Shown: piece after piece, positions 1 to 64,000 of the stretch
How positions within the stretch are numbered: position 1 is the stretch's first letter
Layout: the number at the start of each line of letters is the position of its first letter
Origin: Chloroflexota bacterium
GTDB taxonomy: Bacteria; Chloroflexota; JAJPGV01
Reading direction: 5' to 3'
Length of the DNA: 64,000 bases
NCBI GenBank assembly: GCA_021325635.1
Contig: JAJPGV010000008.1
Span: forward strand, 1-64,000
Program-made: the position numbers and the translations under genes
Notes under the pieces: generated by a model
Told to the model about the DNA's origin: nothing
Seen by the model: only the letters and a program-made list of their open reading frames with translations
Database searches by the model: none

Positions 1-123
1 CGAGGGCGCCCTCGGTTGGGACCAAGCGGCTGTCCAATCCGGCCAGCTCGTCGAGGCGGCGCCGGCCGCAAGCTGACCCTGAAGCCGCACGCCCATCCTC
101 CCGAGCCGTCGCCAGGTGACGAC

Positions 124-840
124 ATGAACCGCGCGACGGTCTCTGCCAAGCTGACCACATCCAGCCGGCCCCTGACCTCCATCGACACGGTGATGTTCGA
201 CCTGGATGGCACCCTGGTGCGATCGCTCGATCGCTACCACGAGGTATTCGTCGACGTATTCGTGGAGCTGGGCCTGCCGGTCGTTGAGAAGGACGCCATC
301 CTCGACCTCATGCGCCACGGCAGCAACATCATGGAGACGCTGGTACCACCGGACTGGCCCGACCGTGAAGCGATCAAGGAGCGCGGCTCGCTGCGCTTCC
401 GTGAGGTCTGGGCCAAACGCGCCACGGTCGCGCTGGAATTGCACCCCGAGGCGGTAACGACCATTCACACCCTCGCCGAACGAGGCTTCAGGCTGGGCTT
501 GGCCACCGCGGCCTCGGGGCAGTGGATACCCGACACGCTGGCACTGAACGGCTTGAGCGACTGCTTTTCGGCGGTCGTCACCTGCGGGGACGTTCCCGTA
601 CGCAAGCCCGCCCCGGACCTGCTGATCGAGTGCCTCAAGCGACTGGGCAGTACCTTCGACCGATCCGTGTACGTGGGCGACTCCCCCATTGATATAATGG
701 CGGCCAAAGCTGCGGGAGTGCGATCCGTTGGCGTCCTCAGCGGGGCCAGCGATCGAGCAACTCTGGAGGACGTGGTCCCGGACCTGATCCTGGACCATGT
801 GGGTCAGCTTCTCGCGATATTGGGCCCGGTGGCCGGGTAA
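124..840 (+). CDS. HAD-superfamily phosphatase (phosphoglycolate-phosphatase-like)
   Basis: A 238-residue soluble HAD hydrolase. The nucleophile motif FDLDGT lies at residues 25-30 (Asp26 and Asp28), a Lys in a RKPAPD segment supplies motif III, and VGDSPIDIMAAKAAG near residue 190 is the Mg-binding motif IV. The helical cap between motifs I and II is of the PGP/beta-phosphoglucomutase type, so a small phosphorylated metabolite is the likely substrate, but the sequence does not say which. I chose the ATG at 124 because AGGTGA lies just upstream; the frame is open further 5'. Bactofilin follows 28 bases later on the same strand and may share its transcript. The assignment to subfamily is uncertain. 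Confidence 0.85.
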   Translation: MNRATVSAKLTTSSRPLTSIDTVMFDLDGTLVRSLDRYHEVFVDVFVELGLPVVEKDAILDLMRHGSNIMETLVPPDWPDREAIKERGSLRFREVWAKRATVALELHPEAVTTIHTLAERGFRLGLATAASGQWIPDTLALNGLSDCFSAVVTCGDVPVRKPAPDLLIECLKRLGSTFDRSVYVGDSPIDIMAAKAAGVRSVGVLSGASDRATLEDVVPDLILDHVGQLLAILGPVAG

Positions 841-868
841 CCATCACAGAGGAAAAGGTGAGCGTACG

Positions 869-1405
869 ATGATCGGTGGATTCGGGGACCCGGCAGCAGT
901 CGACCACGAGGAGCAGCCATTTGTTCCTGATTTGACCCACGGGTTCGGTGCAGCTCCGGCGCCTCAGGAGCAGGCCAACACGGAGATGGCCAGCTACCTG
1001 AATGCCAGCACCTCCTTCAAGGGCCAGCTCAAATCATCCCGCAGCGTGGGCATCGACGGCCAGTTCGAAGGCGAGATCCAGAGCGACGCCGACATCATCG
1101 TCGGCCGCGAGGCTGAAGTGCGGGCCAACATCAAAGCCAGCAACGTCATCATCTCCGGCCGCGTCGTGGGCAACATCAACTGCTCGCAGCTCGAGATCCA
1201 GTCCAGCGGCCGGGTGATCGGCAACATCACCGCCGGGTCGCTGCTGATCGCCATGGGGGCGGTCTTCCGGGGCGAGAGCATGATGGGTTCCGAGGAAGAC
1301 GCCGCCGAGATGCCGGAGCGGTTCGCCGAGACGACGCAGGCGCCTGCCCGCCGTAGCCGCGGAGCCGCCGCGGCTGCCGCCGAAGCCGAAGCCGCCGGCG
1401 CCTAA
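869..1405 (+). CDS. Bactofilin family cytoskeletal protein
   Basis: A 178-residue protein whose centre (about residues 42-135) is the right-handed beta-helix repeat of bactofilins. Short strands recur as G..DGQFEGEI, A..IVGREAEVRANI, ASNVIISGRVVGNI and SSGRVIGNI. Bactofilins polymerise without nucleotide into filaments that scaffold cell-shape or polar functions at the membrane. The flanks fit the family: a disordered acidic N-terminus and a low-complexity Ala/Glu tail. The ATG at 869 has GAGGAAAAGG upstream. No M23 peptidase, a common bactofilin partner, is adjacent; the partner here is the upstream HAD gene. Confidence 0.9.
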   Translation: MIGGFGDPAAVDHEEQPFVPDLTHGFGAAPAPQEQANTEMASYLNASTSFKGQLKSSRSVGIDGQFEGEIQSDADIIVGREAEVRANIKASNVIISGRVVGNINCSQLEIQSSGRVIGNITAGSLLIAMGAVFRGESMMGSEEDAAEMPERFAETTQAPARRSRGAAAAAAEAEAAGA

Positions 1406-1421
1406 CGCCGGACCCGTGTCC

Positions 1422-1446
1422 TGGCGCGGCCCTTTGCGGCCCGCCA
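1422..1446. terminator. Hairpin between convergent genes, possible bidirectional terminator
   Basis: TGGCG plus GGCC pairs with GGCC plus CGCCA (9 bp, one bulged C) around a six-base loop. It lies 17 bases past the bactofilin stop and touches the end of the convergent radical SAM gene. There is no strong T-tract, so its activity is inferred from position only. Confidence 0.4.
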
Positions 1447-1447
1447 G

Positions 1448-3310
1448 CTAGCGGACGGCGACGGGGATCTTGCCGGGAATCTTGGCCGGGTAGACGCCGC
1501 TGTAACCCACGTCACCGCGCTCGCAGGCGTTGCACAACGAGCAGCCGTCCGTCTTGCAATCCTGGGTGAAGCCTGCCCCCAGGGCGTGGTGCCATTCATC
1601 CAGCAGGAAGGCATCGCTCACGCCGTAGTCGATGTGCGACCAGGGCAGGACCTCAAGATAGCCGCGTTGGCGGTTGGCGTAAAAGCTGGGATCGAGGCCG
1701 CACTCGGCGAAGGCCTGCTGCCACAGGTCAAAGCGAAAGTTGTCGCTCCAAGCGTCGAAACGGCAGCCAAGCCGCCAAGCGCGCTCGATGACGTCCGCCA
1801 GACGCCGATCGCCACGGGCCAGGGCTGCCTCGAGCAGGCTCTCGCTGGGCTCATTCCAGCTCAGGCTCAAGCCTCGGCCGCGGATATGCCGCTGCAGGAA
1901 GCTCACCTTCTCGGCGTAGACCTCCATCGAATCCTGGGGGAACCACTGAAAGGGTGTGTGCGGCTTGGGCACGAAGCTGCTCACGCTCACATGCACCTTG
2001 GCCTTAGGGCCCTGCAGGCGAAAGCCCACCGCCGCCACCTGCTTGATAACGGCAGCCATCTCCTCGAGGTCCGCCATGGTCTCGGTCGGCAGGCCCATCA
2101 TGTAGTACAGCTTCAGCGTGCGCCAACCCGAAGCAAAGGCGCCCTCCACGGCCTTCAGCAGGTTCTCGTTCGACACACCCTTGTTGATGACGTCGCGCAG
2201 CCTCTGGGATCCGGCTTCCGGGGCAAACGTGAACCCGGTCCTGCGCACCTGAGCGATCTCCCTGGCCAGCTCAACCGTGAAGGAATCGACGCGGAGCGAG
2301 GGCATGGAAAGGGAGACGTTGCAGTCCTTGAATTCCTGGACCATGTCGCGCACCAGCCCGCGGGCATCGCTGTAGTCGCCGGCGCTCAGCGAGAGCAGTG
2401 AGATCTCCTCGAAGCCGGTGTTCCGGGCGAGCTGGCGGGCGATGTCGAGGATCGTCTCCTTGGACCGCTCACGCGTGGGCCGGGTGATCATGCCCGCCTG
2501 ACAGAAGCGGCAGCCACGCGTGCAGCCACGCTGGATCTCGATCGGCGCGCGATCGTGCACGATGCTCGTAAACGGCACTACGGGCGACGTCGGGTAGGGA
2601 ATGCTGTCCAGGTCGTCCACTTTCCTGCGCACGATGCGGCGACTCGGCGAGATCCCTTCGATCGACCCATCCGGACGGTAGCTGACGCTGAAATCGGATG
2701 GCCGGTAGACGCCGGGGATGCTGGCAGACGCGGCCAGGATGGCTGCCCGCCCGCCGGCACGGTGAGCTCGGTAGCAGTCGAGGACATCGATCAGCAGCTC
2801 TTCGCCCTCACCCAGCAGGAAGAGGTCGACGAACGCGGCCACGGGCTCGGGATTGCAGGTGCAGTGCCCGCCGGCAATGACGATGGGATCGTTCGGACCG
2901 CGGTCGGCGCTGCGAAGCGGTATGCCGCCCACATCCAGCATGGTCAGCATGCCGGTGTAGGTCATCTCGGACGCAAGCCCGAAGCCCACCACGTTCGCTT
3001 CACTCAGCGGACGCCGTGTTTCCAGCGAGTACAGGGGCAGCTGGTGCTGGCGCATGGCCGCTTCCATGTCCGGCCACGGACAGTAGGCTCGTTCGGCCTG
3101 CATACCTGGCCGCCGGTTGACGATGTTGTAGAGGATCTGCAGACCCTGGTTCGAGCTGCCAACCTCGTACACGTCAGGGAACGCGAGCACCACCCGCAGG
3201 TTGACCTCGTCATCCGGCTTGACCACCTGGTTCAGTTCCCCGCCGGTATAGCGCGACGGCTTGGATACCCTCGGCAGGATCGCGTCGAGCTGTTCCTGGC
3301 TGACCTTCAT
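1448..3310 (-). CDS. Radical SAM protein with B12-binding-like N-terminus (TIGR03960-type)
   Basis: A 620-residue iron-sulfur enzyme. The N-terminal third resembles the B12-binding-like fold of this family (FPDVYEVGSSNQGLQILY, then a GEGEE segment). The radical SAM core starts at about residue 245 with the cluster motif CTRGCRFCQAG (CxxxCxxC). A Cys-rich tail (CKTDGCSLCNAC) may hold another metal site. Length and layout match the family often found fused to, or beside, a DUF2344 protein in bacteria with bactofilin or ribosomal L21 loci; no DUF2344 gene is seen here. The open frame extends far upstream, but that part overlaps the DoxX gene, so I set the start at the MKVSQEQ Met. The substrate is unknown. 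Confidence 0.85.
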   Translation of the reverse strand: MKVSQEQLDAILPRVSKPSRYTGGELNQVVKPDDEVNLRVVLAFPDVYEVGSSNQGLQILYNIVNRRPGMQAERAYCPWPDMEAAMRQHQLPLYSLETRRPLSEANVVGFGLASEMTYTGMLTMLDVGGIPLRSADRGPNDPIVIAGGHCTCNPEPVAAFVDLFLLGEGEELLIDVLDCYRAHRAGGRAAILAASASIPGVYRPSDFSVSYRPDGSIEGISPSRRIVRRKVDDLDSIPYPTSPVVPFTSIVHDRAPIEIQRGCTRGCRFCQAGMITRPTRERSKETILDIARQLARNTGFEEISLLSLSAGDYSDARGLVRDMVQEFKDCNVSLSMPSLRVDSFTVELAREIAQVRRTGFTFAPEAGSQRLRDVINKGVSNENLLKAVEGAFASGWRTLKLYYMMGLPTETMADLEEMAAVIKQVAAVGFRLQGPKAKVHVSVSSFVPKPHTPFQWFPQDSMEVYAEKVSFLQRHIRGRGLSLSWNEPSESLLEAALARGDRRLADVIERAWRLGCRFDAWSDNFRFDLWQQAFAECGLDPSFYANRQRGYLEVLPWSHIDYGVSDAFLLDEWHHALGAGFTQDCKTDGCSLCNACERGDVGYSGVYPAKIPGKIPVAVR

Positions 3311-3381
3311 CCGCCGATCATAGCCATCACCGGACGGCGCAGCCACCTGCGGCTTTCCGGCTTCCGCTCGCCGGTTGTCGA

Positions 3382-3855
3382 TCACCAGCTGCGGCGGGCG
3401 CGAGAGCGTGCCGGAGCGCTGGAAAGGAGCGCGTCCACACCCGCCGTCCGGCCGGCCGCGGTGGCGATGATCAGCAGCTCGATCACGATAAGCAGGCCGT
3501 TGAGAGAGTAGTCGGTCCGGGTCATCCAGCCCGCCGCCAAGGCGTAATTCACGTTGAGGAAGATTCCCACGAGGGCGGCATACGGCGTCAGCAAGCCGAC
3601 GACCAGACATACCCCCACAGCCACGTTCCCAACGAGCGTGAGGTAGGAAAACAGCGCCGCGTGGCTCAACACCACGTTGTCGAGGAAGGCACGATAGAAG
3701 CTCCAGGGGTTCCCGCTGGCCATCGGCTGAACGGTTCGGCCGAAACCGTCGCCCAGAAAGGCATTCCTGTTCGCCAGCTGGGGATAGCCCTGGAACAGCC
3801 ATACCAAACCCGCGGCCACCCGCAACAGCACCGGCCACACCGGATGTTCCCGCAT
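3382..3855 (-). CDS. DoxX family integral membrane protein
   Basis: A 157-residue membrane protein with four hydrophobic segments: LLRVAAGLVWLFQG near the N-terminus, FSYLTLVGNVAVGVCLVVGLL, YAALVGIFLNVNYAL and LLIVIELLIIATA. This is the DoxX/DoxD-like four-helix layout. Family members are linked to thiol and quinone redox processes, but this one has no residue that fixes a role. It sits 71 bases upstream of the radical SAM gene on the same strand and could be co-transcribed. Confidence 0.75.
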   Translation of the reverse strand: MREHPVWPVLLRVAAGLVWLFQGYPQLANRNAFLGDGFGRTVQPMASGNPWSFYRAFLDNVVLSHAALFSYLTLVGNVAVGVCLVVGLLTPYAALVGIFLNVNYALAAGWMTRTDYSLNGLLIVIELLIIATAAGRTAGVDALLSSAPARSRARRSW

Positions 3856-3934
3856 TAGCCGCTCACCCTAACACGTGCACAGCTCTTCAAGGATCCGCGG
3901 CTGCTCGTTATCCCCCATTCGGGGGAGGTATCGC

Positions 3935-4234
3935 TCAGCCTGGACCGGCCAGCTTTGCAGCCGCTTCTCGTATGCCGCGTGCACGGCCCGAATCACTGAA
4001 GTCGTTGTGAGTCACGCCCAGGTCGTGGCGTCGCAGCTCTTCGGCAAGCCTGCCTGCCTCATCCTTCAGGAAGCGCAGTGGCTCGGTGACCTCGCGGCTG
4101 AAGCGATCCATGTCGACCGAAGGCCAGTCACCTATGGACCCCTTCTGCTGCACCTGCCTCTCCCAGTAGTCCAGCAGCTGCTGATAGGCCTTGAGCGAAT
4201 CCCGGATGAGCCGGACGTGTGCCTCTCGCTCCAT
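3935..4234 (-). CDS. Small charged helical protein, unknown function
   Basis: A 99-residue hydrophilic protein predicted to be mostly helical, with heptad-like stretches (LKAYQQLLDYWERQVQQK; LRFLKDEAGRLAEELRR). It has no signal peptide or membrane segment. Its start lies 8 bases after the stop of the upstream Fic-fold gene, so the two are very probably translated from one message. I do not recognise the family. The tight spacing is the best evidence that it is a real gene. Confidence 0.65.
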   Translation of the reverse strand: MEREAHVRLIRDSLKAYQQLLDYWERQVQQKGSIGDWPSVDMDRFSREVTEPLRFLKDEAGRLAEELRRHDLGVTHNDFSDSGRARGIREAAAKLAGPG

Positions 4235-4242
4235 GCCAGGTA

Positions 4243-5244
4243 TTATGCATGCCGCCGGCGCGCTTCCGCGTCGCCACGCTCGGTCAGCACGTAGTGCGTG
4301 CCCCTACCCACTCCCCGCACGGCAATGAGGCCCTTGTCCAGCAAGTCATCGAAATCCCGCCGCGCGGTGTCGGGCACGATCTTGGCGAGCGCCTGGTATT
4401 CGCCCGAGCGAATGGCTCCGTGGGCCGCCATGTGGGCCAGCGCCTGGCGCTGACGCTCGCGCAGAATCAGCGGACCCTGAGCGACCGGCTGGTCCGCCGC
4501 CTTCTGCGCGTTCCGGAAGCCGCTGACCGCCAGATCGCGGACCACCCCGGCGGCTGAGGCCAGCGCCGCGGCGTAGAACTCCAACCAGCGCGTGAGATCG
4601 GGCTGGGCAGAATACACCCCGGCGTGGGTCGAACGGCTGGCGGCGTCGAACGATTCCGCCCTGGCAGCCAGCGCATCTTCCACTGATACATAGCCGGACA
4701 GCCCGTAGCCCTTGCGCTGCAGCACCAGCCCGGCGGCGATGCGGGCCATCTCGGCATTGCCGCTCGGATAGGGCTGAATGAGCTCGATCTCCTGCTGCAG
4801 GATGCCTGCCAGGATCACCGCCGGCAAGCCGTCCCAGGCCTGGTCCAGCCAGTCGAGCAGGTCTGATACCAATCCCAAAATGTCGGCCGGCTCGGGAGTG
4901 ACGTAGATCAGCTCACGATGGTCTTGGTCGTAGACGAGCATGTCAGTGGCCCGCAGCACGGAGCCGGACTCCCCGGTCAAGGCCGTGTGCAGCTCGCTCA
5001 GCGTCAGCTCGTCGGGCGGAACTTCGGATTTCTGCGCCGCCAGGGCGCACGCCGCCGCGTATCCTGGATACTCGCCACCATTGAGGGCCACGATGGCCGC
5101 TTGCTGGGTGCGCCGTCCATGATCCCGCAGCTCCGCCTGCGCCGCACGTGGGAGCGGCAGGACGTCGATGACCGAACGCGCTGCTTCCAGCGCTAGCAGA
5201 CTATCGAGCAGGGCCGCAGTGTAGCGATAAGACGGCCGAAACAT
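4243..5244 (-). CDS. Fic-fold protein with degenerate catalytic motif and C-terminal winged helix
   Basis: A 333-residue cytoplasmic protein with the layout of bacterial Fic proteins: helical N-terminus, Fic core at about 80-170, and a winged-helix domain at about 250-325 ending YVLTERGDAEARRR. Active Fic proteins carry HxFx(D/E)GNGRxxR and transfer AMP. Here the aligned segment at residues 157-168 reads QPYPSGNAEMAR, so the catalytic His is Gln, the acidic residue is Ser, and the second Gly and first Arg are Ala and Glu. AMP transfer is therefore unlikely, and a ligand-binding or DNA-binding role is more plausible. It lies 42 bases after the anti-sigma gene and 8 bases before the 99-residue protein. 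Confidence 0.8.
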   Translation of the reverse strand: MFRPSYRYTAALLDSLLALEAARSVIDVLPLPRAAQAELRDHGRRTQQAAIVALNGGEYPGYAAACALAAQKSEVPPDELTLSELHTALTGESGSVLRATDMLVYDQDHRELIYVTPEPADILGLVSDLLDWLDQAWDGLPAVILAGILQQEIELIQPYPSGNAEMARIAAGLVLQRKGYGLSGYVSVEDALAARAESFDAASRSTHAGVYSAQPDLTRWLEFYAAALASAAGVVRDLAVSGFRNAQKAADQPVAQGPLILRERQRQALAHMAAHGAIRSGEYQALAKIVPDTARRDFDDLLDKGLIAVRGVGRGTHYVLTERGDAEARRRHA

Positions 5245-5286
5245 GCACGATCATGATACGACTGCGGGTCCGGCCGGGTGCAGGCG

Positions 5287-6120
5287 CTACAGCGCTCCTC
5301 GTGCAATGCCCGGGCTGTTGGGCATCGGGCCGCCCCTGGCCGGCTCGGCGGTGATCCAGGCGGAATCGTACGAATGGATGGAGCCATCGAGCTGCAGACT
5401 GCATTCGCCGTCGCCCTGTTGATCGACCTGGAAGGTGCCGGCGGGCACACGCACGCCCTGACGGCCAAGCCACACTTCGTACACCTGGTTGCTGCCCAGT
5501 GGAGGGAGATGGCTGGCGAACAGCATGGCGCTGTTGCTTTCACCGTCCATGATCAGGCGCACCTGGGCGCTCGGCGCCAGCGCCGTGCCCTGCAGCGGCC
5601 GAGCCATGCTGGCAGTCGACGTCACCATCAGCAACAGGTGGGACTGCTGCCCAAGCCGCCCTCGCATCACGTCCATTTCGCGGCGCTCGGAGCCCAGCTC
5701 GCGCTCCAGCGAAACGTTCCACGCCGCCATGCCTGCCACCAGAATGAAGCCGGCAGCCACGGGAAACAGGCTTGGAGAACGAAACCAGGTCTGCCAGCGC
5801 CGCCCCTTTCGCTCGGTCGCGGGGGCGCGCGCCTCGATGGCAGCGGGCGCGAGGGCGGTGGCCTCCGCGATCGTGCTGGTGCGATAAATCCCCGAAGCCC
5901 CACCGGATATCGACGTCAGGAGGCGCTCCAGGGCGCCACCCGGCAAGGGCCGCTGAGGCGCGACGTAGGGAAGGCAATGCACCACTTCCAGGGCCTCGCG
6001 GGCCAGGTTCGCGCAGAAGCCGCAGCCCTCGAGGTGCTCCTCCATCTCGACGCTCTCAGGCGCCTCCAGGGCCCCCACCACGTATGGGGCGATGAGGTCG
6101 CGAACGTCGCCGTGGGTCAT
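5287..6120 (-). CDS. Zinc-finger anti-sigma factor, RskA-like
   Basis: A 277-residue membrane protein. Residues 1-50 hold the anti-sigma zinc motif HLEGCGFC (HxxxCxxC). One transmembrane segment, FPVAAGFILVAGMAAW, lies near residue 120 and is followed by a coiled-coil stretch. The extracytoplasmic part matches the RskA C-terminal domain (VYEVWLGRQGVRVPAGTF). It should bind the upstream ECF sigma factor at the inner face of the membrane and release it after regulated proteolysis. Its start overlaps the sigma stop by four bases (ATGA), the usual cognate arrangement. Confidence 0.92.
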   Translation of the reverse strand: MTHGDVRDLIAPYVVGALEAPESVEMEEHLEGCGFCANLAREALEVVHCLPYVAPQRPLPGGALERLLTSISGGASGIYRTSTIAEATALAPAAIEARAPATERKGRRWQTWFRSPSLFPVAAGFILVAGMAAWNVSLERELGSERREMDVMRGRLGQQSHLLLMVTSTASMARPLQGTALAPSAQVRLIMDGESNSAMLFASHLPPLGSNQVYEVWLGRQGVRVPAGTFQVDQQGDGECSLQLDGSIHSYDSAWITAEPARGGPMPNSPGIARGAL

Positions 6121-6731
6121 GAGATCTCGGCTCCGAGCTCCCCGCTCAGCAGGAGGTCCCGCAGCTTCTGCAGGCCCAGCCTGATACGCGTCTTGGTCGT
6201 GCCCAGCGGGTCTCCCAAACGAGTCGCTATTTCGGACTGCGTGAGCCCTTCGAAGTAGGCCAGCTCCAGCGCCTCTCGTTGCGCCGCAGGCAGGCCGCGC
6301 ATCGCCTCACGGATCAGGCGCCGGCGCTCAGAGTTCCAAACGTCCGCCTCGACGTCCACCCGTTCGTCGGCAGGATCGAGCTCGGCATCTTGAGGCGTCA
6401 ACGGGTCGGCGCGCTGTGGACGGGCCCGGCGGCTGCGCAGCTCGTCGATGCCCAGGTTGCGAGCAACGCTCATGAGCCACGTCGAGAACTTGCCACGGCG
6501 GGCGTCGAAGGAGGGAGCCTGGCGCCACACTCGCACAAAAGCCTCGTTCAACAGCTCCTCTGCCCCCTCACGGTCGTTCAACATGCGGTATGCCAGCGAG
6601 TAGACCGCGCCGGCATACCGCCGGAAGAGCTCGGCCAGCGCATCGCTGTCGCCTCCTGCCACCAACCGCACCAGCTCTTCGTCGAGCGGCTGAAAGCGCT
6701 GCGGCGATGCCGTCCGTCCAGACTGCTCCAT
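6117..6731 (-). CDS. ECF RNA polymerase sigma factor (SigK-like)
   Basis: A 204-residue ECF sigma factor. Region 2 covers LAELFRRYAGAVYSLAYRML to RGKFSTWLMSVARNLGIDELR. Region 4 covers LPAAQREALELAYFEGLTQSEIATRLGDPLGTTKTRI, with the recognition helix at its end. Overlap with the RskA-like gene makes it the partner of that anti-sigma factor; such pairs answer envelope or redox stress. The target promoter cannot be read from the protein. The cytidylate-kinase-like gene ends 23 bases upstream and may be the first gene of the operon. Confidence 0.93.
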   Translation of the reverse strand: MEQSGRTASPQRFQPLDEELVRLVAGGDSDALAELFRRYAGAVYSLAYRMLNDREGAEELLNEAFVRVWRQAPSFDARRGKFSTWLMSVARNLGIDELRSRRARPQRADPLTPQDAELDPADERVDVEADVWNSERRRLIREAMRGLPAAQREALELAYFEGLTQSEIATRLGDPLGTTKTRIRLGLQKLRDLLLSGELGAEIS

Positions 6732-6754
6732 CCTGCTCTACGAAACCTGCTCAG

Positions 6755-7444
6755 CTACCGGATTCTCTGGGCCGCGTCGATGACTATCGCGCACGCCTGC
6801 TCACGTGTAAGGAAGCCCGTATTCAGGGTCAGATGGTAGCGGGTCGGATCGGCCCAATGCGCGTGATAGAAGCGCTCGGTGTAGCTCTCGCGGGCGTGGT
6901 CGCTATCACGGGCCGACTTCTCGGCCGCGTCGCGCGAGCATCCGCGCTGCTCCATGATGCGCTCGATGCGCAGCGGCCACGGCGCGACCACCAGAACGTG
7001 CAGGGCGCCGGCCACCTCTTTGAGCAGCAGGTGGGCCGCACGGCCGGCGATGACCGCGTTGCCAGCTTGGGCGATCTCCTGCACAACCTCTCGTACGAAG
7101 TTGAGATACAGCGTGTCGTTCAGGTCGAAGGAAAAAACAGGAGGGCTCGCTTCCGACTCCTCCTCTTCGGGCGGCGGCAGCACCGGCGCGGGAACGACGC
7201 CCACCAGCGGCGCCAGACCGGTCCCATCGGCAAACGCCTGGATGATGGCGTTGGCGACACGCTTGGCGAAGCCGGGCGTTTTCTCCTCGATGTCGTCGAT
7301 CAACTGCTCGGGCGCATCCATGCGCATGGCCACGGACTTGATGATCTCGCGATCGATGAAGCTGGCACCGAGCTGCCGAGCCACATCTTGGCCAATCTCC
7401 TCCCCCCAGCTCCCAAGCTGCCGCGACAACGTCACGAGCGCCAT
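6755..7444 (-). CDS. Cytidylate kinase-like family protein
   Basis: A 229-residue protein of the cytidylate_kin2/P-loop kinase-like family. The N-terminus TLSRQLGSWGEEIGQDVARQ replaces a typical Walker A loop, IDREI follows, and the C-terminal half has the lid-like RDSDHARESYTERFYHAHWADP segment and GRAAHLLL. Members occur widely beside regulatory genes, and their nucleotide substrate is not established. An acidic, Pro-rich insert (residues 85-105) separates the halves. It is probably the first gene of the kinase, sigma, anti-sigma, Fic-fold and small-protein set. Confidence 0.75.
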   Translation of the reverse strand: MALVTLSRQLGSWGEEIGQDVARQLGASFIDREIIKSVAMRMDAPEQLIDDIEEKTPGFAKRVANAIIQAFADGTGLAPLVGVVPAPVLPPPEEEESEASPPVFSFDLNDTLYLNFVREVVQEIAQAGNAVIAGRAAHLLLKEVAGALHVLVVAPWPLRIERIMEQRGCSRDAAEKSARDSDHARESYTERFYHAHWADPTRYHLTLNTGFLTREQACAIVIDAAQRIR

Positions 7445-7600
7445 GCGTTTCTCCGTGCGGACCGAATCTCCCCTGCCCGAATGGCGCGAGTATATCGACC
7501 GGGAAACACACTTCCGTGAACAACGGTGCTCCTGGAGGGCGGTAGAGTACAGTCGAGTGGTCTCGCTTTCGTTCCTGTCGCATCACCGGGCGATCGCCTC

Positions 7601-8746
7601 ATGAAGCATCAGTCAGCCCTGGTCTGGGGCGGACCGATCGAATACGACTTCGGGCCGCAGCATCCCTTGCAGCCTGTCCGCGTCGAGCTCGCCGTCGAGC
7701 TCATGCGGCACTACGGACTTCTCGATCGGCCCGAGGTCAGCCTCATCGCCCCGAGGATTGCCGAAGACTCTGAGCTCCAGCTCATCCACAGCGCCGACTA
7801 CATTGCAGCGGTGAGGGAAGCGGGACTGGTTGGGGATCCCCTGGCGGCGCGGCCGGAGTATTGCCTTGGGCCGGGCGACAATCCCATCTTCCCGGACATG
7901 CACGACGCGGCCGCCGAGGTGGTGGGAGGATCGCTCGAAGCTGTGGATTTCGTGATGGGAGGCCCAAACCGCCACGCCTTCGCCGTTGCCGGCGGCCTGC
8001 ATCACGCCATGCGCGCCTGCGCCTCGGGCTTCTGCATCTACAACGATGCCGCGGTGGCCATCGAACGGGCGCGGCGAGCACATGGCGCCAGGGTGGTCTA
8101 TCTGGACACGGACGCGCACCACGGCGATGGGGTGCAGTCCGCGTTTTACGACACCGACGAGGTGCTGACCATTTCCTTCCATGAGTCCGGGCGGTTCCTG
8201 TTCCCCGGAACCGGCTTCGTGGAGGAGCTTGGGGAAGGAGCGGGCAAGGGCTACGCCGTGAACGTCCCGCTACCGCCGGGCACGAGAGACAGCGCCTATC
8301 GCGCCGCGTTCGACGCTCTCGTCCCCGCGCTGGTGCGCGCATTCCGGCCGTACCTGATCGTGAATCAGAACGGCGCCGATGCCCACCAGGACGATCCGTT
8401 GGCCCATCTTCGGGTGACGACAGGACTGCACGCTCACATCGCGCGGACGGTCCACGGGCTGGCCCACGAGCTGTGCGAGGGAAGATGGCTGGCGCTGGGC
8501 GGAGGTGGCTACGATCTCTACAGTGCGGTGCCACGTGCCTGGACCCTCGTTTTTGCTGAGATGGGAGGCGTTGCCCTGCCTCCGGAGCTGCCGCAAGCCT
8601 GGCTGGCGTTCGGCCGGGCCAAAGGCGCGCGCCGCCAGCCCAGCGCGCTGCTGGACCCGCCCACGCTTTCCGACCCCAATGAGATGGCTGAGGTGGGCGC
8701 TATCGTCAACCAGGTGAAGGAGGTCATCCCGCTGCTGCATGGCTGA
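7601..8746 (+). CDS. Histone deacetylase family / AcuC-like deacetylase
   Basis: A 381-residue zinc hydrolase of the arginase/deacetylase fold. His134-His135 (GGLHHAM) form the charge-relay pair. The metal ligands are in YLDTDAHHGDGV (Asp171 and His173) and in QNGADAHQDDPL near residue 262. GGGGYD near the C-terminus precedes the usual Tyr region. AcuC relatives deacetylate acetyl-CoA synthetase or other lysines. The ATG at 601 of the 7 kb block opens the conserved N-terminus; the frame is open upstream and no clear ribosome binding site is visible. The lipoyl synthase start overlaps its end by 8 bases, which suggests translational coupling with an acyl-metabolism enzyme. Confidence 0.9.
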   Translation: MKHQSALVWGGPIEYDFGPQHPLQPVRVELAVELMRHYGLLDRPEVSLIAPRIAEDSELQLIHSADYIAAVREAGLVGDPLAARPEYCLGPGDNPIFPDMHDAAAEVVGGSLEAVDFVMGGPNRHAFAVAGGLHHAMRACASGFCIYNDAAVAIERARRAHGARVVYLDTDAHHGDGVQSAFYDTDEVLTISFHESGRFLFPGTGFVEELGEGAGKGYAVNVPLPPGTRDSAYRAAFDALVPALVRAFRPYLIVNQNGADAHQDDPLAHLRVTTGLHAHIARTVHGLAHELCEGRWLALGGGGYDLYSAVPRAWTLVFAEMGGVALPPELPQAWLAFGRAKGARRQPSALLDPPTLSDPNEMAEVGAIVNQVKEVIPLLHG

Positions 8747-9713
8747 CGAGATTCGCGACGCCAACGCACATGGCGACGCACATGCCGGCCCGCGGCCGCC
8801 TGCCGGCGAGGCTGTCCGCAAGCCCCCCATCCGCGTCGGCGGCGCCGTGACTATCGAACGGAAGCCCGACTGGCTCAAGGTGCGCTGGGGCGCGGGCGAG
8901 ACCTTCAACCGGCTCGAAGCGGAGCTCCGCTCGCATGCCTTGCATACGGTCTGTGAAGAGGCACTCTGCCCCAACCGTGGGGAATGCTGGGAGCGGGGCG
9001 TAGCCACGGTGCTGATCATGGGAGACGTCTGCACCCGGCGCTGTGGCTTTTGCGCCATCGGCAAGGGCCGGCCGGGCGCGCTGGACCCACTGGAGCCGCT
9101 GCACGTGGCGGAGACGGCGGAGATCCTGAGGGCCCGCTACCTGGTGATCACCTCCGTCGACCGCGACGACCTCCCGGACGGAGGCGCGGCCCACTTTGGC
9201 GCATGCATCCGGGCCGTGCGAGCGCGCACCGGGGCTGACGTGGAAGCCCTCATCCCGGATTTCAAGGGCAGCAGGAGCAGCGTCCAGACGCTGCTTGCGG
9301 CCCGGCCGGCCTGCCTGGCGCACAACGTCGAAACGATTCCTGAGCTGTATCGCACCGTGCGTCCCGGCAGCTTTTACGAGCGATCGCTATCTGTGCTGCG
9401 CCTCAGCAAGGAGATCTCGCCCGAGACCGCCACGAAATCCAACCTCATGCTGGGCCTCGGCGAGACCCGGGAGGGCGTGCTGCGCGTCATGCGCGACCTG
9501 CGCGAGGTGGGCTGTGACGGCTTGACCATTGGACAGTATCTCGCTCCGACCAGGGGCCACCTGCCGGTCAAGGAGTACGTCCATCCACGGGTGTTCGAAG
9601 AGCTGGGCGACACGGCACGGTCGATGGGTTTCAGCTTCGTGGCTTCCGGGCCGCTGGTGCGCTCGTCCTACAAGGCCGACGAGCAGTTCCACGGCCAGCG
9701 CGTAGGTGTCTAG
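8739..9713 (+). CDS. lipA: Lipoyl synthase
   Basis: A 324-residue radical SAM enzyme that inserts two sulfurs into octanoyl-lipoyl domains. The auxiliary cluster ligands are Cys72, Cys77 and Cys83 (CEEALCPNRGEC). The radical SAM cluster is Cys98, Cys102 and Cys105 (CTRRCGFC). The conserved tail has RSSYKADE, whose Ser serves the auxiliary cluster. Length is normal apart from a 30-residue N-terminal extension. No lipB is beside it; the octanoyl donor enzyme must be elsewhere. It overlaps the deacetylase gene by 8 bases. Confidence 0.97.
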   Translation: MADEIRDANAHGDAHAGPRPPAGEAVRKPPIRVGGAVTIERKPDWLKVRWGAGETFNRLEAELRSHALHTVCEEALCPNRGECWERGVATVLIMGDVCTRRCGFCAIGKGRPGALDPLEPLHVAETAEILRARYLVITSVDRDDLPDGGAAHFGACIRAVRARTGADVEALIPDFKGSRSSVQTLLAARPACLAHNVETIPELYRTVRPGSFYERSLSVLRLSKEISPETATKSNLMLGLGETREGVLRVMRDLREVGCDGLTIGQYLAPTRGHLPVKEYVHPRVFEELGDTARSMGFSFVASGPLVRSSYKADEQFHGQRVGV

Positions 9714-9714
9714 C

Positions 9715-10092
9715 TCAGTCCCCTAGATCGCCAAAATCATCGCCGGCGCCCATGCCCATGCCCATGCCTTCGGGATCTTCTCCGCGCTCGATAGCGTCCA
9801 CCATCTCGTCGAAGTCCTCACCCAGGTCCTCGCCCATCTCCGAGCCCATCCTGCGAGCCCAGGCCGCCACGCTCTTGGGATCACTCTCGTCGACACCGGC
9901 CAGGCTGCCAGGGTCGGCCAGCGCTTCGAGGCGGTCTTCTTCGGAGCGCAGGAGAGCCACGCGCGAGACGAGCTTGGACATGCGGGCCGACCGGCAGTGG
10001 GGACAGATCGGATCGGACACATCGCTGAAGGTGCGGAAGAAGACTGTCGACCGCCTGCGGCAGTCCGCGCAGCGATAGTCATACATCGGCAT
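9715..10092 (-). CDS. FmdB-family zinc ribbon protein
   Basis: A 125-residue protein starting MPMYDYRCADC, the hallmark start of FmdB-type regulatory zinc ribbons, with a second pair CPHC at about residue 31. The fold occupies the first 45 residues. The rest is acidic and ends in a Gly-Met-Asp tail (GMGMGMGAGDDFGDLGD). FmdB proteins are suspected transcription regulators, but no target is known. The open frame runs further upstream; the family start fixes Met at 10092. It converges on lipA, with only one base between the stops. Confidence 0.85.
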   Translation of the reverse strand: MPMYDYRCADCRRRSTVFFRTFSDVSDPICPHCRSARMSKLVSRVALLRSEEDRLEALADPGSLAGVDESDPKSVAAWARRMGSEMGEDLGEDFDEMVDAIERGEDPEGMGMGMGAGDDFGDLGD

Positions 10093-10172
10093 CAGAACGA
10101 TTTTAGAGGCACCGCCGGGGGCCAGTCCAAGCTTGCCCAGTGTGCCCGGACGAATCCGCGTCACAGCTGGAC

Positions 10173-10202
10173 TTGACGGACGTTTAGGATATGGCCTAGG
10201 TT
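10173..10202 (+). promoter_or_regulatory. Weak sigma-A-type promoter candidate for the FtsB-like gene
   Basis: TTGACG at 10173-10178 and TAGGTT at 10197-10202 are 18 bases apart, between the divergent FmdB and FtsB-like genes. The -35 box is good and the -10 box is poor (3 of 6). Confidence 0.3.
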
Positions 10203-10262
10203 TAAGACTGCCAACTTGCTGAGGAGGAGCCGGACCTGAGCTTTCTGCGCTTCGTTTCACCC

Positions 10263-10610
10263 ATGCAGATCCTCCTGCTGCTGGTGCTCACCGTGGCGCT
10301 GTACTTCGCAGTGGCATTCGCCGGCGAGCTCATTGCCAGCCAGCGCATCGAGAGTCAGGTCAGCGCTCTGAACGTCGACATTGCGCGGCTGCAGAACGAC
10401 AACACCCGTCTCACGTCCCAGGTAGCCGAGGCTCGAAGCGATGCCTTCATCGAACACGAGGCGCGCGACCGTTTGGGCCTTATCCGGGCGGGCGACACCG
10501 CCGTCGTGGTCGTGAACGCTCCTGTGCCGGCGGCAACTCCCACCCCAGCTCCTCCCAAGCCGCGGGCTCACTGGCAGAACTGGACCATCAGGCTGGGCCT
10601 CGCTTCATAG
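10263..10610 (+). CDS. FtsB/DivIC-like septum formation initiator
   Basis: A 115-residue bitopic protein. The N-terminal transmembrane helix (ILLLLVLTVALYFAVAF) leads straight into a coiled coil (IESQVSALNVDIARLQNDNTRLTSQVAE). It then has the DivIC motif region EHEARDRLGLIRAGDTAVVVV and a Pro/Thr-rich tail. Such proteins join FtsL/FtsQ in the divisome. The annotated ATG has no good ribosome binding site, whereas a CTG at 10236 lies six bases after GAGGAGGAG and would add LSFLRFVSP; the true start may be there. The polyprenyl synthase gene follows 43 bases later. Confidence 0.85.
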   Translation: MQILLLLVLTVALYFAVAFAGELIASQRIESQVSALNVDIARLQNDNTRLTSQVAEARSDAFIEHEARDRLGLIRAGDTAVVVVNAPVPAATPTPAPPKPRAHWQNWTIRLGLAS

Positions 10611-10653
10611 CGGAAGACCTTGACACGCCGCGCTACGCCCCAGCGGGCAGGGC

Positions 10654-11682
10654 GTGTTATCCTGCCGGCTGGACCCAAAGGGTCCGAGCTCGGGTTTCGA
10701 CCCGCTGAGGGAGCGCTTGTCTTCGTTCGATTTCCCGCCCGAGATACGGCACAACCTGAGCCTGATAGAGCAGCGCTTCCAGCAGATCGTCAACTCTAAG
10801 GTCGACCTAGTCGAGGAGACCTCCGGCTACATTCTCAACAGTCCCGGCAAACGGCTGCGTCCGGCGCTCGTCCTCCTGGCCGCGGACAACCGGGCGGAAG
10901 CCCTGGAAAAGCTCATCCTCTGGGGCCTGACAGTCGAGCTCACCCACACCGCCAGCCTGGTCCACGACGACCTGCTCGACCGCGCTCCACTGCGCCGGGG
11001 CCAGCCAACACTGAACGCCAAGTGGGGCGACGAGATTGCACTGCTGGTCGGGGACTTCTTCTTCGCCAAGGTGGCATCGACCCTGGCCGCTCTGGATGAC
11101 AGCCGCCTCATCTCGCTCATCGCGGAAACCATCGGCAGTGTGTGCGAGGGCGAGACCTTCGAGTTGATCAACGCCCACCGCCCGGACGTCACCGTCGAAG
11201 ACTATCTGCGCCGGGTCGAGCTCAAGACCGCCACCCTGCTGGCTACCTCATGCCAGGGCGGCGCCATCCTGGGACAGCGCTCCGAAGAGGAGGTGGCCGC
11301 GTTCAGGCAATACGGCCACTACCTGGGACTGGTGTTCCAGGTAGTCGACGATATCCTGGACGTGACCGCCGACGAGGCCAAATTGGGCAAGGCGGTAGGC
11401 ACGGACCTACGTCAGGGCCTGGCGACGCTGCCCATCCTGTATGCGCTGAACGACGGCATCAACCCCGCGCCTATCGTGGCCGTGCTCGAAGCTCGCACGC
11501 AGCGCGAGGAGGACGTGCTCGAGGCCCTTGACCTGGTTCGCCGGAGCACGGCCATCGAGCGCGCCTACGACTATGCCAATGAGCTCAACGCCAGGGCCCG
11601 CGAATGCTTGGCCAGCATCCGCTCCAGCTATCGGGATACGCTCGAAGCGCTGACCCGCGACCTGCTCGTCCGCGAGCACTGA
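10654..11682 (+). CDS. Polyprenyl diphosphate synthase (trans, class I)
   Basis: A 342-residue trans-isoprenyl diphosphate synthase that makes long prenyl chains for quinones or carriers. The first Asp-rich motif is HDDLLD (Asp105-Asp109) and the second is VVDDILD near residue 233. KRLRP at about 66-70 binds diphosphate. Chain length cannot be read off with confidence; residues before the first motif (LTHTASLV) lack bulky aromatics, consistent with a long product. The GTG at 10654 opens the frame, and a TTG at about 10717 is an alternative nearer the conserved start. It probably shares a transcript with the FtsB-like gene. Confidence 0.92.
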   Translation: MLSCRLDPKGPSSGFDPLRERLSSFDFPPEIRHNLSLIEQRFQQIVNSKVDLVEETSGYILNSPGKRLRPALVLLAADNRAEALEKLILWGLTVELTHTASLVHDDLLDRAPLRRGQPTLNAKWGDEIALLVGDFFFAKVASTLAALDDSRLISLIAETIGSVCEGETFELINAHRPDVTVEDYLRRVELKTATLLATSCQGGAILGQRSEEEVAAFRQYGHYLGLVFQVVDDILDVTADEAKLGKAVGTDLRQGLATLPILYALNDGINPAPIVAVLEARTQREEDVLEALDLVRRSTAIERAYDYANELNARARECLASIRSSYRDTLEALTRDLLVREH

Positions 11683-11714
11683 CGCCTCAAGCCGGAACAG
11701 TCCCGGCGTCTTTC
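11681..11714 (+). terminator. Likely intrinsic terminator of the polyprenyl synthase gene
   Basis: GACGCC overlaps the stop codon and pairs with GGCGTC, which is followed by TTTC. An inner CCGG pair strengthens the stem. Position directly after the stop supports a terminator. Confidence 0.5.
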
Positions 11715-11754
11715 AAAGCGCATCAGCACCGGCCGCCGAAGGACACCAGCAATC

Positions 11755-11787
11755 GGTCGGGCCGTTCCCACCCTTTACGGCCCGACC
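11755..11787. repeat. Perfect 11-bp inverted repeat (hairpin A)
   Basis: GGTCGGGCCGT pairs with ACGGCCCGACC across an 11-base loop, with three further pairs beyond one mismatch. It is the first of three strong hairpins in the 363-base gap between the convergent polyprenyl synthase and response-regulator genes. No credible gene lies in that gap. Confidence 0.6.
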
Positions 11788-11809
11788 AATTGGCGGCACA
11801 GAGAAAGCG

Positions 11810-11841
11810 AAGGGCCGCTGACCCCCCGTTCAGCGGCCCTT
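11810..11841 (-). terminator. Perfect 12-bp hairpin B, terminator-like
   Basis: AAGGGCCGCTGA pairs with TCAGCGGCCCTT across an 8-base loop. Read on the minus strand, the stem is followed by CGCTTTCTCTG, a T-rich run, so it fits an intrinsic terminator for leftward transcripts. The left arm shares AAGGGCCG with the hairpin at 54324. Confidence 0.55.
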
Positions 11842-11927
11842 CCAACGACCTGGCTGAGCACATGCCACCGGGACTAGGTGTCGATTTTCGACCTCTGGTT
11901 CTCTGCTCTTTCACCCTAGCTTGGAAC

Positions 11928-11981
11928 GGAGCACATGTCCGTGTCTATGGCGTGACAAATCCGCACGGCGACATGTGCTCC
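11928..11981. repeat. Long inverted repeat (12 bp plus 4 bp) past the response regulator gene
   Basis: GGAGCACATGTC at 11928-11939 pairs perfectly with GACATGTGCTCC at 11970-11981. CGTG pairs with CACG inside it after a two-base bulge. The loop is about 20 bases. GAGCACATG also occurs nearby at about 11855. It lies 64 bases beyond the end of the minus-strand regulator gene and could stabilise its 3' end, form a small RNA or be a protein site. Confidence 0.6.
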
Positions 11982-12045
11982 GGCACTGGCAAGGCCGGAA
12001 GACGACAAGCCCCGCTCATGAGTCCGGCGGTCCGGCAATCGGGCG

Positions 12046-12771
12046 CTAAGCGACCTTGAGCATGATGCCGACGCCCGGGATGGTATGCAGCAGCGTCGGA
12101 TTGTTGGGATCGTCGTCGAGCTTGCGCCGCAGGCGATGCACGGTGGTCCGAACCAAGTTGAGGTCGGATAGGTCGTCGTATCCCCAGACTTCGCGCAGGA
12201 GGTCGCGGTTCCGAACAACCACCGCCGGCTGAGCCATGAGGCAGTGCAGCAGCTTGAACTCGGTGGGCGTGAGCTTCAGCTCCCGGCCATCCTTCGTGGC
12301 CGAATACTGATCGAGGTTCAACGTCAACGGGCCGACCTCGAAGAGCGTCTTGATTTGCGGCGACTCGTCGCCCGCGTAGCCATGCTTGCGCAGGTGAGCG
12401 CGAACTCGAGCCAGCAGCTCGCGCGGGCTCACCGGCTTCGTCTGGTAGTCGTCGGCGCCCAGCTCGAGGCCACGAACCTTGTCGTCTTCCCCATCGCGTC
12501 CGCTGAGCATGATGATGGGCATCTGGCTGGCGCGGCGGATCTCCTTCAGCAGCTCGAATCCGTCCCACACTCCCAGGTTCACGTCGAGGATGGCCAGGTC
12601 CGGCTGGGCCTTGTGCAGCTGGCGCAGGGCGTCGGGAGACGTTGCCGCGGTGACGGCCTCGAAGCCCGCTCTCGAGAGCACCATGGAAATGAGCTCGACG
12701 ACGCTAGGCTCGTCGTCAACGATGAGGATCTTCAACCCTCTCCATCCCCCATGGGCCGCGTCTCCGACCAC
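12046..12771 (-). CDS. OmpR/PhoB-type response regulator
   Basis: A 241-residue two-domain regulator. The receiver has the acidic pair in ILIVDDEPS, phospho-acceptor Asp in AILDVNLG, Ser/Thr in MLSGRD and Lys in TKPVS. The C-terminal winged helix ends with DLNLVRTTVHRLRRKLDDD and the wing HTIPGVGIMLKVA. It binds DNA when phosphorylated. No histidine kinase is adjacent, so its partner is unknown. The frame opens with GTG at 12771; a TTG just before KILIVDDE is an alternative with a GA-rich stretch upstream. Confidence 0.92.
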   Translation of the reverse strand: MVGDAAHGGWRGLKILIVDDEPSVVELISMVLSRAGFEAVTAATSPDALRQLHKAQPDLAILDVNLGVWDGFELLKEIRRASQMPIIMLSGRDGEDDKVRGLELGADDYQTKPVSPRELLARVRAHLRKHGYAGDESPQIKTLFEVGPLTLNLDQYSATKDGRELKLTPTEFKLLHCLMAQPAVVVRNRDLLREVWGYDDLSDLNLVRTTVHRLRRKLDDDPNNPTLLHTIPGVGIMLKVA

Positions 12772-12847
12772 TTCTCACGCCATTTCCCCGCCCCGATTCT
12801 TAGCACAGTCGCAGTTGTATATCGAGTGGCCGGCCAAGGTGTACCGG

Positions 12848-13321
12848 TCAGCTCCCCTTGGCGGCAATCTCCTCCAGCACCTTGGCCGCGTGTCCGTCCG
12901 CCTTGACCCCATACCAGGCGCGACCGATCCTGCCTGATTCGTCCACCAGGAAGGTAGAGCGGATCACACCAGTCACGGGCTTGCCGTACATCATCTTCTC
13001 ACCGTAAGCACCGTACGCTTCCATGACCTTGCGCCCGGTGTCGCTCAGCAGCGGAAAGTTGAGACCGTACTTGGCGCGGAACTTGACGTGACTGGCGGCG
13101 CTGTCAGCGGAAATGCCGAGGACCGGCACGCTCGCTCGCTGGAAGGCCTGCAGGTTCTCATTGAACTGGCAAGCTTCCTTGGTGCAGCCGGGCGTATCGT
13201 CCTTGGGATAGAAGTAGACGATGACTTTTTTGCCCTTGAAGTCGCCCAGGGATACGCTTTTGCCGTCCTGGTCCGGCAGCGTGAAATCAGGCGCGGAGTC
13301 ACCGGCTGAGAGCCTTGCCAT
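12848..13321 (-). CDS. bcp: Thioredoxin-dependent peroxiredoxin Bcp
   Basis: A 157-residue thiol peroxidase of the BCP/PrxQ group. The peroxidatic Cys46 is in [11 protein letters not shown] and the resolving Cys51 is five residues later, the helix-internal pair typical of alpha-type PrxQ. The conserved Arg lies in [10 protein letters not shown]. It reduces hydroperoxides in the cytoplasm with thioredoxin. The start at 13321 has GAGGAG upstream; the longer open frame is not needed. It is transcribed alone. Confidence 0.95.
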
Positions 13322-13504
13322 GCGCTCGTACTCCTCGGTTGTTGTTTGACATCGCCAAGGATACCCGGCCCACCCTCGACGTGAAGCGCGTCGGCCCTGG
13401 GTCGTAGCAGAATCGCCCCTTGCTCCGTTGACAATCCAAAGAGGCGTCCGGATACTCACCTTCGCCAGAGACCGGGTACCGGGTGGATTAGAAAGAAGGG
13501 GCCA

Positions 13505-14710
13505 ATGCCGCGTTTCTCACGTTTGCTGCCAGTCATATTTGCCTTGATCGTCGTTGCCATCTTCGCGCTGCCCGAGGCGAGCGGCCAAACCGCTACGCCG
13601 GACTACGACCTGGTCGGTGGCGGGCACTTCTACACCGAGGCCAATGGCGGGGCCGGATCGCAATATGGCTACCGCATCACCGACGAGGCCGGCATCGGCT
13701 TCTGGTCCGAGTTCAAGCGGCTGGGCGGAGTGAACGTGCTGGGCTATCCGTCCTCGAAGCGCTTCATTCTGGACGGCTTTGTGGTGCAGGCAACACAGAA
13801 GGTCATCATGCAGTGGCGGCCGGACGTCAATCCGCCGCAGGTGTACTTCATCAACGTCTTCGACAAGCTGCACGACATGAACATGGACAGCGTGCTGCAG
13901 GCTACCTATCAGATTCCGCCGCAGATCGATTCGTCATTTGATGCCGGCAAGACCCCAGACCAGATCCAGAGCGCCAGGCTCGGGCTGCTCAGCACCGACC
14001 CAGCCATCGCCGCGCGCTACAACGCGTCGGGCGCGACCTCCGTGCTGTACAACGGCCTGCCAACCTCGACCATTACCAACGAGGGTGCCTTCGTCACCTT
14101 GCGGGCTCAGCGCATAGCCATTCAGCATTGGAGCGCCGCCAACCCGGCCGCCGGTATCAAGCCGGGCGATGTGACCGTGGTCAACGGCGGCGATATCGCC
14201 AAGGCCCTTGGTCTGGTCCCGGCCAGCGCCGCCGTGCCCGAGACCTCGACCGGCGTGTCGGCCGCGACCCCCACCCCGGTCGCGCCAACGCCTACGCCGA
14301 CTCCGGCCTTTGCCTATCACTCCAAGGAAGTCACGGACCCGCCCGTCGACTGCAACGGCGATCCCAATGTGAGCGCCATTCCCTGCCTCGCCCAGGCCCC
14401 CAACGCCGGCTCGCAGTACATCAAGGGCCGCATAATGGACCCCAAGGGCAACCACCTGCAGGGCGTGACCGTGCAGGCAACCGTGGCCGGCAGCGTCCTC
14501 CAGTTCGTGAGCGCCGGCGACGGCACATTCACCTTCAACATTGCCGGCGCGGGCAGCCCCACCGGCAGCTGCCCGCCCTATTCACTGACCTACCAGATCA
14601 TGGTGCTGGACGACAAGGGCGGCCAGGCATCGGACATCCGATCGGTAACGTATAACGGCAACTGCAACGTGGCCGGGGAGTTCCATTTCGACTTCGTGCG
14701 GAATTTCTAA
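13505..14710 (+). CDS. Secreted two-domain protein with Pro-Thr linker
   Basis: A 401-residue exported protein. Residues 1-27 are a Sec signal ([21 protein letters not shown]). The N-terminal domain starts with [10 protein letters not shown] and contains [20 protein letters not shown], a segment common in secreted proteins of Chloroflexota that resembles LGFP-type wall-binding repeats. [14 protein letters not shown] linker at about 255-270 leads to a C-terminal Ig-like domain ([20 protein letters not shown]) of the carboxypeptidase-regulatory type, with Cys pairs. AAGGGG precedes the ATG. A wall-associated or binding role is likely; no catalytic motif is visible. Confidence 0.75.
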
Positions 14711-14838
14711 GCGCCAGACGAGAATGACGGGTGCACAACCCCACCCCTACGCGATCGGTCGCCGGCCAGGATTCTGAACACAGCTAGCGTGCGGGGCAGG
14801 GCAGGCCTTTGGGGCCGCCCAGGGTGGACCGGGCCGGC

Positions 14839-15540
14839 TCACTCCCGCTCGATGCCGGCACGCTCGGCGTAATAGGCCCAACGCACGTCAACGCCGACGC
14901 CGCTGTCGCGGTTCTGGCCGATCTCGTCGCTGGGGATGATTCGCGGCTGGCGCCCGATGGCCAGCACCTTGTAGTTCGCCTCCGCCAGCTGCTCCAGGTG
15001 AATGGCGCCCACCGTGGCTTCCTGAATGGTCGGGGCCACGCTCACGATGCCATGGCCCTGCAGGTGCGCTACCGAATGGTCTCCCAGCGTGGCCGCGAGC
15101 TGGCTGCCGAGCTCGTTGTCGGTGACCAGCTTGGCGCACGGCCAGATTGGCACGGGCCTTTCCACCAGCCGGGACTGCGTATGCAGGATGGGCTGGATCG
15201 GCGCGCCGGCCACGCCCATGATGACCGCCATGGGCTGATGGGTGTGCACCACCGACTGCACGTCCGGGCGAGCGCGATAGATGCAGGTGTGGATAAAGCG
15301 CTCTGACGGCGGGCCATCGCGACCCTCTATAAGGTTTCCTTCGAGGTCGATGATCACCATGTCCTCGGGCGCAATCCGATCCTGAGAGCGGATGCGCAGC
15401 GAATGGCGCGGCTTGATCAGCACGCGATCGGTGCCAGGCAGCCGCACGCTGGGATGCCCCATGTAATCCGTGAGCCCGTAGCGAAACATGATCCTGCACG
15501 CATCCGCCAGCAGCTGTCGCAGCTCCGCCTCAGTAGCCAA
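14839..15540 (-). CDS. Class II aldolase/adducin family protein (1)
   Basis: A 233-residue zinc aldolase-fold enzyme like fuculose-phosphate aldolase or RhaD. Metal ligands are the His pair in VVHTHQP and His in LQGHGIV; the catalytic acid is Glu in PPSERFIH. The family does retro-aldol cleavage or decarboxylation. Last gene of a UbiD, aldolase 2, aldolase 1 array, 40 bases after its paralogue. The pairing with UbiD points to decarboxylation of a hydroxylated acid rather than sugar metabolism, but this is inference. Confidence 0.85.
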   Translation of the reverse strand: MATEAELRQLLADACRIMFRYGLTDYMGHPSVRLPGTDRVLIKPRHSLRIRSQDRIAPEDMVIIDLEGNLIEGRDGPPSERFIHTCIYRARPDVQSVVHTHQPMAVIMGVAGAPIQPILHTQSRLVERPVPIWPCAKLVTDNELGSQLAATLGDHSVAHLQGHGIVSVAPTIQEATVGAIHLEQLAEANYKVLAIGRQPRIIPSDEIGQNRDSGVGVDVRWAYYAERAGIERE

Positions 15541-15580
15541 GGTCGCTCCTCATGTTAGTTAATCGCCGCCGCCTTCGGAA

Positions 15581-16378
15581 TCAGCGAGGGACGCCGGCAG
15601 CCAGCAGGTCTTCGCCGCCGTCCAGCACGCCGCGCGAAAGGCCAAGGCCGACATAGTATCGCCACAGCTTGTCGACGTGCTGCGCTCGGTTGGAGCGCCG
15701 CTCCAGCAGAGCCAGCTCCTGCTCGGTAAGCGGCAGCAGCGGGCCGATGGCCAGCGCCTGCACCTGGGCGCGAGCATTTTCCTCGAAGTGCACCGCGTCG
15801 ATGAGAATGGCCTCGATGCTCTCGGCTACGCATACCCCACCATGGGCGCGCAGAAGCGCGGCGTTGTGGCGGCCCAGCGTCGCCGCCAGCTCCCGCCCCT
15901 GCTCCGCGGTCTCGATGTGGCTTGGATCCGGGTGCACCGGGATGCCGCTGCTCCAGCGCGCCGCGTGCGACTTCATGGGTAGCAGCTTGGCATCGGCCAC
16001 GGTAAAGGCCGCCGCCAGCTCCGAATGCGTGTGGACCACCGCCTGCACGTCCGGCCGCGCGCGGTAAATCTCGCTGTGGATGGGTGTCTCGATGGGCGGC
16101 TTGTGCGCCGGCGACCCCGGCAGCGGCCGAAGGTCGAGATCCAGGGCCACGATGTCCCCCGCGCCCACGCTGGCCCGGCTGGAGATGAAGGGATGGATCA
16201 GGAAGGCATCCTGTCCCGGCAGACGCGCGCTCACGTGCCCGCTGTAGTTCAGGATGCCCTCCATGTTCAACAGCCGGCAGGTGGCCGCCACCTTGGCTGC
16301 CAGGAGAGCGACTTCAGCGCTGGGAGCCGAGGAGAGCGCTCCCGCCGCGGATGGCGGCGTCATCTCCCCGACTCCCAT
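15581..16378 (-). CDS. Class II aldolase/adducin family protein (2)
   Basis: A 265-residue paralogue of the next gene. The metal sites are VVHTHSE and LRAHGGV, and the acid is Glu in PPIETPIH. A C-terminal extension LWRYYVGLGLSRGVLDGGEDL is absent in the other copy, so the two may act on different substrates or form a hetero-oligomer. It starts 24 bases after the UbiD stop and belongs to the same operon. Confidence 0.85.
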   Translation of the reverse strand: MGVGEMTPPSAAGALSSAPSAEVALLAAKVAATCRLLNMEGILNYSGHVSARLPGQDAFLIHPFISSRASVGAGDIVALDLDLRPLPGSPAHKPPIETPIHSEIYRARPDVQAVVHTHSELAAAFTVADAKLLPMKSHAARWSSGIPVHPDPSHIETAEQGRELAATLGRHNAALLRAHGGVCVAESIEAILIDAVHFEENARAQVQALAIGPLLPLTEQELALLERRSNRAQHVDKLWRYYVGLGLSRGVLDGGEDLLAAGVPR

Positions 16379-16402
16379 AGCTCACAACGCATCTCTGCTC
16401 GG

Positions 16403-17998
16403 CTACATCGACATGGTGACGGAGCCGCCGTCGGGCTTGCGAAAAGCGTCGGGCTGGCTGCCGCCGGCGGACGAGCCGTTGTCGTGCTCGAACTCCTTGG
16501 CTTCCACCAGGGCATGTCGCCGATCGTCGGTATGGAAGGCCAGCAGCCGCGGAGGCTCGCCCTCCAGGCCAAGCTCTTTCCACTCCGAGCGGATCTTCTC
16601 GTACAGCTCTTGCCGAACGGTAGTCCGCTTGGAGAACACGTGCAGATAGCGGTGCTCGCGGCAGGCGTTGATGAGCGCCTTGGAGCCCCAGGGCCGCTCC
16701 TCCGGCGGGTTCTGCGTGGGGTCCAGCCAGGTGGACCAGGTGTTGCGCAGGACGTCGATGTCCTCGACGGGATTGCAGCGCGTGGACATGGCCCACAGCA
16801 CCTCGTTCATGTCGGTCGGGTCGACGTCCTCCTCCACGGCGATGATCCACTTGGTGTAGTAGGCGCCGCCGGGGCACTGCGCCGCGATTGACAGCGCCTG
16901 AGACACGTGGCCCGCGTACATCTGCTGCATGGAGATGATGACAGCGCCGAAGCCGCCGGCAGCTGCCGGATGAGAATACACGCCTTTGATGCCCGGGATG
17001 CCCATCTTCTCCAGGTCGTTCCAGATGCGAGCGGAGCGAATGACGCCGAAGAACAATGACTGCTCGCAGGATGGATAGTCGGCCATGAGCGCCGCTGTGA
17101 GGATGGGGTTCTTGCGCTCGTGGATAGCCTTCACCTTGAGCACTGGGGTATCCGCCTCCGGCCGGCCATAGTAGCCGGTGAACTCACCGAAGGGTCCTTC
17201 GGGTTTGAGCCGGTGCGGCTCGGCCACGCACTCGAGCACGACGTCGGCCCGCGCCGGGATAAGCAGGTCGCTGAAGCGGGCGCGGGTAACGTCGACCGCT
17301 TCGCCCCGCAGGCCGCCCACGTAGTCGTACTCCGACACGTTCTTGGGGAAGCCCTGGGAGCTGACCAGGAACTGCAGCGGGTCCACGCCGACCACGGCGC
17401 AGATGTCGATGGACTTGCCTTCCTCCCACATCTTGGTGATGTGCAGGCGGGCATCCTTACCGGGCGACAGATACAGGCCGATCTCGTCCTTGCCCTGGAC
17501 CATCATGCGGTAGGTGCCAAGGTTGAGGTTGCCGCCATCGGGGTTGCGAGTGATGACCGAATCGGCCGTGCCGAGATAGCGACCGCCGTCGAGCGGCCAG
17601 TGCTTGGGCACCGGGTACTTGTACAGATCGATGTCGCCGCCGGTGATAACGGTCTCGTTCACAGGAGCGCCGTCGGCCGGGACCTCACGCGGCGGGATGG
17701 CGCGGTCGAGCTTCTTCATCGTGGCCCGGATGAGGTCCATCATCGGCATTTCCGGGTCCTCGTCGAGGGCGACGGCGATGCGCCGCCTGCTGGAGCCGAA
17801 CGGATTGAACAGGATGCGGGCGGCCTTCCCGTAGCCCTTGACGTTCTCGAAGAGCAGCGCCGGGCCGCCCTCCTGCTTGCCGACCATGTAGGCGATGGCG
17901 CCCATCTCCTCGTCCCAGTCGACTTCCTTGGTGATGTGCTTGAGCTCGCCGAGCGCTTCGACCCGGTCCATCCATTCGCGTAGATCCCTAACGGGCAC
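16403..17998 (-). CDS. UbiD-family prenylated-FMN-dependent decarboxylase
   Basis: A 531-residue UbiD-family enzyme that (de)carboxylates aromatic or alpha,beta-unsaturated acids. The conserved Arg/Glu region GPFGEFTGYYG carries the catalytic Glu, LRGEAVDVTRA and NPDGGNLNLGTYRM bind prFMN and metal, and GIPGIKGVYSHP follows. The length is in the family range. It needs prFMN from a UbiX homologue, which is not in this window. It heads the UbiD-aldolase-aldolase operon, 65 bases after a FadR-type regulator gene that probably controls it. Similarity in layout to phenolic or gallate-type decarboxylases is a guess. Confidence 0.92.
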   Translation of the reverse strand: MPVRDLREWMDRVEALGELKHITKEVDWDEEMGAIAYMVGKQEGGPALLFENVKGYGKAARILFNPFGSSRRRIAVALDEDPEMPMMDLIRATMKKLDRAIPPREVPADGAPVNETVITGGDIDLYKYPVPKHWPLDGGRYLGTADSVITRNPDGGNLNLGTYRMMVQGKDEIGLYLSPGKDARLHITKMWEEGKSIDICAVVGVDPLQFLVSSQGFPKNVSEYDYVGGLRGEAVDVTRARFSDLLIPARADVVLECVAEPHRLKPEGPFGEFTGYYGRPEADTPVLKVKAIHERKNPILTAALMADYPSCEQSLFFGVIRSARIWNDLEKMGIPGIKGVYSHPAAAGGFGAVIISMQQMYAGHVSQALSIAAQCPGGAYYTKWIIAVEEDVDPTDMNEVLWAMSTRCNPVEDIDVLRNTWSTWLDPTQNPPEERPWGSKALINACREHRYLHVFSKRTTVRQELYEKIRSEWKELGLEGEPPRLLAFHTDDRRHALVEAKEFEHDNGSSAGGSQPDAFRKPDGGSVTMSM

Positions 17999-18063
17999 GT
18001 GTATGCTCCTCGACAGTTTTGGGCTGGCCCGCGTACGGTCTACGCGCGCGCATATGCGGCTGT

Positions 18064-18825
18064 TCAGCTGGCAACAGGTTGTCTCCTTGTCGTGACTTGT
18101 CGCTGGAGGTCCAGCAGGTGCGTGGTCGCGGCGTGTCGCGCCGCCTCGGGGTCGTGGCGCTCGATGGCCTCCACGATGGTTTCGTGCGCCAGCACGATCG
18201 AAGGCGCGATCTTGGGTGGGGCCTGCTCTTCCTGGTCGGCCCGGTGGACCAGATCGAGCAGCGAGCTGATGAGCATGAGCATCAGGTTGTTCCGAGCTGC
18301 CTTGGCCAGCAGGAAGTGGAAGTTGTAGCTGGCCGGCGCGGTGTGCTTGTGCTTCGTGAGCAGTGCCTGTCCCTCTTCCAGCGAAGCGCGCAGCAGGCCG
18401 ATGTCTTCAGCTGATGCCACGCCGGCGGCGATCTCCGCCACCCCCGGCTCGATCAGCAGCCGCGCCTGGTACAGCTCTGATACGTCGAACTGATTGGCCC
18501 GCAGCATGGTGCGCAGGGCATTGGCCAGCAGGTCGAAGTCCGGGCTGGTCACGTGGGCGCCGCCTCCGGCCCCAGGACGGACGGCGATCAGGCCAGTGAT
18601 CTCCAATGCCCGGATCGCTTCCCGTACACTGGATCGGCTCGCCTGGAAGCGCTCCACCAGCTCGCGCTCGGGCGGCAGGCGATCTCCCGGCTTCAGCTTG
18701 CCGGAGAAGATGGCCGACTGCAGCTGCTCGGCGATCTGGTCCGAAACACGACGCGAACGCACAGATTGGAAGAGATCACCCGTCGCCGCCATCTGCGTCA
18801 TGTCTAATGTCAGACCATAAACCAT
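18064..18825 (-). CDS. GntR-family regulator, FadR/FCD subfamily
   Basis: A 253-residue repressor. The winged helix occupies about residues 20-90 (LQSAIFSGKLKPGDRLPPERELVERFQASRSSVREAIRALE). The FCD domain follows, with metal-binding His in NFHFLLAKAA and AHETIVEAIERHD. Such regulators sense small carboxylic acids. A palindrome with core GTCTGACA overlaps the first codons at 18805-18817; if the start is the MTQMAATG Met at 18801, the site lies just upstream and suggests autoregulation. The UbiD operon follows on the same strand. Confidence 0.92.
   Translation of the reverse strand: MVYGLTLDMTQMAATGDLFQSVRSRRVSDQIAEQLQSAIFSGKLKPGDRLPPERELVERFQASRSSVREAIRALEITGLIAVRPGAGGGAHVTSPDFDLLANALRTMLRANQFDVSELYQARLLIEPGVAEIAAGVASAEDIGLLRASLEEGQALLTKHKHTAPASYNFHFLLAKAARNNLMLMLISSLLDLVHRADQEEQAPPKIAPSIVLAHETIVEAIERHDPEAARHAATTHLLDLQRQVTTRRQPVAS
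18805..18817. promoter_or_regulatory. Putative FadR-type operator (GTCTGACA core)
   Basis: The sequence reads TGGTCTGACATTA on the minus strand and matches the FCD-GntR consensus TNGTNNNACNA at 10 of 11 positions. It shares GTCTGACA with sites at 22960 and 25822. It sits at the start of the FadR-type gene. The rest of the 309-base gap to 19134 shows only the promoter described next. Confidence 0.45.
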
Positions 18826-19073
18826 TCACCCGCCGCCGTCAAATGACCTGCCCCGAGGTCGTGGCAGCCCATTGTTTGGAAGTCCCCGGATCTGTTCCGA
18901 CTGTGGCGGCCAGGCCGGAAGCCATGCAGCGCGGGGCCTCCCGCCCCACGGGTGCGACGCCCGTTCGGCGGGGGCGACACAAAAGTTCGGACGATTCGAA
19001 CGCCCCGATGAATCCTGAGCCTAGGGCGCTAAGAACCAACTATGGGGCGTCAACGATATATTTGTGCTGCCTA

Positions 19074-19103
19074 TTGACGTAAAGGCCACTTGGGCCCTAT
19101 TGT
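19074..19103 (+). promoter_or_regulatory. Sigma-A-type promoter for the SsuB-like gene
   Basis: TTGACG at 19074-19079 and TATTGT at 19098-19103 are 18 bases apart. Transcription from here would start near 19110, just before the AGGAG at 19119-19123. This supports a TTG start at 19135 rather than 19090. Confidence 0.45.
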
Positions 19104-19134
19104 CTTGGGATTACTCGCAGGAGCATTAGCTACT

Positions 19135-19938
19135 TTGGCCAAACTTGAAGCGCGCGGCGTCGAAGTCGAATACATGAATGCCCGCACTGGTAAGCGCCTC
19201 ACAGCCCTGCAGGATGTCAACGTCGACATCGAACAGGGTGAGTTCATCTCGATTGTCGGCACCAGCGGCTGTGGCAAGACCACGCTGCTCAACGCCATCG
19301 ATGGCCTGCTGCCCATCAAGCGCGGCCGCATCCGGCTCGACGGCAAGGACATCAAGGGTCCCGGCCGGGACCGAGCGGTTGTCTTTCAGTCGCCCTCGCT
19401 GCTGCCCTGGCGAACCGTCGAGGACAACATCATGTACGGCCTCGAGCTGCAGGGCCGCCGCCGCGACCTCAAGGCCCAGGAAACGGTCAAGAGCCTGATC
19501 AGACTGGTGGGCCTGTCCGGCTTCGAGCGCTCCTACCCCAGCGAGCTCTCGGGTGGTATGCAGCAGCGCGTCAACCTGGCTCGCGCGCTGGCCATCGATC
19601 CCGAGCTGCTACTGCTGGATGAGCCCTTCGCTGCCCTGGACGCGCAGACACGCGAATTCATGCAGGCCGAGCTGCTGCGCATCTGGGAGAGCACGCACAA
19701 GACGGCCATCTTCATCACCCATCAGATCGACGAAGCTGCTTACCTGGCAGATCGCGTCATCGTCATGAGCTCGCGTCCCGGCACGGTCCGCAAGGCCATC
19801 ACCATCGACCTGCCGCGCCCGCGCTCCCTGCACATCAAGCGCGACCCCAAGTTCCTGAGCTACGTGGACGAGATCTGGGCGCTGATCGAAGAGGAAGGCC
19901 GCAAGTCCGGCAGCCTTGCGGCAGCCGTCGCCAGCTAG
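19135..19938 (+). CDS. ABC transporter ATPase, SsuB/TauB/NitD type
   Basis: A 267-residue ATPase of the nitrate/sulfonate/taurine importer family. Walker A is GTSGCGKTT (42-50), the Q-loop is in VFQSPSLLPWRTV, the signature is ELSGGMQQR, Walker B is LLLLDEPFAALDA, and the H-loop is in FITHQIDEA. I chose the TTG at 19135 because of the AGGAG 11 bases upstream and the promoter position; the frame is open to a TTG at 19090. No permease gene lies in the window, so it either works with a distant permease or is an orphan. A substrate-binding-fold protein is encoded at 24.4 kb but lacks an export signal. Confidence 0.9.
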   Translation: MAKLEARGVEVEYMNARTGKRLTALQDVNVDIEQGEFISIVGTSGCGKTTLLNAIDGLLPIKRGRIRLDGKDIKGPGRDRAVVFQSPSLLPWRTVEDNIMYGLELQGRRRDLKAQETVKSLIRLVGLSGFERSYPSELSGGMQQRVNLARALAIDPELLLLDEPFAALDAQTREFMQAELLRIWESTHKTAIFITHQIDEAAYLADRVIVMSSRPGTVRKAITIDLPRPRSLHIKRDPKFLSYVDEIWALIEEEGRKSGSLAAAVAS

Positions 19939-19952
19939 CTCGACCTGCAAGC

Positions 19953-19966
19953 GGCCGGCGCTAGAC
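19953..19966 (+). repeat. 14-bp direct repeat, copy 1
   Basis: GGCCGGCGCTAGAC occurs here and again at 20614-20627, so copies flank the split-barrel gene. In the second copy it forms half of a hairpin. No transposase or target duplication is seen. Confidence 0.4.
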
Positions 19967-19994
19967 TGCAACTAAGCGCCTCAGGAGGTCTTGC

Positions 19995-20606
19995 GTGTCG
20001 GCCATAACGACGTTCGAGCAATTGGAGGCCGTCTACGGCCTGCCCCTGGAGACCGCCACGGTGAAGGAGGTCCATCGCCTCACACCGCTGTACCGCGCCT
20101 ATGTCGAAGCCTCGCCATTCGTGCTACTGGCTACGAGCGGCCCGGAGGGCCTGGACTGCTCGCCTCGCGGCGACAGGCCGGGGTTCGTCCGAGTTGTCGA
20201 CCTCAAGACCTTGCTCATGCCCGACCGCCGGGGGAACAACCGGGTCGATTCCCTGCGCAACATCGTTCGCGATCCGCGGGTTGCGCTGCTGTTCATGGTT
20301 CCCGGAAGCGGCAATACGCTGCGTGTAATCGGGCGGGCAGAGATTCGAACCGACGACGCTCTGCTGGCCTCATTCACCGTAGAAGATAAGCCTCCGCGCT
20401 CAGTGCTGAAGATCACCATCCAAGCTGCGTATTTCCAATGCTCTCGGGCCATTGTCCGCTCGGAGTTGTGGAATCCAGAGAAGCACGTGGACCCGGCCAG
20501 TCTGCCGACGCCCGGCCAGATGCTGGCTGACATCAGCGGAGACCGTGTCGGCGGTGACGACTACGACCGTGCTTGGCCCGAGCGGGCGCGGCGGACGCTC
20601 TGGTAA
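19995..20606 (+). CDS. PPOX-class FMN-binding split-barrel protein (DR_2398-like)
   Basis: A 203-residue split-barrel flavoprotein of the pyridoxamine-phosphate-oxidase class. The core has PFVLLATSGPEGLDCSPRGD, LMPDRRGNNRVDSLRNI, and the flavin-binding RVALLFMVPG; the tail KITIQAAYFQCSRAI is typical of the MSMEG_1061/DR_2398 group. It probably binds FMN or F420 and reduces a small molecule. The GTG start is fixed by AGGAGG six bases upstream. It follows the ATPase gene by 56 bases, but the 14-bp repeats set it off. Confidence 0.85.
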   Translation: MSAITTFEQLEAVYGLPLETATVKEVHRLTPLYRAYVEASPFVLLATSGPEGLDCSPRGDRPGFVRVVDLKTLLMPDRRGNNRVDSLRNIVRDPRVALLFMVPGSGNTLRVIGRAEIRTDDALLASFTVEDKPPRSVLKITIQAAYFQCSRAIVRSELWNPEKHVDPASLPTPGQMLADISGDRVGGDDYDRAWPERARRTLW

Positions 20607-20613
20607 CGCAAGA

Positions 20614-20634
20614 GGCCGGCGCTAGACGCCGGCG
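20614..20634 (+). terminator. Hairpin after the split-barrel gene (includes repeat copy 2)
   Basis: GCCGGCG pairs with CGCCGGC around CTAGA, 8 bases after the stop, extended by flanking pairs. No T-tract follows. It lies between convergent genes. Confidence 0.5.
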
Positions 20635-20666
20635 CCTGGGGTGAGCGCGCCCTGACGGGCTAGCGT

Positions 20667-20837
20667 CTAGCCCTTGGCGGGAGGCGCCTCATCCAGGAGG
20701 ACATTGGTCTGAGGGTTCTGGCCGCACTTGGTGCATTCCCAGTTGCCCCATTCCGCCCAGCTGTGCTTCAGCACCTGGTCGGTTTGCTCTTTGCAGAACA
20801 GGCATGTCGCCACACGGCGGTCCCCTACTTTGGGCAT
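20667..20837 (-). CDS. Small zinc-ribbon protein (56 aa)
   Basis: A short gene found by direct translation. It encodes MPKVGDRRVATCLFCKEQ, then WECTKCGQNPQ, and a stop after PPAKG. Two CxxC pairs (residues 12-15 and 35-38) 19 residues apart form a plausible zinc ribbon with aromatic residues between them (HSWAEWGNW). It could be a nucleic-acid-binding or redox accessory protein. It is transcribed away from the GntR gene at 21027, with which it shares a 189-base upstream region. Confidence 0.75.
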   Translation of the reverse strand: MPKVGDRRVATCLFCKEQTDQVLKHSWAEWGNWECTKCGQNPQTNVLLDEAPPAKG

Positions 20838-21026
20838 ACGTCCGGCCCCTTGATGACGAAACTCCGCTCGTTGCTACGCTTGTTACCGCGAACCGGCGCC
20901 AGTTCGCTGCGAGGCGGGCGATCGGCGCCATCACGCAATCCTGCGTTCACGAGGATTCGATTGTAGGTTGGAGCCGATCTATCCCGCAAGCTCGCCCACG
21001 GGCCCAACCACCGGGGTGCCTGCAGC

Positions 21027-21683
21027 ATGACCGCGCCGGCGCCGACTCGCTACGAAGCCGCGTACCAGCAGCTGCGGGAAATGCTGCTGAGCCGCAAGTA
21101 TCTGCCCAAGGAGCGGCTGGTCGAGGCCGACCTGGTGCGCATCCTGGGGGTCAGCCGCAGCACGGTGCGCAGTGTGTTGATCCGGCTGCAGGAGGAGCGG
21201 CTGGTGCACATCGAGCCCAATCGCGGCGCCCGCGTGAGCACCGTTACCTTCGAGGAGGCGGTGCAGCACTTCGAGGTGCGCGAGGTGCTGGAAGGGCTGG
21301 CGGCGAGGGTGGCCACCAACAATCTCAAGAAGCGGGACATCGCCGATCTGCGCCGGCTGCACGTCGAGATGCAGGAGGCCCTGGGTGGCGACGACGTGCT
21401 GCGCTACGTCCAGCTCAACAAGGCCTTCCACCAGCGCATCATGGCCGGCGCGGGCGACCATCCGGCGATTTCCATCCTGCGTAACCTGCCGCTGCACGTC
21501 GTGCGCGAGCAGTTCCAGACAGTGCTGCTGCCCGGCCGCCGCGAGACCTCGCTGAACGAGCACCTGGGTATCCTCGAAGCGCTCGAGCGGCGGGACAAGG
21601 ACCAGGTCGAGCAGGCTGCTCGCGAGCACATACGCCTGGTGCGCGAAGCCTTTATCGACAGCCACCGGCGGGCGGCCGGCTAG
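21027..21683 (+). CDS. GntR-family regulator, FCD subfamily (2)
   Basis: A 218-residue regulator. The winged helix is at about 10-75 (EMLLSRKYLPKERLVEADLVRILGVSRSTVRSVLIRLQEERLV). The FCD ligand domain follows with FEVREVLEGLAARVA, NKAFHQRIM and NEHLGILEALERRD, whose His and Asp residues bind a metal and small acid. It lies centrally in the 19-26 kb block and is a candidate reader of the TTGTCYGACAA sites at 22960 and 25822. Its stop codon begins a long inverted repeat. Confidence 0.9.
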   Translation: MTAPAPTRYEAAYQQLREMLLSRKYLPKERLVEADLVRILGVSRSTVRSVLIRLQEERLVHIEPNRGARVSTVTFEEAVQHFEVREVLEGLAARVATNNLKKRDIADLRRLHVEMQEALGGDDVLRYVQLNKAFHQRIMAGAGDHPAISILRNLPLHVVREQFQTVLLPGRRETSLNEHLGILEALERRDKDQVEQAAREHIRLVREAFIDSHRRAAG

Positions 21684-21793
21684 TGCAGCCGGAAAGCCCG
21701 GAGGGGCCCACTCACCACCCCAAATCGGCCGTAGCCGGGCGAACTGCCCCACCGGGCCGCTCCGGGCGAGCGCAGGCCGCTTTCCGGCTGCAC
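21683..21793. repeat. 15-bp perfect inverted repeat with nested repeat between convergent genes
   Basis: GTGCAGCCGGAAAGC at 21683-21697 pairs with GCTTTCCGGCTGCAC at 21779-21793. A nested CCCGGAG/CTCCGGG pair lies just inside (21697-21703 and 21760-21766). The left arm starts on the last base of the GntR stop codon. It could be a two-way terminator or the trace of a small mobile repeat. Confidence 0.6.
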
Positions 21794-21814
21794 TCCTTGC
21801 CTCAGCGAAACCGT

Positions 21815-22882
21815 TCAGATATTCGGCTGAAAGCCCGCGCCAGCCACGTCCAGAACCACCCGACCAACCTGGCTGCGATTCTCCAGGCAGCGGTGGGCGT
21901 CGCCAGTCCGCTCCAGCGGGAAAATCTGGCCGATAGGCACGCGAAGCTTGCCCGCTGCCAGCAGGCTCAGCACCAGCGCAGCCTCGTCGGGGCGGCTGCC
22001 CTTCGAGAACAGCAGGTCGACCTGGTTCTGGATAAGCGCGGAGATAGGGAATCGGAGCTCGTTCCCAGCCGAGGATCCGGGCATGACGATGCGGCCGCCG
22101 GAACAGACCAGCGCCGCCCGGCGATGGAACTCGTCGCCACCCACGGTGTCGAACAGCAGGTCTGCTCCCCGGCCGGCAGTCAGGTCGCTCAGCCGTTGCC
22201 CCAGGTCGGTTGAGCTGGTGTCGATCACGGCATCCGCGCCCAGCGCGGCTATCCGGCCGGCCTTGTCGGGACTGCTGGTAGCAGCGATTACCCGAGCGCC
22301 CGCGTACGCGCCGACGATCACCCCCGCGCTGGCGACCGCGCCGCTGGCCGAGGGGACCAACAGCGTTTCGCCGGCGCGCAGGCGACCGCGGCCCACCAGG
22401 TTGTGCCAAGCGGTGAGCAGGCCGCCTTGAAAGCCCGCGGCCTGGTCGTGCGCCAGCTCCGGCGGTTTTCGCATGAGGCTGCCCGCCGGCAGCGCGACGT
22501 AATCGGCGTATCCACCCCAGGACGAAACGCCCTGGTAGCGCGGCCGGCGGCACATCTCAGGCCAGTTCAGCCGGCAGTTGTCACACGAGCCGCAGGGCGT
22601 GATGTTGGTAGTGATGGCCTCGTCACCCTCTTTCCAGCCCTCGACTCCAGGCCCCACACCGCTGACGACGCCGCTCGATTCGCGTCCCAGCTGGAACGGC
22701 AGTGTGGCCCGGAAGTAATTCTCGCGCCCGGCGCGCTGGCTGAGATCGCTGCGCCGGACGCTGGTGGCGTAGACGCGCAGCAGGACTTCCCCTTCGCCCG
22801 GCTCCGGAATGGGTACCTCTTCCAGCTGCAAGACTTCGGGTCCACCGTATTGATAGAACCGGACGGCCCTCATCCGCCGCAC
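21815..22882 (-). CDS. Zinc-type medium-chain dehydrogenase lacking catalytic zinc ligands
   Basis: A 355-residue MDR-family oxidoreductase with a GroES-like N-terminus and a Rossmann domain (LLVPSASGAVASAGVIVGAYAG). The structural zinc site is intact: PCGSCDNCRLNWPEMC. The two catalytic zinc ligands are altered: the Cys of CxxDL is Arg in VRRSDL and the His of GHE is Arg in GRESSG. It therefore probably acts like a quinone oxidoreductase or enoyl reductase rather than an alcohol dehydrogenase. The gene is divergent from the PanB-like gene across a TTGTCCGACAA site. Confidence 0.85.
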   Translation of the reverse strand: MRRMRAVRFYQYGGPEVLQLEEVPIPEPGEGEVLLRVYATSVRRSDLSQRAGRENYFRATLPFQLGRESSGVVSGVGPGVEGWKEGDEAITTNITPCGSCDNCRLNWPEMCRRPRYQGVSSWGGYADYVALPAGSLMRKPPELAHDQAAGFQGGLLTAWHNLVGRGRLRAGETLLVPSASGAVASAGVIVGAYAGARVIAATSSPDKAGRIAALGADAVIDTSSTDLGQRLSDLTAGRGADLLFDTVGGDEFHRRAALVCSGGRIVMPGSSAGNELRFPISALIQNQVDLLFSKGSRPDEAALVLSLLAAGKLRVPIGQIFPLERTGDAHRCLENRSQVGRVVLDVAGAGFQPNI

Positions 22883-22959
22883 TGTCGCTTCATAGTTCGC
22901 CTCCAGCAGCCAGCCATTATTTTTGCCCCACCGCGGCCGGTGGGCTATGCTGGCAGCAA

Positions 22960-22970
22960 TTGTCCGACAA
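22960..22970. promoter_or_regulatory. Putative FCD-GntR operator TTGTCCGACAA
   Basis: A perfect palindrome TTGTC-C-GACAA matching TNGTNNNACNA, midway between the divergent dehydrogenase and PanB-like genes. It differs by one central base from the site at 25822. Confidence 0.55.
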
Positions 22971-23009
22971 GCTGCACGATCACCCTCACGCCCCTGCTAT
23001 GGCGCGGCA

Positions 23010-23792
23010 GTGAAGATCACCGTCGAACGGCTGCGCGAGATGAAGCGCGAAGGCCGCAAGATCGCCGCGGTCCTCGCCTACGATTTTCGCACCCTGCAGA
23101 TCCTCGACCGCTCCGACGTGGACGTGGCGCTGGTCGGCGACTCTGCCGGCGTCAACATCTTCGGCCATGATGACGCCGCCGAGACGACCACGGAGGAGTT
23201 GGCGCTGCTGTGCCGGGGCGCTGTCCGGGCCGTGCACCGGGCGCTCCTGCTGGTGGATCTGCCGCCCGCGACGTACGATGGCCGGGCCGAGCGCGCGGTT
23301 GCCCATGCCCGGCGTTTCCAGGACCTGGGTGTGGACGGCGTCAAGGTCGAAGCCCCGGCCGGGCAGGAGTTGATCGTTGAGGCGATAGCCCGAGCGGGCA
23401 TCCCGGTGCTGGCGCATTTCGGCGCCACGCCCAGCCAGCACACCGAGCCCGGAGGCTTCGAGGCCGCTCGCGCTCGCATCGGCGACGATCAACTGGTCGA
23501 TCAGGCCAGGCTGCTGGAGCGGGCCGGCGCTTTCGCCCTGGATCTGACCATGGGGGGAGCCGCCACCAAGCGCGTCGTCGAGGCGGTGGAGATCCCGGTG
23601 CTCGGCGGACGCGGCACCACGGCGGACAGCGATGGCCAGTTCCTGCAGATCAACCGGCTGGTGGGCTGGAGCGCAGCCGCCATCGAGGATGGCGTAGAGC
23701 GTTATGCCCACCTCGGCCGATCGCTGCGCGACGCGCTGAACAGCTACGCGGCCGACGTTCGCGCCGGCAAGCTCGCGCTCGGCCGGGGGTAG
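23010..23792 (+). CDS. PanB-like ketopantoate hydroxymethyltransferase family protein
   Basis: A 260-residue TIM barrel of the PanB/isocitrate-lyase superfamily. AVLAYDFRTLQI and LVGDSAG give the Mg-binding Asp residues of PanB, and HFGATPSQHTEPGG resembles its GHIGLTPQ segment. The PanB catalytic Glu, normally in LECVP, is not conserved: the region reads FALDLTMGGAATKR. The reaction may therefore differ, for example an aldol-type or C-C lyase step on another keto acid. The start is GTG; the open frame is longer, but the family begins here. The neighbouring genes are not pantothenate genes. Confidence 0.8.
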   Translation: MKITVERLREMKREGRKIAAVLAYDFRTLQILDRSDVDVALVGDSAGVNIFGHDDAAETTTEELALLCRGAVRAVHRALLLVDLPPATYDGRAERAVAHARRFQDLGVDGVKVEAPAGQELIVEAIARAGIPVLAHFGATPSQHTEPGGFEAARARIGDDQLVDQARLLERAGAFALDLTMGGAATKRVVEAVEIPVLGGRGTTADSDGQFLQINRLVGWSAAAIEDGVERYAHLGRSLRDALNSYAADVRAGKLALGRG

Positions 23793-23834
23793 GCACAGCG
23801 CCGTTTCCCGGCCGCGCGTCTTTTGGAGGGAAGG

Positions 23835-24365
23835 ATGTACACAACCGTGCCACTGCAGCGAGCCCTGGAAGAAGTGGGCCTCGGGCTGTTCCTCGTCACC
23901 GCCGCATACCAGGGTGAGGACAACGTCCAGCGCTCATTCCGTGTGGTGCCCCTGTCCGAGAAGCCGGAGCCCAGGATTGGCGTGGCCATGCTGACCGACT
24001 ACAAGATCAGTGAGCTCATCCGCGGCTCAGGCCAGCTCATCGTCAACGTCTCCGGGCCGGTGCATATCCCCAAGCCTCGACCTCCGCGGCACGATCGGCC
24101 GCTCGTCGCCGACGAGTTCGCCGCGATCGACGCCGTCCGTATGCCGGCGGCCCTACTCGAGGCGCCCCGCGTGCGCGACTGCGCCGCCTACCTGGAATGC
24201 GCCGTGGAGCAGGAGGTCATCGTTCAGGACCGCAGCCTATTCGTCTGCCGCGTGCTGCAATGCGACGTGGACGAGGAGATCAGCCCAGCGGTGCGCATCC
24301 GTGGCAAGGGCCTCGACGTCACCCCCCTGCTGAGCGCCGCTCCCGACGCCAGGCAATCCCACTGA
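23835..24365 (+). CDS. Flavin reductase-like FMN-binding protein
   Basis: A 176-residue split-barrel protein resembling flavin reductase-like domains. It starts LGLFLVTAAYQGEDNVQRSFRVVPLSEKPEPRIGVAMLTDYKISELI, where the final part matches the Sxx(T)..ll..g segment that contacts FMN, and ends with a core strand around FVCRVLQCDVDEE. Possibly the reductase that feeds reduced flavin to another enzyme of the block. GGAGGGAAGG directly precedes the ATG. It follows the PanB-like gene by 42 bases, so they are probably co-transcribed. Confidence 0.75.
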   Translation: MYTTVPLQRALEEVGLGLFLVTAAYQGEDNVQRSFRVVPLSEKPEPRIGVAMLTDYKISELIRGSGQLIVNVSGPVHIPKPRPPRHDRPLVADEFAAIDAVRMPAALLEAPRVRDCAAYLECAVEQEVIVQDRSLFVCRVLQCDVDEEISPAVRIRGKGLDVTPLLSAAPDARQSH

Positions 24366-24395
24366 TTCCCGCTGTGCCTCACCCGCGGCAAGCGG

Positions 24396-25319
24396 CTATC
24401 CTCGGGCGTCGATCCTGGCACGGGCCTCAGCCAGGGGCTGCGGCGCGATAGCCGGGCGATAGTCGTAGTCCGGCGGCAGCAGACCCCACTGCTGTTCGAA
24501 GTCCACGGCTGACTCGAAGGCCTGGTCATCCAGCTCCAGGTCATGCGTGCAGCTCTTGATCAGATCCTGCCGCTCCAGCTCCCATTCGTGGCGCCCGCCA
24601 CCCGGCATCTGCGCGGCAAAGTGCTGGGCCACTTCGTCCACCCTCGACTCGTCGAGCAGCAGGCGATGGCCTCGCAGGCATCCCTCGAGCATGGCTGCTA
24701 CCAGCTCTGGCCGCCGTTCGAGGGTCTCCGCCGTCGCGCTGATCACGTGGAAGGCGTAGCGCGGGTAGAGGTCGCTGATCGTCTCGCGCATGTCCAGGCC
24801 GGCCAGGCGAGCGGCTTCGACGTGGCTGTTCATCATGATGGCCGCCTGTACCTGACCATCGAGCACCGCCTGGATGCGCTTGGAACCGGTGCCGACCTCG
24901 ACGTAGCTCACGTCCTCCTGCCGCAGCCCCAGAATCTCCACGGACATACGCGACAGACGCTCCACCACGGCGCCAAAAATGCCCACGGCCACCGTCTTGC
25001 CTTTGAGCTTCAGCGCGTCGCCGCCCAGTCCCGGATCCAGCGCCAGCCCGGCGCGCAGGCGGTTCTTGGACATGCCGACGATGCGCAGCGGCGCGCCCTG
25101 CGCCTGGGCAATGAACACCTTGCGGCTCAATCCCGACACGAAGTCCACCTCGCCGCTCAGCAGAGCGTCGAGGGCGGCGTGCTCTCCGGGGATGGCCAGC
25201 ACTTCCGCCTGGTCGATGCCCGCCTCGCGAAAGAACCCCTGTCCCAGGGCAACCACCGCTTCCGCTCGCGCTCCCCAAGGGGGCGCATCGGCCGCCCAGC
25301 GCATGTTCGTCCCGGCCAT
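24396..25319 (-). CDS. NMT1/THI5-like (SBP type 2 fold) protein without signal peptide
   Basis: A 307-residue protein with the two-lobed fold of SsuA/NMT1/THI5 proteins: GQGFFREAGIDQAEVLAIPG, LLSGEVDFVSGLS, GKTVAVGIFG, and YVEVGTGSKRIQAVLDGQVQAAIM. There is no hydrophobic N-terminus or lipobox, so it should stay in the cytoplasm. Cytoplasmic relatives include enzymes such as the desulfinase DszB and dihydroxyphthalate decarboxylase, so an enzymatic role is at least as likely as transport. It starts 9 bases after the VOC gene stop, in the same operon. Confidence 0.75.
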   Translation of the reverse strand: MAGTNMRWAADAPPWGARAEAVVALGQGFFREAGIDQAEVLAIPGEHAALDALLSGEVDFVSGLSRKVFIAQAQGAPLRIVGMSKNRLRAGLALDPGLGGDALKLKGKTVAVGIFGAVVERLSRMSVEILGLRQEDVSYVEVGTGSKRIQAVLDGQVQAAIMMNSHVEAARLAGLDMRETISDLYPRYAFHVISATAETLERRPELVAAMLEGCLRGHRLLLDESRVDEVAQHFAAQMPGGGRHEWELERQDLIKSCTHDLELDDQAFESAVDFEQQWGLLPPDYDYRPAIAPQPLAEARARIDARG

Positions 25320-25328
25320 GAGCCGGGA

Positions 25329-25811
25329 TCAGCCCTGACCGGGCAGCAGGTCGCAGATCTCCAGCGTGTTGCCGCTGGGATCGAGGAAGTACAGCGAGCG
25401 GCCCTGGAAGAACTTGACGCTGCGGTGCTCGACCCAACCGGCGCGCCAGTGGCCGGGCCGGTCGGGCGTATCGGGCAAAACCGGACGCTCGAACCAGCGC
25501 TCCAGGTTCTCGACCGCGCGGTCGAAATCCGCCGGGCTGACCACGAAGGCATAGTGCGAGCTGCCCACGAGCTCCTCGCTCGTCTCGAGCGGCGCAGGTC
25601 GCTTGCACAGCAGCACGTTCTGCGGCGGATTGCTGCAGGCCATGCAGATCATGCTGGGACCCAGGTGGTCGCGATAGGTCATGCCCAGCACCTCCGAGTA
25701 GAAGCGCCGGCTCTCGTCCAGGTCGTTGACCGGGATCGACCAGTGCAGGATACCCAGGGCGTGCACCTTTGGCTCGACAGCCGCCTCAGAGGCCGCGGGA
25801 TTGGTCGCCAT
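25329..25811 (-). CDS. VOC-family (glyoxalase/dioxygenase-like) protein
   Basis: A 160-residue protein of the vicinal-oxygen-chelate fold with two beta-alpha-beta-beta-beta units. Metal-site candidates are His in ILHWSIPV, His in SSHYAFVV, and Glu in GNTLEICDL. I set the start at Met 25811 because GGAG lies six bases upstream; the Met at 25823 falls inside an operator-like palindrome and has no ribosome binding site. It is the first gene of a two-gene operon with the SBP-fold protein, which suggests the two act on the same compound. Confidence 0.8.
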   Translation of the reverse strand: MATNPAASEAAVEPKVHALGILHWSIPVNDLDESRRFYSEVLGMTYRDHLGPSMICMACSNPPQNVLLCKRPAPLETSEELVGSSHYAFVVSPADFDRAVENLERWFERPVLPDTPDRPGHWRAGWVEHRSVKFFQGRSLYFLDPSGNTLEICDLLPGQG

Positions 25812-25821
25812 GTCCTTCTCC

Positions 25822-25834
25822 ATTGTCTGACAAT
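25822..25834. promoter_or_regulatory. Putative FCD-GntR operator ATTGTCTGACAAT
   Basis: A 13-base perfect palindrome (with central T) just upstream of the preferred VOC start. A second imperfect copy, TTGGTCAGCATT, lies about 12 bases further upstream. Confidence 0.55.
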
Positions 25835-25870
25835 TTTGCCCGTCGATTGGTCAGCATTGTAGCCCTAGAC

Positions 25871-26467
25871 CTACCACTGATCCTCGAGCTCCTCGTCATC
25901 CTCCTCGTCGAGGGCCAGCAGCGCTGCGCCGATAGCACGGCGGGCAACGAGGACACGGGCCCGCGGCAGATCCAGCGTGCGCGGCTCGGGATTGGCCGCG
26001 CCTCCCTTCATCGTTCCGCGAAGCTCGACAATCCGCGCCTCCAGACCTTCCGCGGCCTTGTAAGCCTCGACCAGCTGATCCACAGCGGTCATGGAGCGAG
26101 CAGCCACGGCCAGCGCCTCCGCCTGCTCGGCGCAGCGCTCGGGGCGATCGTCACGGCCCGCGGCCCCCAGCAGCGAACGGCGCATGGTGCAGCCCTGGAA
26201 GAACGCCTGCTTCTGCTCGACGGTTGCCAAGGCAGCGGCCAGCGGCTCGACGTCCTGCCTGGCCGACCGCGCCGACTCGATGAGAAACGACAGCTGCTCG
26301 ATGGCTTCCGCGCTCGCGGCGAGCCCGCGCAGCACCGCCTGCTCGACGTCCTGGACGGTGCCCGTTCCGCCGCCAACCAGGTCCGTGACGCCTGCCATCA
26401 CGACGTCCGCCAAGCCGCTTACCTCCGCCACCAGCTCTCGAGGCGATCGACGACTCGCGGGCGGCAT
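25871..26467 (-). CDS. Helical protein of unknown function
   Basis: A 198-residue, mostly helical hydrophilic protein, with Ala/Glu/Leu-rich stretches (VLRGLAASAEAIEQLSFLIESARSA) and a very acidic tail DEEDDEELEDQW. It has no signal or membrane segment and no motif I recognise. A Cys-Arg-rich patch, QGCTMRRSLLGAAGR, sits in the middle. It is 114 bases downstream of another uncertain gene on the same strand. Confidence 0.55.
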   Translation of the reverse strand: MPPASRRSPRELVAEVSGLADVVMAGVTDLVGGGTGTVQDVEQAVLRGLAASAEAIEQLSFLIESARSARQDVEPLAAALATVEQKQAFFQGCTMRRSLLGAAGRDDRPERCAEQAEALAVAARSMTAVDQLVEAYKAAEGLEARIVELRGTMKGGAANPEPRTLDLPRARVLVARRAIGAALLALDEEDDEELEDQW

Positions 26468-26581
26468 CAGGCGTCCACGATCCTCTTCGTTGCCGCCGCG
26501 CTGACCATTGCGGCTTCCACCATAGCAGCGGAAGGGGGATGTCGACTTTGCGTTCCCGCGCCAATGGGCGAGCGCCCAGCC

Positions 26582-27007
26582 TCAGCGGTCGAACAGCCGC
26601 TCCAGGGCCAGCCGCTGGGCGGCTCGAGCTCGACCCCGCACAGTCGGGGCTGGACGCTGCAGCCGGCAGGCGACGTCCCGCCCATCGAGGCCTGCCGCTC
26701 GGATGCTCACTACGTCGAATCGGCGCCGAGCGGGACCAGGCGCCGGGGTGGGCTCACTGAGCACCACCCCGCGGCGGCGCAGATGGTTGGTCATATGTGC
26801 CAGAGCGACTGACATCGCCAGCCGTGCTCGCAGCTCGAACGAGGGCTGCGCCGGAGGTTCGAGCTCGCGCCATTCGGCATCGACGACCACTCCATCGACA
26901 CACAGAAGCCGCAGCATGCAAAAGTGCGCCGCAGGTTGTGTTCCAGCCACCTCGCGTGAACGAGCCTCGCCCTCGTGGACGGGCGGAAAAATCGCCGAAC
27001 AGCGCAT
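26582..27007 (-). CDS. Uncertain hypothetical protein
   Basis: An open frame that could encode about 141 residues starting MRCSAIFPPVHEGE. It contains a plausible core, MLRLLCVDGVVVDAEWRELEPP, then FELRARLAMSVALAHMTNHLRRRGVVL, and an Arg-rich tail. I do not recognise it. Overlapping frames on both strands are also long in this GC-rich stretch, so this is the best candidate but only weakly supported. Confidence 0.35.
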   Translation of the reverse strand: MRCSAIFPPVHEGEARSREVAGTQPAAHFCMLRLLCVDGVVVDAEWRELEPPAQPSFELRARLAMSVALAHMTNHLRRRGVVLSEPTPAPGPARRRFDVVSIRAAGLDGRDVACRLQRPAPTVRGRARAAQRLALERLFDR

Positions 27008-27190
27008 GAAACTCTGCCGGCGGCTGCGTGGAACCTGCGGTCCGCCGACCCCGGCCAACTAGGGACTCGCGGCAGTGCGGAGCTCGCTCGGTGGCCATGC
27101 ATGCACGACCTCGACGACTACGCCCCGGACCAGGAGGCTGCCGGGACGAGTGGCTGCACCCATCGGATTTCGATTGCGGACACGGCGCTC

Positions 27191-27553
27191 CTACCTGGCC
27201 GACGCTTGCTCGGGTAACACCCGTGCGGACACAGGGGTGCGCACCGCGCGCTGATCTCCAAATGGGCCGGCCAGCGGCGGCTGGCCGTAGCCGGTGCTTT
27301 CGAAATATGGATTGCCAGGGCCGCCATACGAACCGTAGATCGGCGTTGGAACCGCCACCGGAGACTCGGGTCGCTCTGGCAGGGACCTGCCGACAGCTGT
27401 CACGACAGCGCTGGCCACCAGCAGTGTCAGCGACCCGACGATCCGCCACATCCAACGTCGGACCCCAGCATCGGCCCCAGCAGACAAACCTGCCGGTGCC
27501 GGTCCGTAGACGACCCGCGGAGGCGTGCTCCATCGCCGGCCTTGCAGGTACAT
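27191..27553 (-). CDS. Putative single-pass membrane protein with Pro-rich exterior
   Basis: A possible 120-residue protein. One transmembrane helix (IVGSLTLLVASAVVTAVG at about residues 38-55) is preceded by basic RRWMWR. It is followed by a Pro/Gly/Tyr-rich stretch (VPTPIYGSYGGPGNPYFE). The composition fits the secreted proteins in this genome, which supports the frame. The start is uncertain and no family is recognised. Confidence 0.4.
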   Translation of the reverse strand: MYLQGRRWSTPPRVVYGPAPAGLSAGADAGVRRWMWRIVGSLTLLVASAVVTAVGRSLPERPESPVAVPTPIYGSYGGPGNPYFESTGYGQPPLAGPFGDQRAVRTPVSARVLPEQASAR

Positions 27554-27753
27554 GCCTGACGGACGCGCATTTGCAGTGCCACGCCTCTCTGACCTGCCGA
27601 GCAACGCTTGGAGCGCACGCCCCAGTGGAACACCACCATTTGTCCGAAGAAGACAGAGTTGTCGCACTTGGGCTTCCGCCCTGGGCAGTTCGCCCTGCGC
27701 ACGGCACATGACTTGCTCCGTAAGACAGCGCGATCCGGTGCAGGAGAACAGCG

Positions 27754-28161
27754 GTGAAGCTCAACTATCTGGCTGATTGGATCCTCGTGGTGGAGGACGA
27801 CGACGCGAGCGCGGACGTGCTGCAGGATCTTTTGGCCTGCACCGGTTACGCCACGCAGCGCGCCCGCGACGGAGTGGAGGCAGTGGACACCGTGTTGGCA
27901 GCTAACCGGCCACCGATGCTGGTGCTCCTCGACTTGGGACTGCCCCGCATGGGAGGCGAAGCCGTCGGCTTGCTGCTGCGTCGCTGGTACGGCCGGCACA
28001 TCCCCCTGGTGGTGCTCTCTGGCCTCGCGCCGGAGCGGGCGCAGGCGAGCGCCTGCAGGATGGGCGCTTCCCTCGTCAGCAAGCCATTCTCGCTGGACCA
28101 TCTCGAGACCGCCCTCGCCTCCGCCCTGGACCGCGACACCGCGCCATCCATTTACCAGTAA
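27754..28161 (+). CDS. Stand-alone receiver-domain protein
   Basis: A 135-residue single-domain response regulator (CheY-like). Acidic residues are in VVEDDDAS, phospho-acceptor Asp in LVLLDLGLP, Ser in VVLSGLA, and Lys in VSKPF. It has no output domain, so it acts by protein contact. GTG start with AGGAGA upstream. The c-di-GMP enzyme gene begins 256 bases downstream, and no kinase is adjacent. That gap has only an AT-rich GATATAAACG stretch. Confidence 0.88.
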   Translation: MKLNYLADWILVVEDDDASADVLQDLLACTGYATQRARDGVEAVDTVLAANRPPMLVLLDLGLPRMGGEAVGLLLRRWYGRHIPLVVLSGLAPERAQASACRMGASLVSKPFSLDHLETALASALDRDTAPSIYQ

Positions 28162-28417
28162 GCCTTGGCGCAGCCACAAGCCACCTACCAGCCACTCAGG
28201 TACCGCTGAAGGCACTAAGCGGATCTGGCTAGGCCTCGGGCCCTACCGGTACTAGGCCATTCGATATAAACGAGCCGGCGTCTACAGTGCGTAAGGTCGA
28301 CAGCTACTCAACGTCGACGAACGCCGATCATTCAAGAGGCCGCCGCACTGCGGCAAGCGATCGCCCGCGCACGAAGATCGAGCTTACTGGCAGCACCAGC
28401 TGTCTTTGAGGAAACTG

Positions 28418-30931
28418 ATGGCAGGGTCCCCGCCCTCCGGGCAGGAGGTGCCAACCGCGGCGGCCGCGAACGGCCTCAGCTCTCCCCATCCGATCGTGGG
28501 AGAGGAACACCTGCTCCGCACATACGAGAGCCTGGCCTGTGGGCTGCTGATCAGGCGTCGCGACGGATCGACGTTCATGAACCCCGCGGCCGTCGCCATA
28601 CTCGGCATCGCAGCCGGGCAACCGAGCATGAACCAGGAGGATTCCTGGACCTTCACCGATGAACACGGCCGTCCTCTGCCGGTCGCTGGCTGGCCGGACG
28701 CAGTCGCCCTGAACACCGGGCTGCCGCAGCGCAACGTCGTCATGGGCGTCGCCGCCCCGTGCGGCAAGCGCGTGTGGGTCCAACTGGATGCCGTACCGCT
28801 GTCCGGAACCGACGGCACAACCGATGAGGTCGTCGTCAGTTTCGTCGACATCTCGGCCCAAAAGGACGCGCTGGATGCCCTGCGGCTCAGCGAGGGTCGT
28901 TATCGCGACCTCGTCGAGCACAGCTGGGACATTGTCGCCATTCACGACCTCTCGGGCAGAGTGATCAGCATGAACCGAGCGGGCACCGACATCCTCGGCA
29001 TACAACCTACGGCCGTCACTGGCATGGACATCCGCGACATCGTGGCTCCGGACGTTCGGAACGAGTTCCCGAGCTACCTGGCGAGCGTCATCCGGAATGG
29101 CCACGCCTCAGGCCTGCTGCGTGTTGTGACGGCAAGCGGCGACGAGCGCATCTGGGAGTACAACGACAGCCTGCGCGTCGAAGGGGTACCGGAACCGCTT
29201 GTGCGCGTGATGGCCAGGGACATCACCGATCAGCGCCGGGCGGAGCGCGCCTTGCAGGTCAGCGAGCGCCGTTTCCGCGCGCTGACCGAGCACGCAGCCG
29301 ACGCCATCATGGTGTTGGAGGCCAGCGCGACGGTGACCTACGCCAGTCCCGCCATGCAGCGGCTGGCCCAGCGCACCTCGGACCAGCTCGTTCATGCCAA
29401 CGCCTTTGAGCTCCTGCATGCTGAGGATCGAGCCGAGGCCGCCGCCGGCTTTCAGGAGCTGCTGGGCACGCCCGGCCAAGCGCGCCTTCTGGCCGCGCGC
29501 ATAGTTCGCCCGGACGGATCCTGGCGCTTCATCGAGATGATGCTCACCAACTTGCTGCACGAACCGACAATCCACGGCCTGGTAGCCAACACTCGCGACG
29601 TGACAGAGCGCAAGCAGGCAGAAGCGGCGTTAGCCCACTATGCCCTCCACGATGCGCTCACCAATCTCCCTAACCGCACGCTGCTTCAGGACCGTCTGGA
29701 GCAAGCGCTGCTGGCCGCTGCCCGCGATCACGAGACGCTGGCCCTGGTCATGATCGACCTCGACCGTTTCAAGGACGTCAACGATGGCTTCGGCCACCAC
29801 CTCGGCGACCTCATCCTGCAACAGCTGGGCCAGCGGCTGCAGGCGGCGCTGCGTGGATCCGACACCGTCGCCCGGCTGGGTGGCGACGAGTTCGCCATCG
29901 TCCTACCACGCTGTCGCGGCGCCCAGGATGCCCAGATCGCCGCGAACAAAATCATGCGCTGCTTCGACCAGCCTTTTGAGATCGAGGGACAGTCACTCAA
30001 GATTGACGGCAGCCTGGGCATTGTCCTTGCGCCCGAGCAGGGCGCCGACGTGGAGACGCTGCTTCGTCGCGCGGACATCGCCATGTACGTGGCTAAGCGG
30101 GAGCAGACCGGGTTCGCGCTCTTTTGCAGCGATTTCGAAGATGACGTTGGGTCTCGCGCTTCTCTCGTAAACGACCTGCGCAATGCGCTGATTGAGGGCC
30201 GCCTGTCGGTGGTCTACCAGCCTAAGATCGCCACGGCAACAGGCCGCGTGCTCGGTCTCGAAGCGCTCAGTCGCTGGCACCACCCCGAGCACGGCGTGGT
30301 ATCTCCAGCCCGCTTCGTTCCGCTCGCGGAGCAGAGCGGCCTCATCACGCAGCTCACCGCCTGGCTCGTTGGCGAGGTCTGCCGCCAGCAGCTGAGCTGG
30401 CGCGCGGCGGGACTGAGCTTCCCGGTCGCCATCAACCTCTCGATGCGCAGCCTGGCCAATCCACGGCTGGCGCAGGATCTGGCCGCCGCCGTGGCCTCCC
30501 ACAACCTGTCGCCCGAGGTCCTGGAGCTCGAGCTGACCGAGACCGCGGTCATGGGCGATCCGGCCTGCAAGCGCTATCTGCAGCAGCTGCGCGGCATGGG
30601 CTTTCGTCTGTCGATCGATGACTTCGGCACCGGCTATTCCTCGCTGGCCTATCTGCGCCAGCTGCCGATTGACGAGATCAAGATCGACCAGAGCTTCGTA
30701 CGGGACATGCTTACCGACGACAACGACGCCGTCATCGTGCATTCGATCATTCAGCTCGGACACAACCTGGGCCTCAAGGTGCTGGCCGAAGGCGTCGAGG
30801 ACGCAGACACGCTGAGCCGGCTGACCAAGCTCGACTGCGACGGCATCCAGGGCTACTACACGGGCCGGCCAATGAGCCCTGAGGCGCTCGTCGAGTGGCA
30901 CCGCCGCGGCGGCGCAGGACGGCCCGGGTAG
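28418..30931 (+). CDS. PAS-GGDEF-EAL cyclic di-GMP enzyme
   Basis: An 837-residue soluble protein with three PAS-type sensor modules (about 30-150, 155-270 and 275-400), a GGDEF domain (about 410-570) and an EAL domain (about 580-830). The GGDEF motif is intact (RLGGDEFAIV), with an RGSD inhibitory site five residues before it. EAL is intact: LEALSRW, the ELTE acid, DDFGTGYSS and VLAEGVED. It can in principle both make and degrade c-di-GMP under small-ligand or redox control. I chose the ATG at 28418 with GAGGAAA upstream over a TTG four codons earlier. It may tune exopolysaccharide genes nearby; that is inference. Confidence 0.95.
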   Translation: MAGSPPSGQEVPTAAAANGLSSPHPIVGEEHLLRTYESLACGLLIRRRDGSTFMNPAAVAILGIAAGQPSMNQEDSWTFTDEHGRPLPVAGWPDAVALNTGLPQRNVVMGVAAPCGKRVWVQLDAVPLSGTDGTTDEVVVSFVDISAQKDALDALRLSEGRYRDLVEHSWDIVAIHDLSGRVISMNRAGTDILGIQPTAVTGMDIRDIVAPDVRNEFPSYLASVIRNGHASGLLRVVTASGDERIWEYNDSLRVEGVPEPLVRVMARDITDQRRAERALQVSERRFRALTEHAADAIMVLEASATVTYASPAMQRLAQRTSDQLVHANAFELLHAEDRAEAAAGFQELLGTPGQARLLAARIVRPDGSWRFIEMMLTNLLHEPTIHGLVANTRDVTERKQAEAALAHYALHDALTNLPNRTLLQDRLEQALLAAARDHETLALVMIDLDRFKDVNDGFGHHLGDLILQQLGQRLQAALRGSDTVARLGGDEFAIVLPRCRGAQDAQIAANKIMRCFDQPFEIEGQSLKIDGSLGIVLAPEQGADVETLLRRADIAMYVAKREQTGFALFCSDFEDDVGSRASLVNDLRNALIEGRLSVVYQPKIATATGRVLGLEALSRWHHPEHGVVSPARFVPLAEQSGLITQLTAWLVGEVCRQQLSWRAAGLSFPVAINLSMRSLANPRLAQDLAAAVASHNLSPEVLELELTETAVMGDPACKRYLQQLRGMGFRLSIDDFGTGYSSLAYLRQLPIDEIKIDQSFVRDMLTDDNDAVIVHSIIQLGHNLGLKVLAEGVEDADTLSRLTKLDCDGIQGYYTGRPMSPEALVEWHRRGGAGRPG

Positions 30932-31065
30932 CGGGGCCTACGTGCCGTTGGGCGCCGTGACCTTGCAGCCATCGGGCATGACAACTGCGAACTGGCCGAG
31001 CGGTGCGACGACCTACCACCGCAACATCCCCGCACCACAACCCCAGCGAGGCGGGCGGGACTGCC

Positions 31066-31206
31066 ATGAGGCCTTTGGCAGTCACCCTCCTCCTGGCGGC
31101 CCTCCACTCCAGCTCGCTGATTTGGCCCGCAAACTGCGTCCAGGCAGGCAAGCTACAGCACATGGGGGAGCAAGCCTTGACCCGCACTGGGCGCGATGAG
31201 CGCTGA
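31066..31206 (+). CDS. Possible small exported peptide
   Basis: A 46-codon frame starting MRPLAVTLLLAALHSSSLIW, a signal-like hydrophobic start, that overlaps the next gene start by 11 bases. It would be the only gene in the 264-base gap. No homology is recognised and it may be chance. Confidence 0.2.
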   Translation: MRPLAVTLLLAALHSSSLIWPANCVQAGKLQHMGEQALTRTGRDER

Positions 31207-32047
31207 GCTCGACGTCCTGATTCCAACGTATCGCCGGCCGGCCGCGCTGGCGGTGACCCTGGCCACGCTGCTCGGCCAAAGCTTCAGCGATTTTCGGGTA
31301 ATCGTCTCGAATCAAACGGAAGATCCGGATCCGCCGGCAGGCGAGGTTGAGGCCGTGGTCCGCGTGCTCCGAGCCCACGGACATGAGGTGCAGACGCTGA
31401 GACATCTCCCGCGTCGAGGTCTGGCCGAGCAGCGCCAGTTCCTGCTGGATCGCTCCTCGTCGCCGTACGTGCTGTATCTCGACGATGACCTCATCCTCGA
31501 GCCCTGGGTGCTGGGCCAGATGCTCGGTGCCCTGCGTGAGCTGGCGATTGGGTTCGTCGGCTGCGCCGTCATCGGGCTCAGCTACCTCGACGACGTGCGT
31601 CCGGACCAGCAGCGCATCGAGCTCTGGGAAGGGCCGGTCGAGCCCGAAGAAGTGCGGCCCGACAGTCCGGCGTGGGAGCGCCACAAGCTGCACAACGCCG
31701 CAAACCTGTACCACGTGCAGCGGAAGCTCGGCGTGCAGCCGACAACGCTGCGAGCATACCGCGTGGCGTGGGTCGGCGGCTGTGTGCTGTATGACAGCGC
31801 CAAGCTGCGCGCGGCCGGCAGCTTTCAGTTCTGGCGAGAGCTGCCGCCCGAGCATTCGGGCGAGGACGTGCTGGCGCAGCTGCGAGTTATGAGCCGCTTC
31901 GGCGGCTGCGGCTTGATCCCATCCGGCGTGTACCACCAGGAGCTGCCGACAACCGTGCCCCACCGTGAGTTCGATGCGCCAAGGATGCTGCCCGCAGCGG
32001 CTCAGGGAGCTGGCGCAGCCCTATGCCGTGAGGAGCTCGCGGGCTGA
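31196..32047 (+). CDS. Family 2 glycosyltransferase
   Basis: A 283-residue GT-A enzyme. It begins DVLIPTYRRPAALAVTLATLLGQ, with the nucleotide-metal motif YLDDDLIL at about residues 99-106 and a C-terminal acceptor region (GGCVLYDSAKLRAAG; HSGEDVL). There are no membrane segments, so it transfers single sugars rather than making long polymer. It converges on the GT9 operon and overlaps its last gene by 27 bases. Confidence 0.9.
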   Translation: MSAELDVLIPTYRRPAALAVTLATLLGQSFSDFRVIVSNQTEDPDPPAGEVEAVVRVLRAHGHEVQTLRHLPRRGLAEQRQFLLDRSSSPYVLYLDDDLILEPWVLGQMLGALRELAIGFVGCAVIGLSYLDDVRPDQQRIELWEGPVEPEEVRPDSPAWERHKLHNAANLYHVQRKLGVQPTTLRAYRVAWVGGCVLYDSAKLRAAGSFQFWRELPPEHSGEDVLAQLRVMSRFGGCGLIPSGVYHQELPTTVPHREFDAPRMLPAAAQGAGAALCREELAG

Positions 32048-33097
32048 GCCCAGGACGGCGGCCACGGGCACGGGAGACACGAACGAGGGACGGTGGCCGC
32101 AGTCGCCCTCGAGGCAGTTGCGGCCGCAATCCGAGCAGCTCAGCTGCCAGGAGATCTCGGCCCGGTGGCGGGTGCGGCCGATTGGACCGCCGTTGATCAT
32201 GTTGCCGCACCAGTAGATACCCACCGTGCGTGCGCCGACCGCGGCTGCCAGGTGCAGAGGGCCGGTGTCGTTAGCCACGACGAGCCGGCAGCGCGACAGC
32301 AGACCGCGCAAGGCGGGCAGCGACAGCCGGTCGCACAGGTCAATGGCGGGGCAGCTCATGGCGGCGATGACCTGCTCTACGAGATCGTGCTCGTTGCCCT
32401 GGCCGGTGATGATGATGCGGGCGCCGGCGCCGGCCAGCGCATCCCCCACTGCGGCGAAGCTGGCCGCGGGCCAGCGGCGGCGCGGATCGGACGCGCCCGG
32501 GTGCAGAACCACCAGCGGTCGATCTCGCTCATGCCAGGGCAGCACACCGTCCACGACAGCCCGGTCCTCGTCGGATACCGGTAATGTCGGCTCGCACACC
32601 GCGGGCGTGGCGCCGGCCAGAGCTACGAGCTCGAGATAGCGGGCAACTTCGTGCTGAAAGTACACGTACGGGCAGCAGCGATCCAGTGGCACCGCTTCTG
32701 GCGTCTTGAGGCCGATGCTGAGACGCGGACGAACGCGGCGCATGAAGGGGTTAGAGTAGCGCCCGCCGCCGTGCATCTGGATGCCGAGGTCGAAGCCCTC
32801 GGAGGCCATGCGTTCGAGAAAGTCATCGAGCTCGGCCTGCTCAGCGGAGCTCAAGCCGTCATCCTCCGGCGCGCCGACTCCCGGGCACTTGGGTACGCCT
32901 ATGACACGGTCGACCGGCGCGGAAATACCGGCGAAGAACTCGGCGTGCCAGGACTTTGCCAGCAGGGTGATCTCGGCCTGTGGATAGGCGGCGCGGAGCG
33001 CGCCCAACGCGGGCAGGGCAAACATCAGATCTCCCAGGCCGTTGGCTCGCAGCACGGCGATCTTGGCGACGCCCGGCTGCGGAGGATAGGTGACCAT
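32021..33097 (-). CDS. GT9 heptosyltransferase-like protein (3)
   Basis: A 358-residue GT-B enzyme of the heptosyltransferase family. It begins IAVLRANGLGDLMFALPALGAL and has LVVLHPGASDPRRRWPAASFA and VVANDTGPLHLAAAVG, the donor-binding segments of WaaC/WaaF. A Cys-rich stretch near the C-terminus (SCSDCGRNCLEGDCGH) suggests a metal site. The start ATG overlaps the previous stop in a TGATG junction. It is the last gene of the heptose operon; ADP-heptose is the likely donor given HldE in the operon. Confidence 0.9.
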   Translation of the reverse strand: MVTYPPQPGVAKIAVLRANGLGDLMFALPALGALRAAYPQAEITLLAKSWHAEFFAGISAPVDRVIGVPKCPGVGAPEDDGLSSAEQAELDDFLERMASEGFDLGIQMHGGGRYSNPFMRRVRPRLSIGLKTPEAVPLDRCCPYVYFQHEVARYLELVALAGATPAVCEPTLPVSDEDRAVVDGVLPWHERDRPLVVLHPGASDPRRRWPAASFAAVGDALAGAGARIIITGQGNEHDLVEQVIAAMSCPAIDLCDRLSLPALRGLLSRCRLVVANDTGPLHLAAAVGARTVGIYWCGNMINGGPIGRTRHRAEISWQLSCSDCGRNCLEGDCGHRPSFVSPVPVAAVLGSARELLTA

Positions 33098-34116
33098 CAG
33101 GATGCGAGGGCCAGCGGATGGCTGAGGAGATCGACCGCTTCCGCCGTGACCTGGCTCGCGGCCTGGCCATCGGCGATGGACCGAGGGCAAACCACACGGT
33201 GGCGATCACGGTCGGCCGGGCGCCAGCGGTGCGGATCGGAACCCGTGGCGACGATGACGCTGGGCACTCGCAGTGCGTCCGCCAGGTGCGAAACGCCGGT
33301 GTCGTTGCAGACGAGCAGCCGCGCTCGCGACAGCAGGGCTGCCAGCGACCTGAGAGTCGTCCGCCCGGCCAGGTTCAGCGCGGGCCATTGCATCCCCGCG
33401 GCGACCTGCGCGGCCAGGTCTCGTTCCGCCGGCACGCCTGTGAGCACGATGCGCTGATCGCGGGCGGCCAGCGCGTCGGCCACGGCGGCAAAGCCGCGCG
33501 GAGACCAGCGGCGTGAGGGCGCCGAGGCCCCCGCATGCACGCAGACGTAGGATTGGCCGTGGAGCGCTCGGGCTTCGTTCACGGCCGCGAGATCCTCCTC
33601 GTCTCGAGGGCTGAGCGGGAACTCCAGCGCGTTCCCCCGGGACTGCATACCCAGGAAGCTCGTCAAACGCAGCAGCGTATCCACCTCACTCAGGCCCTCC
33701 GGAAAGGGCAGGAACGCGCCCTTCTCCGGGCGGGGACCGCCTGGCTGATAGAAGCCGGCCGTGCAGCGCGCGCCCAGCCGTCCCACCAGGGCATTCGTTA
33801 CGGATCCGTTGCCGTGCAGCTGGATGGCAAGATCGAAGCGCCGCGCCCGCACGGCCTCGAAGAAGGCCGGCAGGAGCGCCAGATCTGGCTCGCGTTCGGG
33901 CAGCCCCGGATAGCCCGGGAACTCGATGAGCTCGTCCAGGTACGCGCCGAAGCGCTGCACGATTTCCCTGGCCCAGGGCAAGCCGATGAGGCTGACGTGA
34001 GCCTCCGGCAGCGCTGCCCGCAGAGCGCGGAAGGCCGGCACGGCGCACAGCAGATCCCCCAGTTGCAGCGCGCGAAAGATGGCCACGCGGCGTAGCCCAC
34101 GGCTATCGAGCCGCAT
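33097..34116 (-). CDS. GT9 heptosyltransferase-like protein (2)
   Basis: A 339-residue GT9 enzyme. VAIFRALQLGDLLCAVPAFRAL opens the acceptor domain, and VCVHAGASAPSRRWSPRGFAAV with LLVCNDTGVSHLADAL forms the donor site. It overlaps the upstream GT9 gene by 14 bases and the next by one. Three different GT9 genes in a row suggest successive transfers onto one oligosaccharide. Confidence 0.9.
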   Translation of the reverse strand: MRLDSRGLRRVAIFRALQLGDLLCAVPAFRALRAALPEAHVSLIGLPWAREIVQRFGAYLDELIEFPGYPGLPEREPDLALLPAFFEAVRARRFDLAIQLHGNGSVTNALVGRLGARCTAGFYQPGGPRPEKGAFLPFPEGLSEVDTLLRLTSFLGMQSRGNALEFPLSPRDEEDLAAVNEARALHGQSYVCVHAGASAPSRRWSPRGFAAVADALAARDQRIVLTGVPAERDLAAQVAAGMQWPALNLAGRTTLRSLAALLSRARLLVCNDTGVSHLADALRVPSVIVATGSDPHRWRPADRDRHRVVCPRSIADGQAASQVTAEAVDLLSHPLALAS

Positions 34117-35164
34117 ACAGGTCCAGCGCGGCTCGAACGACCTCGTCCGGCTCGACCAGACTCAAGCAGTGCTGGTGTCCTTCGGGGCAAACGCTGCGGT
34201 AGCAGTTCCTGCAGGGCACGTCGTGCGAAAGCACGCGCGAGGCTACGCCCCAGGGAGTATGCTGCGGGTTGGTCAGCGCGTAGAGATCGACGACGGGGGT
34301 GCCTACGGCGCAGGCCAGGTGCACCGGCCCGGTGTTGTTGGCGATGAGCAGGGGGGCGCGCTCCAGCAGCGCGGCCAGCTCGGCGAGTGAAAGCTCGCCC
34401 GCCAGCGACGTGCCGGACGATGAAGCTCGAACAGCGTCAACCAGCGTTCGCTCCTCCGCGCTTCCCGAGAAGACGATCTGCCAGCCATGTTCGACGGTCA
34501 GGCGGCGGACGACCGCGGCGAACAGCTCCGGCGGATAGCGCCGCGATGGCGCCGTGGCTCCAGGATGCACCACGGTCCAGGGCCGGCCGGGGTCGAGGCC
34601 GATCTCAGCCAGGATCCGGCCCATCCTGGCGCGGGCCGGATCCGGCACCCGCACCGCCAGCCGATCGCGAGCCGGCTCGAAGCCAAGGTGCGCCACCAGG
34701 TCGAGCTGGCGGCGCACCTCATGCCGGATCAGCTGCCGCGGCTCCGGATCCGGCAGCCAGTCGGTCAGCAGCTGGTAGGGATTCTCGTGACAATGCGCCA
34801 GCCGCAGCGGGATATCCGCCAGATAGCAGACGAGCGCCGCGGGCAGCGGGCTCTGGCTGCAGACGGTGAAGATCGCGGCCGCGTCGAACTGCGCCTCGCG
34901 CAGCGCCGCCACCAGACGCAGAGCGCCTTCGGCCCCACCGTCCGCCACGGTCTTCATCCAGGGAGCGTCGAAGACCATGACCTCGTCGACTTCCGGCATG
35001 AGCGCCGCCGCTTCGGCTCCGCTGGGTGACGTCAGCAGCGTGAGACATGCGCGGGCGGGCGAGCGCCCGAGAGCCCGGAGGGCCGGTCCCGTCATCAGCA
35101 CGTCCCCCAGGCTGTCGAGCCTAACGCAGAGCAGCCGTCGCGCCGCCGACCAGCGAGGATCCAT
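34103..35164 (-). CDS. GT9 heptosyltransferase-like protein (1)
   Basis: A 353-residue GT9 enzyme. RLLCVRLDSLGDVLMTGPALRAL opens the fold; WTVVHPGATAPSRRYPPELFAAV and LLIANNTGPVHLACAVG mark the donor domain. A Cys/His patch (CRNCYRSVCPEGHQHC) parallels the third GT9 protein. I set the start at Met 35164, which overlaps the HldE gene by 44 bases; a shorter start nearer LLCVRL is possible. Part of the ten-gene glycan operon. Confidence 0.9.
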   Translation of the reverse strand: MDPRWSAARRLLCVRLDSLGDVLMTGPALRALGRSPARACLTLLTSPSGAEAAALMPEVDEVMVFDAPWMKTVADGGAEGALRLVAALREAQFDAAAIFTVCSQSPLPAALVCYLADIPLRLAHCHENPYQLLTDWLPDPEPRQLIRHEVRRQLDLVAHLGFEPARDRLAVRVPDPARARMGRILAEIGLDPGRPWTVVHPGATAPSRRYPPELFAAVVRRLTVEHGWQIVFSGSAEERTLVDAVRASSSGTSLAGELSLAELAALLERAPLLIANNTGPVHLACAVGTPVVDLYALTNPQHTPWGVASRVLSHDVPCRNCYRSVCPEGHQHCLSLVEPDEVVRAALDLYAAR

Positions 35165-36656
35165 GCTCGGGCTGTGAGGAATCTGCCGGGGCGACGTCCC
35201 TGATGCGCCGAATGAGCCCGGAGGTCGAATGATCCGGGAGCAGCGGCACGATCTCCACCCGGCCGCCCAGCTCGGCCACCAGGCCCGCTTCGGGCAGCTG
35301 CTCGCGCGTGTAGTTCCCACCCTTGGCCACCACCTCGGGCCGGATGAGCCTGATGAGATCGTCCGGTCGATCGTCCTCGAAGGTGGCGATGACGTCGACC
35401 GCGCTCAGCGCAGCCAGCAGCTGCACACGGTCGTCCAAGCCGTTGATGGGGCGGCCCGGACCCTTGAGGCGCGCCACGCTGGCATCCGAGTTGAGCCCCA
35501 CCACCAGGACGTCGCCCAGGGCTCTGGCCCGGTTGAGAAAGGCGACGTGGCCGCGATGAAGCACGTCGAAACAGCCGTTGGTGAAGACCACGGAGGCTCC
35601 CGCGGCGCGCTGGCTGTCGATGCGTGCTCGCAGCTGCTCCTCGCCGCTGACGCACTTCTCGCTCGGCGCGATCTGCCGGCACAGCTCAGCCGCCAGGCAG
35701 CAGGCCGTTCCCGGCTTGGCCACGACCACCGCGGCCGCAGCTGAGGCCAGCTCCGCGGCGGCGGGCACCGCGGCTCCGCAAATCAGCGCCAGAGTAAGCG
35801 CGGCGAGGAAGGTGTCGCCGGCGCCGGCCGGCTGAGGATTCTGGACGGGCCTGGCGTAGGTGCGATAGCTGGCGCCGGTGCGCTCGATGAACAGCGCCCC
35901 GGCCGAATCGAGGGTGATCGCGAGCAGATCCGCGCGCATTCGCTGCATGAGCTCAGGGCCGTGTGAACGCATCTGATCCAGCCGCGCGGCGTCGCCGGCC
36001 AGCTCGGGGAGGCTGAGCGCTCGGCAGGCCTCGGCGTAGTTGGGCTTCGCCACCACCGCCGGGACGTCGACGTAGCGATCGAGCTGCTTGGCATCGACGA
36101 GCAGGAGCTTGCGGTCACCTTCCTGCAGCCCGGACAGCGCGCGGATGACGCGCGAGGTCATGAGACCGCGGCCATAGTCGGACACAATCAAGGCCTCAGA
36201 CTCGGCGTGCAAGCAGCGCAGACGGTCGACCAAGGCCGCTTCGACGTCAGCATCGAGAGGCTCCTCGCAGCCTTCATCGAAGCGCAGCAGCAGGTGTCCA
36301 CCGGCAGTGACGCGGTGCTTGACCAGCGTACTGCGACCGGCGCAGGCCAGCATGCCCGACGTGTCGATCCCCCGTGCGGCCAGTGCGCTGCTCAGAGCCA
36401 TCCCAGCGGCATCCTGTCCCACGATCGACACGAAACGGACGGCGGCGCACAGCGCCTGTAAATTGACCGCGGTGTTTGCCGCACCACCCGGCACGTCCCG
36501 GCGGCGGCTGACGTTGACCACCGGCACGGGCGCTTCAGGCGAAAGCCGGCTGCTGTTTCCCTCGACGTAGCTGTCCAGCATGGCTTCGCCGATGACGCCG
36601 ACCCGGCGGCCCTGAAAGGCGCGAACAACAGCGGCCAGATCCTGGCTCACGCCCAT
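35121..36656 (-). CDS. hldE: Bifunctional heptose-7-phosphate kinase / heptose-1-phosphate adenylyltransferase
   Basis: A 511-residue two-domain enzyme. The PfkB-type kinase (about 1-320) has GGAANTAVNL and the catalytic AGAGDTF loop. The nucleotidyltransferase (about 350-490) has TNGCFDVLHRGHVAFL with the HxGH motif. It phosphorylates D-glycero-D-manno-heptose 7-phosphate at C1 and, after GmhB, makes ADP-heptose. The start overlaps the gmhB stop by 10 bases. Length and both active sites are normal, so it should be functional. Confidence 0.95.
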   Translation of the reverse strand: MGVSQDLAAVVRAFQGRRVGVIGEAMLDSYVEGNSSRLSPEAPVPVVNVSRRRDVPGGAANTAVNLQALCAAVRFVSIVGQDAAGMALSSALAARGIDTSGMLACAGRSTLVKHRVTAGGHLLLRFDEGCEEPLDADVEAALVDRLRCLHAESEALIVSDYGRGLMTSRVIRALSGLQEGDRKLLLVDAKQLDRYVDVPAVVAKPNYAEACRALSLPELAGDAARLDQMRSHGPELMQRMRADLLAITLDSAGALFIERTGASYRTYARPVQNPQPAGAGDTFLAALTLALICGAAVPAAAELASAAAAVVVAKPGTACCLAAELCRQIAPSEKCVSGEEQLRARIDSQRAAGASVVFTNGCFDVLHRGHVAFLNRARALGDVLVVGLNSDASVARLKGPGRPINGLDDRVQLLAALSAVDVIATFEDDRPDDLIRLIRPEVVAKGGNYTREQLPEAGLVAELGGRVEIVPLLPDHSTSGLIRRIRDVAPADSSQPEHGSSLVGGATAALR

Positions 36657-37237
36657 CCCACCCGGCTCATCTCGATCAGCTGCCACGCGGCGTCCCCCAA
36701 ATCGGAGCAGATCGCGCTCGGGATGCGCTGCGTCAACGTCACGTCCCATTCGGTCTCGCCGCCGTTGTCCAGCAGCACGGTGCGGCAGCCGGCACGGTTA
36801 CCGGCCTCGACGTCGTCCAGGATGTCGCCGACCAGCCATGATTGGCCCAGATCGAGATCGTGCTCGCGACCGGCGCGCAGGAGCATCCCGGGCTGGGGTT
36901 TACGACAATCGCAGGTCCGTGCGCAGGCAGGCACCTCGGCGTGGGGCAGGTGGGGACAGTAGTAAAAGCCGGCCAGCGGGACTCCGATGCGAGCGAGCCG
37001 CTTTCTAAGCTCGGATTCCACCGCGGCGAGCGCGTCCTCGGGAAAGTAGCCGCGCGCCACGCCCGATTGATTGGAAACCACGAACAGGCGAAAGCCAGCG
37101 TCCCGCAGCATGCGCAGTCCGTCCTCCGCGCCGTCGTTCAGCTCGATGGCCGCCGTGTCGACGTTATAGGGCCGGTTGCGCACCAGCGTTCCGTCCTTGT
37201 CCAGGAACACCGCCCGACGCGGTCCGTTCACGGCCAC
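36647..37237 (-). CDS. gmhB: D,D-heptose 1,7-bisphosphate phosphatase
   Basis: A 196-residue HAD phosphatase of the GmhB type. The nucleophile motif is FLDKDGTLV. The zinc loop of the family is present as CPHLPH and CARTCDCRKPQPG, and the Mg motif is LVGDILDDVEAG. It removes the C7 phosphate between the two HldE steps. It overlaps the SDR gene by 10 bases and hldE by 10 bases. GTG start. Confidence 0.92.
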   Translation of the reverse strand: MAVNGPRRAVFLDKDGTLVRNRPYNVDTAAIELNDGAEDGLRMLRDAGFRLFVVSNQSGVARGYFPEDALAAVESELRKRLARIGVPLAGFYYCPHLPHAEVPACARTCDCRKPQPGMLLRAGREHDLDLGQSWLVGDILDDVEAGNRAGCRTVLLDNGGETEWDVTLTQRIPSAICSDLGDAAWQLIEMSRVGWA

Positions 37238-37959
37238 GACGTCTCCTTCATAGGCAGGACCATGACTTCGGGGATGACGGTCTCCTCCGGCTGGGAAAGG
37301 ACGAACACGACCGTCCTGGCGACGTTCATAGGGTCCTGAAGGGTGGCCTTGTCGATGTCAGGGAAGCGATCGAGCAGGAACGGGGTGCGCATGCCGCCGC
37401 TTACCACGGCGCTGACCTTCACGTTGTACTGGCGAGCTTCCACGTGCAGCGCATGGCTGAGCCCCAACAGGCCCCATTTGCTGGCGTGGTAGGCCGCCGC
37501 GTTGGGCCAGGCGCGCTTGGCGGCCGTGGAGACGATGTTGACGATATGCCCGCTGCCGCGCTGGCGCATGGCCTGCAGGGCAAATTTGGACATCAGAAAC
37601 GCCCCACGCAGGTTCACGCCCAACACTCGGTCCCAGTCCTTGACCGAAAGCTCATCCACCGGCGCCGTCACGTCCACCCCGGCATTGTTCACCAGCACGT
37701 CGAGCTGGCCGCAGCGAAGGATGGTGTCGTTGATGCCCGAGCGTGCCTCGGTCTCGTCGGCCACGTCCACTCGGAGAGGAAGGGCCTGACGCCCGCTGTC
37801 CGCCAGGCGCTGAGCGACCCTGTTGGCCCGCTCGAAGCTCACGTCCGCCACGATCACGGTAACGCCCAGGTCGGACAGCGCCAGGCTGATGCACTCACCC
37901 AGCCCGCTGCCTCCGCCGGTGACGAGGGCTACTCGCCCCTCGAGCAGGCCCACGGCCAT
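37228..37959 (-). CDS. Classical short-chain dehydrogenase/reductase
   Basis: A 243-residue Rossmann oxidoreductase. TGGGSGLGE binds the cofactor, VNNAGVD is the NNAG motif, and the catalytic set is Ser in IVSTAAKRA and YHASK. Asp in VADVS suggests NAD preference. It is about 70 residues shorter than the extended SDR HldD and lacks its layout, so it is probably not the heptose 6-epimerase; a role in sugar modification is inferred from the operon. The start overlaps the upstream stop as TGATG. Confidence 0.88.
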   Translation of the reverse strand: MAVGLLEGRVALVTGGGSGLGECISLALSDLGVTVIVADVSFERANRVAQRLADSGRQALPLRVDVADETEARSGINDTILRCGQLDVLVNNAGVDVTAPVDELSVKDWDRVLGVNLRGAFLMSKFALQAMRQRGSGHIVNIVSTAAKRAWPNAAAYHASKWGLLGLSHALHVEARQYNVKVSAVVSGGMRTPFLLDRFPDIDKATLQDPMNVARTVVFVLSQPEETVIPEVMVLPMKETSWP

Positions 37960-39911
37960 CACCTGCCCTCCGCTTCGACCGACCGGCGCTCAGATGTCGG
38001 TTCGGGCCAGGCAACCGAGGCCAGCTCACGGTGCGGCGGGCGAACCTCGTCGCGATACACCACCTGGGCGCGGCGCTCTTTGAAGAGATCCTCTTCGATC
38101 AGCTCGCACATGGTGTGGATCAGGAGCGTGTGGACCTCCTGGATGCGCTGCGCATCAGTCGATGGCACGATCAACGCCAGGTCCGCCAGCTTGCGCACGG
38201 CGTCGCCACTTCCACCCAGCAGCGCCAGGGTGGTGAGGCCGGACTCGCGCGCAGCTTGGAAGGCCTCGACCAGGTTTTGCGAGCGGCCGGTCGTGCTCAG
38301 ACCAACGAGCACGTCTCCCGAGCGGCCGAAGGCGTTCACCTGGCGAGCAAAGACCTGCTCGAAGCCCACGTCGTTGCCCCAAGCGGTCAGAACGGCACCG
38401 TCGGTGGTGAGCGCCAGCGCGGGAAGCCCGGGGCGGTTGGGATAGCGGAAGCGGCCGACCAGCTCCCCGGCCAGGTGCTGCGCCTCGGCGGCGCTGCCGC
38501 CGTTGCCGCAGATGAGCACCTTGCCGCCGCGCTTGAAACAGCCCCCCATGAGCTCTGCGGCTTCGCGGACCACGCGGCGCAGCCGCCGCTGCGACTCCTG
38601 CAGCGTAAGCACCGCACGGTCGAAGCAGCGATCGACCACGGCCAGCTGCTCGGCCCGCGGGCAGCGATCGGGCTGGCCGGCAGCCAGCACCTCTTCGTAG
38701 ACCTCGGCCGCGGCCTCGGCCACGTTGTGCCAGGTGAACAGATCGTTGACCCGGCGAATGGCCTGCTTGCGGAACAGGGCCAGGAGCTTGGGATTCTTGT
38801 AGAGATGGGCCAGGCGCTGCGCCAGCGCGGCAGGCTCGTTGGGCGGCACGAGATAGCCCGTCTCCCCGTCGCGTACCGAGAACTTGACGCCACCCACGTT
38901 GGCCCCGATGACCGGCGTGCCGCAGGCCATGGCCTCGACAGGTGACATGCCGAAGGGCTCGTACCAGGGCGTGGTCACGAAGATGTCCGCCGCGCTGTAG
39001 AAGTATTTGAGGATGTCGCGGCCGCGGCGTCCGGCGAACACCACCTGGTCCTCGACACCCTCACGGACGGCCACGTCGGACAGCCTTCCGATCTCCGGCG
39101 TGGCACGCCGGTCGGGCTGGTCCGACTCCCCGCCAACGATCAGCAGCTTGGCCTTGATGCCGTGCTGCTCCCACAGCCGGGGCAGCGCCCGCACGATGTT
39201 GTCGATGCCCTTGCGCGGCACCAGCCGCCCGACGTTCAGGATGATCTTCTCGTCGGCGCGGAAGCCAAGTGAAACGCGCGCCAGCGTCTTATCGATAGGA
39301 AAGAACTCCGATCGATCGAAGCCGCAAGGAATGATGTTGATGCGGGCGGGGTCGGCGTTGTACAGCTGGATCAGGTCCTCTTCGTCCTGGGGACATTCGG
39401 CCATCACGCGGTCCGCCTCCGCCGCCAGCATCTCCTCGATGGCGAAACGCTCGTCCGGGAACTCGTCGGCATCCTGCTGATGGATGCGGCGAACCCGACC
39501 CAGGGCGTGATAAGTGATGACGAACGGCACGCCCAGATGACGCTTGATGTTGGCGGCCACGAGCCCAGACATCCAGAAGTTGGCGTGCACCAGGTCGTAC
39601 GGACGGCGCTGGCGTTGAAAGAAGTCGATGACGTAGCGGCTGAACTCGTCCATGTACGGCAGCAGGTCTTCCTTGCGGACGTACCGTGCAGGGCCGGCCG
39701 GCACATGCACGATCCGAACTCCGTTCACCCACTCGGCTGTCTCGGGCAGGCCTTCGCTATCCCGCCGCGTAAACACGTCGACGTCGTAGCCGCCGTCGGC
39801 CAGGTGCTTGGCCAGCTGGCCAACGTACACGTTCTGTCCACCGCTATCCACGCCCCCGAGCACACCCATCGGTGAAGCGTGCTCGCTGATGACGGCGACT
39901 CGTCTGGTCAT
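37959..39911 (-). CDS. Fusion of GT4 glycosyltransferase and GmhA-type phosphoheptose isomerase
   Basis: A 650-residue two-enzyme fusion. Residues 1-420 are a GT4 enzyme like sucrose-phosphate synthase (LGGVDSGGQNVYVGQLAKHL; ILNVGRLVPRKGIDNIV; EPFGMSPVEAMACGTPVIG). Residues about 440-620 are a SIS domain matching GmhA: CGNGGSAAEAQHLAGELVGRF, GLSTTGRSQN and QEVHTLLIHTMCELIE, with the zinc His residues. The isomerase converts sedoheptulose 7-phosphate to D-glycero-D-manno-heptose 7-phosphate, the first step of ADP-heptose synthesis. The link joins precursor synthesis to sugar transfer in one chain. Confidence 0.92.
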   Translation of the reverse strand: MTRRVAVISEHASPMGVLGGVDSGGQNVYVGQLAKHLADGGYDVDVFTRRDSEGLPETAEWVNGVRIVHVPAGPARYVRKEDLLPYMDEFSRYVIDFFQRQRRPYDLVHANFWMSGLVAANIKRHLGVPFVITYHALGRVRRIHQQDADEFPDERFAIEEMLAAEADRVMAECPQDEEDLIQLYNADPARINIIPCGFDRSEFFPIDKTLARVSLGFRADEKIILNVGRLVPRKGIDNIVRALPRLWEQHGIKAKLLIVGGESDQPDRRATPEIGRLSDVAVREGVEDQVVFAGRRGRDILKYFYSAADIFVTTPWYEPFGMSPVEAMACGTPVIGANVGGVKFSVRDGETGYLVPPNEPAALAQRLAHLYKNPKLLALFRKQAIRRVNDLFTWHNVAEAAAEVYEEVLAAGQPDRCPRAEQLAVVDRCFDRAVLTLQESQRRLRRVVREAAELMGGCFKRGGKVLICGNGGSAAEAQHLAGELVGRFRYPNRPGLPALALTTDGAVLTAWGNDVGFEQVFARQVNAFGRSGDVLVGLSTTGRSQNLVEAFQAARESGLTTLALLGGSGDAVRKLADLALIVPSTDAQRIQEVHTLLIHTMCELIEEDLFKERRAQVVYRDEVRPPHRELASVAWPEPTSERRSVEAEGR

Positions 39912-40900
39912 GCAGGTACTCCCACCGTCGGAATTGCGGCTGTGGCTCGCCGTTCGAGGTTTCCGGTAACGGCGGCCAGGGTCTCCTCCCAGTCGCGCAC
40001 GAAGCGGTCCATGCCGAAGCGCCGCAGCGCTGTCTTCCGAGCTCCGGCGCCCAGCTCACGCGCCTCGTCTGCCCGGTCGAGCAGCCGGCGCATGTGTTCC
40101 ACCAGCCGTTGGGGATCGGTGTCGAGATAGCCTGAGACGCCGTTCTCGACGACGGTCACCGTCTCGGTGGTGGCCAGGCCAACGATGGGCAGGCCGACCA
40201 TCATCGCTTCGCACACGGCTAGCCCCAGGCTGGTGTAGCGAATCGGATTGAAGAAGAAGCGGTACTCGGCCAGCCGCCCCAGCAGACGATCGTGCGACAC
40301 GTCTCCAAGACCGCCCAGCCCCTCCGAGTCCATGCCCATCAGGTCCAGGGGAACCTGCCGCTGGGCGTCGCGGAACAGGTCCAGACCCAGGCGGCGGCCG
40401 CGTGACGGGAGGTTGTTGATGACTGCCGCGCCCGCGGCACGCTGCCCTCCATAGCGGATGCCAGGATCGACCACACCATGCTCGATCACTCGCACCGGCG
40501 TCCGGCCGCTGTCCCACATCAGCGCGTTGAAATGGGTGACGTGGACCAGCACGACGTCGGGATCGTCTACCGGGTGACGTGTGTCGGTGGGATGTCCTCG
40601 CGGGGGATCGTGCTCCAAGAAGATGCTTGGCAGCCGCCGCTGCTCCGGTGAAAGGATGGCGAAGCGGTCTTCCGCGTAGTTCTTGTGCGATTGGAACAGG
40701 ACGCAGTCGAATTGGAGCTGCCGGACCTCGGGAGCAGGCACTTCATGCACGTTCCCGCGCCAGGGAAAGCTGGCGGGCAGGCCGCAGTACCCCGCAGGAT
40801 CGCCGGGCAGGACCGGTATGAACAGCTCGTGCTCGACATGGCTCAGGTAGTAGAGATAGCTGCCGTGGACGTGCCAAGTAAGAACACGAAGTGGTCGCAC
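39908..40900 (-). CDS. GT4-type glycosyltransferase
   Basis: A 330-residue GT-B enzyme with a divergent N-terminal domain (VLTWHVHGSYLYYLSHVEHELFIPV) and a recognisable C-terminal donor site: FFFNPIRYTSLGLAVCEAMMVGLPIVGLATTE, with the Glu pair for sugar binding. ATGA overlaps the next gene. It is probably the first gene after a 107-base gap that follows the debranching enzyme gene; that gap shows nothing else. Confidence 0.88.
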   Translation of the reverse strand: MRPLRVLTWHVHGSYLYYLSHVEHELFIPVLPGDPAGYCGLPASFPWRGNVHEVPAPEVRQLQFDCVLFQSHKNYAEDRFAILSPEQRRLPSIFLEHDPPRGHPTDTRHPVDDPDVVLVHVTHFNALMWDSGRTPVRVIEHGVVDPGIRYGGQRAAGAAVINNLPSRGRRLGLDLFRDAQRQVPLDLMGMDSEGLGGLGDVSHDRLLGRLAEYRFFFNPIRYTSLGLAVCEAMMVGLPIVGLATTETVTVVENGVSGYLDTDPQRLVEHMRRLLDRADEARELGAGARKTALRRFGMDRFVRDWEETLAAVTGNLERRATAAIPTVGVPA

Positions 40901-41007
40901 AGAAGATGTACTCCATCGAAGCGGGAATGTGTCAGGGCTGCCTCCTGCTCAACCGGGCCAAACGCAAAACCAGGGCCACTTCTCGCCGTTAGGCCGCTGA
41001 GGTACCG

Positions 41008-43152
41008 TCAGCCGAGGGAGGCAATCTCCAGCCGCGGAGCGTCGCCCCGCGCTGCCAGCACATCGGTGTGGCAGCTGCCGTCTTCCAGCCGAAAGCGAAG
41101 GTCCAGCTCGCCACGGCCGACGCGCAAACCGCGCAGCTCAACCCAGGGCAGCCAGTCCGGCAGTGTCGGATTGACCATCAGGCGGCCGGACGGAGCATCG
41201 GCCTCCAAACCCAGCATGGCCTGCAGCAGCTGAAAGACGCTTCCAGCCGCCCAGGCTTGGGGGCTGTTGGCGGCGCGGTACTGCACCGGGAACGCGTTGG
41301 ATTGCCGCGGGACGCCAGAGAACAGCTCCGGCAGGCGATGGCTGATGAAGTAGCTGGCGGCGTCGAACATGCCTTTGGCAACCTGGTTGGCCTCATTGCT
41401 GAAGCCGTAGCGCTTCATGCCGGCGGCCACGATGCTGTTGTCATGCGGCCAAACCGAGCCCAGCTGATAGGAGAAGGGATTGTAGGCTGGATTGACCGCC
41501 GACAGCGTCCGAATGCCCCAGCCGCTCCACATATCCCCGGCGAGGAGCCGGCGGACCACGGGCTTTGCCTTGTCCCGGTCCACGATGCCGGTCCACAAGC
41601 AGTGGCCTGGATTGGACGTGATGGTGCGGATGGGCTGCTTCTCATGGTCCAGGCCAAAGGCGATGAACGCCTCCTCCTCAAGCCAGAACTCGCGGTTGAA
41701 GCGCGCCTTCAGCTCCACGGCCTGATGCTCCAGCGCTTCCGCGGCGGAGGCGTCCCCGAAGGCTCGGAACAGCTCGGCGGCAGCCAGCTTAGCGGCGTAG
41801 GCGTAGGCCTGCAGCTCGCACAGCGCCTTCGGCTGCTTGACCTGCGAGCCATCCGGATAGACCACGGCGTCCTGCGCGTCCTTCCAGCCCATGTTCTCGT
41901 AACCCTTGCTCGAGAAGGTCTGATATTCCTGAAATCCGTCGCCGTCGAGGTCGCCGTAGCGGTCGATCCACTCCAAGCAGCGGCGCGCGGCGGGGAGCAG
42001 ATCCTGCACCAGCTTGCGGTCGCCCAGCCAGCGCCAGGCCTGGTGCAGCACGATCACGAATAGAGGCGTTGCATCCCAGGTGCCGAAGTAGCGGGCGTGA
42101 GGCACTTCCCTGAAGTAGGCCAGCTCTCCGTGTCGGACCTCATGCACGATCTTGCCCGGCTGCGCGTCGCACCAGTCGTCACGCTCGGTTGCCTGGTGAG
42201 CGGCCAGGACGCGCAGCGTGCCCTCCGCGAAGCGGGCATGCACGGCCATGTTCTGCAGTGAGGCGATGAGGCTGTCGCGGCCGAACAGCGTCACGAACCA
42301 GGGCACGCCGGCGGCAGGCACCCACACGTCTTCATCCAAGTCGCGCTCGAACAGGCGCAGCGCGCTCATGTCCTCAACGGACTGGCGATAGGCCTCATTG
42401 AGATCGATCGATGGGCTGGCAATCGCCGTGCAGCGTTGGATCCAGAGCTGATGGAGCCGCACGGTATCATCCAATTGCTCGTCCCGGACACAGCGCGGCT
42501 GGAGCACGACGTCGTTGTGCTCCAGCACCATGTGCCCGCACAGCTCCTGGCTGGTGCCGGGCGGCAGGCGCAGAAGGTAAGCCAAACGACCGTTGGCGTA
42601 AGTAGCCGAGGCCTGCTCGCAGACCGACTGATAGCGCAGCGCGGCATGATAGTAGTCGCGCTGGTAGCTGGTGACGAGCTCCTTGCTGTCCGGATGCCAG
42701 GCCGTGACCACGCCGCCGCGCTGTCGCACCCTGCCGGCCTTGACCTCGAACAGATCGGCGAAATCGGACCTCAGCTCGATCTCGAACACGACCTCGGCGG
42801 CCTTCATACCGTAGTTCGTCAGCACCAGCGTTTCGTGCAGGCCCTGGTCGATGATGCGGTGGATCGACAGGTTCAGGGTCTCGGCGTCGATGACGCTGTC
42901 GTTGGTGAAGTTGGCAATCCGCGGGTTGGTCATGGCGATTCGCACCGAGTCGTGAGTAATCGTGGCGGAGCCAATACGCTCCCAGCGCTGCCCGTTGATC
43001 CACAGGGTGTAATGACTGAGGAAACGGGTGTCCTCGGCGAACAACCCATGAGCTTCGCCGGAAAAGACCTCGCCGCTGAGGTCTGTGACCAGGAAGGTGC
43101 TGCTCCTGTTGATGGTGAGGACCGGAGGACCGACGGCGATCTTGGTAGCCAT
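41008..43152 (-). CDS. Glycogen debranching-type glucosidase (GDE N-terminal plus GH63/GH133-like barrel)
   Basis: A 714-residue glycosidase. Residues 1-260 match the glycogen-debranching N-terminal beta-domain (INRSSTFLVTDLSGEVFSGEAHGLFAEDTRFLSHY). The C-terminal (alpha/alpha)6 barrel has WFVTLFGRDSLIAS, YGDLDGDGFQEY, NMGWKDAQDAV and FSYQLGSVWPHDNSI, with acidic residues in the usual catalytic positions. Similar proteins lie beside GT4 genes in many bacteria and may trim alpha-glucans or trehalose/maltose-like products. TGATG overlap with the upstream GT4 shows co-translation. No signal peptide, so it is cytoplasmic. Confidence 0.9.
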   Translation of the reverse strand: MATKIAVGPPVLTINRSSTFLVTDLSGEVFSGEAHGLFAEDTRFLSHYTLWINGQRWERIGSATITHDSVRIAMTNPRIANFTNDSVIDAETLNLSIHRIIDQGLHETLVLTNYGMKAAEVVFEIELRSDFADLFEVKAGRVRQRGGVVTAWHPDSKELVTSYQRDYYHAALRYQSVCEQASATYANGRLAYLLRLPPGTSQELCGHMVLEHNDVVLQPRCVRDEQLDDTVRLHQLWIQRCTAIASPSIDLNEAYRQSVEDMSALRLFERDLDEDVWVPAAGVPWFVTLFGRDSLIASLQNMAVHARFAEGTLRVLAAHQATERDDWCDAQPGKIVHEVRHGELAYFREVPHARYFGTWDATPLFVIVLHQAWRWLGDRKLVQDLLPAARRCLEWIDRYGDLDGDGFQEYQTFSSKGYENMGWKDAQDAVVYPDGSQVKQPKALCELQAYAYAAKLAAAELFRAFGDASAAEALEHQAVELKARFNREFWLEEEAFIAFGLDHEKQPIRTITSNPGHCLWTGIVDRDKAKPVVRRLLAGDMWSGWGIRTLSAVNPAYNPFSYQLGSVWPHDNSIVAAGMKRYGFSNEANQVAKGMFDAASYFISHRLPELFSGVPRQSNAFPVQYRAANSPQAWAAGSVFQLLQAMLGLEADAPSGRLMVNPTLPDWLPWVELRGLRVGRGELDLRFRLEDGSCHTDVLAARGDAPRLEIASLG

Positions 43153-44240
43153 CAGCGCGCGAAGGCCAGCTCGTAGTAGAGCCGCTCGTACTGCTCGGCC
43201 ATGACCTCGGCCGAGAAACGCCGCACGGCCTCGGCCCGGCAGCGGCCCCGATCCAGCTGGCCGACGTGCGCCAGGGCCTCGGTCATTTCGTCCGGGGTAT
43301 GCCGCACAAAGCCGCTGACGCCATCCTCGATCACTTCCGGCGCCGATCCCTGGTCGAGGGTCACGACCGGCGTGCCGCAGGCGAGCGCTTCGGCCATCAC
43401 CAGGCCAAACGGCTCGGGCCAGGTGATGGGAAAGATCAGAGCCCGAGCGCCGCCCAGAAAGGCGCTCTTCTCCACCCCACCCAGCTCCCCTACGTACTCC
43501 ACGCCGCGCTCTGTCAACATGGGCTCGATCTTCCTCCAGTATCGCCAATCGCGCTGGGCTTCAGGATTGTCGGGCTGATCGAGCGGAAGACGCGCAGCGA
43601 TCTTCAAGGGCATGCCCGCCCCGCGGGCGACTTCGATCGCCGTTTCGAGCCCCTTCTCGGGTGATACCCGGCCCAGGAAGGCGGCGTACGCACCCGGATC
43701 CGGGGAAAACTGGTAGTCCTCCAGCTTCAACCCGTGGTAGATCGTGGCCAGCCAGTTGGCCCACGGCACCGGCCGGCGCTGCGCGTCGCTGATCGACACC
43801 AGCGGCATGGCGCTGAAATGGCGCAGCCCGTCCATCTGGTCCTGTCTGTCCAAGCGCCCGTGCAGGGTGGTGAGGATTGGCGGGCATGGGGCCATGCGAG
43901 CCAGGGAAAAGGCCGCGAAGCTCATGTGATTGTGCAGCACGTCGAAGTCCGCGGCGCGTTCAAAGACGAGGTCGACGGTCTTCATGAGGTAGGGCAGGGG
44001 GTCCGGCGGTCGCGGTGTCCGCCACAGCGCCCAGTCGACGCTGGGAACGAGCCTGGCCGGGCTGGCGGAGTCCCCGCTGGCAAACAGCGTCACGTCGTGG
44101 CCACGGCGGAGCAGCTCGTCAATCAGAGTGGAAACCACCAGCTCTACGCCGCCGTATCCAAGTGGTGGGACCGGCAGCAGCGGAGCGACGATCTGCGCGA
44201 TGCGCAGCCTGGGACGATCCACGGGACGGCCCCGGCGCAA
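43152..44240 (-). CDS. GT4-type glycosyltransferase, first gene of the operon
   Basis: A 362-residue GT-B enzyme. GYGGVELVVSTLIDELLRRGHDVTLFASG forms the acceptor side. AAFLGRVSPEKGLETAIEVA and PFGLVMAEALACGTPVVTLDQGS form the donor site. It is likely the first gene of the ten-gene minus-strand operon, divergent from the glycosidase at 44336 across about 95 bases. Confidence 0.92.
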   Translation of the reverse strand: MRRGRPVDRPRLRIAQIVAPLLPVPPLGYGGVELVVSTLIDELLRRGHDVTLFASGDSASPARLVPSVDWALWRTPRPPDPLPYLMKTVDLVFERAADFDVLHNHMSFAAFSLARMAPCPPILTTLHGRLDRQDQMDGLRHFSAMPLVSISDAQRRPVPWANWLATIYHGLKLEDYQFSPDPGAYAAFLGRVSPEKGLETAIEVARGAGMPLKIAARLPLDQPDNPEAQRDWRYWRKIEPMLTERGVEYVGELGGVEKSAFLGGARALIFPITWPEPFGLVMAEALACGTPVVTLDQGSAPEVIEDGVSGFVRHTPDEMTEALAHVGQLDRGRCRAEAVRRFSAEVMAEQYERLYYELAFAR

Positions 44241-44335
44241 AGATCGGACCGGGGGACCCCGAGTAGCCGTCGACGAAGCCGGGTGCGAGTGCGCGCGGCA
44301 TCACGACTTCTTGGGGATAAGGCTTTTCGAGCGCC

Positions 44336-45478
44336 ATGACGCGGCATCATTCTTGGAGGGTGATCAAGAGGGCGGCCGTGGTCTCAACTGCCCTGCTGCT
44401 CACCGTAGTGCTGGCCGAGCTGCTGCGCCCTTACGCGCCGCGACCCAACAGCCATGATGGGACCTCCCCCATGAACGTCGGCTTCACCTTCAGCGAGCGG
44501 CAGGCCGGCTATCTCGACGTATCCTGGCGACAGGCATTCCAGGCCGCTATGGACCTGTCGCCCAACCTCGTCCGTCTGGGGGCGTACTGGGACACCATCG
44601 AGACCCAGCCGGGCATCTACGACTTCTCCACGTTGGACTGGATGCTGGACAACGTGCCCGACGGCAGCTCGGTGCTGCTCACAGTCGGCATGAAGGCGCC
44701 GCGCTGGCCAGAGTTCTATCTACCGGCCTGGCTGCAGGCGGAGATCCAGGCGCGCGGAGGCTCGGTCGTCAGCGACGACGCCACGCTGCGGCAGGCAACC
44801 TTGCGCTACATCGCCCGGGTGGTGCAGCACGAAAAGGGTCGCGACAACATCAAGTACTGGCAGGTGGAGAACGAGCCGCTCGATCCCAGCGGCGCCCATC
44901 ACTGGACAATCGATCCGGGCTTCCTGGCGCAGGAAGTCGGGCTCGTGAGATCGATCGATCCCAGCCGACAGATCGTCGTGAGCATGTTCGTCGACACCAG
45001 CCCGCTCGAATACTTCTGGCCATGGAGCCGGAAGAGCCAGGCAGAAGCCCAAACCCTGCTACGCATCGGTGACGTGCTTGGTCTCGATCTTTACCCGGTG
45101 CGGCCCATCGTCACCACGCACTTCCAGCTTTCGCTGAGCTGGCCGTTGTGGATTTGGGAGCCGCGGGTACTGGCCCTACGTCGTCAGGCGCAGCGCGCGG
45201 GCCGGCAAGTGTGGATCAGCGAAGCTCAGGCGGAGCCCTGGCTGCCGGGCCTGCTCGTGGACAAGAACAGCGCGCCGCCCACCAACACGAGTCCGTCGCT
45301 CACGGCCAGCACTGTCGACCGGCTGCAGGCCGATGGCTTCCACACCATCTTGCTGTGGGGCGTGGAGTACTGGTACATGCGATCCGAGCGCTTCGAGGAT
45401 GGCGCCTGGTGGTCGCATATGCTGGCGTTCTTCCATACGTCCGGCGCAGACCAGAGTGGGGAACGCCTGGACGCCTAG
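44336..45478 (+). CDS. Membrane-anchored glycoside hydrolase (GH5/GH39/GH42-like TIM barrel)
   Basis: A 380-residue protein with one N-terminal transmembrane helix (AAVVSTALLLTVVLAELL) and an extracytoplasmic TIM barrel of the clan A type. The acid/base Glu is in YWQVENEPLDP, and the nucleophile Glu is probably in VWISEAQAEPW. The barrel end reads LLWGVEYWYM. Family and substrate cannot be fixed from sequence alone. Its position, divergent from the glycan operon, suggests processing of the same surface sugar. Confidence 0.8.
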   Translation: MTRHHSWRVIKRAAVVSTALLLTVVLAELLRPYAPRPNSHDGTSPMNVGFTFSERQAGYLDVSWRQAFQAAMDLSPNLVRLGAYWDTIETQPGIYDFSTLDWMLDNVPDGSSVLLTVGMKAPRWPEFYLPAWLQAEIQARGGSVVSDDATLRQATLRYIARVVQHEKGRDNIKYWQVENEPLDPSGAHHWTIDPGFLAQEVGLVRSIDPSRQIVVSMFVDTSPLEYFWPWSRKSQAEAQTLLRIGDVLGLDLYPVRPIVTTHFQLSLSWPLWIWEPRVLALRRQAQRAGRQVWISEAQAEPWLPGLLVDKNSAPPTNTSPSLTASTVDRLQADGFHTILLWGVEYWYMRSERFEDGAWWSHMLAFFHTSGADQSGERLDA

Positions 45479-45521
45479 CGGCTGGGAACGGCCTGGGCCC
45501 GTAGATTGCTGGGGCCAGGGC

Positions 45522-45971
45522 ATGATCGACGAAGCCACTCCCATCGGGCATCACAGCGGCGCCACCGGCACTCCGTCAGAGATGGATCCACCGGATGAGG
45601 TGGCCAAGCTGCTGGAGGAAGACATGCCCGCCGAACCGGACGTCCCTCCCGCCCAGGCTTTCTTCGGCGGCGTTCCCGGGCTCATCACCGCGGAGTTCGA
45701 GCCTGGCCAGCGCGATCAGCTGCTGAGCGGACCCGACCTCTTCCTGGAGCGAGGATTCCGGATCGCGGACCGCGCGGCCGATCTTCCGCCACGGCCGCCG
45801 GGCGAAGAGCTTGCCGGCCAGGTGCTGGCCGAGCTCGACCCGGAGGAGCACAGCCGGCCCGGTGCCCGTATACCGGGCGACGTGTGGCCGCTGGAGCGCC
45901 CCCCGGACAGGGCTTCGGAAAGCGAAGTCCTGCGCCCGCTCGACCCCGACATCAGCATGAGGTCCCGCTAG
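45522..45971 (+). CDS. Acidic hydrophilic hypothetical protein
   Basis: A 149-residue soluble, acidic, Pro-rich protein, probably disordered (DVPPAQAFFGGVPGLITAEFEPGQ; RPPGEELAGQVLAELDPEEH). No motif is recognised. It begins 43 bases after the glycosidase stop on the same strand. The opposite-strand frame here has a less natural composition, so I prefer this one. Confidence 0.5.
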   Translation: MIDEATPIGHHSGATGTPSEMDPPDEVAKLLEEDMPAEPDVPPAQAFFGGVPGLITAEFEPGQRDQLLSGPDLFLERGFRIADRAADLPPRPPGEELAGQVLAELDPEEHSRPGARIPGDVWPLERPPDRASESEVLRPLDPDISMRSR

Positions 45972-46090
45972 CTCCAGCCTCCCCCACGGGTACCCCATAC
46001 GAGCTGTCGGGGGCTTGAACCCGTGGCTGTCTAGCCTCAAAAGGCTAACGAGCGCTTGCTTGGGCGTCCGCGGTTCCTACAACCGTAGAC

Positions 46091-47710
46091 GTGCACCGCT
46101 CGTTCCTGGCTGGATGCCTCGCCTCCTGTCTGCTGATGTCCTCATGCGCCGCTGGCGTAGCACCCCACACCGCACCGGTCGCGGGCGGTCATTCCCCTTC
46201 GACTCAGATAGTCGAAGCCCCGGCGCCACCGCTCCCGCTCGGGCCGGACGTTGGAATCGGCGCTGCTCCGAAGCTCACCGCCCCTGAGCTGAACGCTGCC
46301 AGCGCAGCGACGCCCACGCCTATCCCGAGCCCCACCGTTACCCCCGCCCCACCCGAGCTCAAGCCCTACTGGGTCCAGAACTTCAAGCCCACGGATGTCT
46401 GGTCCGGGGCCGGCCCGGATGCCAAGTCCTTCGGCGCCCTGCCTGCCTGGCACTTCTTTCACGTCGTTGGCGCGGCAGTGGGCAATCGCCTTCCTGTGCT
46501 GGTCGATTGGAGCTCTGACGCAGGCTACGTCGAGGCCGGCGACGTGGGCCCATCCGGCCCGCCCACCAAGCCCGTGCCCGGCTTCACCGACATCGCTTCG
46601 GGAGATCGCCTCGGCCAGCTGCCAGGCTGGCCGAGGATCGATGCCCAGAGCACGACCTCGCAGCTGCTCCGACCAGGCGTCGTCCTCAGCTGGGTGAGCC
46701 TCTTGACGTCTGATGGTCCGCTGCACCTCTATCAGATGACCGTCGACCTGACGTCGCCCGGGATTCACCTCGCCAGCGTCCTCTCGCATAACTCGGTGGT
46801 GAGCACCGGAGAAACGGTCAGCTCCATGGCCAATCGCACCGGGGCGCTGGCCGGCATCAATGGCGATTACTTCGCCATCGGCACCTCGGGCGTGCCATTG
46901 AACCTGACGGTCCAGAACGGCAACCTGATCCGCAGCGGCAACGACTGGGCAGTGTTTGCCGTCAAGCGCAACAACCAGGTAGCCATCGACAAATACGACT
47001 GGCAGGGATCGCTGGCCATGCTGCGCGATCCCAGCCTGCGCTTTCCCATCGGCGCGGTGAATCTGCCGCTGATGGACCAGCAGGTTGTTGCCATCACTCA
47101 GTCCATGGGCTCGGTGCTGGCCGCCAACGACGCCACCCTCTCGTACCTCGCCGCGGGCACGACGCCCGGGCAGTACACCGTCCGCTCGGTGGCCCAGCAT
47201 CAATTCAGCGTGCCGCCGGTCTCAGGCTCAGACGTCGTCCTGGCCGGTGAGGGCGTCGCCGCTACGTGGCTGGCACTGTACGGTCCCGTGGGCTCAGCCG
47301 TCCAGCTGGACCTTCATTCCCAGCCAAGCTGGCAAGACCTCGCCACGGCTGTCGGCGGCGGACCGATCATGCTCAAGGGAGGGCTGCCGTACGACGACCA
47401 GCACTCTCCCGCGGCCTTTGAATCCAGCCAACGCTACCCAGTCTCGGGCGTGGGCGCCAGTCGGGACGGGCGCACGATGTGGCTGGTGGCTGTTGATGGG
47501 CACGAGGGTTTCCCCGCCTATGGCCTGACCCGACCCCAGTTCGCCTGGTATTTCCAGACGATCGGCGCGTGGCAGGCAATGGCCTTCGACAGCGGCGGAT
47601 CCTCGACCTTGGTGGCCAGGCTTCCGGGGCAGAAAACCGCCACTGTGATCAATACGCCTTCGGATGGACGCGAGCGTCCCGTCGCCGACGGGCTGTTCCT
47701 CTACGGCTAG
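46091..47710 (+). CDS. Phosphodiester glycosidase domain (NAGPA/DUF2233) lipoprotein
   Basis: A 539-residue exported protein. A short signal ends in a lipobox-like LMSSC at about residue 19, so it may be lipid-anchored. A Pro-Thr linker (TPTPIPSPTVTPAPP) at about 75-90 leads to the NAGPA-type domain from about residue 240: ALAGINGDYFA, ATAVGGGPIMLK, VAVDGHEGFPAYGLT and MAFDSGGSSTLV. The family cleaves GlcNAc-1-phosphodiesters and may act on wall polymers. GTG start with no strong ribosome binding site. Confidence 0.85.
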   Translation: MHRSFLAGCLASCLLMSSCAAGVAPHTAPVAGGHSPSTQIVEAPAPPLPLGPDVGIGAAPKLTAPELNAASAATPTPIPSPTVTPAPPELKPYWVQNFKPTDVWSGAGPDAKSFGALPAWHFFHVVGAAVGNRLPVLVDWSSDAGYVEAGDVGPSGPPTKPVPGFTDIASGDRLGQLPGWPRIDAQSTTSQLLRPGVVLSWVSLLTSDGPLHLYQMTVDLTSPGIHLASVLSHNSVVSTGETVSSMANRTGALAGINGDYFAIGTSGVPLNLTVQNGNLIRSGNDWAVFAVKRNNQVAIDKYDWQGSLAMLRDPSLRFPIGAVNLPLMDQQVVAITQSMGSVLAANDATLSYLAAGTTPGQYTVRSVAQHQFSVPPVSGSDVVLAGEGVAATWLALYGPVGSAVQLDLHSQPSWQDLATAVGGGPIMLKGGLPYDDQHSPAAFESSQRYPVSGVGASRDGRTMWLVAVDGHEGFPAYGLTRPQFAWYFQTIGAWQAMAFDSGGSSTLVARLPGQKTATVINTPSDGRERPVADGLFLYG

Positions 47711-47772
47711 GCGCGAATCAGGCGGCCCGCCAGCCAGGCCAAGGCATAGATGTTGCTCTCACCCTGCCACAC

Positions 47773-48920
47773 ATGCTGGCGGCCCAGGACTTCGCTTCGG
47801 ACCCGGTTGCTTCGGCGCGTGCCGCCGGCCTGCGCTACGTCAACGACGCCATCCCAGGCATCCGCCGCCAGCAGCTGAGAGACGGCTGGCGCTTCATCGG
47901 ACCGGACGGACAGGACGTCGTCGACGAGGCTGAGCTGACCGCATCCGGCGGCTGGCGATCCCACCGGCCTGGACTGAAGTATGGATCTGTCCCGTCTCGA
48001 ACGGACACCTCCAGGCGACCGGCCGCGACGCCAGAGGTCGAAAGCAGTACCGCTACCACGAGCGCTGGCGGGCGGTTCGCGACGAAGCCAAGTACGATCG
48101 CATGGCGGCCTTTGGCGTGGCTCTGCCCGCGATCCGGCGCCAGGTCGAACACGATCTGGGCCTGCCCGGCTTGCCCCGCCGCAAGGTGCTGGCAGCCATC
48201 GTCCAGCTGCTGCAGGGCACGCTGATCCGAGTGGGCAACGAGGAATATGCCCGCAGCAACGAATCATTCGGGCTGACAACGCTGCAGGACGACCACGCCC
48301 AGATTCGGGGGTCCGAGATGCGCTTCACCTTTCGCGGCAAGAGCTCCAAGGAGCACAGCATCGGCCTGCGCGACCGCCGCCTGGCGCGCGTCGTCAAGCA
48401 ATGTCGGGACATTCCCGGCCAGCGTTTATTTCAGTACGCCGGCGCGGACGGCCAGTATCACAACGTCTATTCGGAAGACGTCAACGACTACCTGCGAGCG
48501 ATCAGCGGGCAGGACTTCACCGCCAAGGACTTCCGCACCTTGTACGGCACGGTCCTGGCCGTCGACGCCTTGCGCCGGCTAGGCCCGTTCAGCTCACAAA
48601 GCGAGGCCAAGCGCAACGTCCTGCAGGGCATCGACCTCGTATCGGCCTGCCTGGGCAACACCAGGGCAATCTGCCGCCGCTGCTACGTCCACCCCGCCGT
48701 GGTGGAGGCATACCTGGACGGGTCAATGCTCGATAGCATGGAAGAGCTCGAGCGGCAAGAGCGCTCGACCGACGGCTTGAGCGCCCAGGAAGACGTCGTG
48801 CTGCGCTTCCTGCAACGCCTGCCCGCCCGAACGAACGGCCAGCGGAGCGGTCTAGGCCGTGGCCACCGCGCGGTACTCGCCGGCAGGAATCTGCGTAAAG
48901 CGGTCTTCCTCTGCTCGTAG
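47773..48920 (+). pseudogene. DNA topoisomerase IB with a single-base frameshift
   Basis: Two frames together encode a poxvirus/bacterial type IB topoisomerase. Frame one (from 47773) gives SARAAGLRYVNDAIPGIRR and DGWRFIGPDG, ending DEAELT. From 47940 the next frame continues RIRRLAIPPAWTEVWICP and GHLQATGRDARGRKQYRYH, through EYARSNESFGLTTL, the Lys in RGKSSKEH, Arg in AKDFRTLYGT, and the active Tyr in CRRCYVHP. One missing C near 47939-47941 (ACC then GC instead of ACCCGC) explains the break. All catalytic residues are present, so it is a recent lesion or a sequencing error. The 3' end overlaps the MFS gene. Confidence 0.85.
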
Positions 48921-50075
48921 CACCACCAGCACGTACGCCGCCGAGCCGGCCAGCATGATCAGACCGCACACCGCCAGCAGCTGCTGGGCGCTCATAAGGC
49001 CAACCTGAACGACCAGACCGCTCAGGACGGGCGCCAGCAGACCTCGCGCGCCAGTCACCGCGCTCCAAGCGGCGCTGTATTGCGGCCGTTCGGGCAGACG
49101 CACCGTGTCGGACAGCACAGCCGATAGGCCCAGATCGAGCGCACCCATTCCCGAGGCCATGCCCACCGCTCCCAGACCCAGCCATACCGGCGGCACATGC
49201 CACACGTAACACCAGGGACAGACGGTGATCGAAAGCGCCCCGCCGGCCATGACCAACGCGCCGTGCCGGTGATCGGCCAGCCGCCCCCACAGCGGACCGC
49301 TCAGCGCGCCGGTGACCGTGCCCAGCGCGGACAGCAGCCCGACCTGCGACAACGAGAGATGGTAAGCATCGACCTGTCGCAGTGTGTACAGCGGGCCCGC
49401 GGCGCTGAAGCCAAGGCCCCACAGCAGGTGCGCGTTCAACAGCGGGCGCAATCCGCGGTGTCGCCAGAAGTCACGTATGGTGTGGATCGACGCGCTCAGC
49501 CGTCGCGATTCCTCCGGCACCTGGAATGGCACCGCCAGGTAGCCTGCGCAGCACACCGCTCCGCATAGGCCGGCCAAAGCCACAACCGTAAGACCACCCC
49601 ACGCTTCCGCCAAGCGGCTGCCACCAGCGGTCGTCGCGAGCGATACGCCAGTGCCTATCAGACGCGCCAGGGCGATGTACTGGGTGCGCCGCTCCCGGGC
49701 ATACAGCAGCCCCCAGATCTGATGCTGCAGCGGGCTGCAGATGGCTCCCACTACCGTGACGGCGCACCACAGCAGCAAGCCCGCCGTCGGCGACAGCCAG
49801 GGCAGGACGCAGAACAGCGCGGCGCAGCCGGCCTTGACGGCCGTAACGCGCTGGGCGGACGCGCGAATGAGGGGCGAAAGCTGCAGTGCCAGCAACCCAC
49901 CCAGGAGCGGGGCCGCGGCGAACGCTGCCAGGCCCAGCGGTCCAACGCCAGCTTGGTGAAAGAGGACCGGAAGCAGCACGCCGGCCACGCCGGCCGGCAG
50001 CCCTGCGCCTGCCGTGAGACCAACGTCGAGAGCGATCTTCGCGGCCGGCGAGCGATGGGTAATAAGGTCTCGCAC
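48852..50075 (-). CDS. Major facilitator superfamily transporter
   Basis: A 407-residue membrane protein with about twelve hydrophobic segments. The inter-helix signature region is LWGRLADHRHGALVMAGG, matching G(x)3D/R-x-G-R after helix 2/8. An N-terminal GAGLPAGVAGVLLP and a C-terminal charged tail frame the helices. Substrate unknown; layout resembles drug exporters. GTG start. The region 50076-50297 beyond it holds nothing I can identify. Confidence 0.88.
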   Translation of the reverse strand: MRDLITHRSPAAKIALDVGLTAGAGLPAGVAGVLLPVLFHQAGVGPLGLAAFAAAPLLGGLLALQLSPLIRASAQRVTAVKAGCAALFCVLPWLSPTAGLLLWCAVTVVGAICSPLQHQIWGLLYARERRTQYIALARLIGTGVSLATTAGGSRLAEAWGGLTVVALAGLCGAVCCAGYLAVPFQVPEESRRLSASIHTIRDFWRHRGLRPLLNAHLLWGLGFSAAGPLYTLRQVDAYHLSLSQVGLLSALGTVTGALSGPLWGRLADHRHGALVMAGGALSITVCPWCYVWHVPPVWLGLGAVGMASGMGALDLGLSAVLSDTVRLPERPQYSAAWSAVTGARGLLAPVLSGLVVQVGLMSAQQLLAVCGLIMLAGSAAYVLVVLRAEEDRFTQIPAGEYRAVATA

Positions 50076-50297
50076 TCGACAGGAACGCTAGACCGCCCAT
50101 TCGCGCTCGCGCCCCTGTTCTAGGAGCAATTGACTAACGAGAGGAGTGCGTCAGCTCCATTGGCCTCCCACAAGATGAGGCCAAGCCCCTTGGTTGCCCT
50201 GATGCACGGCCCTGGGTGTTCGCGACTGGAGAGGCCTGCAGGTCGGGGCCTTGCACGCCATTCCCCTCAATCCGGCGACGAGGGCGGTGATGCCGAA

Positions 50298-50459
50298 TCA
50301 GTGCCGAAATCTCAAATAGAAACCCACGAATACCAAGACAATTCCTGCATTCACCATCAGCCGTTCCCAGAATCGTCCTTGGAAAACCAGAACGTCCAAT
50401 GCCACGATGACGCCCGCCATCAGCACAACGTAAAGTGCCGCAGCCAGGTTTCTGTCCAC
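50298..50459 (-). CDS. Small two-helix membrane protein (53 aa)
   Basis: A short gene found by direct translation. It encodes two hydrophobic helices, LAAALYVVLMAGVIVALDVL and VNAGIVLVFVGFYL, joined by FQGRFWERLM, ending FRH. The GTG start opens MDRNLAAALY. The strongly amphipathic loop and helix lengths argue for a real protein. Function unknown; possibly a small membrane regulator. No clear ribosome binding site. Confidence 0.7.
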   Translation of the reverse strand: MDRNLAAALYVVLMAGVIVALDVLVFQGRFWERLMVNAGIVLVFVGFYLRFRH

Positions 50460-50632
50460 TTCAGTTCAGTTTAGGAACGACCGGTCGCACCGGGAAATGT
50501 GGCCATGAAATCCTCCGAATCAGGCGTTCCCTCTGGAAAAAGGTAGTGCCGTGATCCTGAATTTCTGTCAGCATGCTCTATCGCGGCGCAAACCTGGGGA
50601 CATTGCCGGGTGCCACTAATTCTGGAACGTTC

Positions 50633-50671
50633 CACCAGGGGGCCGGAGGCTTTTGCCTCCGCCCCCTGGTG
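50633..50671 (-). terminator. Strong hairpin after the Ser/Gly-rich lipoprotein gene
   Basis: CACCAGGGGG pairs with CCCCCTGGTG and CGGAGGC with GCCTCCG around TTTT: 17 bp with one bulged C. It lies 44 bases after the stop at 50715 on the minus strand. No T-tract follows. Nothing else is seen in 50460-50714. Confidence 0.6.
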
Positions 50672-50714
50672 CGGGGCTGTGCTGTGCGCTGGCACCGAAA
50701 ATCGAGCTGCCGGC

Positions 50715-52139
50715 TCAGGGCGTCGGCGTGAGCCTCGTGGACGGCAGCGACGAAGCGCTGCTTGTGCTCGCGGCCGGCGAGCTGCTGGTCCCGGTGCCAC
50801 CGGCGAAGCCGCTCGGGCTCGCGCTCGAGGTCAATCCGCCCGAGCTCGAGCTCGACGTCAGGCCAGCCGGGCTCGAGCTGGGACTCGCGCTAGAGCTGAA
50901 GCCCGACAGTGACGGGGACGTGGATGGAGAAGCGCCGCTCGAAGCAGCCGAGCCAGCGTTCGGAGAGGCACTCGAAAGCCCGGCCGGACTGCTGGTTCCG
51001 CCACCAGTCGTTCCCGACGCCCGCACGCTGGCTGCACCCGTCGCTCCCGAGGTGCTGCTTGTCGACCCGCCGGCAGGGGTTGCCGTGGTGCTCACTCCAG
51101 TGCCCGGTTGCTGCGTCATGATCTGCACCACGGATCCTTCCGCCGCGCTGCCATTCGAGCCGCCTGCCGACCCCGTCGTCTGCGACGCGATGGTGAGGAA
51201 GGCCATCGTTTCGGCCTGTGACGTGTTTAGGAAGCTGCCTACCGCGGGAGCGCCCGTGGCGGCTCCGGCGGTAGCTCGCCCGGTGCTAGAGGCAGCTCCC
51301 GACGTTCCCGCTGCCGAGCCAGCGGCCCCACCTGATGCCGCGGAGCTGGACAGCCCCGACGTTCCGCCCGAAGTTCCCGCAGCGGACGAGGAAGCCGAGC
51401 CGGCACCTCGGACGAAGGTTCCCGTCCACTGGTTCTGGGTCAACAGCTGGCTGTAGAACGTCTGCAGCTGGCCCGCGCTGCACTGGGAGCTGAAAAGGTC
51501 AACTCTCGGTTCGCCGAGCAGCGACAGCGCTGCACCTCCTCCGGTCCCGGCCGTGGAGGTCGTGCCAGACCCGGACACGTTGCCCTGGGGCGAGCCGGAA
51601 GTTGCCCCGCCCGTCGTGCCGGCCGCCGAGGCCGACGCGCCGCCGGTGGCAGCGCTGCTCGCGCCAGCCGCAGTGCGGCTGGAGGACGAGGCGACACCAA
51701 AGCTCACCGAGCCGACCGCTACGGTAAGGCCCAGCGGCGGAGGAGGAACGATACCGTTGCGAACCTGTTGGAAGGTTATGCCGCCACTCGAGCTGCTTGT
51801 TCGAGCCGCGCCGGAGGCGCCGGTCGAAATGCCCGTGCTTGCTCCGGGGCTGGCTGCCGCGCTTGCCCCGGTGCTGAAGCCGGTGCCGGCGCCGGTCGAT
51901 GCTCCACCTCCACCCGTTGCCGCGGCCCCATTCGGGTTGAATACGCACGTGCTCTCATCCACCACCGCGGTCGGCGAAATGGAGGTGCTGGGCGACGGGC
52001 TGAAGGACGTGGCTGGAGCGCTGGCCCCAGTGACGGCCGATGATGAAGGACCACTGCTGGTCCCCGCGCTGGGCTGGCCGCACGCGGCGAGCGGGATCGC
52101 CAATGCCAAGCAGGCAGGCAAAATGCGTGAAAGAGACAA
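50715..52139 (-). CDS. Ser/Gly/Thr/Ala-rich lipoprotein
   Basis: A 474-residue exported lipoprotein. A short signal (SLSRILPACLALAIPLAAC) ends in the lipobox LAAC. The rest is long low-complexity Ser/Gly/Thr/Ala linker (GGASTGAGTGFSTGA) separating short ordered blocks: ITFQQVRNGIVPPPPLG, VDLFSSQCSAGQLQTFYSQL, and SQAETMAFLTIAS. The TTG at 52139 has AGGAG seven bases upstream. No catalytic domain is recognised; a surface or matrix role is likely. Composition resembles the partial gene at the window end. Confidence 0.75.
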   Translation of the reverse strand: MSLSRILPACLALAIPLAACGQPSAGTSSGPSSSAVTGASAPATSFSPSPSTSISPTAVVDESTCVFNPNGAAATGGGGASTGAGTGFSTGASAAASPGASTGISTGASGAARTSSSSGGITFQQVRNGIVPPPPLGLTVAVGSVSFGVASSSSRTAAGASSAATGGASASAAGTTGGATSGSPQGNVSGSGTTSTAGTGGGAALSLLGEPRVDLFSSQCSAGQLQTFYSQLLTQNQWTGTFVRGAGSASSSAAGTSGGTSGLSSSAASGGAAGSAAGTSGAASSTGRATAGAATGAPAVGSFLNTSQAETMAFLTIASQTTGSAGGSNGSAAEGSVVQIMTQQPGTGVSTTATPAGGSTSSTSGATGAASVRASGTTGGGTSSPAGLSSASPNAGSAASSGASPSTSPSLSGFSSSASPSSSPAGLTSSSSSGGLTSSASPSGFAGGTGTSSSPAASTSSASSLPSTRLTPTP

Positions 52140-52380
52140 AGCTTTCTCCTGAGTAAGGTTTACGCGGGTGGCTCCCTGGTCGCACATGGCGCGCAAAAGA
52201 CGGGCCAGCGATGATCCAAAGGACCTCACTGCCCGGCTGGTCGAGAGGCCGCATCGGGTGCCCTGGTGGCACTGGTTTTGCGGCCCCTCTGGGCAGGAGG
52301 TGTCGAAGATCATGGACTGAATCGCCGTCCCTCATGCCTCGAGTTGTGGACAGCAACACACGCGCAGGAGATAGAAAGAA

Positions 52381-52926
52381 ATGGCTATTGCACGCGCACG
52401 GCAGAACCAGTTTGGCCTCGAGAGCTGGGATCCCTTCCGCGACCCGAGCTCGATGCGCGAAATGATGAACCGCATGCTCGATACGAGCTTTGGCTGGGCG
52501 CTGCCTTCCTGGACTAACCAACTCCAGGTGCCAATCAACATCGATGAGACCGACGAGGAGTACCGCATCGAAGCCTCGCTGCCGGGGATCAGGCCCGAGG
52601 ACGCCAAGGTGACCGTGCAGGACAACGTGGTGCAGATCGAAGCGGAACGCAAGGAAGCGCACGAGAAGCGCGAGGGGGAGCGAACCTCGTACAGCGAGCA
52701 GACGTACGGGCGTGTGGCGCGCTCCATCACCCTGCCCACGCCAGTGGACGTCAACGCCAGCCGCGCCGAGTTCCATGACGGCATCCTCTGTCTCGCGCTG
52801 CCGAAGAGCCAGGCTGCGAGGCCAAAGCAGATCCCGGTCCGCTCGTCCGAGGCGCAGCCCAGTGGCCAAGGCGGGCAGGTCCAACGGGAGCAGGTGCAGG
52901 TCGGCTCGGGCCAGCCGGCCGATTAA
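52381..52926 (+). CDS. Hsp20/alpha-crystallin small heat-shock protein
   Basis: A 181-residue small heat-shock protein. The alpha-crystallin domain (about 48-150) starts VPINIDETDEEYRIEASLPGI and ends near FHDGILCLALPKSQ; the C-terminal IPV (IxI-like) motif follows. A Gln/Gly-rich tail extends it. It holds unfolded proteins without ATP. AGGAG precedes the ATG. The 241-base upstream gap shared with the lipoprotein has no CIRCE element. The PfpI gene follows 40 bases later. Confidence 0.95.
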   Translation: MAIARARQNQFGLESWDPFRDPSSMREMMNRMLDTSFGWALPSWTNQLQVPINIDETDEEYRIEASLPGIRPEDAKVTVQDNVVQIEAERKEAHEKREGERTSYSEQTYGRVARSITLPTPVDVNASRAEFHDGILCLALPKSQAARPKQIPVRSSEAQPSGQGGQVQREQVQVGSGQPAD

Positions 52927-52966
52927 CGTCAACCCCACCAGCTAGGCAAGGGACAACAGGAGCTCG

Positions 52967-53599
52967 ATGATGGAACAGCGAAGATTGGAAGGCTGCAAGG
53001 TAGCTATCCTGACCGAGACTGACTTCGAACAGGTCGAGATGACGGAGCCCCGCCGGGCTCTGCAGGAAGCCGGCGCCGAGGCAGTGCTCATCTCGCCCCA
53101 ATCCGGCCAGATCCAGGGCATGCACCACGACGTCATCGCTGACAAATTCACGGTGGACCTGCCGCTCTCTCAGGCGGACGAAGGAGACTTCGACGCGGTC
53201 ATGCTGCCGGGCGGCGCGCTCAACGCCGATAAGCTGCGCATGGACATGCGGGCGAGGGCCTTTGTGCAGCATTTCCAGCTGCAGCACAAGCCCATAGCCG
53301 CCATCTGTCATGCGCCATGGCTGCTGGTTTCATCTGGCCTGGCGAGGGGGCGCCGGCTCACCAGCTACTACACCATCCAGGATGACATTCGCAACGCGGG
53401 CGGTGATTGGACTGACCGCGAGGTCTTGCGCGACGACAACCTTCTCACCAGCCGCCAGCCGAGCGACATCCCGGCGTTCAACCAGGCGATGATCCAGCTG
53501 TTCGCGGAGCGGCGGGCCGAGCAAAGTCAGCGCCCGCTTTCCGAGCCGGTTCGTGGCTACACCGAGACGGAGCAGGCCCGGCAACCATACTCCTCTTGA
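52967..53599 (+). CDS. PfpI/DJ-1 family protein
   Basis: A 210-residue DJ-1/PfpI-fold protein. The nucleophile elbow is AICHAPW, the Glu partner lies in LTETDFEQVEM, and the C-terminal part has TSYYTIQDDIRNAGGDWTD as in PfpI glutamine-amidotransferase-like proteins. Members act as glyoxalase III, deglycase or chaperone. Co-transcribed with Hsp20, which supports a stress role. AGGAG precedes the ATG. Confidence 0.9.
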   Translation: MMEQRRLEGCKVAILTETDFEQVEMTEPRRALQEAGAEAVLISPQSGQIQGMHHDVIADKFTVDLPLSQADEGDFDAVMLPGGALNADKLRMDMRARAFVQHFQLQHKPIAAICHAPWLLVSSGLARGRRLTSYYTIQDDIRNAGGDWTDREVLRDDNLLTSRQPSDIPAFNQAMIQLFAERRAEQSQRPLSEPVRGYTETEQARQPYSS

Positions 53600-53654
53600 G
53601 ACATCTCGGGCACGGTGGCCCAGGCCGGCCATCGTGCCCTGGGGCCCGGAACCT

Positions 53655-53984
53655 CTACCTCGTCTTGCTCGCAGCCCAGGCGTCGCCCAGGCGAATCGAG
53701 CACAATGCGCAGACAGTGCTGCGGCTGGAACCCGGTTCGAATTCCCGCCCGCATACGGCGCAGGTCTGTTTTCGCGTGAGATGATGCTGCTTGGCCCAGG
53801 CTTTGAGGGCGTCGGGGGTAACGCCAAACTCCGCAGCTACGCGGCTGGCCACCTCACTCTGGTAGCGCAGGCCGAGCGCCGACAAACAACCCTGGCACAA
53901 TAGCCGGCCAAGCGGCTCCGGGCGGGGAAGGAAGAGTGTCGAGCAATGGCGGCATGTCGCGTGGGGCCGGGTCGAGGCCGACAT
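53655..53984 (-). CDS. Zinc-finger protein with helix-turn-helix core
   Basis: A 109-residue protein with two Cys-rich ribbons, CRHCSTLFL plus LCQGC at the N-terminus and CAVCGREFEPG plus CALC near the C-terminus, around a helix-turn-helix-like core (VASRVAAEFGVTPDALKAWAKQHH). The layout suggests a DNA-binding regulator held by two zincs. It converges on the PfpI gene with about 55 bases between them. Confidence 0.7.
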   Translation of the reverse strand: MSASTRPHATCRHCSTLFLPRPEPLGRLLCQGCLSALGLRYQSEVASRVAAEFGVTPDALKAWAKQHHLTRKQTCAVCGREFEPGSSRSTVCALCSIRLGDAWAASKTR

Positions 53985-54035
53985 TCTGCTTCGGACAGGC
54001 GCAAAAACCGGGCCAGCGCCGGCCGAGCGATCAGC

Positions 54036-54266
54036 CTAGTCGGACAGTCTGAACAGCCGCGTGCCGTCCACCCTGGTGGTCGTGAGGACGTAGCCCTCTT
54101 CCAGCAGCTCGAGCGTGCGCTGCTGCACCGTCTTGGCGTCCGGAGGCCACTCGGAGCCGTTCTCGATCATGCCGCCGTCGGGCAGAGGCACCAGCGTTTT
54201 CGTCACCGGCCGCAAGCTGGTGCTCGTTTGCCGCGGCTGACTATCCGTCACCAAGAAGCCCTGCAT
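54036..54266 (-). CDS. Small protein with possible winged-helix fold
   Basis: A 76-residue soluble protein, MQGFLVTDSQPRQT, then EWPPDAKTVQQRTLELLEEGYVLTTTRVDGTRLFRLSD. The helix and two-strand end (EEGYVLTTTRVDGTRLFRL) resemble a wing. No family recognised. AAGGGCGAGAA precedes the ATG. Three hairpins, the last terminator-like on this strand, lie directly upstream and may regulate it by attenuation. Confidence 0.55.
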   Translation of the reverse strand: MQGFLVTDSQPRQTSTSLRPVTKTLVPLPDGGMIENGSEWPPDAKTVQQRTLELLEEGYVLTTTRVDGTRLFRLSD

Positions 54267-54323
54267 TTCTCGCCCTTTGGAGGGCCGGCCGTCGCACGAT
54301 TCGTGCCGACCGTGGGCAAGAAG

Positions 54324-54358
54324 AAGGGCCGAGCTCAGGAGTGCGCGGCTCGGCCCTT
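54324..54358 (-). terminator. Perfect 11-bp hairpin 1 followed by TTCTTCTT on the minus strand
   Basis: AAGGGCCGAGC pairs with GCTCGGCCCTT across 13 bases. On the minus strand the stem is followed by CTTCTTG. This has the form of an intrinsic terminator or attenuator 58 bases before the gene at 54266. Confidence 0.6.
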
Positions 54359-54367
54359 CAAAGAGGT

Positions 54368-54400
54368 CGGATGGCAGCTTGGGGGGACAGCTGCCATCCG
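54368..54400 (-). ncRNA. Perfect 12-bp hairpin 2 of a candidate leader RNA
   Basis: CGGATGGCAGCT pairs with AGCTGCCATCCG across a 9-base G-rich loop. It lies 9 bases from hairpin 1. With hairpin 3 it could form an aptamer-like domain before the terminator. Strand inferred from hairpin 1. Confidence 0.5.
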
Positions 54401-54403
54401 GCT

Positions 54404-54429
54404 GCACGATGTCTCAGCAAGCATCGTGC
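54404..54429 (-). ncRNA. Perfect 8-bp hairpin 3 of a candidate leader RNA
   Basis: GCACGATG pairs with CATCGTGC across a 10-base loop, three bases from hairpin 2. The remaining 54430-54719 stretch shows no gene; it must contain promoters for the divergent genes. Confidence 0.5.
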
Positions 54430-54719
54430 CACTCTTCCGGGGAGCGTTCGACTCGCCATGCTGCTTGGTATGGAACTTGCTTCCTTCGTCGCCTACTTAG
54501 GTCAGGCGCAGGGGGATGGATGGCTTTTCCGGAAACACAGCTGATTCCGCGCCCGCGCCCCGTCCGATGCACGGCTTGCGGAAACCAGCGCCGGGAAAAT
54601 TGCCGAAAACCCCTAACGCCGGTTGCTTAAGCATCGCAGCCCGTCCGGTCCAAAAGCTTCCCCAAAGTGATGGCGACGGCGTACGCTGACGAAAAACAAT
54701 CAGCCTCAGGAGATTCGGG

Positions 54720-55463
54720 ATGGTCGGTGATGTAGTGTGGCAGGCAGACGAGCTGGAGAGCGCCAAGGCAAAGGCGATTTCCACGCTCGCCCATGACGTG
54801 AAGAATCCCCTGGCGGCAATACGGCTCAGAGCCCAGGTGCTGGCACGCAGGATCGACGAGGGCCAGATCACCAAAGAGCAGATGCTGGAGGGCTTGCGTC
54901 GAATCGAGGACTCCACCCGGGAGGCCTGTGGCGTGCTATCCCGAGCCCTGGACAATTCTCGTGTGGTCTTAGGCCGTCCATTGGATCTTGCTAAGGTGGA
55001 GGTCGACCTGGCGCAGATTGCCGGCAGCGTGGCAGCGCGCTACCAGTCTCAGACCGAGCAGCACCACCTGGCCGTCGACGTCCGTTCTCCGGCAACCGGC
55101 ATGTGGGACCCCAACAGGCTCGAGCGGCTGGTCTGCGAGCTGATCGACAACGCCGTGAAGTTCAGCCCCAGCGGCGGGCAAATCGTCATCGAGATCGACG
55201 CCATCGAAGATGAGGCAGGCGCTACCGCGACGCTGACCATCAAGGACCCGGGCATTGGCATCGACGAGCAGGAACGGGGGCGTATCTTCGATCGCTTCTT
55301 CACCGGCTCAGGGCCCCATGCCAACCGTTCCGGCGCCGGGCTTGGCCTGGCCGCCGCTGAGCAGATCGCCGCGCAGCACGGCGGCTGCATCACCGTCGTG
55401 AGTCAGCTGGGGGAAGGCTCGGCCTTCACCGCCTGGCTGCCGATGGAGCGTAAGACCGCTTAG
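54720..55463 (+). CDS. Soluble sensor histidine kinase
   Basis: A 247-residue kinase with only the dimerisation/phosphorylation and ATP-binding domains. H-box: AISTLAHDVKNPLAAI (His at about 25). N-box: LVCELIDNAVKFSP. G1: KDPGIGI; F-box: IFDRFFTGSG; G2: GAGLGLAAAEQ. It has no membrane segment or sensor domain, so it must sense through another protein. No response regulator is adjacent. TCAGGAGA precedes the ATG. Confidence 0.93.
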   Translation: MVGDVVWQADELESAKAKAISTLAHDVKNPLAAIRLRAQVLARRIDEGQITKEQMLEGLRRIEDSTREACGVLSRALDNSRVVLGRPLDLAKVEVDLAQIAGSVAARYQSQTEQHHLAVDVRSPATGMWDPNRLERLVCELIDNAVKFSPSGGQIVIEIDAIEDEAGATATLTIKDPGIGIDEQERGRIFDRFFTGSGPHANRSGAGLGLAAAEQIAAQHGGCITVVSQLGEGSAFTAWLPMERKTA

Positions 55464-55484
55464 GCTCCAGCGCTCCGCCCGTTC

Positions 55485-56387
55485 GTGACTTCAAACGAGC
55501 TCTGGCCGGCGTATCGCTGCCTGCGAGTGCTGGCCATCGCCCGGCCGCTGGACGAATGGGAGCTGCAGGCCGAGCGTCGCGTGGGAGCCAATCTCCAAGC
55601 CTGTTTGGGCTTGCCGGCCGGGGAGGCCGTGCGACAGGCGCGCCGCTGGATCCTGTTGCGCCGCGAGATGCTCCTCCATGAGGTGCTGGCCGCGCAGATG
55701 GAAGCGCCCGGCATGGTGGAGCTGGTACGCGCGATCGAGATTGTGGCTCCCAGCTCGCCTGGTGTATTCGAACGCACGCTCTTCGTCTCTCTGCACTACA
55801 GCGTGTACTCCACGCTGCCCTGGCTCAAACTCGCTGAAGTCGTTTCCCCGCGAGCCGCGGGCGGCTTGCGCGTGCTGTTCGATTCGGGTCTCGACCGCCG
55901 CTGGCGCTTTCCGCGCGCTGACCGCCTGGCAGAGCTGTCGCGGGCAGGACTTCTCGCCGGCTCGACGGCCCAGCTCGTGGACCGAGCGCTGCAGGGGCCT
56001 TCGGCGGCGGCCCGTGACCTGGTCCGACATCTCAAGATGGGCGGCAGTGCCTTCCTGCTGTTCGACGCCGCTCTGGCTGGTCGCGAGCGCCACGCCTTCG
56101 AAGTGCGCATCGGCGCGGCGCGGGCCTCGTTTCCGTCCGGAGCTACCTGGCTGGCGCGCGCGTCGGGAGCGCACCTGGTGCCCACCTGGATCGAGCCCAG
56201 GGATGACGGCTACGTCCTGCAGCTGGGCGAGCCGGTGACACCGCGTGCCGACGCTCAAGAGCTCAACCAAGCCATTCAGCTGATGGTCGATCGGACGATT
56301 CTGCGCCGTCCTGGGCTTTGGGAAGGATGGCTGCGCATCCCAACATTGGGCTCGCAGCTCTCGGCTCCAAGCGAGACCGGCTCTTAG
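55485..56387 (+). CDS. LpxL/HtrB-like acyltransferase candidate
   Basis: A 300-residue soluble or peripheral protein. The central part resembles LpxL-type acyltransferases: FVSLHYSVYSTLPWLKL at the position of the HxxxxE motif, GSAFLLFDAALAGRERHAFEVRIG like the DQ..GG segment, and ASFPSGATWLARASGAHLVPTWIEPRDDG like the TPTGxxxLAxxTGA stretch. The acidic partner of the His is not clear, so activity is uncertain. It could acylate a glycolipid or lipid carrier. GTG start 21 bases after the kinase stop. Confidence 0.5.
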   Translation: MTSNELWPAYRCLRVLAIARPLDEWELQAERRVGANLQACLGLPAGEAVRQARRWILLRREMLLHEVLAAQMEAPGMVELVRAIEIVAPSSPGVFERTLFVSLHYSVYSTLPWLKLAEVVSPRAAGGLRVLFDSGLDRRWRFPRADRLAELSRAGLLAGSTAQLVDRALQGPSAAARDLVRHLKMGGSAFLLFDAALAGRERHAFEVRIGAARASFPSGATWLARASGAHLVPTWIEPRDDGYVLQLGEPVTPRADAQELNQAIQLMVDRTILRRPGLWEGWLRIPTLGSQLSAPSETGS

Positions 56388-56578
56388 CGCTGCAGCTTCT
56401 CGACCAGGGCGGGTCCGAATTCCTCGTCGGACACACCGGCCAGCCCCAGCACGGCTTTGACCTGCACGAGCGAGACCTCACAGCCTGCGTTCAGCGCCGT
56501 GCCCACCGGGTCGGCGATCAGGCGGCCGAAGAACTCTTCGTCAATCGCGGCGCGTTCCGACAGCTCCGCCAGCGTCAT
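56384..56578 (-). CDS. Small NHLP/Os1348-like helical protein
   Basis: A 64-residue protein, MTLAELSERAAIDEEFFGRL, then IADPVGTALNAGCEVSLVQVKAVL. The motif FxxxLxxDPxxAL followed by a Gly-Cys turn resembles nitrile-hydratase-like leader peptides of RiPP precursors. No Cys-rich core or modification enzyme is nearby, so it may be a stand-alone relative. It overlaps the convergent acyltransferase-like gene by 4 bases. Confidence 0.55.
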   Translation of the reverse strand: MTLAELSERAAIDEEFFGRLIADPVGTALNAGCEVSLVQVKAVLGLAGVSDEEFGPALVEKLQR

Positions 56579-56717
56579 GGGCTGGACCGCGGCGTAGAGC
56601 TCGGGCAGATCGGCACGTTCATGCTGCTGCGCTTAGCATAGCCGGCGCCAGATTCCCCCCGCCGGACCTCGGGCTAGGCCATTTTCCGAGCACCCCAGCC
56701 CAACTAGGAGCAAAGTC

Positions 56718-56762
56718 ATGAGTCATATGACCATCGCGCCCCGAATGTCGTTGGCTATGTGA
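56718..56762 (+). CDS. Methionine-rich leader ORF (14 aa)
   Basis: ATG to TGA encodes MSHMTIAPRMSLAM, with four Met in 14. AGGAG at 56706-56710 is seven bases upstream, a very good ribosome binding site. It ends 27 bases before the secreted-protein GTG. It may control that gene by translation, or be chance. Confidence 0.4.
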   Translation: MSHMTIAPRMSLAM

Positions 56763-56789
56763 GTAACGCTACAGGCAGGAGTCTTTTGA

Positions 56790-58601
56790 GTGCACACATC
56801 CCGCCGCTTCCGTCGCTACACCATGGTCATCGCACCGCTCATCGTGATCGTCTGCACGATGTTGATTCACACGCAGGCCATCGCATCCGGAGCTCCCACC
56901 ATCTCGGTCTATCCCTCGAATGGCCAACCCGGCAGCGGGGGCACCATCATCGGCAGCAACTTCCCAGCCAATGCCACTCTCACGACGTCGTGGGATGGAT
57001 CCAGCGCGGGCATGCCCTCCGGCCGGACCCAGGGCACGGGCTTCTTCGTCGTCGGCTTCCAGGTTCCCAACAACGCGGGGAACGGCAGCCACACCCTCAC
57101 GGCCACCGCTGCCGGGGTGCACGCCTCCACGAACGTCACCATTCAGGGCGCTGGCGCCGCACCCACCACCGTACCCACGACAGCTCCCAGTCCCACCGCG
57201 AGGCCGCCCTCCCCGACGCCAACTAACGCTCCTCCCGGAGCGACGGCGACCCCCACCGCCACCTCGACAGCGACCCCCACAGCCTCAGTCACGCCGACCA
57301 AGACCAGTACGCCGCAGCCCACCCCCACCGTCACCGCCGCCAAACGGGGACTGCCGTCGCACCTCTCCTTCGGAGTCTCCGGTGGACCAGACAACAACGG
57401 CATTGACGGCTGGATGCCGAGCTCCAACGTTCCGTGGGACTTCGCCTTCCAATTCCTCACCGCAGGCTGGCAGAGCTGGAACAGCAACGCACAGTTCCCG
57501 CTGTTCTACGCACAGCGAGCGGGCAGCCACGGCTACATTCCCGTCTTCAGCTACTACGTCCTCGGCGGCAGCGGCTCCTGCGGCGGCTGCGGCGCGGGCC
57601 AGACGGATCTCTCCAACCTCAACAGCTCCAGCGTCATGTCGAGCTACTACGCCGGCTTCACACAGCTCATGAAGCGCATGGGCTCGGCAAGTGACGGAGG
57701 CATCACCGGCTTCGGCGGGACCGTGATTCTCGACGTCGAGCCGGACATGGCCGGGTTCGCGCAGCAGGCCGTGCTCGATAACAGCAAATGCTACGGCCAC
57801 TGCACAGGCCAGGGAAACAATCCGGCATTGTTGAGCGCCTCGGTCGCGAGCTCGGGCTACGCCGACGTGGCCTCATTCCCTAACACCTATCAGGGCTTCA
57901 ACTGGGCGCTCATCCACCTCCGCGACCTCTATGCGCCGAACGTCCTCCTGGGCTTTCACGTGAGTGAGTGGGCCACTGGGACGGACATCGGATCCGACAC
58001 CCGCCTGGCCGACGCAACCTCACTTGGGCAGCAGGCCGGCAGTTTCGCGGCGCAGGCCGGGATCTCCGGCGTACCGGGCGGTTCGGGCACCTTCGACGTG
58101 CTGTTCAATGACGTGGCCGACCGCGATGCCGGCTACTACAAGTACGTGCTCAACAACCCCGGACAGTGGTGGGACAGGCTCAACCAGACCCTGCCCAACT
58201 TCAAGCGCTGGGAGTCGTACGTGGCCGGATTCAGCGGCGCAGCGGGTCGAAAGGTTATCGTGTCCGGGGTGCCGGAAGGCAACCAGTACTTCGATACTGA
58301 AAACAACACCAACGGCCACTACCAGGACAACCGCCCGGAATACTTCTTCGGCCACGTGTCCGAGCTCGCGTCGGCGGGTGTGGCCGGTGTGATCTTCGGG
58401 GCGGGCAACTCCGGCAGCACGGTGCACTACGACAACATGGGTGACGGAGTGACCAATCCGCCAGCCTTCTGCACGGCGGATGGGTCCAGCAGCGGACAGA
58501 TCTGCAACTCGCACAGCAGCACTTGGGCAGACGACGATGGCGGCTACATTCGCATCACCGCCGGACAGTACTACTCAGGCGGGGTGTATCCGCTGCCCTG
58601 A
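56790..58601 (+). CDS. Secreted multi-domain protein with IPT/TIG, Pro-Thr linker and glycosidase-like domain
   Basis: A 603-residue exported protein. A hydrophobic segment (VIAPLIVIVCTMLIH) forms the signal. Residues about 36-115 are an IPT/TIG-like Ig domain (ISVYPSNGQPGSGGTIIGSNF). A long Thr-Pro linker (about 125-185) leads to a large C-terminal domain with TIM-barrel-like features: LSFGVSGGPDN, YIPVFSYYVLGG, VILDVEPDMAGF and VLLGFHVSEWATG. Acidic VILDVEPD may be catalytic. A Cys-rich patch GSCGGCGAG follows. GTG with AGGAG eight bases upstream. Substrate unknown. Confidence 0.75.
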   Translation: MHTSRRFRRYTMVIAPLIVIVCTMLIHTQAIASGAPTISVYPSNGQPGSGGTIIGSNFPANATLTTSWDGSSAGMPSGRTQGTGFFVVGFQVPNNAGNGSHTLTATAAGVHASTNVTIQGAGAAPTTVPTTAPSPTARPPSPTPTNAPPGATATPTATSTATPTASVTPTKTSTPQPTPTVTAAKRGLPSHLSFGVSGGPDNNGIDGWMPSSNVPWDFAFQFLTAGWQSWNSNAQFPLFYAQRAGSHGYIPVFSYYVLGGSGSCGGCGAGQTDLSNLNSSSVMSSYYAGFTQLMKRMGSASDGGITGFGGTVILDVEPDMAGFAQQAVLDNSKCYGHCTGQGNNPALLSASVASSGYADVASFPNTYQGFNWALIHLRDLYAPNVLLGFHVSEWATGTDIGSDTRLADATSLGQQAGSFAAQAGISGVPGGSGTFDVLFNDVADRDAGYYKYVLNNPGQWWDRLNQTLPNFKRWESYVAGFSGAAGRKVIVSGVPEGNQYFDTENNTNGHYQDNRPEYFFGHVSELASAGVAGVIFGAGNSGSTVHYDNMGDGVTNPPAFCTADGSSSGQICNSHSSTWADDDGGYIRITAGQYYSGGVYPLP

Positions 58602-58625
58602 GGCAGCGCTGGGCAGGTCAGCAGC

Positions 58626-59075
58626 TCAATGGGCGGGCGGCAGGGCCACCAGCGGCTCGGCCGCCCGCGCTCCCGATACGCTTCGAACGGCACGCAGCCC
58701 GGCAGGCGCCAGCAGCAGCGCCAGCACAAGGAGCCGCTGCCACCAGCCTCCGTCGGAGATCTTCGACAGCCCTCCCGTCCGGCCGGCCGGCAGCGCGACT
58801 GCGCCCGTTGGTCCCGTCACGGCGGGGCCCGGAGAGGCCAGCCCAAGCGCCTGCCTGAGCTGCGCTTCGCGCTCGTAAAAGCGGGTCACCGCCAGCCCGC
58901 CTGAGGCAAATACCTGCTGGCCAGCCACGCCGGAACGCCCACCACCGTGCCCCATCAGCACTCCTCCGGCGATGAGCAGCGCCAGCAGCACGATGGTCCC
59001 GGCCAGGCGCGGCGGCCCCGCCGCGTCGCGCGCAGTTTCGTACAGCGGTTCATGCTCTAACTTATCAGCCTTCAT
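58626..59075 (-). CDS. Small two-helix membrane protein of the EPS locus
   Basis: A 149-residue protein with two hydrophobic helices (LAGTIVLLALLIAGGVLMG and LLVLALLLAPAGLRAV) flanking a periplasmic-type loop of about 70 residues (FASGGLAVTRFYEREAQLRQAL). It starts 11 bases inside the end of the GT-C/GH8 gene, so it is co-translated. Function unknown; position suggests a subunit of the sugar-polymer machine. Confidence 0.65.
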   Translation of the reverse strand: MKADKLEHEPLYETARDAAGPPRLAGTIVLLALLIAGGVLMGHGGGRSGVAGQQVFASGGLAVTRFYEREAQLRQALGLASPGPAVTGPTGAVALPAGRTGGLSKISDGGWWQRLLVLALLLAPAGLRAVRSVSGARAAEPLVALPPAH

Positions 59076-61719
59076 CCCAGATGTCCTGTGCGGTGTTGGC
59101 GTAGAGCGCCACAGCGAACCAAGCCCATTCCTGGCTGTAGAGATCGCCCGGCTCTCCCCAGAAGACGTCCCCTCCGGCCCGTTGTGAGGCACCGAAGATC
59201 CGCGAATCGTAGAAACCATTAGCCTGCTCGGGATCTGTCTGCAGCAGGACAGCCAGGGCCCCGGCGTTGCCGACCATGCTCGGTGACGCATTCCGAACCG
59301 AGCCGTCATGCGCATAAACCGAGCCAAGCTGTCCCGGCCCCGCCGCCGCCTGGCGAATGAATCCGGCCTGTTTCAGGAAGTCGAATGCCCGCGCGTCTCC
59401 GGACCACACGGCATCGAGCGCTACGCGCCAGTAGGCACGCGGCGCATCGTAGCTGTAGGCCGAGCCACCGGCGGGCAGGTCGCCATCGAACAGCCGTCCC
59501 GTGGCACGATCGAGCGCCAGCCAGTCAGGGGGCAGCCCGGCCGAGCCCTGCGTGCCCAGCGCCAGGCTCGAGCTGGCCGAGAGCGTACGGTAGCTCGAGT
59601 CGACGAGGGCCAGCCAGGGATGGTCGGGGTCAACCTGCTGGAACACGCGGTAGGCGTATGGCGCGAAGTGACTCGGGTTCAGCTCTACGCTGCCTCCCTG
59701 GCCGATCCAATCGCCCGCCGCCAGATACGGCTCGCCCGCGACCACAATGACTTCCCTCTGCCAGATGGCGCGTACCAGGGACGTGCCCTCCGCGAGAAGC
59801 GTCGGGTCATCCCACCTGCGGCCGGCCATGAGCAGCGCCAAGGCAGCATCCGTATCCGCGTCGCTGGTCGAGTGCCGGTCGGAGACCGCCCCGTTGCGCC
59901 AAGACCAGGCCAGCACTCCTCCATCGAGGAGCTCGCGGGCGGTCCAACCCCACACTCGGTCGAACTCGGCTCGATCGTTCATCCACACCGCGCGCAGCAT
60001 GGCGCTGGCCTGGCTTTCCGCCGTCACTACCCCATCCGAGCCAACGTATGCGCCGTCCCGCTCGAAGTGCGACGTGAGGAAGCGCGCGCTGCCGGCCACC
60101 AGGCGCTGCTCGGTCTCGCCAATCCTGTCCACCTTCCACAGCTCCACCTCGCTGTCTTCGGCCTTCCAGCTTTTGACCGGGTGGGCATTGTCCAGCGCCT
60201 CCAGAGCTACCTGGTCGTTGGTATCTCGGAAGATGCCAGCCAAACCCGGCGACATGATGAGATAGTCCACGTTGGAGCCGCTGCCGTCGAATACGCCGTC
60301 GCGCACCGCCGGGTCACCCGCCACCCGCCAGTGGCTGTGCACGTTAGGGAAGCCGGGCAAGGCGCCATTGGGCTCACGCAGGTCTGTCCACAGATCGTCG
60401 CGCGTCACGATCTTGCTGTCGGCGGGAACGTTGGCCTTGATCCAGGCCACAGCCATACGACCAGCGTCACCCGGGTGGCGCTCGTACAGTGGCTGCAGCG
60501 TGCCGGCAGCCAGGTAGCCGGCCACCAGGCCCAGGCTGCTCAGAGCGGCGATCGCTGCCCCCGCCACGCCTGGCAGTCGCTTGGTGAGCGCTCCCAGCAG
60601 CAGCGCCAAGTTGAGACACAGGAACGGCAGCGCAACGATGACGTAGAAGTCCAGCACCACGCCACCGCGAGCCAGGTACAGCATGGGCAGCAGTCCCAGA
60701 AGCCCCCCGGCAAGCGCCTGCCTGGAACGAATGCCACGGGCCAGGTTGGCGATCGCCGCGGCGGTGCCTCCAATCAGGAGGAAGGGGTCCAGCGGCAGCC
60801 ACTCCGTTCGCAGCAGCTGCCGGAACAGGTTGTCCGGGTTGAGCAGGCCACCTCCGCCGCGGGTGGCCTGCCAGATGAGCGCCGTGATGAGCGAGACGTG
60901 ATCGCCCGGGGCGCTCCCCAGCCAGCCGGCCGGGAGCAGCTCGCCCTTCAAGAACGCGTACAGGAAGTACAGGCTGCCAACCAGGCTCATTGGCAGGAGC
61001 CAGGCAACGACCCCAAAGCCCTGTTGATGGCGGTGGCGCTGCTGCACGGCAATGTAGACCATGGCCGGCAGGAGCACCACCGCCGTCTCCTTACTCACCA
61101 GGGCCAGGCCGAAGCAGAGCCCGCTGCCGGCCACGCGACTCAGCCGGCCCTGTCCATCGAGCAGCAGGTCCAGGCTCAGCAGCGCCCAAAACAGCATGAT
61201 CGGGTCGAGCAGCATCATGCGCATGAAGAACGTCGACAGGGGCGACACGCCGAACACCAGCACGCCAAAGGCGGCCGCCGGCGCCGGACAGGCCAGCTTT
61301 CGCGCCAGGCGGTAGAGCAGCCAGGCCATGGCGGCGTGCAGGATGAGCATCAGCATCCGCCCGCCATCGACCGCCGAACCGAAGGTATTCACCCCACCGC
61401 TGACCAGCATCCAGACAGCCATGAGGATCCATCCGCCCGGCGAGTGGTCGTACACGTAGGTGTACGGCGCCAGCCGACCCTGCCGCAGCACCGCCCACGC
61501 CTGCTCGGCATAGATGCCTTCATCGTCACGAAAGGTCGACGCCGGGTAGTCGAACATGTTCAGGCCATGGGCCAGCGCGGTGAGCACTACCAGCGCGAGC
61601 ACGATCGGACGCTCATCCTCGAATGCCGCGGCAACCTGGCGAGCGATCGATGCGCCGCCCGCACGGTAGAGCGCGGGACGGGCTTGGGGCAGTGCGGCGT
61701 TGGCCACGTTCCTAGCCAT
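59065..61719 (-). CDS. Fusion of GT-C (PMT/ArnT-like) membrane glycosyltransferase and GH8 glycanase
   Basis: An 884-residue protein. Residues about 35-440 are a multi-helix GT-C enzyme with the first-loop motif FRDDEGIYAEQAW, the family acid pair. A soluble link (450-550) joins a GH8-type (alpha/alpha)6 barrel at about 555-884. GH8 motifs are intact: Glu568 in TAESQASAML as general acid, SDADTDAALALL at 619 with the base Asp, NPSHFAPYAYRVF, and SYDAPRAYWRVAL. GH8 includes cellulase BcsZ. It overlaps the GT2 gene by 8 bases. The pairing of polymer transfer and hydrolysis in one chain is unusual. Confidence 0.9.
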   Translation of the reverse strand: MARNVANAALPQARPALYRAGGASIARQVAAAFEDERPIVLALVVLTALAHGLNMFDYPASTFRDDEGIYAEQAWAVLRQGRLAPYTYVYDHSPGGWILMAVWMLVSGGVNTFGSAVDGGRMLMLILHAAMAWLLYRLARKLACPAPAAAFGVLVFGVSPLSTFFMRMMLLDPIMLFWALLSLDLLLDGQGRLSRVAGSGLCFGLALVSKETAVVLLPAMVYIAVQQRHRHQQGFGVVAWLLPMSLVGSLYFLYAFLKGELLPAGWLGSAPGDHVSLITALIWQATRGGGGLLNPDNLFRQLLRTEWLPLDPFLLIGGTAAAIANLARGIRSRQALAGGLLGLLPMLYLARGGVVLDFYVIVALPFLCLNLALLLGALTKRLPGVAGAAIAALSSLGLVAGYLAAGTLQPLYERHPGDAGRMAVAWIKANVPADSKIVTRDDLWTDLREPNGALPGFPNVHSHWRVAGDPAVRDGVFDGSGSNVDYLIMSPGLAGIFRDTNDQVALEALDNAHPVKSWKAEDSEVELWKVDRIGETEQRLVAGSARFLTSHFERDGAYVGSDGVVTAESQASAMLRAVWMNDRAEFDRVWGWTARELLDGGVLAWSWRNGAVSDRHSTSDADTDAALALLMAGRRWDDPTLLAEGTSLVRAIWQREVIVVAGEPYLAAGDWIGQGGSVELNPSHFAPYAYRVFQQVDPDHPWLALVDSSYRTLSASSSLALGTQGSAGLPPDWLALDRATGRLFDGDLPAGGSAYSYDAPRAYWRVALDAVWSGDARAFDFLKQAGFIRQAAAGPGQLGSVYAHDGSVRNASPSMVGNAGALAVLLQTDPEQANGFYDSRIFGASQRAGGDVFWGEPGDLYSQEWAWFAVALYANTAQDIWDEG

Positions 61720-63034
61720 GAAGGGCCACGTCGGCTTCCAAGCCGGTCTCGAGCGGACTCAGCGGTCGGAGCTGGGCCGTGCGGTGCGCCCCCACGTGCG
61801 TGGTCTTCTCCCAGCCGTTCGCCCCACGCAGGAAACGCCACAGGGCGCGGACGGCGGCGAAGCTGAGCAGCCAGTGGTAGGGCAGGTAGGCCAGCACGAG
61901 CTGCAGCCCCAGCAGACGCGACGACCGCAGTCGGTGCACATAGGCGAACTCCCGCAGGCCAACCAGCGTGAGCGTCACCTGTATGGCCAGCGCGTACAGT
62001 GGAGCAGCGCTCACCATCGCCACCAGGACCGGTACGCGCGCGAAGAACATCAGCCATACGCTGAACGGCAGATAGGCCAGCGTCAGCACCTGCAGCAGCG
62101 AGAACGACAGTGTGTATAACGCCAGCAGGCGCTGGCCCAGGGTCGGCAGCCGCCGCCAATCACCCTTCATCAGCACCTGCAGGAAGCCCTGGTCCCAGCG
62201 TGTGCGCTGGCGCACGAGATCGGGCACGGTTGGCGGCGTCTCCTCTCGGGTGACGTAGGCGTCGTCGTAGACCACCCGGATGGCGGCCCCCGCCGCGCTG
62301 AGCCGCATGCCCAGATCCGCATCCTCGGTCAGGCACTCCTGGTCCCACCCTCCGTGCTGCTCGAGCAGCGGCCGCCGGATGAACACGGTGTTGCCGCCCA
62401 GGGGAACCATGCCAATCGAGGCGTGATAGTGCAGCCGGCTCTTGAACCAGAAGAAGTACTCCAGCACGTTGAGCGCGCAATACCAGCGATCGGCGTAGTT
62501 CATCAGCTGCACGCCGCTCTGGACGACCGCCGCACCCTCTCGCTGCATGATCGTGTTCACCACCCGCAAGATGTCGGGATGGGGCTCATCCTCCGCGTCG
62601 AAGATGGTCACCACGTCGCCTCGGGCGTGGGCCAGGCCCACGTTCAGGGCGTGCGGCTTGTTGATCGGCGGCTCGGCGAAGCGCACCAGCGAGACGTTGT
62701 CGACGCCGGCTTGCTCCAGCTCGGCAATCTTGCGGTTGACGGCTATCGCCGTGCCCTCGTCACCGGCCTCGACGATCACCACGATTTGCACCAGCTCACG
62801 CGGATAGCGCAGATCGGCGATGCGCTGCAGCGTATCTTCGATGACCGCCTCCTCATGGCGGGCGGGCAGCAGCACCGTGAAGCTCCAGCCCGGCGGCAGC
62901 AGCGACGCTGGTGCTCGGCCGTGGGCGCTGCGGATCTTGTCCTGCCAGGCGTACAGCATCAGCATGCTGGCATAGGCCGACTGCGCCGCCAACGCCAGCG
63001 AGAGGAAGGCAAGAAGAAAGGGCCCGGCGCTCAC
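61712..63034 (-). CDS. Processive family 2 glycosyltransferase, cellulose/hyaluronan-synthase-like
   Basis: A 440-residue membrane synthase. An N-terminal helix (LLAFLSLALAAQSAYASMLML) is followed by the GT-A domain: FTVLLPARHEEAVIEDTL, IFDAEDEPHPD (DxD), LTEDADLGMRL (TED), and QRTRWDQG (QxxRW). Two or more C-terminal helices follow (LALYTLSFSLLQVLTLAYL; VPVLVAMVSAAPLYALAI). These motifs mark processive polymer synthases. There is no PilZ domain. GTG start; it is the first gene of the locus. Confidence 0.93.
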   Translation of the reverse strand: MSAGPFLLAFLSLALAAQSAYASMLMLYAWQDKIRSAHGRAPASLLPPGWSFTVLLPARHEEAVIEDTLQRIADLRYPRELVQIVVIVEAGDEGTAIAVNRKIAELEQAGVDNVSLVRFAEPPINKPHALNVGLAHARGDVVTIFDAEDEPHPDILRVVNTIMQREGAAVVQSGVQLMNYADRWYCALNVLEYFFWFKSRLHYHASIGMVPLGGNTVFIRRPLLEQHGGWDQECLTEDADLGMRLSAAGAAIRVVYDDAYVTREETPPTVPDLVRQRTRWDQGFLQVLMKGDWRRLPTLGQRLLALYTLSFSLLQVLTLAYLPFSVWLMFFARVPVLVAMVSAAPLYALAIQVTLTLVGLREFAYVHRLRSSRLLGLQLVLAYLPYHWLLSFAAVRALWRFLRGANGWEKTTHVGAHRTAQLRPLSPLETGLEADVALHG

Positions 63035-63075
63035 ATTCAGACGCTACAGGGAGGCGGCCCCGGCGACCAACGATC

Positions 63076-63081
63076 TTTATA
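63076..63081 (-). promoter_or_regulatory. Possible -10 box TATAAA upstream of the EPS locus
   Basis: TATAAA on the minus strand lies about 42 bases before the GT2 start. No convincing -35 box accompanies it. Confidence 0.25.
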
Positions 63082-63168
63082 CCCGAGTTGGATTGCCTGT
63101 TTGTCCTACGTTCATCGGGTAGTGCTGCACGTGCCACGGCCGGCAAATTCCGCGGCGGACAAACGGGA

Positions 63169-63198
63169 GGCGGGGCCGGGAACATTCCCGACCCCGCC
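63169..63198 (-). terminator. Hairpin after the low-complexity gene at the window end
   Basis: GGCGGGG pairs with CCCCGCC and CGGGAA with TTCCCG, with one C-A mismatch, 28 bases after the stop at 63226. It should end that transcript before the EPS locus. Confidence 0.6.
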
Positions 63199-63225
63199 GT
63201 GCCCGTGGAACGGATCTGCGCTGCC

Positions 63226-64000
63226 CTAGGGCAACAGGCCCGATAGCATCGCGGCTATCCTGGCCAACAGACCGCTGGCTGGGTTAGTCGAGCTCGACGA
63301 GCTCACGCTCGCCGGCCGCGTCGTCGCGGTCGTCACTGTTCCGCCACCAGCCGCATCCACGCTGCCCACCGTAGTGGTATGCGTGTTGTCGCCGATGTGG
63401 CCGGTGCTCGACGTGCTGCCGCTGACGCCATTCGCGGTACCCAGATCGGTGATGGTGGCCGTCCCGGTGCTGGTCGACACCGCGGACGATATGCCACCCC
63501 TCTTCGCTCCACCGGTCGTGACGGTCGGTGCCCCGCCGCCCGTTACGTCAACCGAGGCATCGACACCGCCCACCGTGACGTCTCCGGACATTGCACTGGC
63601 CACGGCTGCATCGACAGCGTGCTCGACCTGATCGTTGAATGACTTGGTGTTCGAGCCAGGCCCTGTGCCGGCGTTGCCGCCGCCCGCGCCATCAACGAAA
63701 TCGATCTCGCCGGTCGTGGTGTTGTTGCCGTTCATACCCACGGCGGTAGCCGATCCGCTGGTGCCGCTGGCCGTGCCGGTATTGGAGACGTTGGTGGTGT
63801 TGGAAGTGTTGATGGTGGCCCCGGCATTAGCACCCGCGGTTGCCGAGCCGGTGGCGCCACCGGTCGTCGCGGAGGGAGCGCCCGGGTTCATCACGTTGGT
63901 GATGGCCAACCCGATTCCGTCACCCTTCACGTCGCCGCTCTGGGCCTCAGCCACGTCACCCTCGCGGCTGTCGATCTTCTGGCGGTTATGGACTTCCGTG
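63226..64000 (-). CDS. Low-complexity Gly/Ser/Thr-rich protein, partial
   Basis: The frame is open to the window edge, so the N-terminus is missing. At least 257 residues are seen: an upstream part HNRQKIDSREGDVAEAQSGD and then long Gly/Ser/Thr/Ala/Asn stretches (NTSNTTNVSNTGTASGTSGS) with periodic GDV and VGG blocks, ending in a hydrophobic amphipathic tail GLLARIAAMLSGLLP. Repetitive composition suggests a surface fibre or matrix protein. No catalytic motif. It lies upstream of the EPS locus on the same strand but is separated by a terminator. Confidence 0.6.
   Translation of the reverse strand, partial: TEVHNRQKIDSREGDVAEAQSGDVKGDGIGLAITNVMNPGAPSATTGGATGSATAGANAGATINTSNTTNVSNTGTASGTSGSATAVGMNGNNTTTGEIDFVDGAGGGNAGTGPGSNTKSFNDQVEHAVDAAVASAMSGDVTVGGVDASVDVTGGGAPTVTTGGAKRGGISSAVSTSTGTATITDLGTANGVSGSTSSTGHIGDNTHTTTVGSVDAAGGGTVTTATTRPASVSSSSSTNPASGLLARIAAMLSGLLP

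Follow-up and report, generated by a model that had tools for sequence, protein, structure and literature searches.

ADP-heptose is best known as a precursor of LPS, and the question raised by this locus is what a set of ADP-heptose genes would serve in a bacterium that appears to make none. The window, that is, the whole 64,000-nucleotide stretch analysed, corresponds to contig C31 of a host genome of 4.64 Mb (96.4% complete). Ten genes, all on the minus strand, occupy positions 32021-44240, and Pfam and NCBIfam assign their families in the order GT4, GDE_N_bis hydrolase, GT4, GT4-GmhA fusion, SDR, GmhB, HldE and three GT9. The ten co-directional genes of the first-pass annotation, including a GmhA fusion, GmhB, a bifunctional HldE and three GT9, were thus recovered. 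They are listed below, together with a neighbouring GT2 gene.

31196..32047, plus strand: GT2 (PF00535), convergent with and overlapping GT9c
32021..33097, minus strand: GT9c (PF01075, 102.9 bits), likely ATG start at 33097
33097..34116, minus strand: GT9b (PF01075, 99.3 bits)
34103..35164, minus strand: GT9a, heptosyltransferase-II-like (PF01075, 108.8 bits), likely ATG start at 35164
35121..36650, minus strand: bifunctional HldE, heptose-7-P kinase and heptose-1-P adenylyltransferase (NF008454, PDB matches), likely start at 36650 or 36656
36647..37237, minus strand: GmhB, D-glycero-D-manno-heptose-1,7-bisphosphate 7-phosphatase of the HAD-IIIA type (Pfam/NCBIfam)
37228..37962, minus strand: classical short-chain dehydrogenase (SDR; PF00106), a recurrent module member
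37959..39911, minus strand: MshA/SPS-like GT4 (aa 1-415) fused to the sedoheptulose-7-P isomerase GmhA (aa ~426-612) (Pfam/NCBIfam, PDB matches)
39908..40900, minus strand: GT4b, a distinct GT4 glycosyltransferase of 330 aa used as module marker (weak partial Pfam GT1/GT4 matches; homologues)
41008..43152, minus strand: GDE_N_bis/MGH1-type glycoside hydrolase (GDE; Pfam), 107 bp upstream of GT4b
43152..44240, minus strand: GT4a glycosyltransferase (Pfam), overlapping GDE

Most junctions carry the stop/start overlaps that had been reported, TGATG at GT4a/GDE, GT4-GmhA/SDR and GT9b/GT9c, and ATGA at GT4b/GT4-GmhA. Two others, SDR/GmhB and GmhB/HldE, use GTGA, and GDE is separated from GT4b by a gap. 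Starts taken from the longest open reading frames are too long for several genes, the likely ones being 43152 for GDE, about 36650-36656 for HldE, 35164 for GT9a and 33097 for GT9c. GDE and GT4a were rejected as pathway members, since no homologue of either was found in 80 related loci, and they probably lie outside the module. Because of this lack of counterparts and of the 107-bp gap, what had been taken for a ten-gene unit should rather be seen as a heptose module of eight genes (32021-40900) plus a neighbouring pair, even though all ten genes are present. GT2 is a probable extra member of the module, and its homologue adjoins GT9c in three relatives (L056, L065 and L112). Scans for promoters and terminators returned no more signals than shuffled sequence, and the module holds no flippase, polymerase, ligase, transporter, anchor, lipid-carrier transferase or S-layer protein gene.

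The phylogenetic placement and the genome search proposed at first pass were both carried out. In an rpoB tree, the host grouped with named Chloroflexi and Anaerolineae MAGs (support 100/99), which places it in the Chloroflexota. No match to LpxC was obtained in the host genome at its 96.4% completeness, and the LpxC positive control matched E. coli and others. Neither the Kdo transferase WaaA/KdtA (PF04413) nor Omp85 (PF01103), which acts in outer membrane assembly, was found in this genome, and its best match to the HldD model TIGR02197 scored 133.4 bits for a cut-off of 274.6, leaving no HldD above cut-off. The full LPS core pathway, whose presence the first-pass annotation had set against its own reading, was therefore not found in the host, and its expectation of ADP-heptose genes in a bacterium devoid of LPS was borne out: GmhA, GmhB and HldE are present, LpxC, WaaA and Omp85 are not. 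On these gene absences, with that of an above-cut-off HldD, a role in an LPS core pathway was rejected. The lack of LpxC, WaaA and Omp85 agrees with the general statement that Chloroflexota are without BAM and LPS genes (PMC13319060).

Is the heptose assignment itself sound? The set GmhA, GmhB and HldE is found with its predicted catalytic residues. In alignments, the His/Glu/Gln active-site residues of GmhA and the GAGD and HxGH motifs of HldE are intact and kept across relatives, and the DxD motif and the CxH...CxC zinc ligands of GmhB are kept in 44 of 44 sequences. The GmhA part of the fusion matched GmhA in the PDB with 178.7 bits, and HldE matched 4e84, a heptose-7-P kinase, and 5x9q. 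Scores were below or at the NCBIfam cut-offs (191.1 for 209.5 with the GmhA equivalog, 144.5 for 178 with that of GmhB, 353.6 bits over 42-518 for 521 with NF008454, and 181.5 for 181.5 with HldE domain II), so that all three proteins are, by sequence, divergent members of their families. The ADP-heptose route is best read from the combination of enzyme families. A motif, (F/L)XXGRSTT, marks the STTR5-type promiscuous NDP-heptose nucleotidyltransferases and has been tied to CTP and UTP use (PMC11573728). It is absent from HldE, which reads LLPDHSTS with a His at the Arg position, and ADP-heptose is therefore the expected product. Two candidates for a replacement HldD were discarded: the SDR is of the classical type (PF00106), unlike HldD, an extended SDR (PF01370-type), and an extended epimerase lying near one Actinomycetota module (L079) scored 62 for a cut-off of 274.6.

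GT4b has homologues, 37-66% identical, in the corresponding position of other modules, and its AlphaFold model (pLDDT 85) has a GT-B fold like that of BshA, PglA and SPS. For the GT4 domain of the fusion, the closest solved structures are the sucrose-phosphate synthase Tll1590 (248.7 bits) and MshA (207), and its score with the MshA model TIGR03449 is 294.3, below the equivalog cut-off of 462.5. Four MshA residues, K78, R154, Tyr110 and Thr134, are what we take to be its phosphate ligands. Every one of the 81 such GT4s aligned carries Lys where MshA has K78 and Arg where it has R154, which suggests an anionic, probably phosphorylated acceptor; Phe and Ala replace Tyr110 and Thr134, so that the four-ligand set is incomplete and the acceptor would differ from inositol phosphate. 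GT9a, GT9b and GT9c belong clearly to PF01075 (99-109 bits for a cut-off of 22), and GT9a just exceeds the cut-off of TIGR02195 (135.8 for 134.6). The catalytic Asp is kept, and all three carry an Arg at the position of WaaC Lys192; in GT9a, an Asn stands at that of Asp261. Lys192 and Asp261 being presumably catalytic-site residues of WaaC, the GT9s of the window depart from the WaaC type, so that ADP-heptose is only their putative donor. GT9b recurs beside GT4b in Chloroflexota, and GT9c is found in only a subset of modules.

The same module recurs in more than one phylum, and this operon is one instance of it. A scan of named genomes gave full-length matches to the fusion protein in Chloroflexota and in Actinomycetota, the latter including Kocuria, Tersicoccus, Dietzia, Microbispora and Nonomuraea. 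Relatives' loci share GT4b, the MshA/SPS-like GT4, GmhA, GmhB, HldE, often the SDR, and GT9s, side by side. Among 80 related loci, 15 encode GmhA as a fusion with the GT4 and 32 as a gene of its own next to it. The GT4b marker was detected in 43 of 400 genomes of the phylum at E values of 1e-49 or better, with one further weak match (1e-21). A one-piece bifunctional HldE was present in 26 phylum genomes, 22 of which also had GT4b (Fisher p about 2e-21, assuming that the 301 genomes of the HldE tally fall within the 400 of the GT4b tally). In 21 of these 22 genomes, the positions in the hit tables put both genes on one contig, no more than about 7 kb apart. Several other carriers have separate hldA and hldC genes in place of the bifunctional HldE. 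A tree of GT4b shows two main clades, Chloroflexota and Actinomycetota, plus a few intruders which suggest transfer.

Gene clustering adds a NodU-type carbamoyltransferase and a GT2 to the relatives' loci, the GT2 being fused to GmhB in the Dietzia module (L079:5356-6978). The only carbamoyltransferase of the host is not of this type and is encoded on a contig other than C31. We also observed a polysaccharide pyruvyl-transferase-like gene beside the carbamoyltransferase of a Kocuria module (L061:2725-3663), with homologues in several other Actinomycetota loci. No published description of the module was found in the open-access literature, the only literature covered, so that its novelty is weakly supported.

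None of the 41 other Chloroflexota genomes with the module that were tested, and none of the five Actinomycetota carriers tested, has LpxC or Omp85. Five MAGs outside both phyla carry module genes together with LpxC and Omp85, and contamination is possible in these. Four of them (L058, L059, L066 and L132: Gemmatimonas, Betaproteobacteria, Hydrogenophaga and Eremiobacterota) have a cluster without GmhA and HldE, and the kinase and adenylyltransferase were found in them only as separate genes; in the betaproteobacterial MAG, hldA adjoins hldD, away from the module. This is consistent with an LPS heptose supply being shared with the module. The fifth, L054, has the full module with LpxC and Omp85, and neither WaaA nor an HldD above cut-off.

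Two further loci of the host were noted. A second pair, hldA and hldC, lies on contig C25 (L136:8282-12351), where its neighbours encode a flippase of the MurJ type and a UbiA prenyltransferase, so that this bacterium may incorporate heptose into more than one product. At the end of contig C6 (L134:8884-13219), several GT9 genes in a row (four matches) stand next to a WecG/TagA-like gene, apparently a second GT9-rich glycan locus.

Homology and gene content thus give ADP-heptose genes, a conserved module and no LPS or outer-membrane genes. The locus is likely to be a self-contained heptose-glycan module of a monoderm, making a short heptoside which is most likely associated with the surface or the membrane and is not LPS. 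GmhA, GmhB and HldE would supply ADP-D,D-heptose to the module itself, the D,D form presumably being used directly, with no epimerisation, because there is no HldD. The first sugars of a short oligosaccharide would be placed by GT4b and the MshA/SPS-like GT4 on an acceptor in the cytosol that probably bears a phosphate or another anion, GT9a-c (and GT2 where present) would attach heptose and perhaps other sugars, and the NodU-type carbamoyltransferase could decorate the glycan in many relatives. That this amounts to an undescribed class of D,D-heptose oligosaccharides, which would be assembled on a phosphorylated acceptor, bear carbamoyl groups in many carriers and form an LPS-core-like surface glycan in monoderm Chloroflexota and Actinomycetota, is a more ambitious proposal, which we regard as rather doubtful.

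GmhA, GmhB, HldE and GT9 being families of the LPS type, one could see in the host a cryptic diderm and in the module an LPS-core system that is divergent or survives as a relic, the more so as some Chloroflexota give diderm-like images (PMC13319060) and five LPS-type MAGs carry module genes. The host nevertheless lacks LpxC, WaaA, Omp85 and an above-cut-off HldD, and no Chloroflexota or Actinomycetota carrier tested had LpxC or Omp85, which makes this extremely improbable. A mis-annotated heptose, with the kinase/nucleotidyltransferase and the GT9s acting on another sugar, would account for the sub-cut-off NCBIfam scores and the non-canonical GT9 residues. The combination of GmhA, GmhB and HldE is, though, what heptose synthesis requires, and the three co-occur here with intact catalytic and zinc residues; we hold this reading to be very unlikely.

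A soluble or secreted heptose small molecule, either a specialised metabolite or a phospho-oligosaccharide, would fit a module with no flippase, polymerase, ligase or lipid-carrier transferase, whose first GT4 resembles SPS and MshA, enzymes of soluble sugar or inositol phosphates. The carbamoyltransferase and pyruvyl-transferase-like genes of some relatives would fit as well, and heptose is known from a natural product, septacidin (PMC11573728). Yet the module is conserved in numerous families from two phyla, and neither resistance nor PKS/NRPS genes were seen among its conserved neighbours; such a product seems unlikely. The surface-associated heptoside that we favour could also take a narrower form, in which heptose is placed on an S-layer or wall polymer, the destination suggested by the first-pass annotation, and exported by genes located elsewhere, for instance the MurJ-type flippase of C25. 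The monoderm-type gene content of the host (no LpxC, WaaA or Omp85), the layered envelopes described for Chloroflexota, for which polysaccharide or protein has been suggested (PMC13319060), and the fact that the flippase adjoins the hldA/hldC pair of this host are in its favour. Since no S-layer or anchoring gene is linked to the module, and a tie between the C25 locus and the module is only putative, this form is a fair possibility rather than the expected one.

Compared with the LPS inner-core heptose pathway (GmhA-HldE-GmhB-HldD, with WaaC/WaaF), the module shares the ADP-heptose enzymes and the GT9 family, but is devoid of HldD, lipid A, Kdo and outer-membrane genes. It adds the GT4 pair, the SDR and, in relatives, the carbamoyltransferase; its GmhA is fused to a GT4, and its GT9s carry Arg where WaaC has Lys192. 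In Gram-positive bacteria, S-layer heptose is supplied by the HddA/HddC GDP-heptose pathway. Heptose is used outside LPS in both cases, but the module would take the ADP route through HldE. The pathways of bacterial heptose natural products such as septacidin likewise turn ADP-heptose enzymes to a non-LPS end (PMC11573728), with different partner genes, whereas the module is a multi-GT4/GT9 glycan set found in two phyla. With MshA of mycothiol synthesis and Tll1590 (207 and 249 bits), its GT4 shares sequence family and the K78/R154 equivalents; it differs from MshA by its score below the TIGR03449 cut-off, the replaced Tyr110/Thr134 equivalents and its fusion or linkage to GmhA.

ADP-heptose is an ALPK1 agonist, heptoses may do more for the bacteria that produce them than is known at present, and conserved genes beside heptose enzymes have been offered as a way into these roles (PMC11573728). 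The module is such a conserved neighbourhood, common to two phyla lacking LPS, and its culturable carriers Kocuria, Dietzia and Microbispora make its role accessible to gene removal and sugar analysis. In Microbispora, a further locus (L102, L107, L120, L122 and L125), not adjoined by GmhA, combines an MshA-like GT4 with HldE, GT9s and an SDR.
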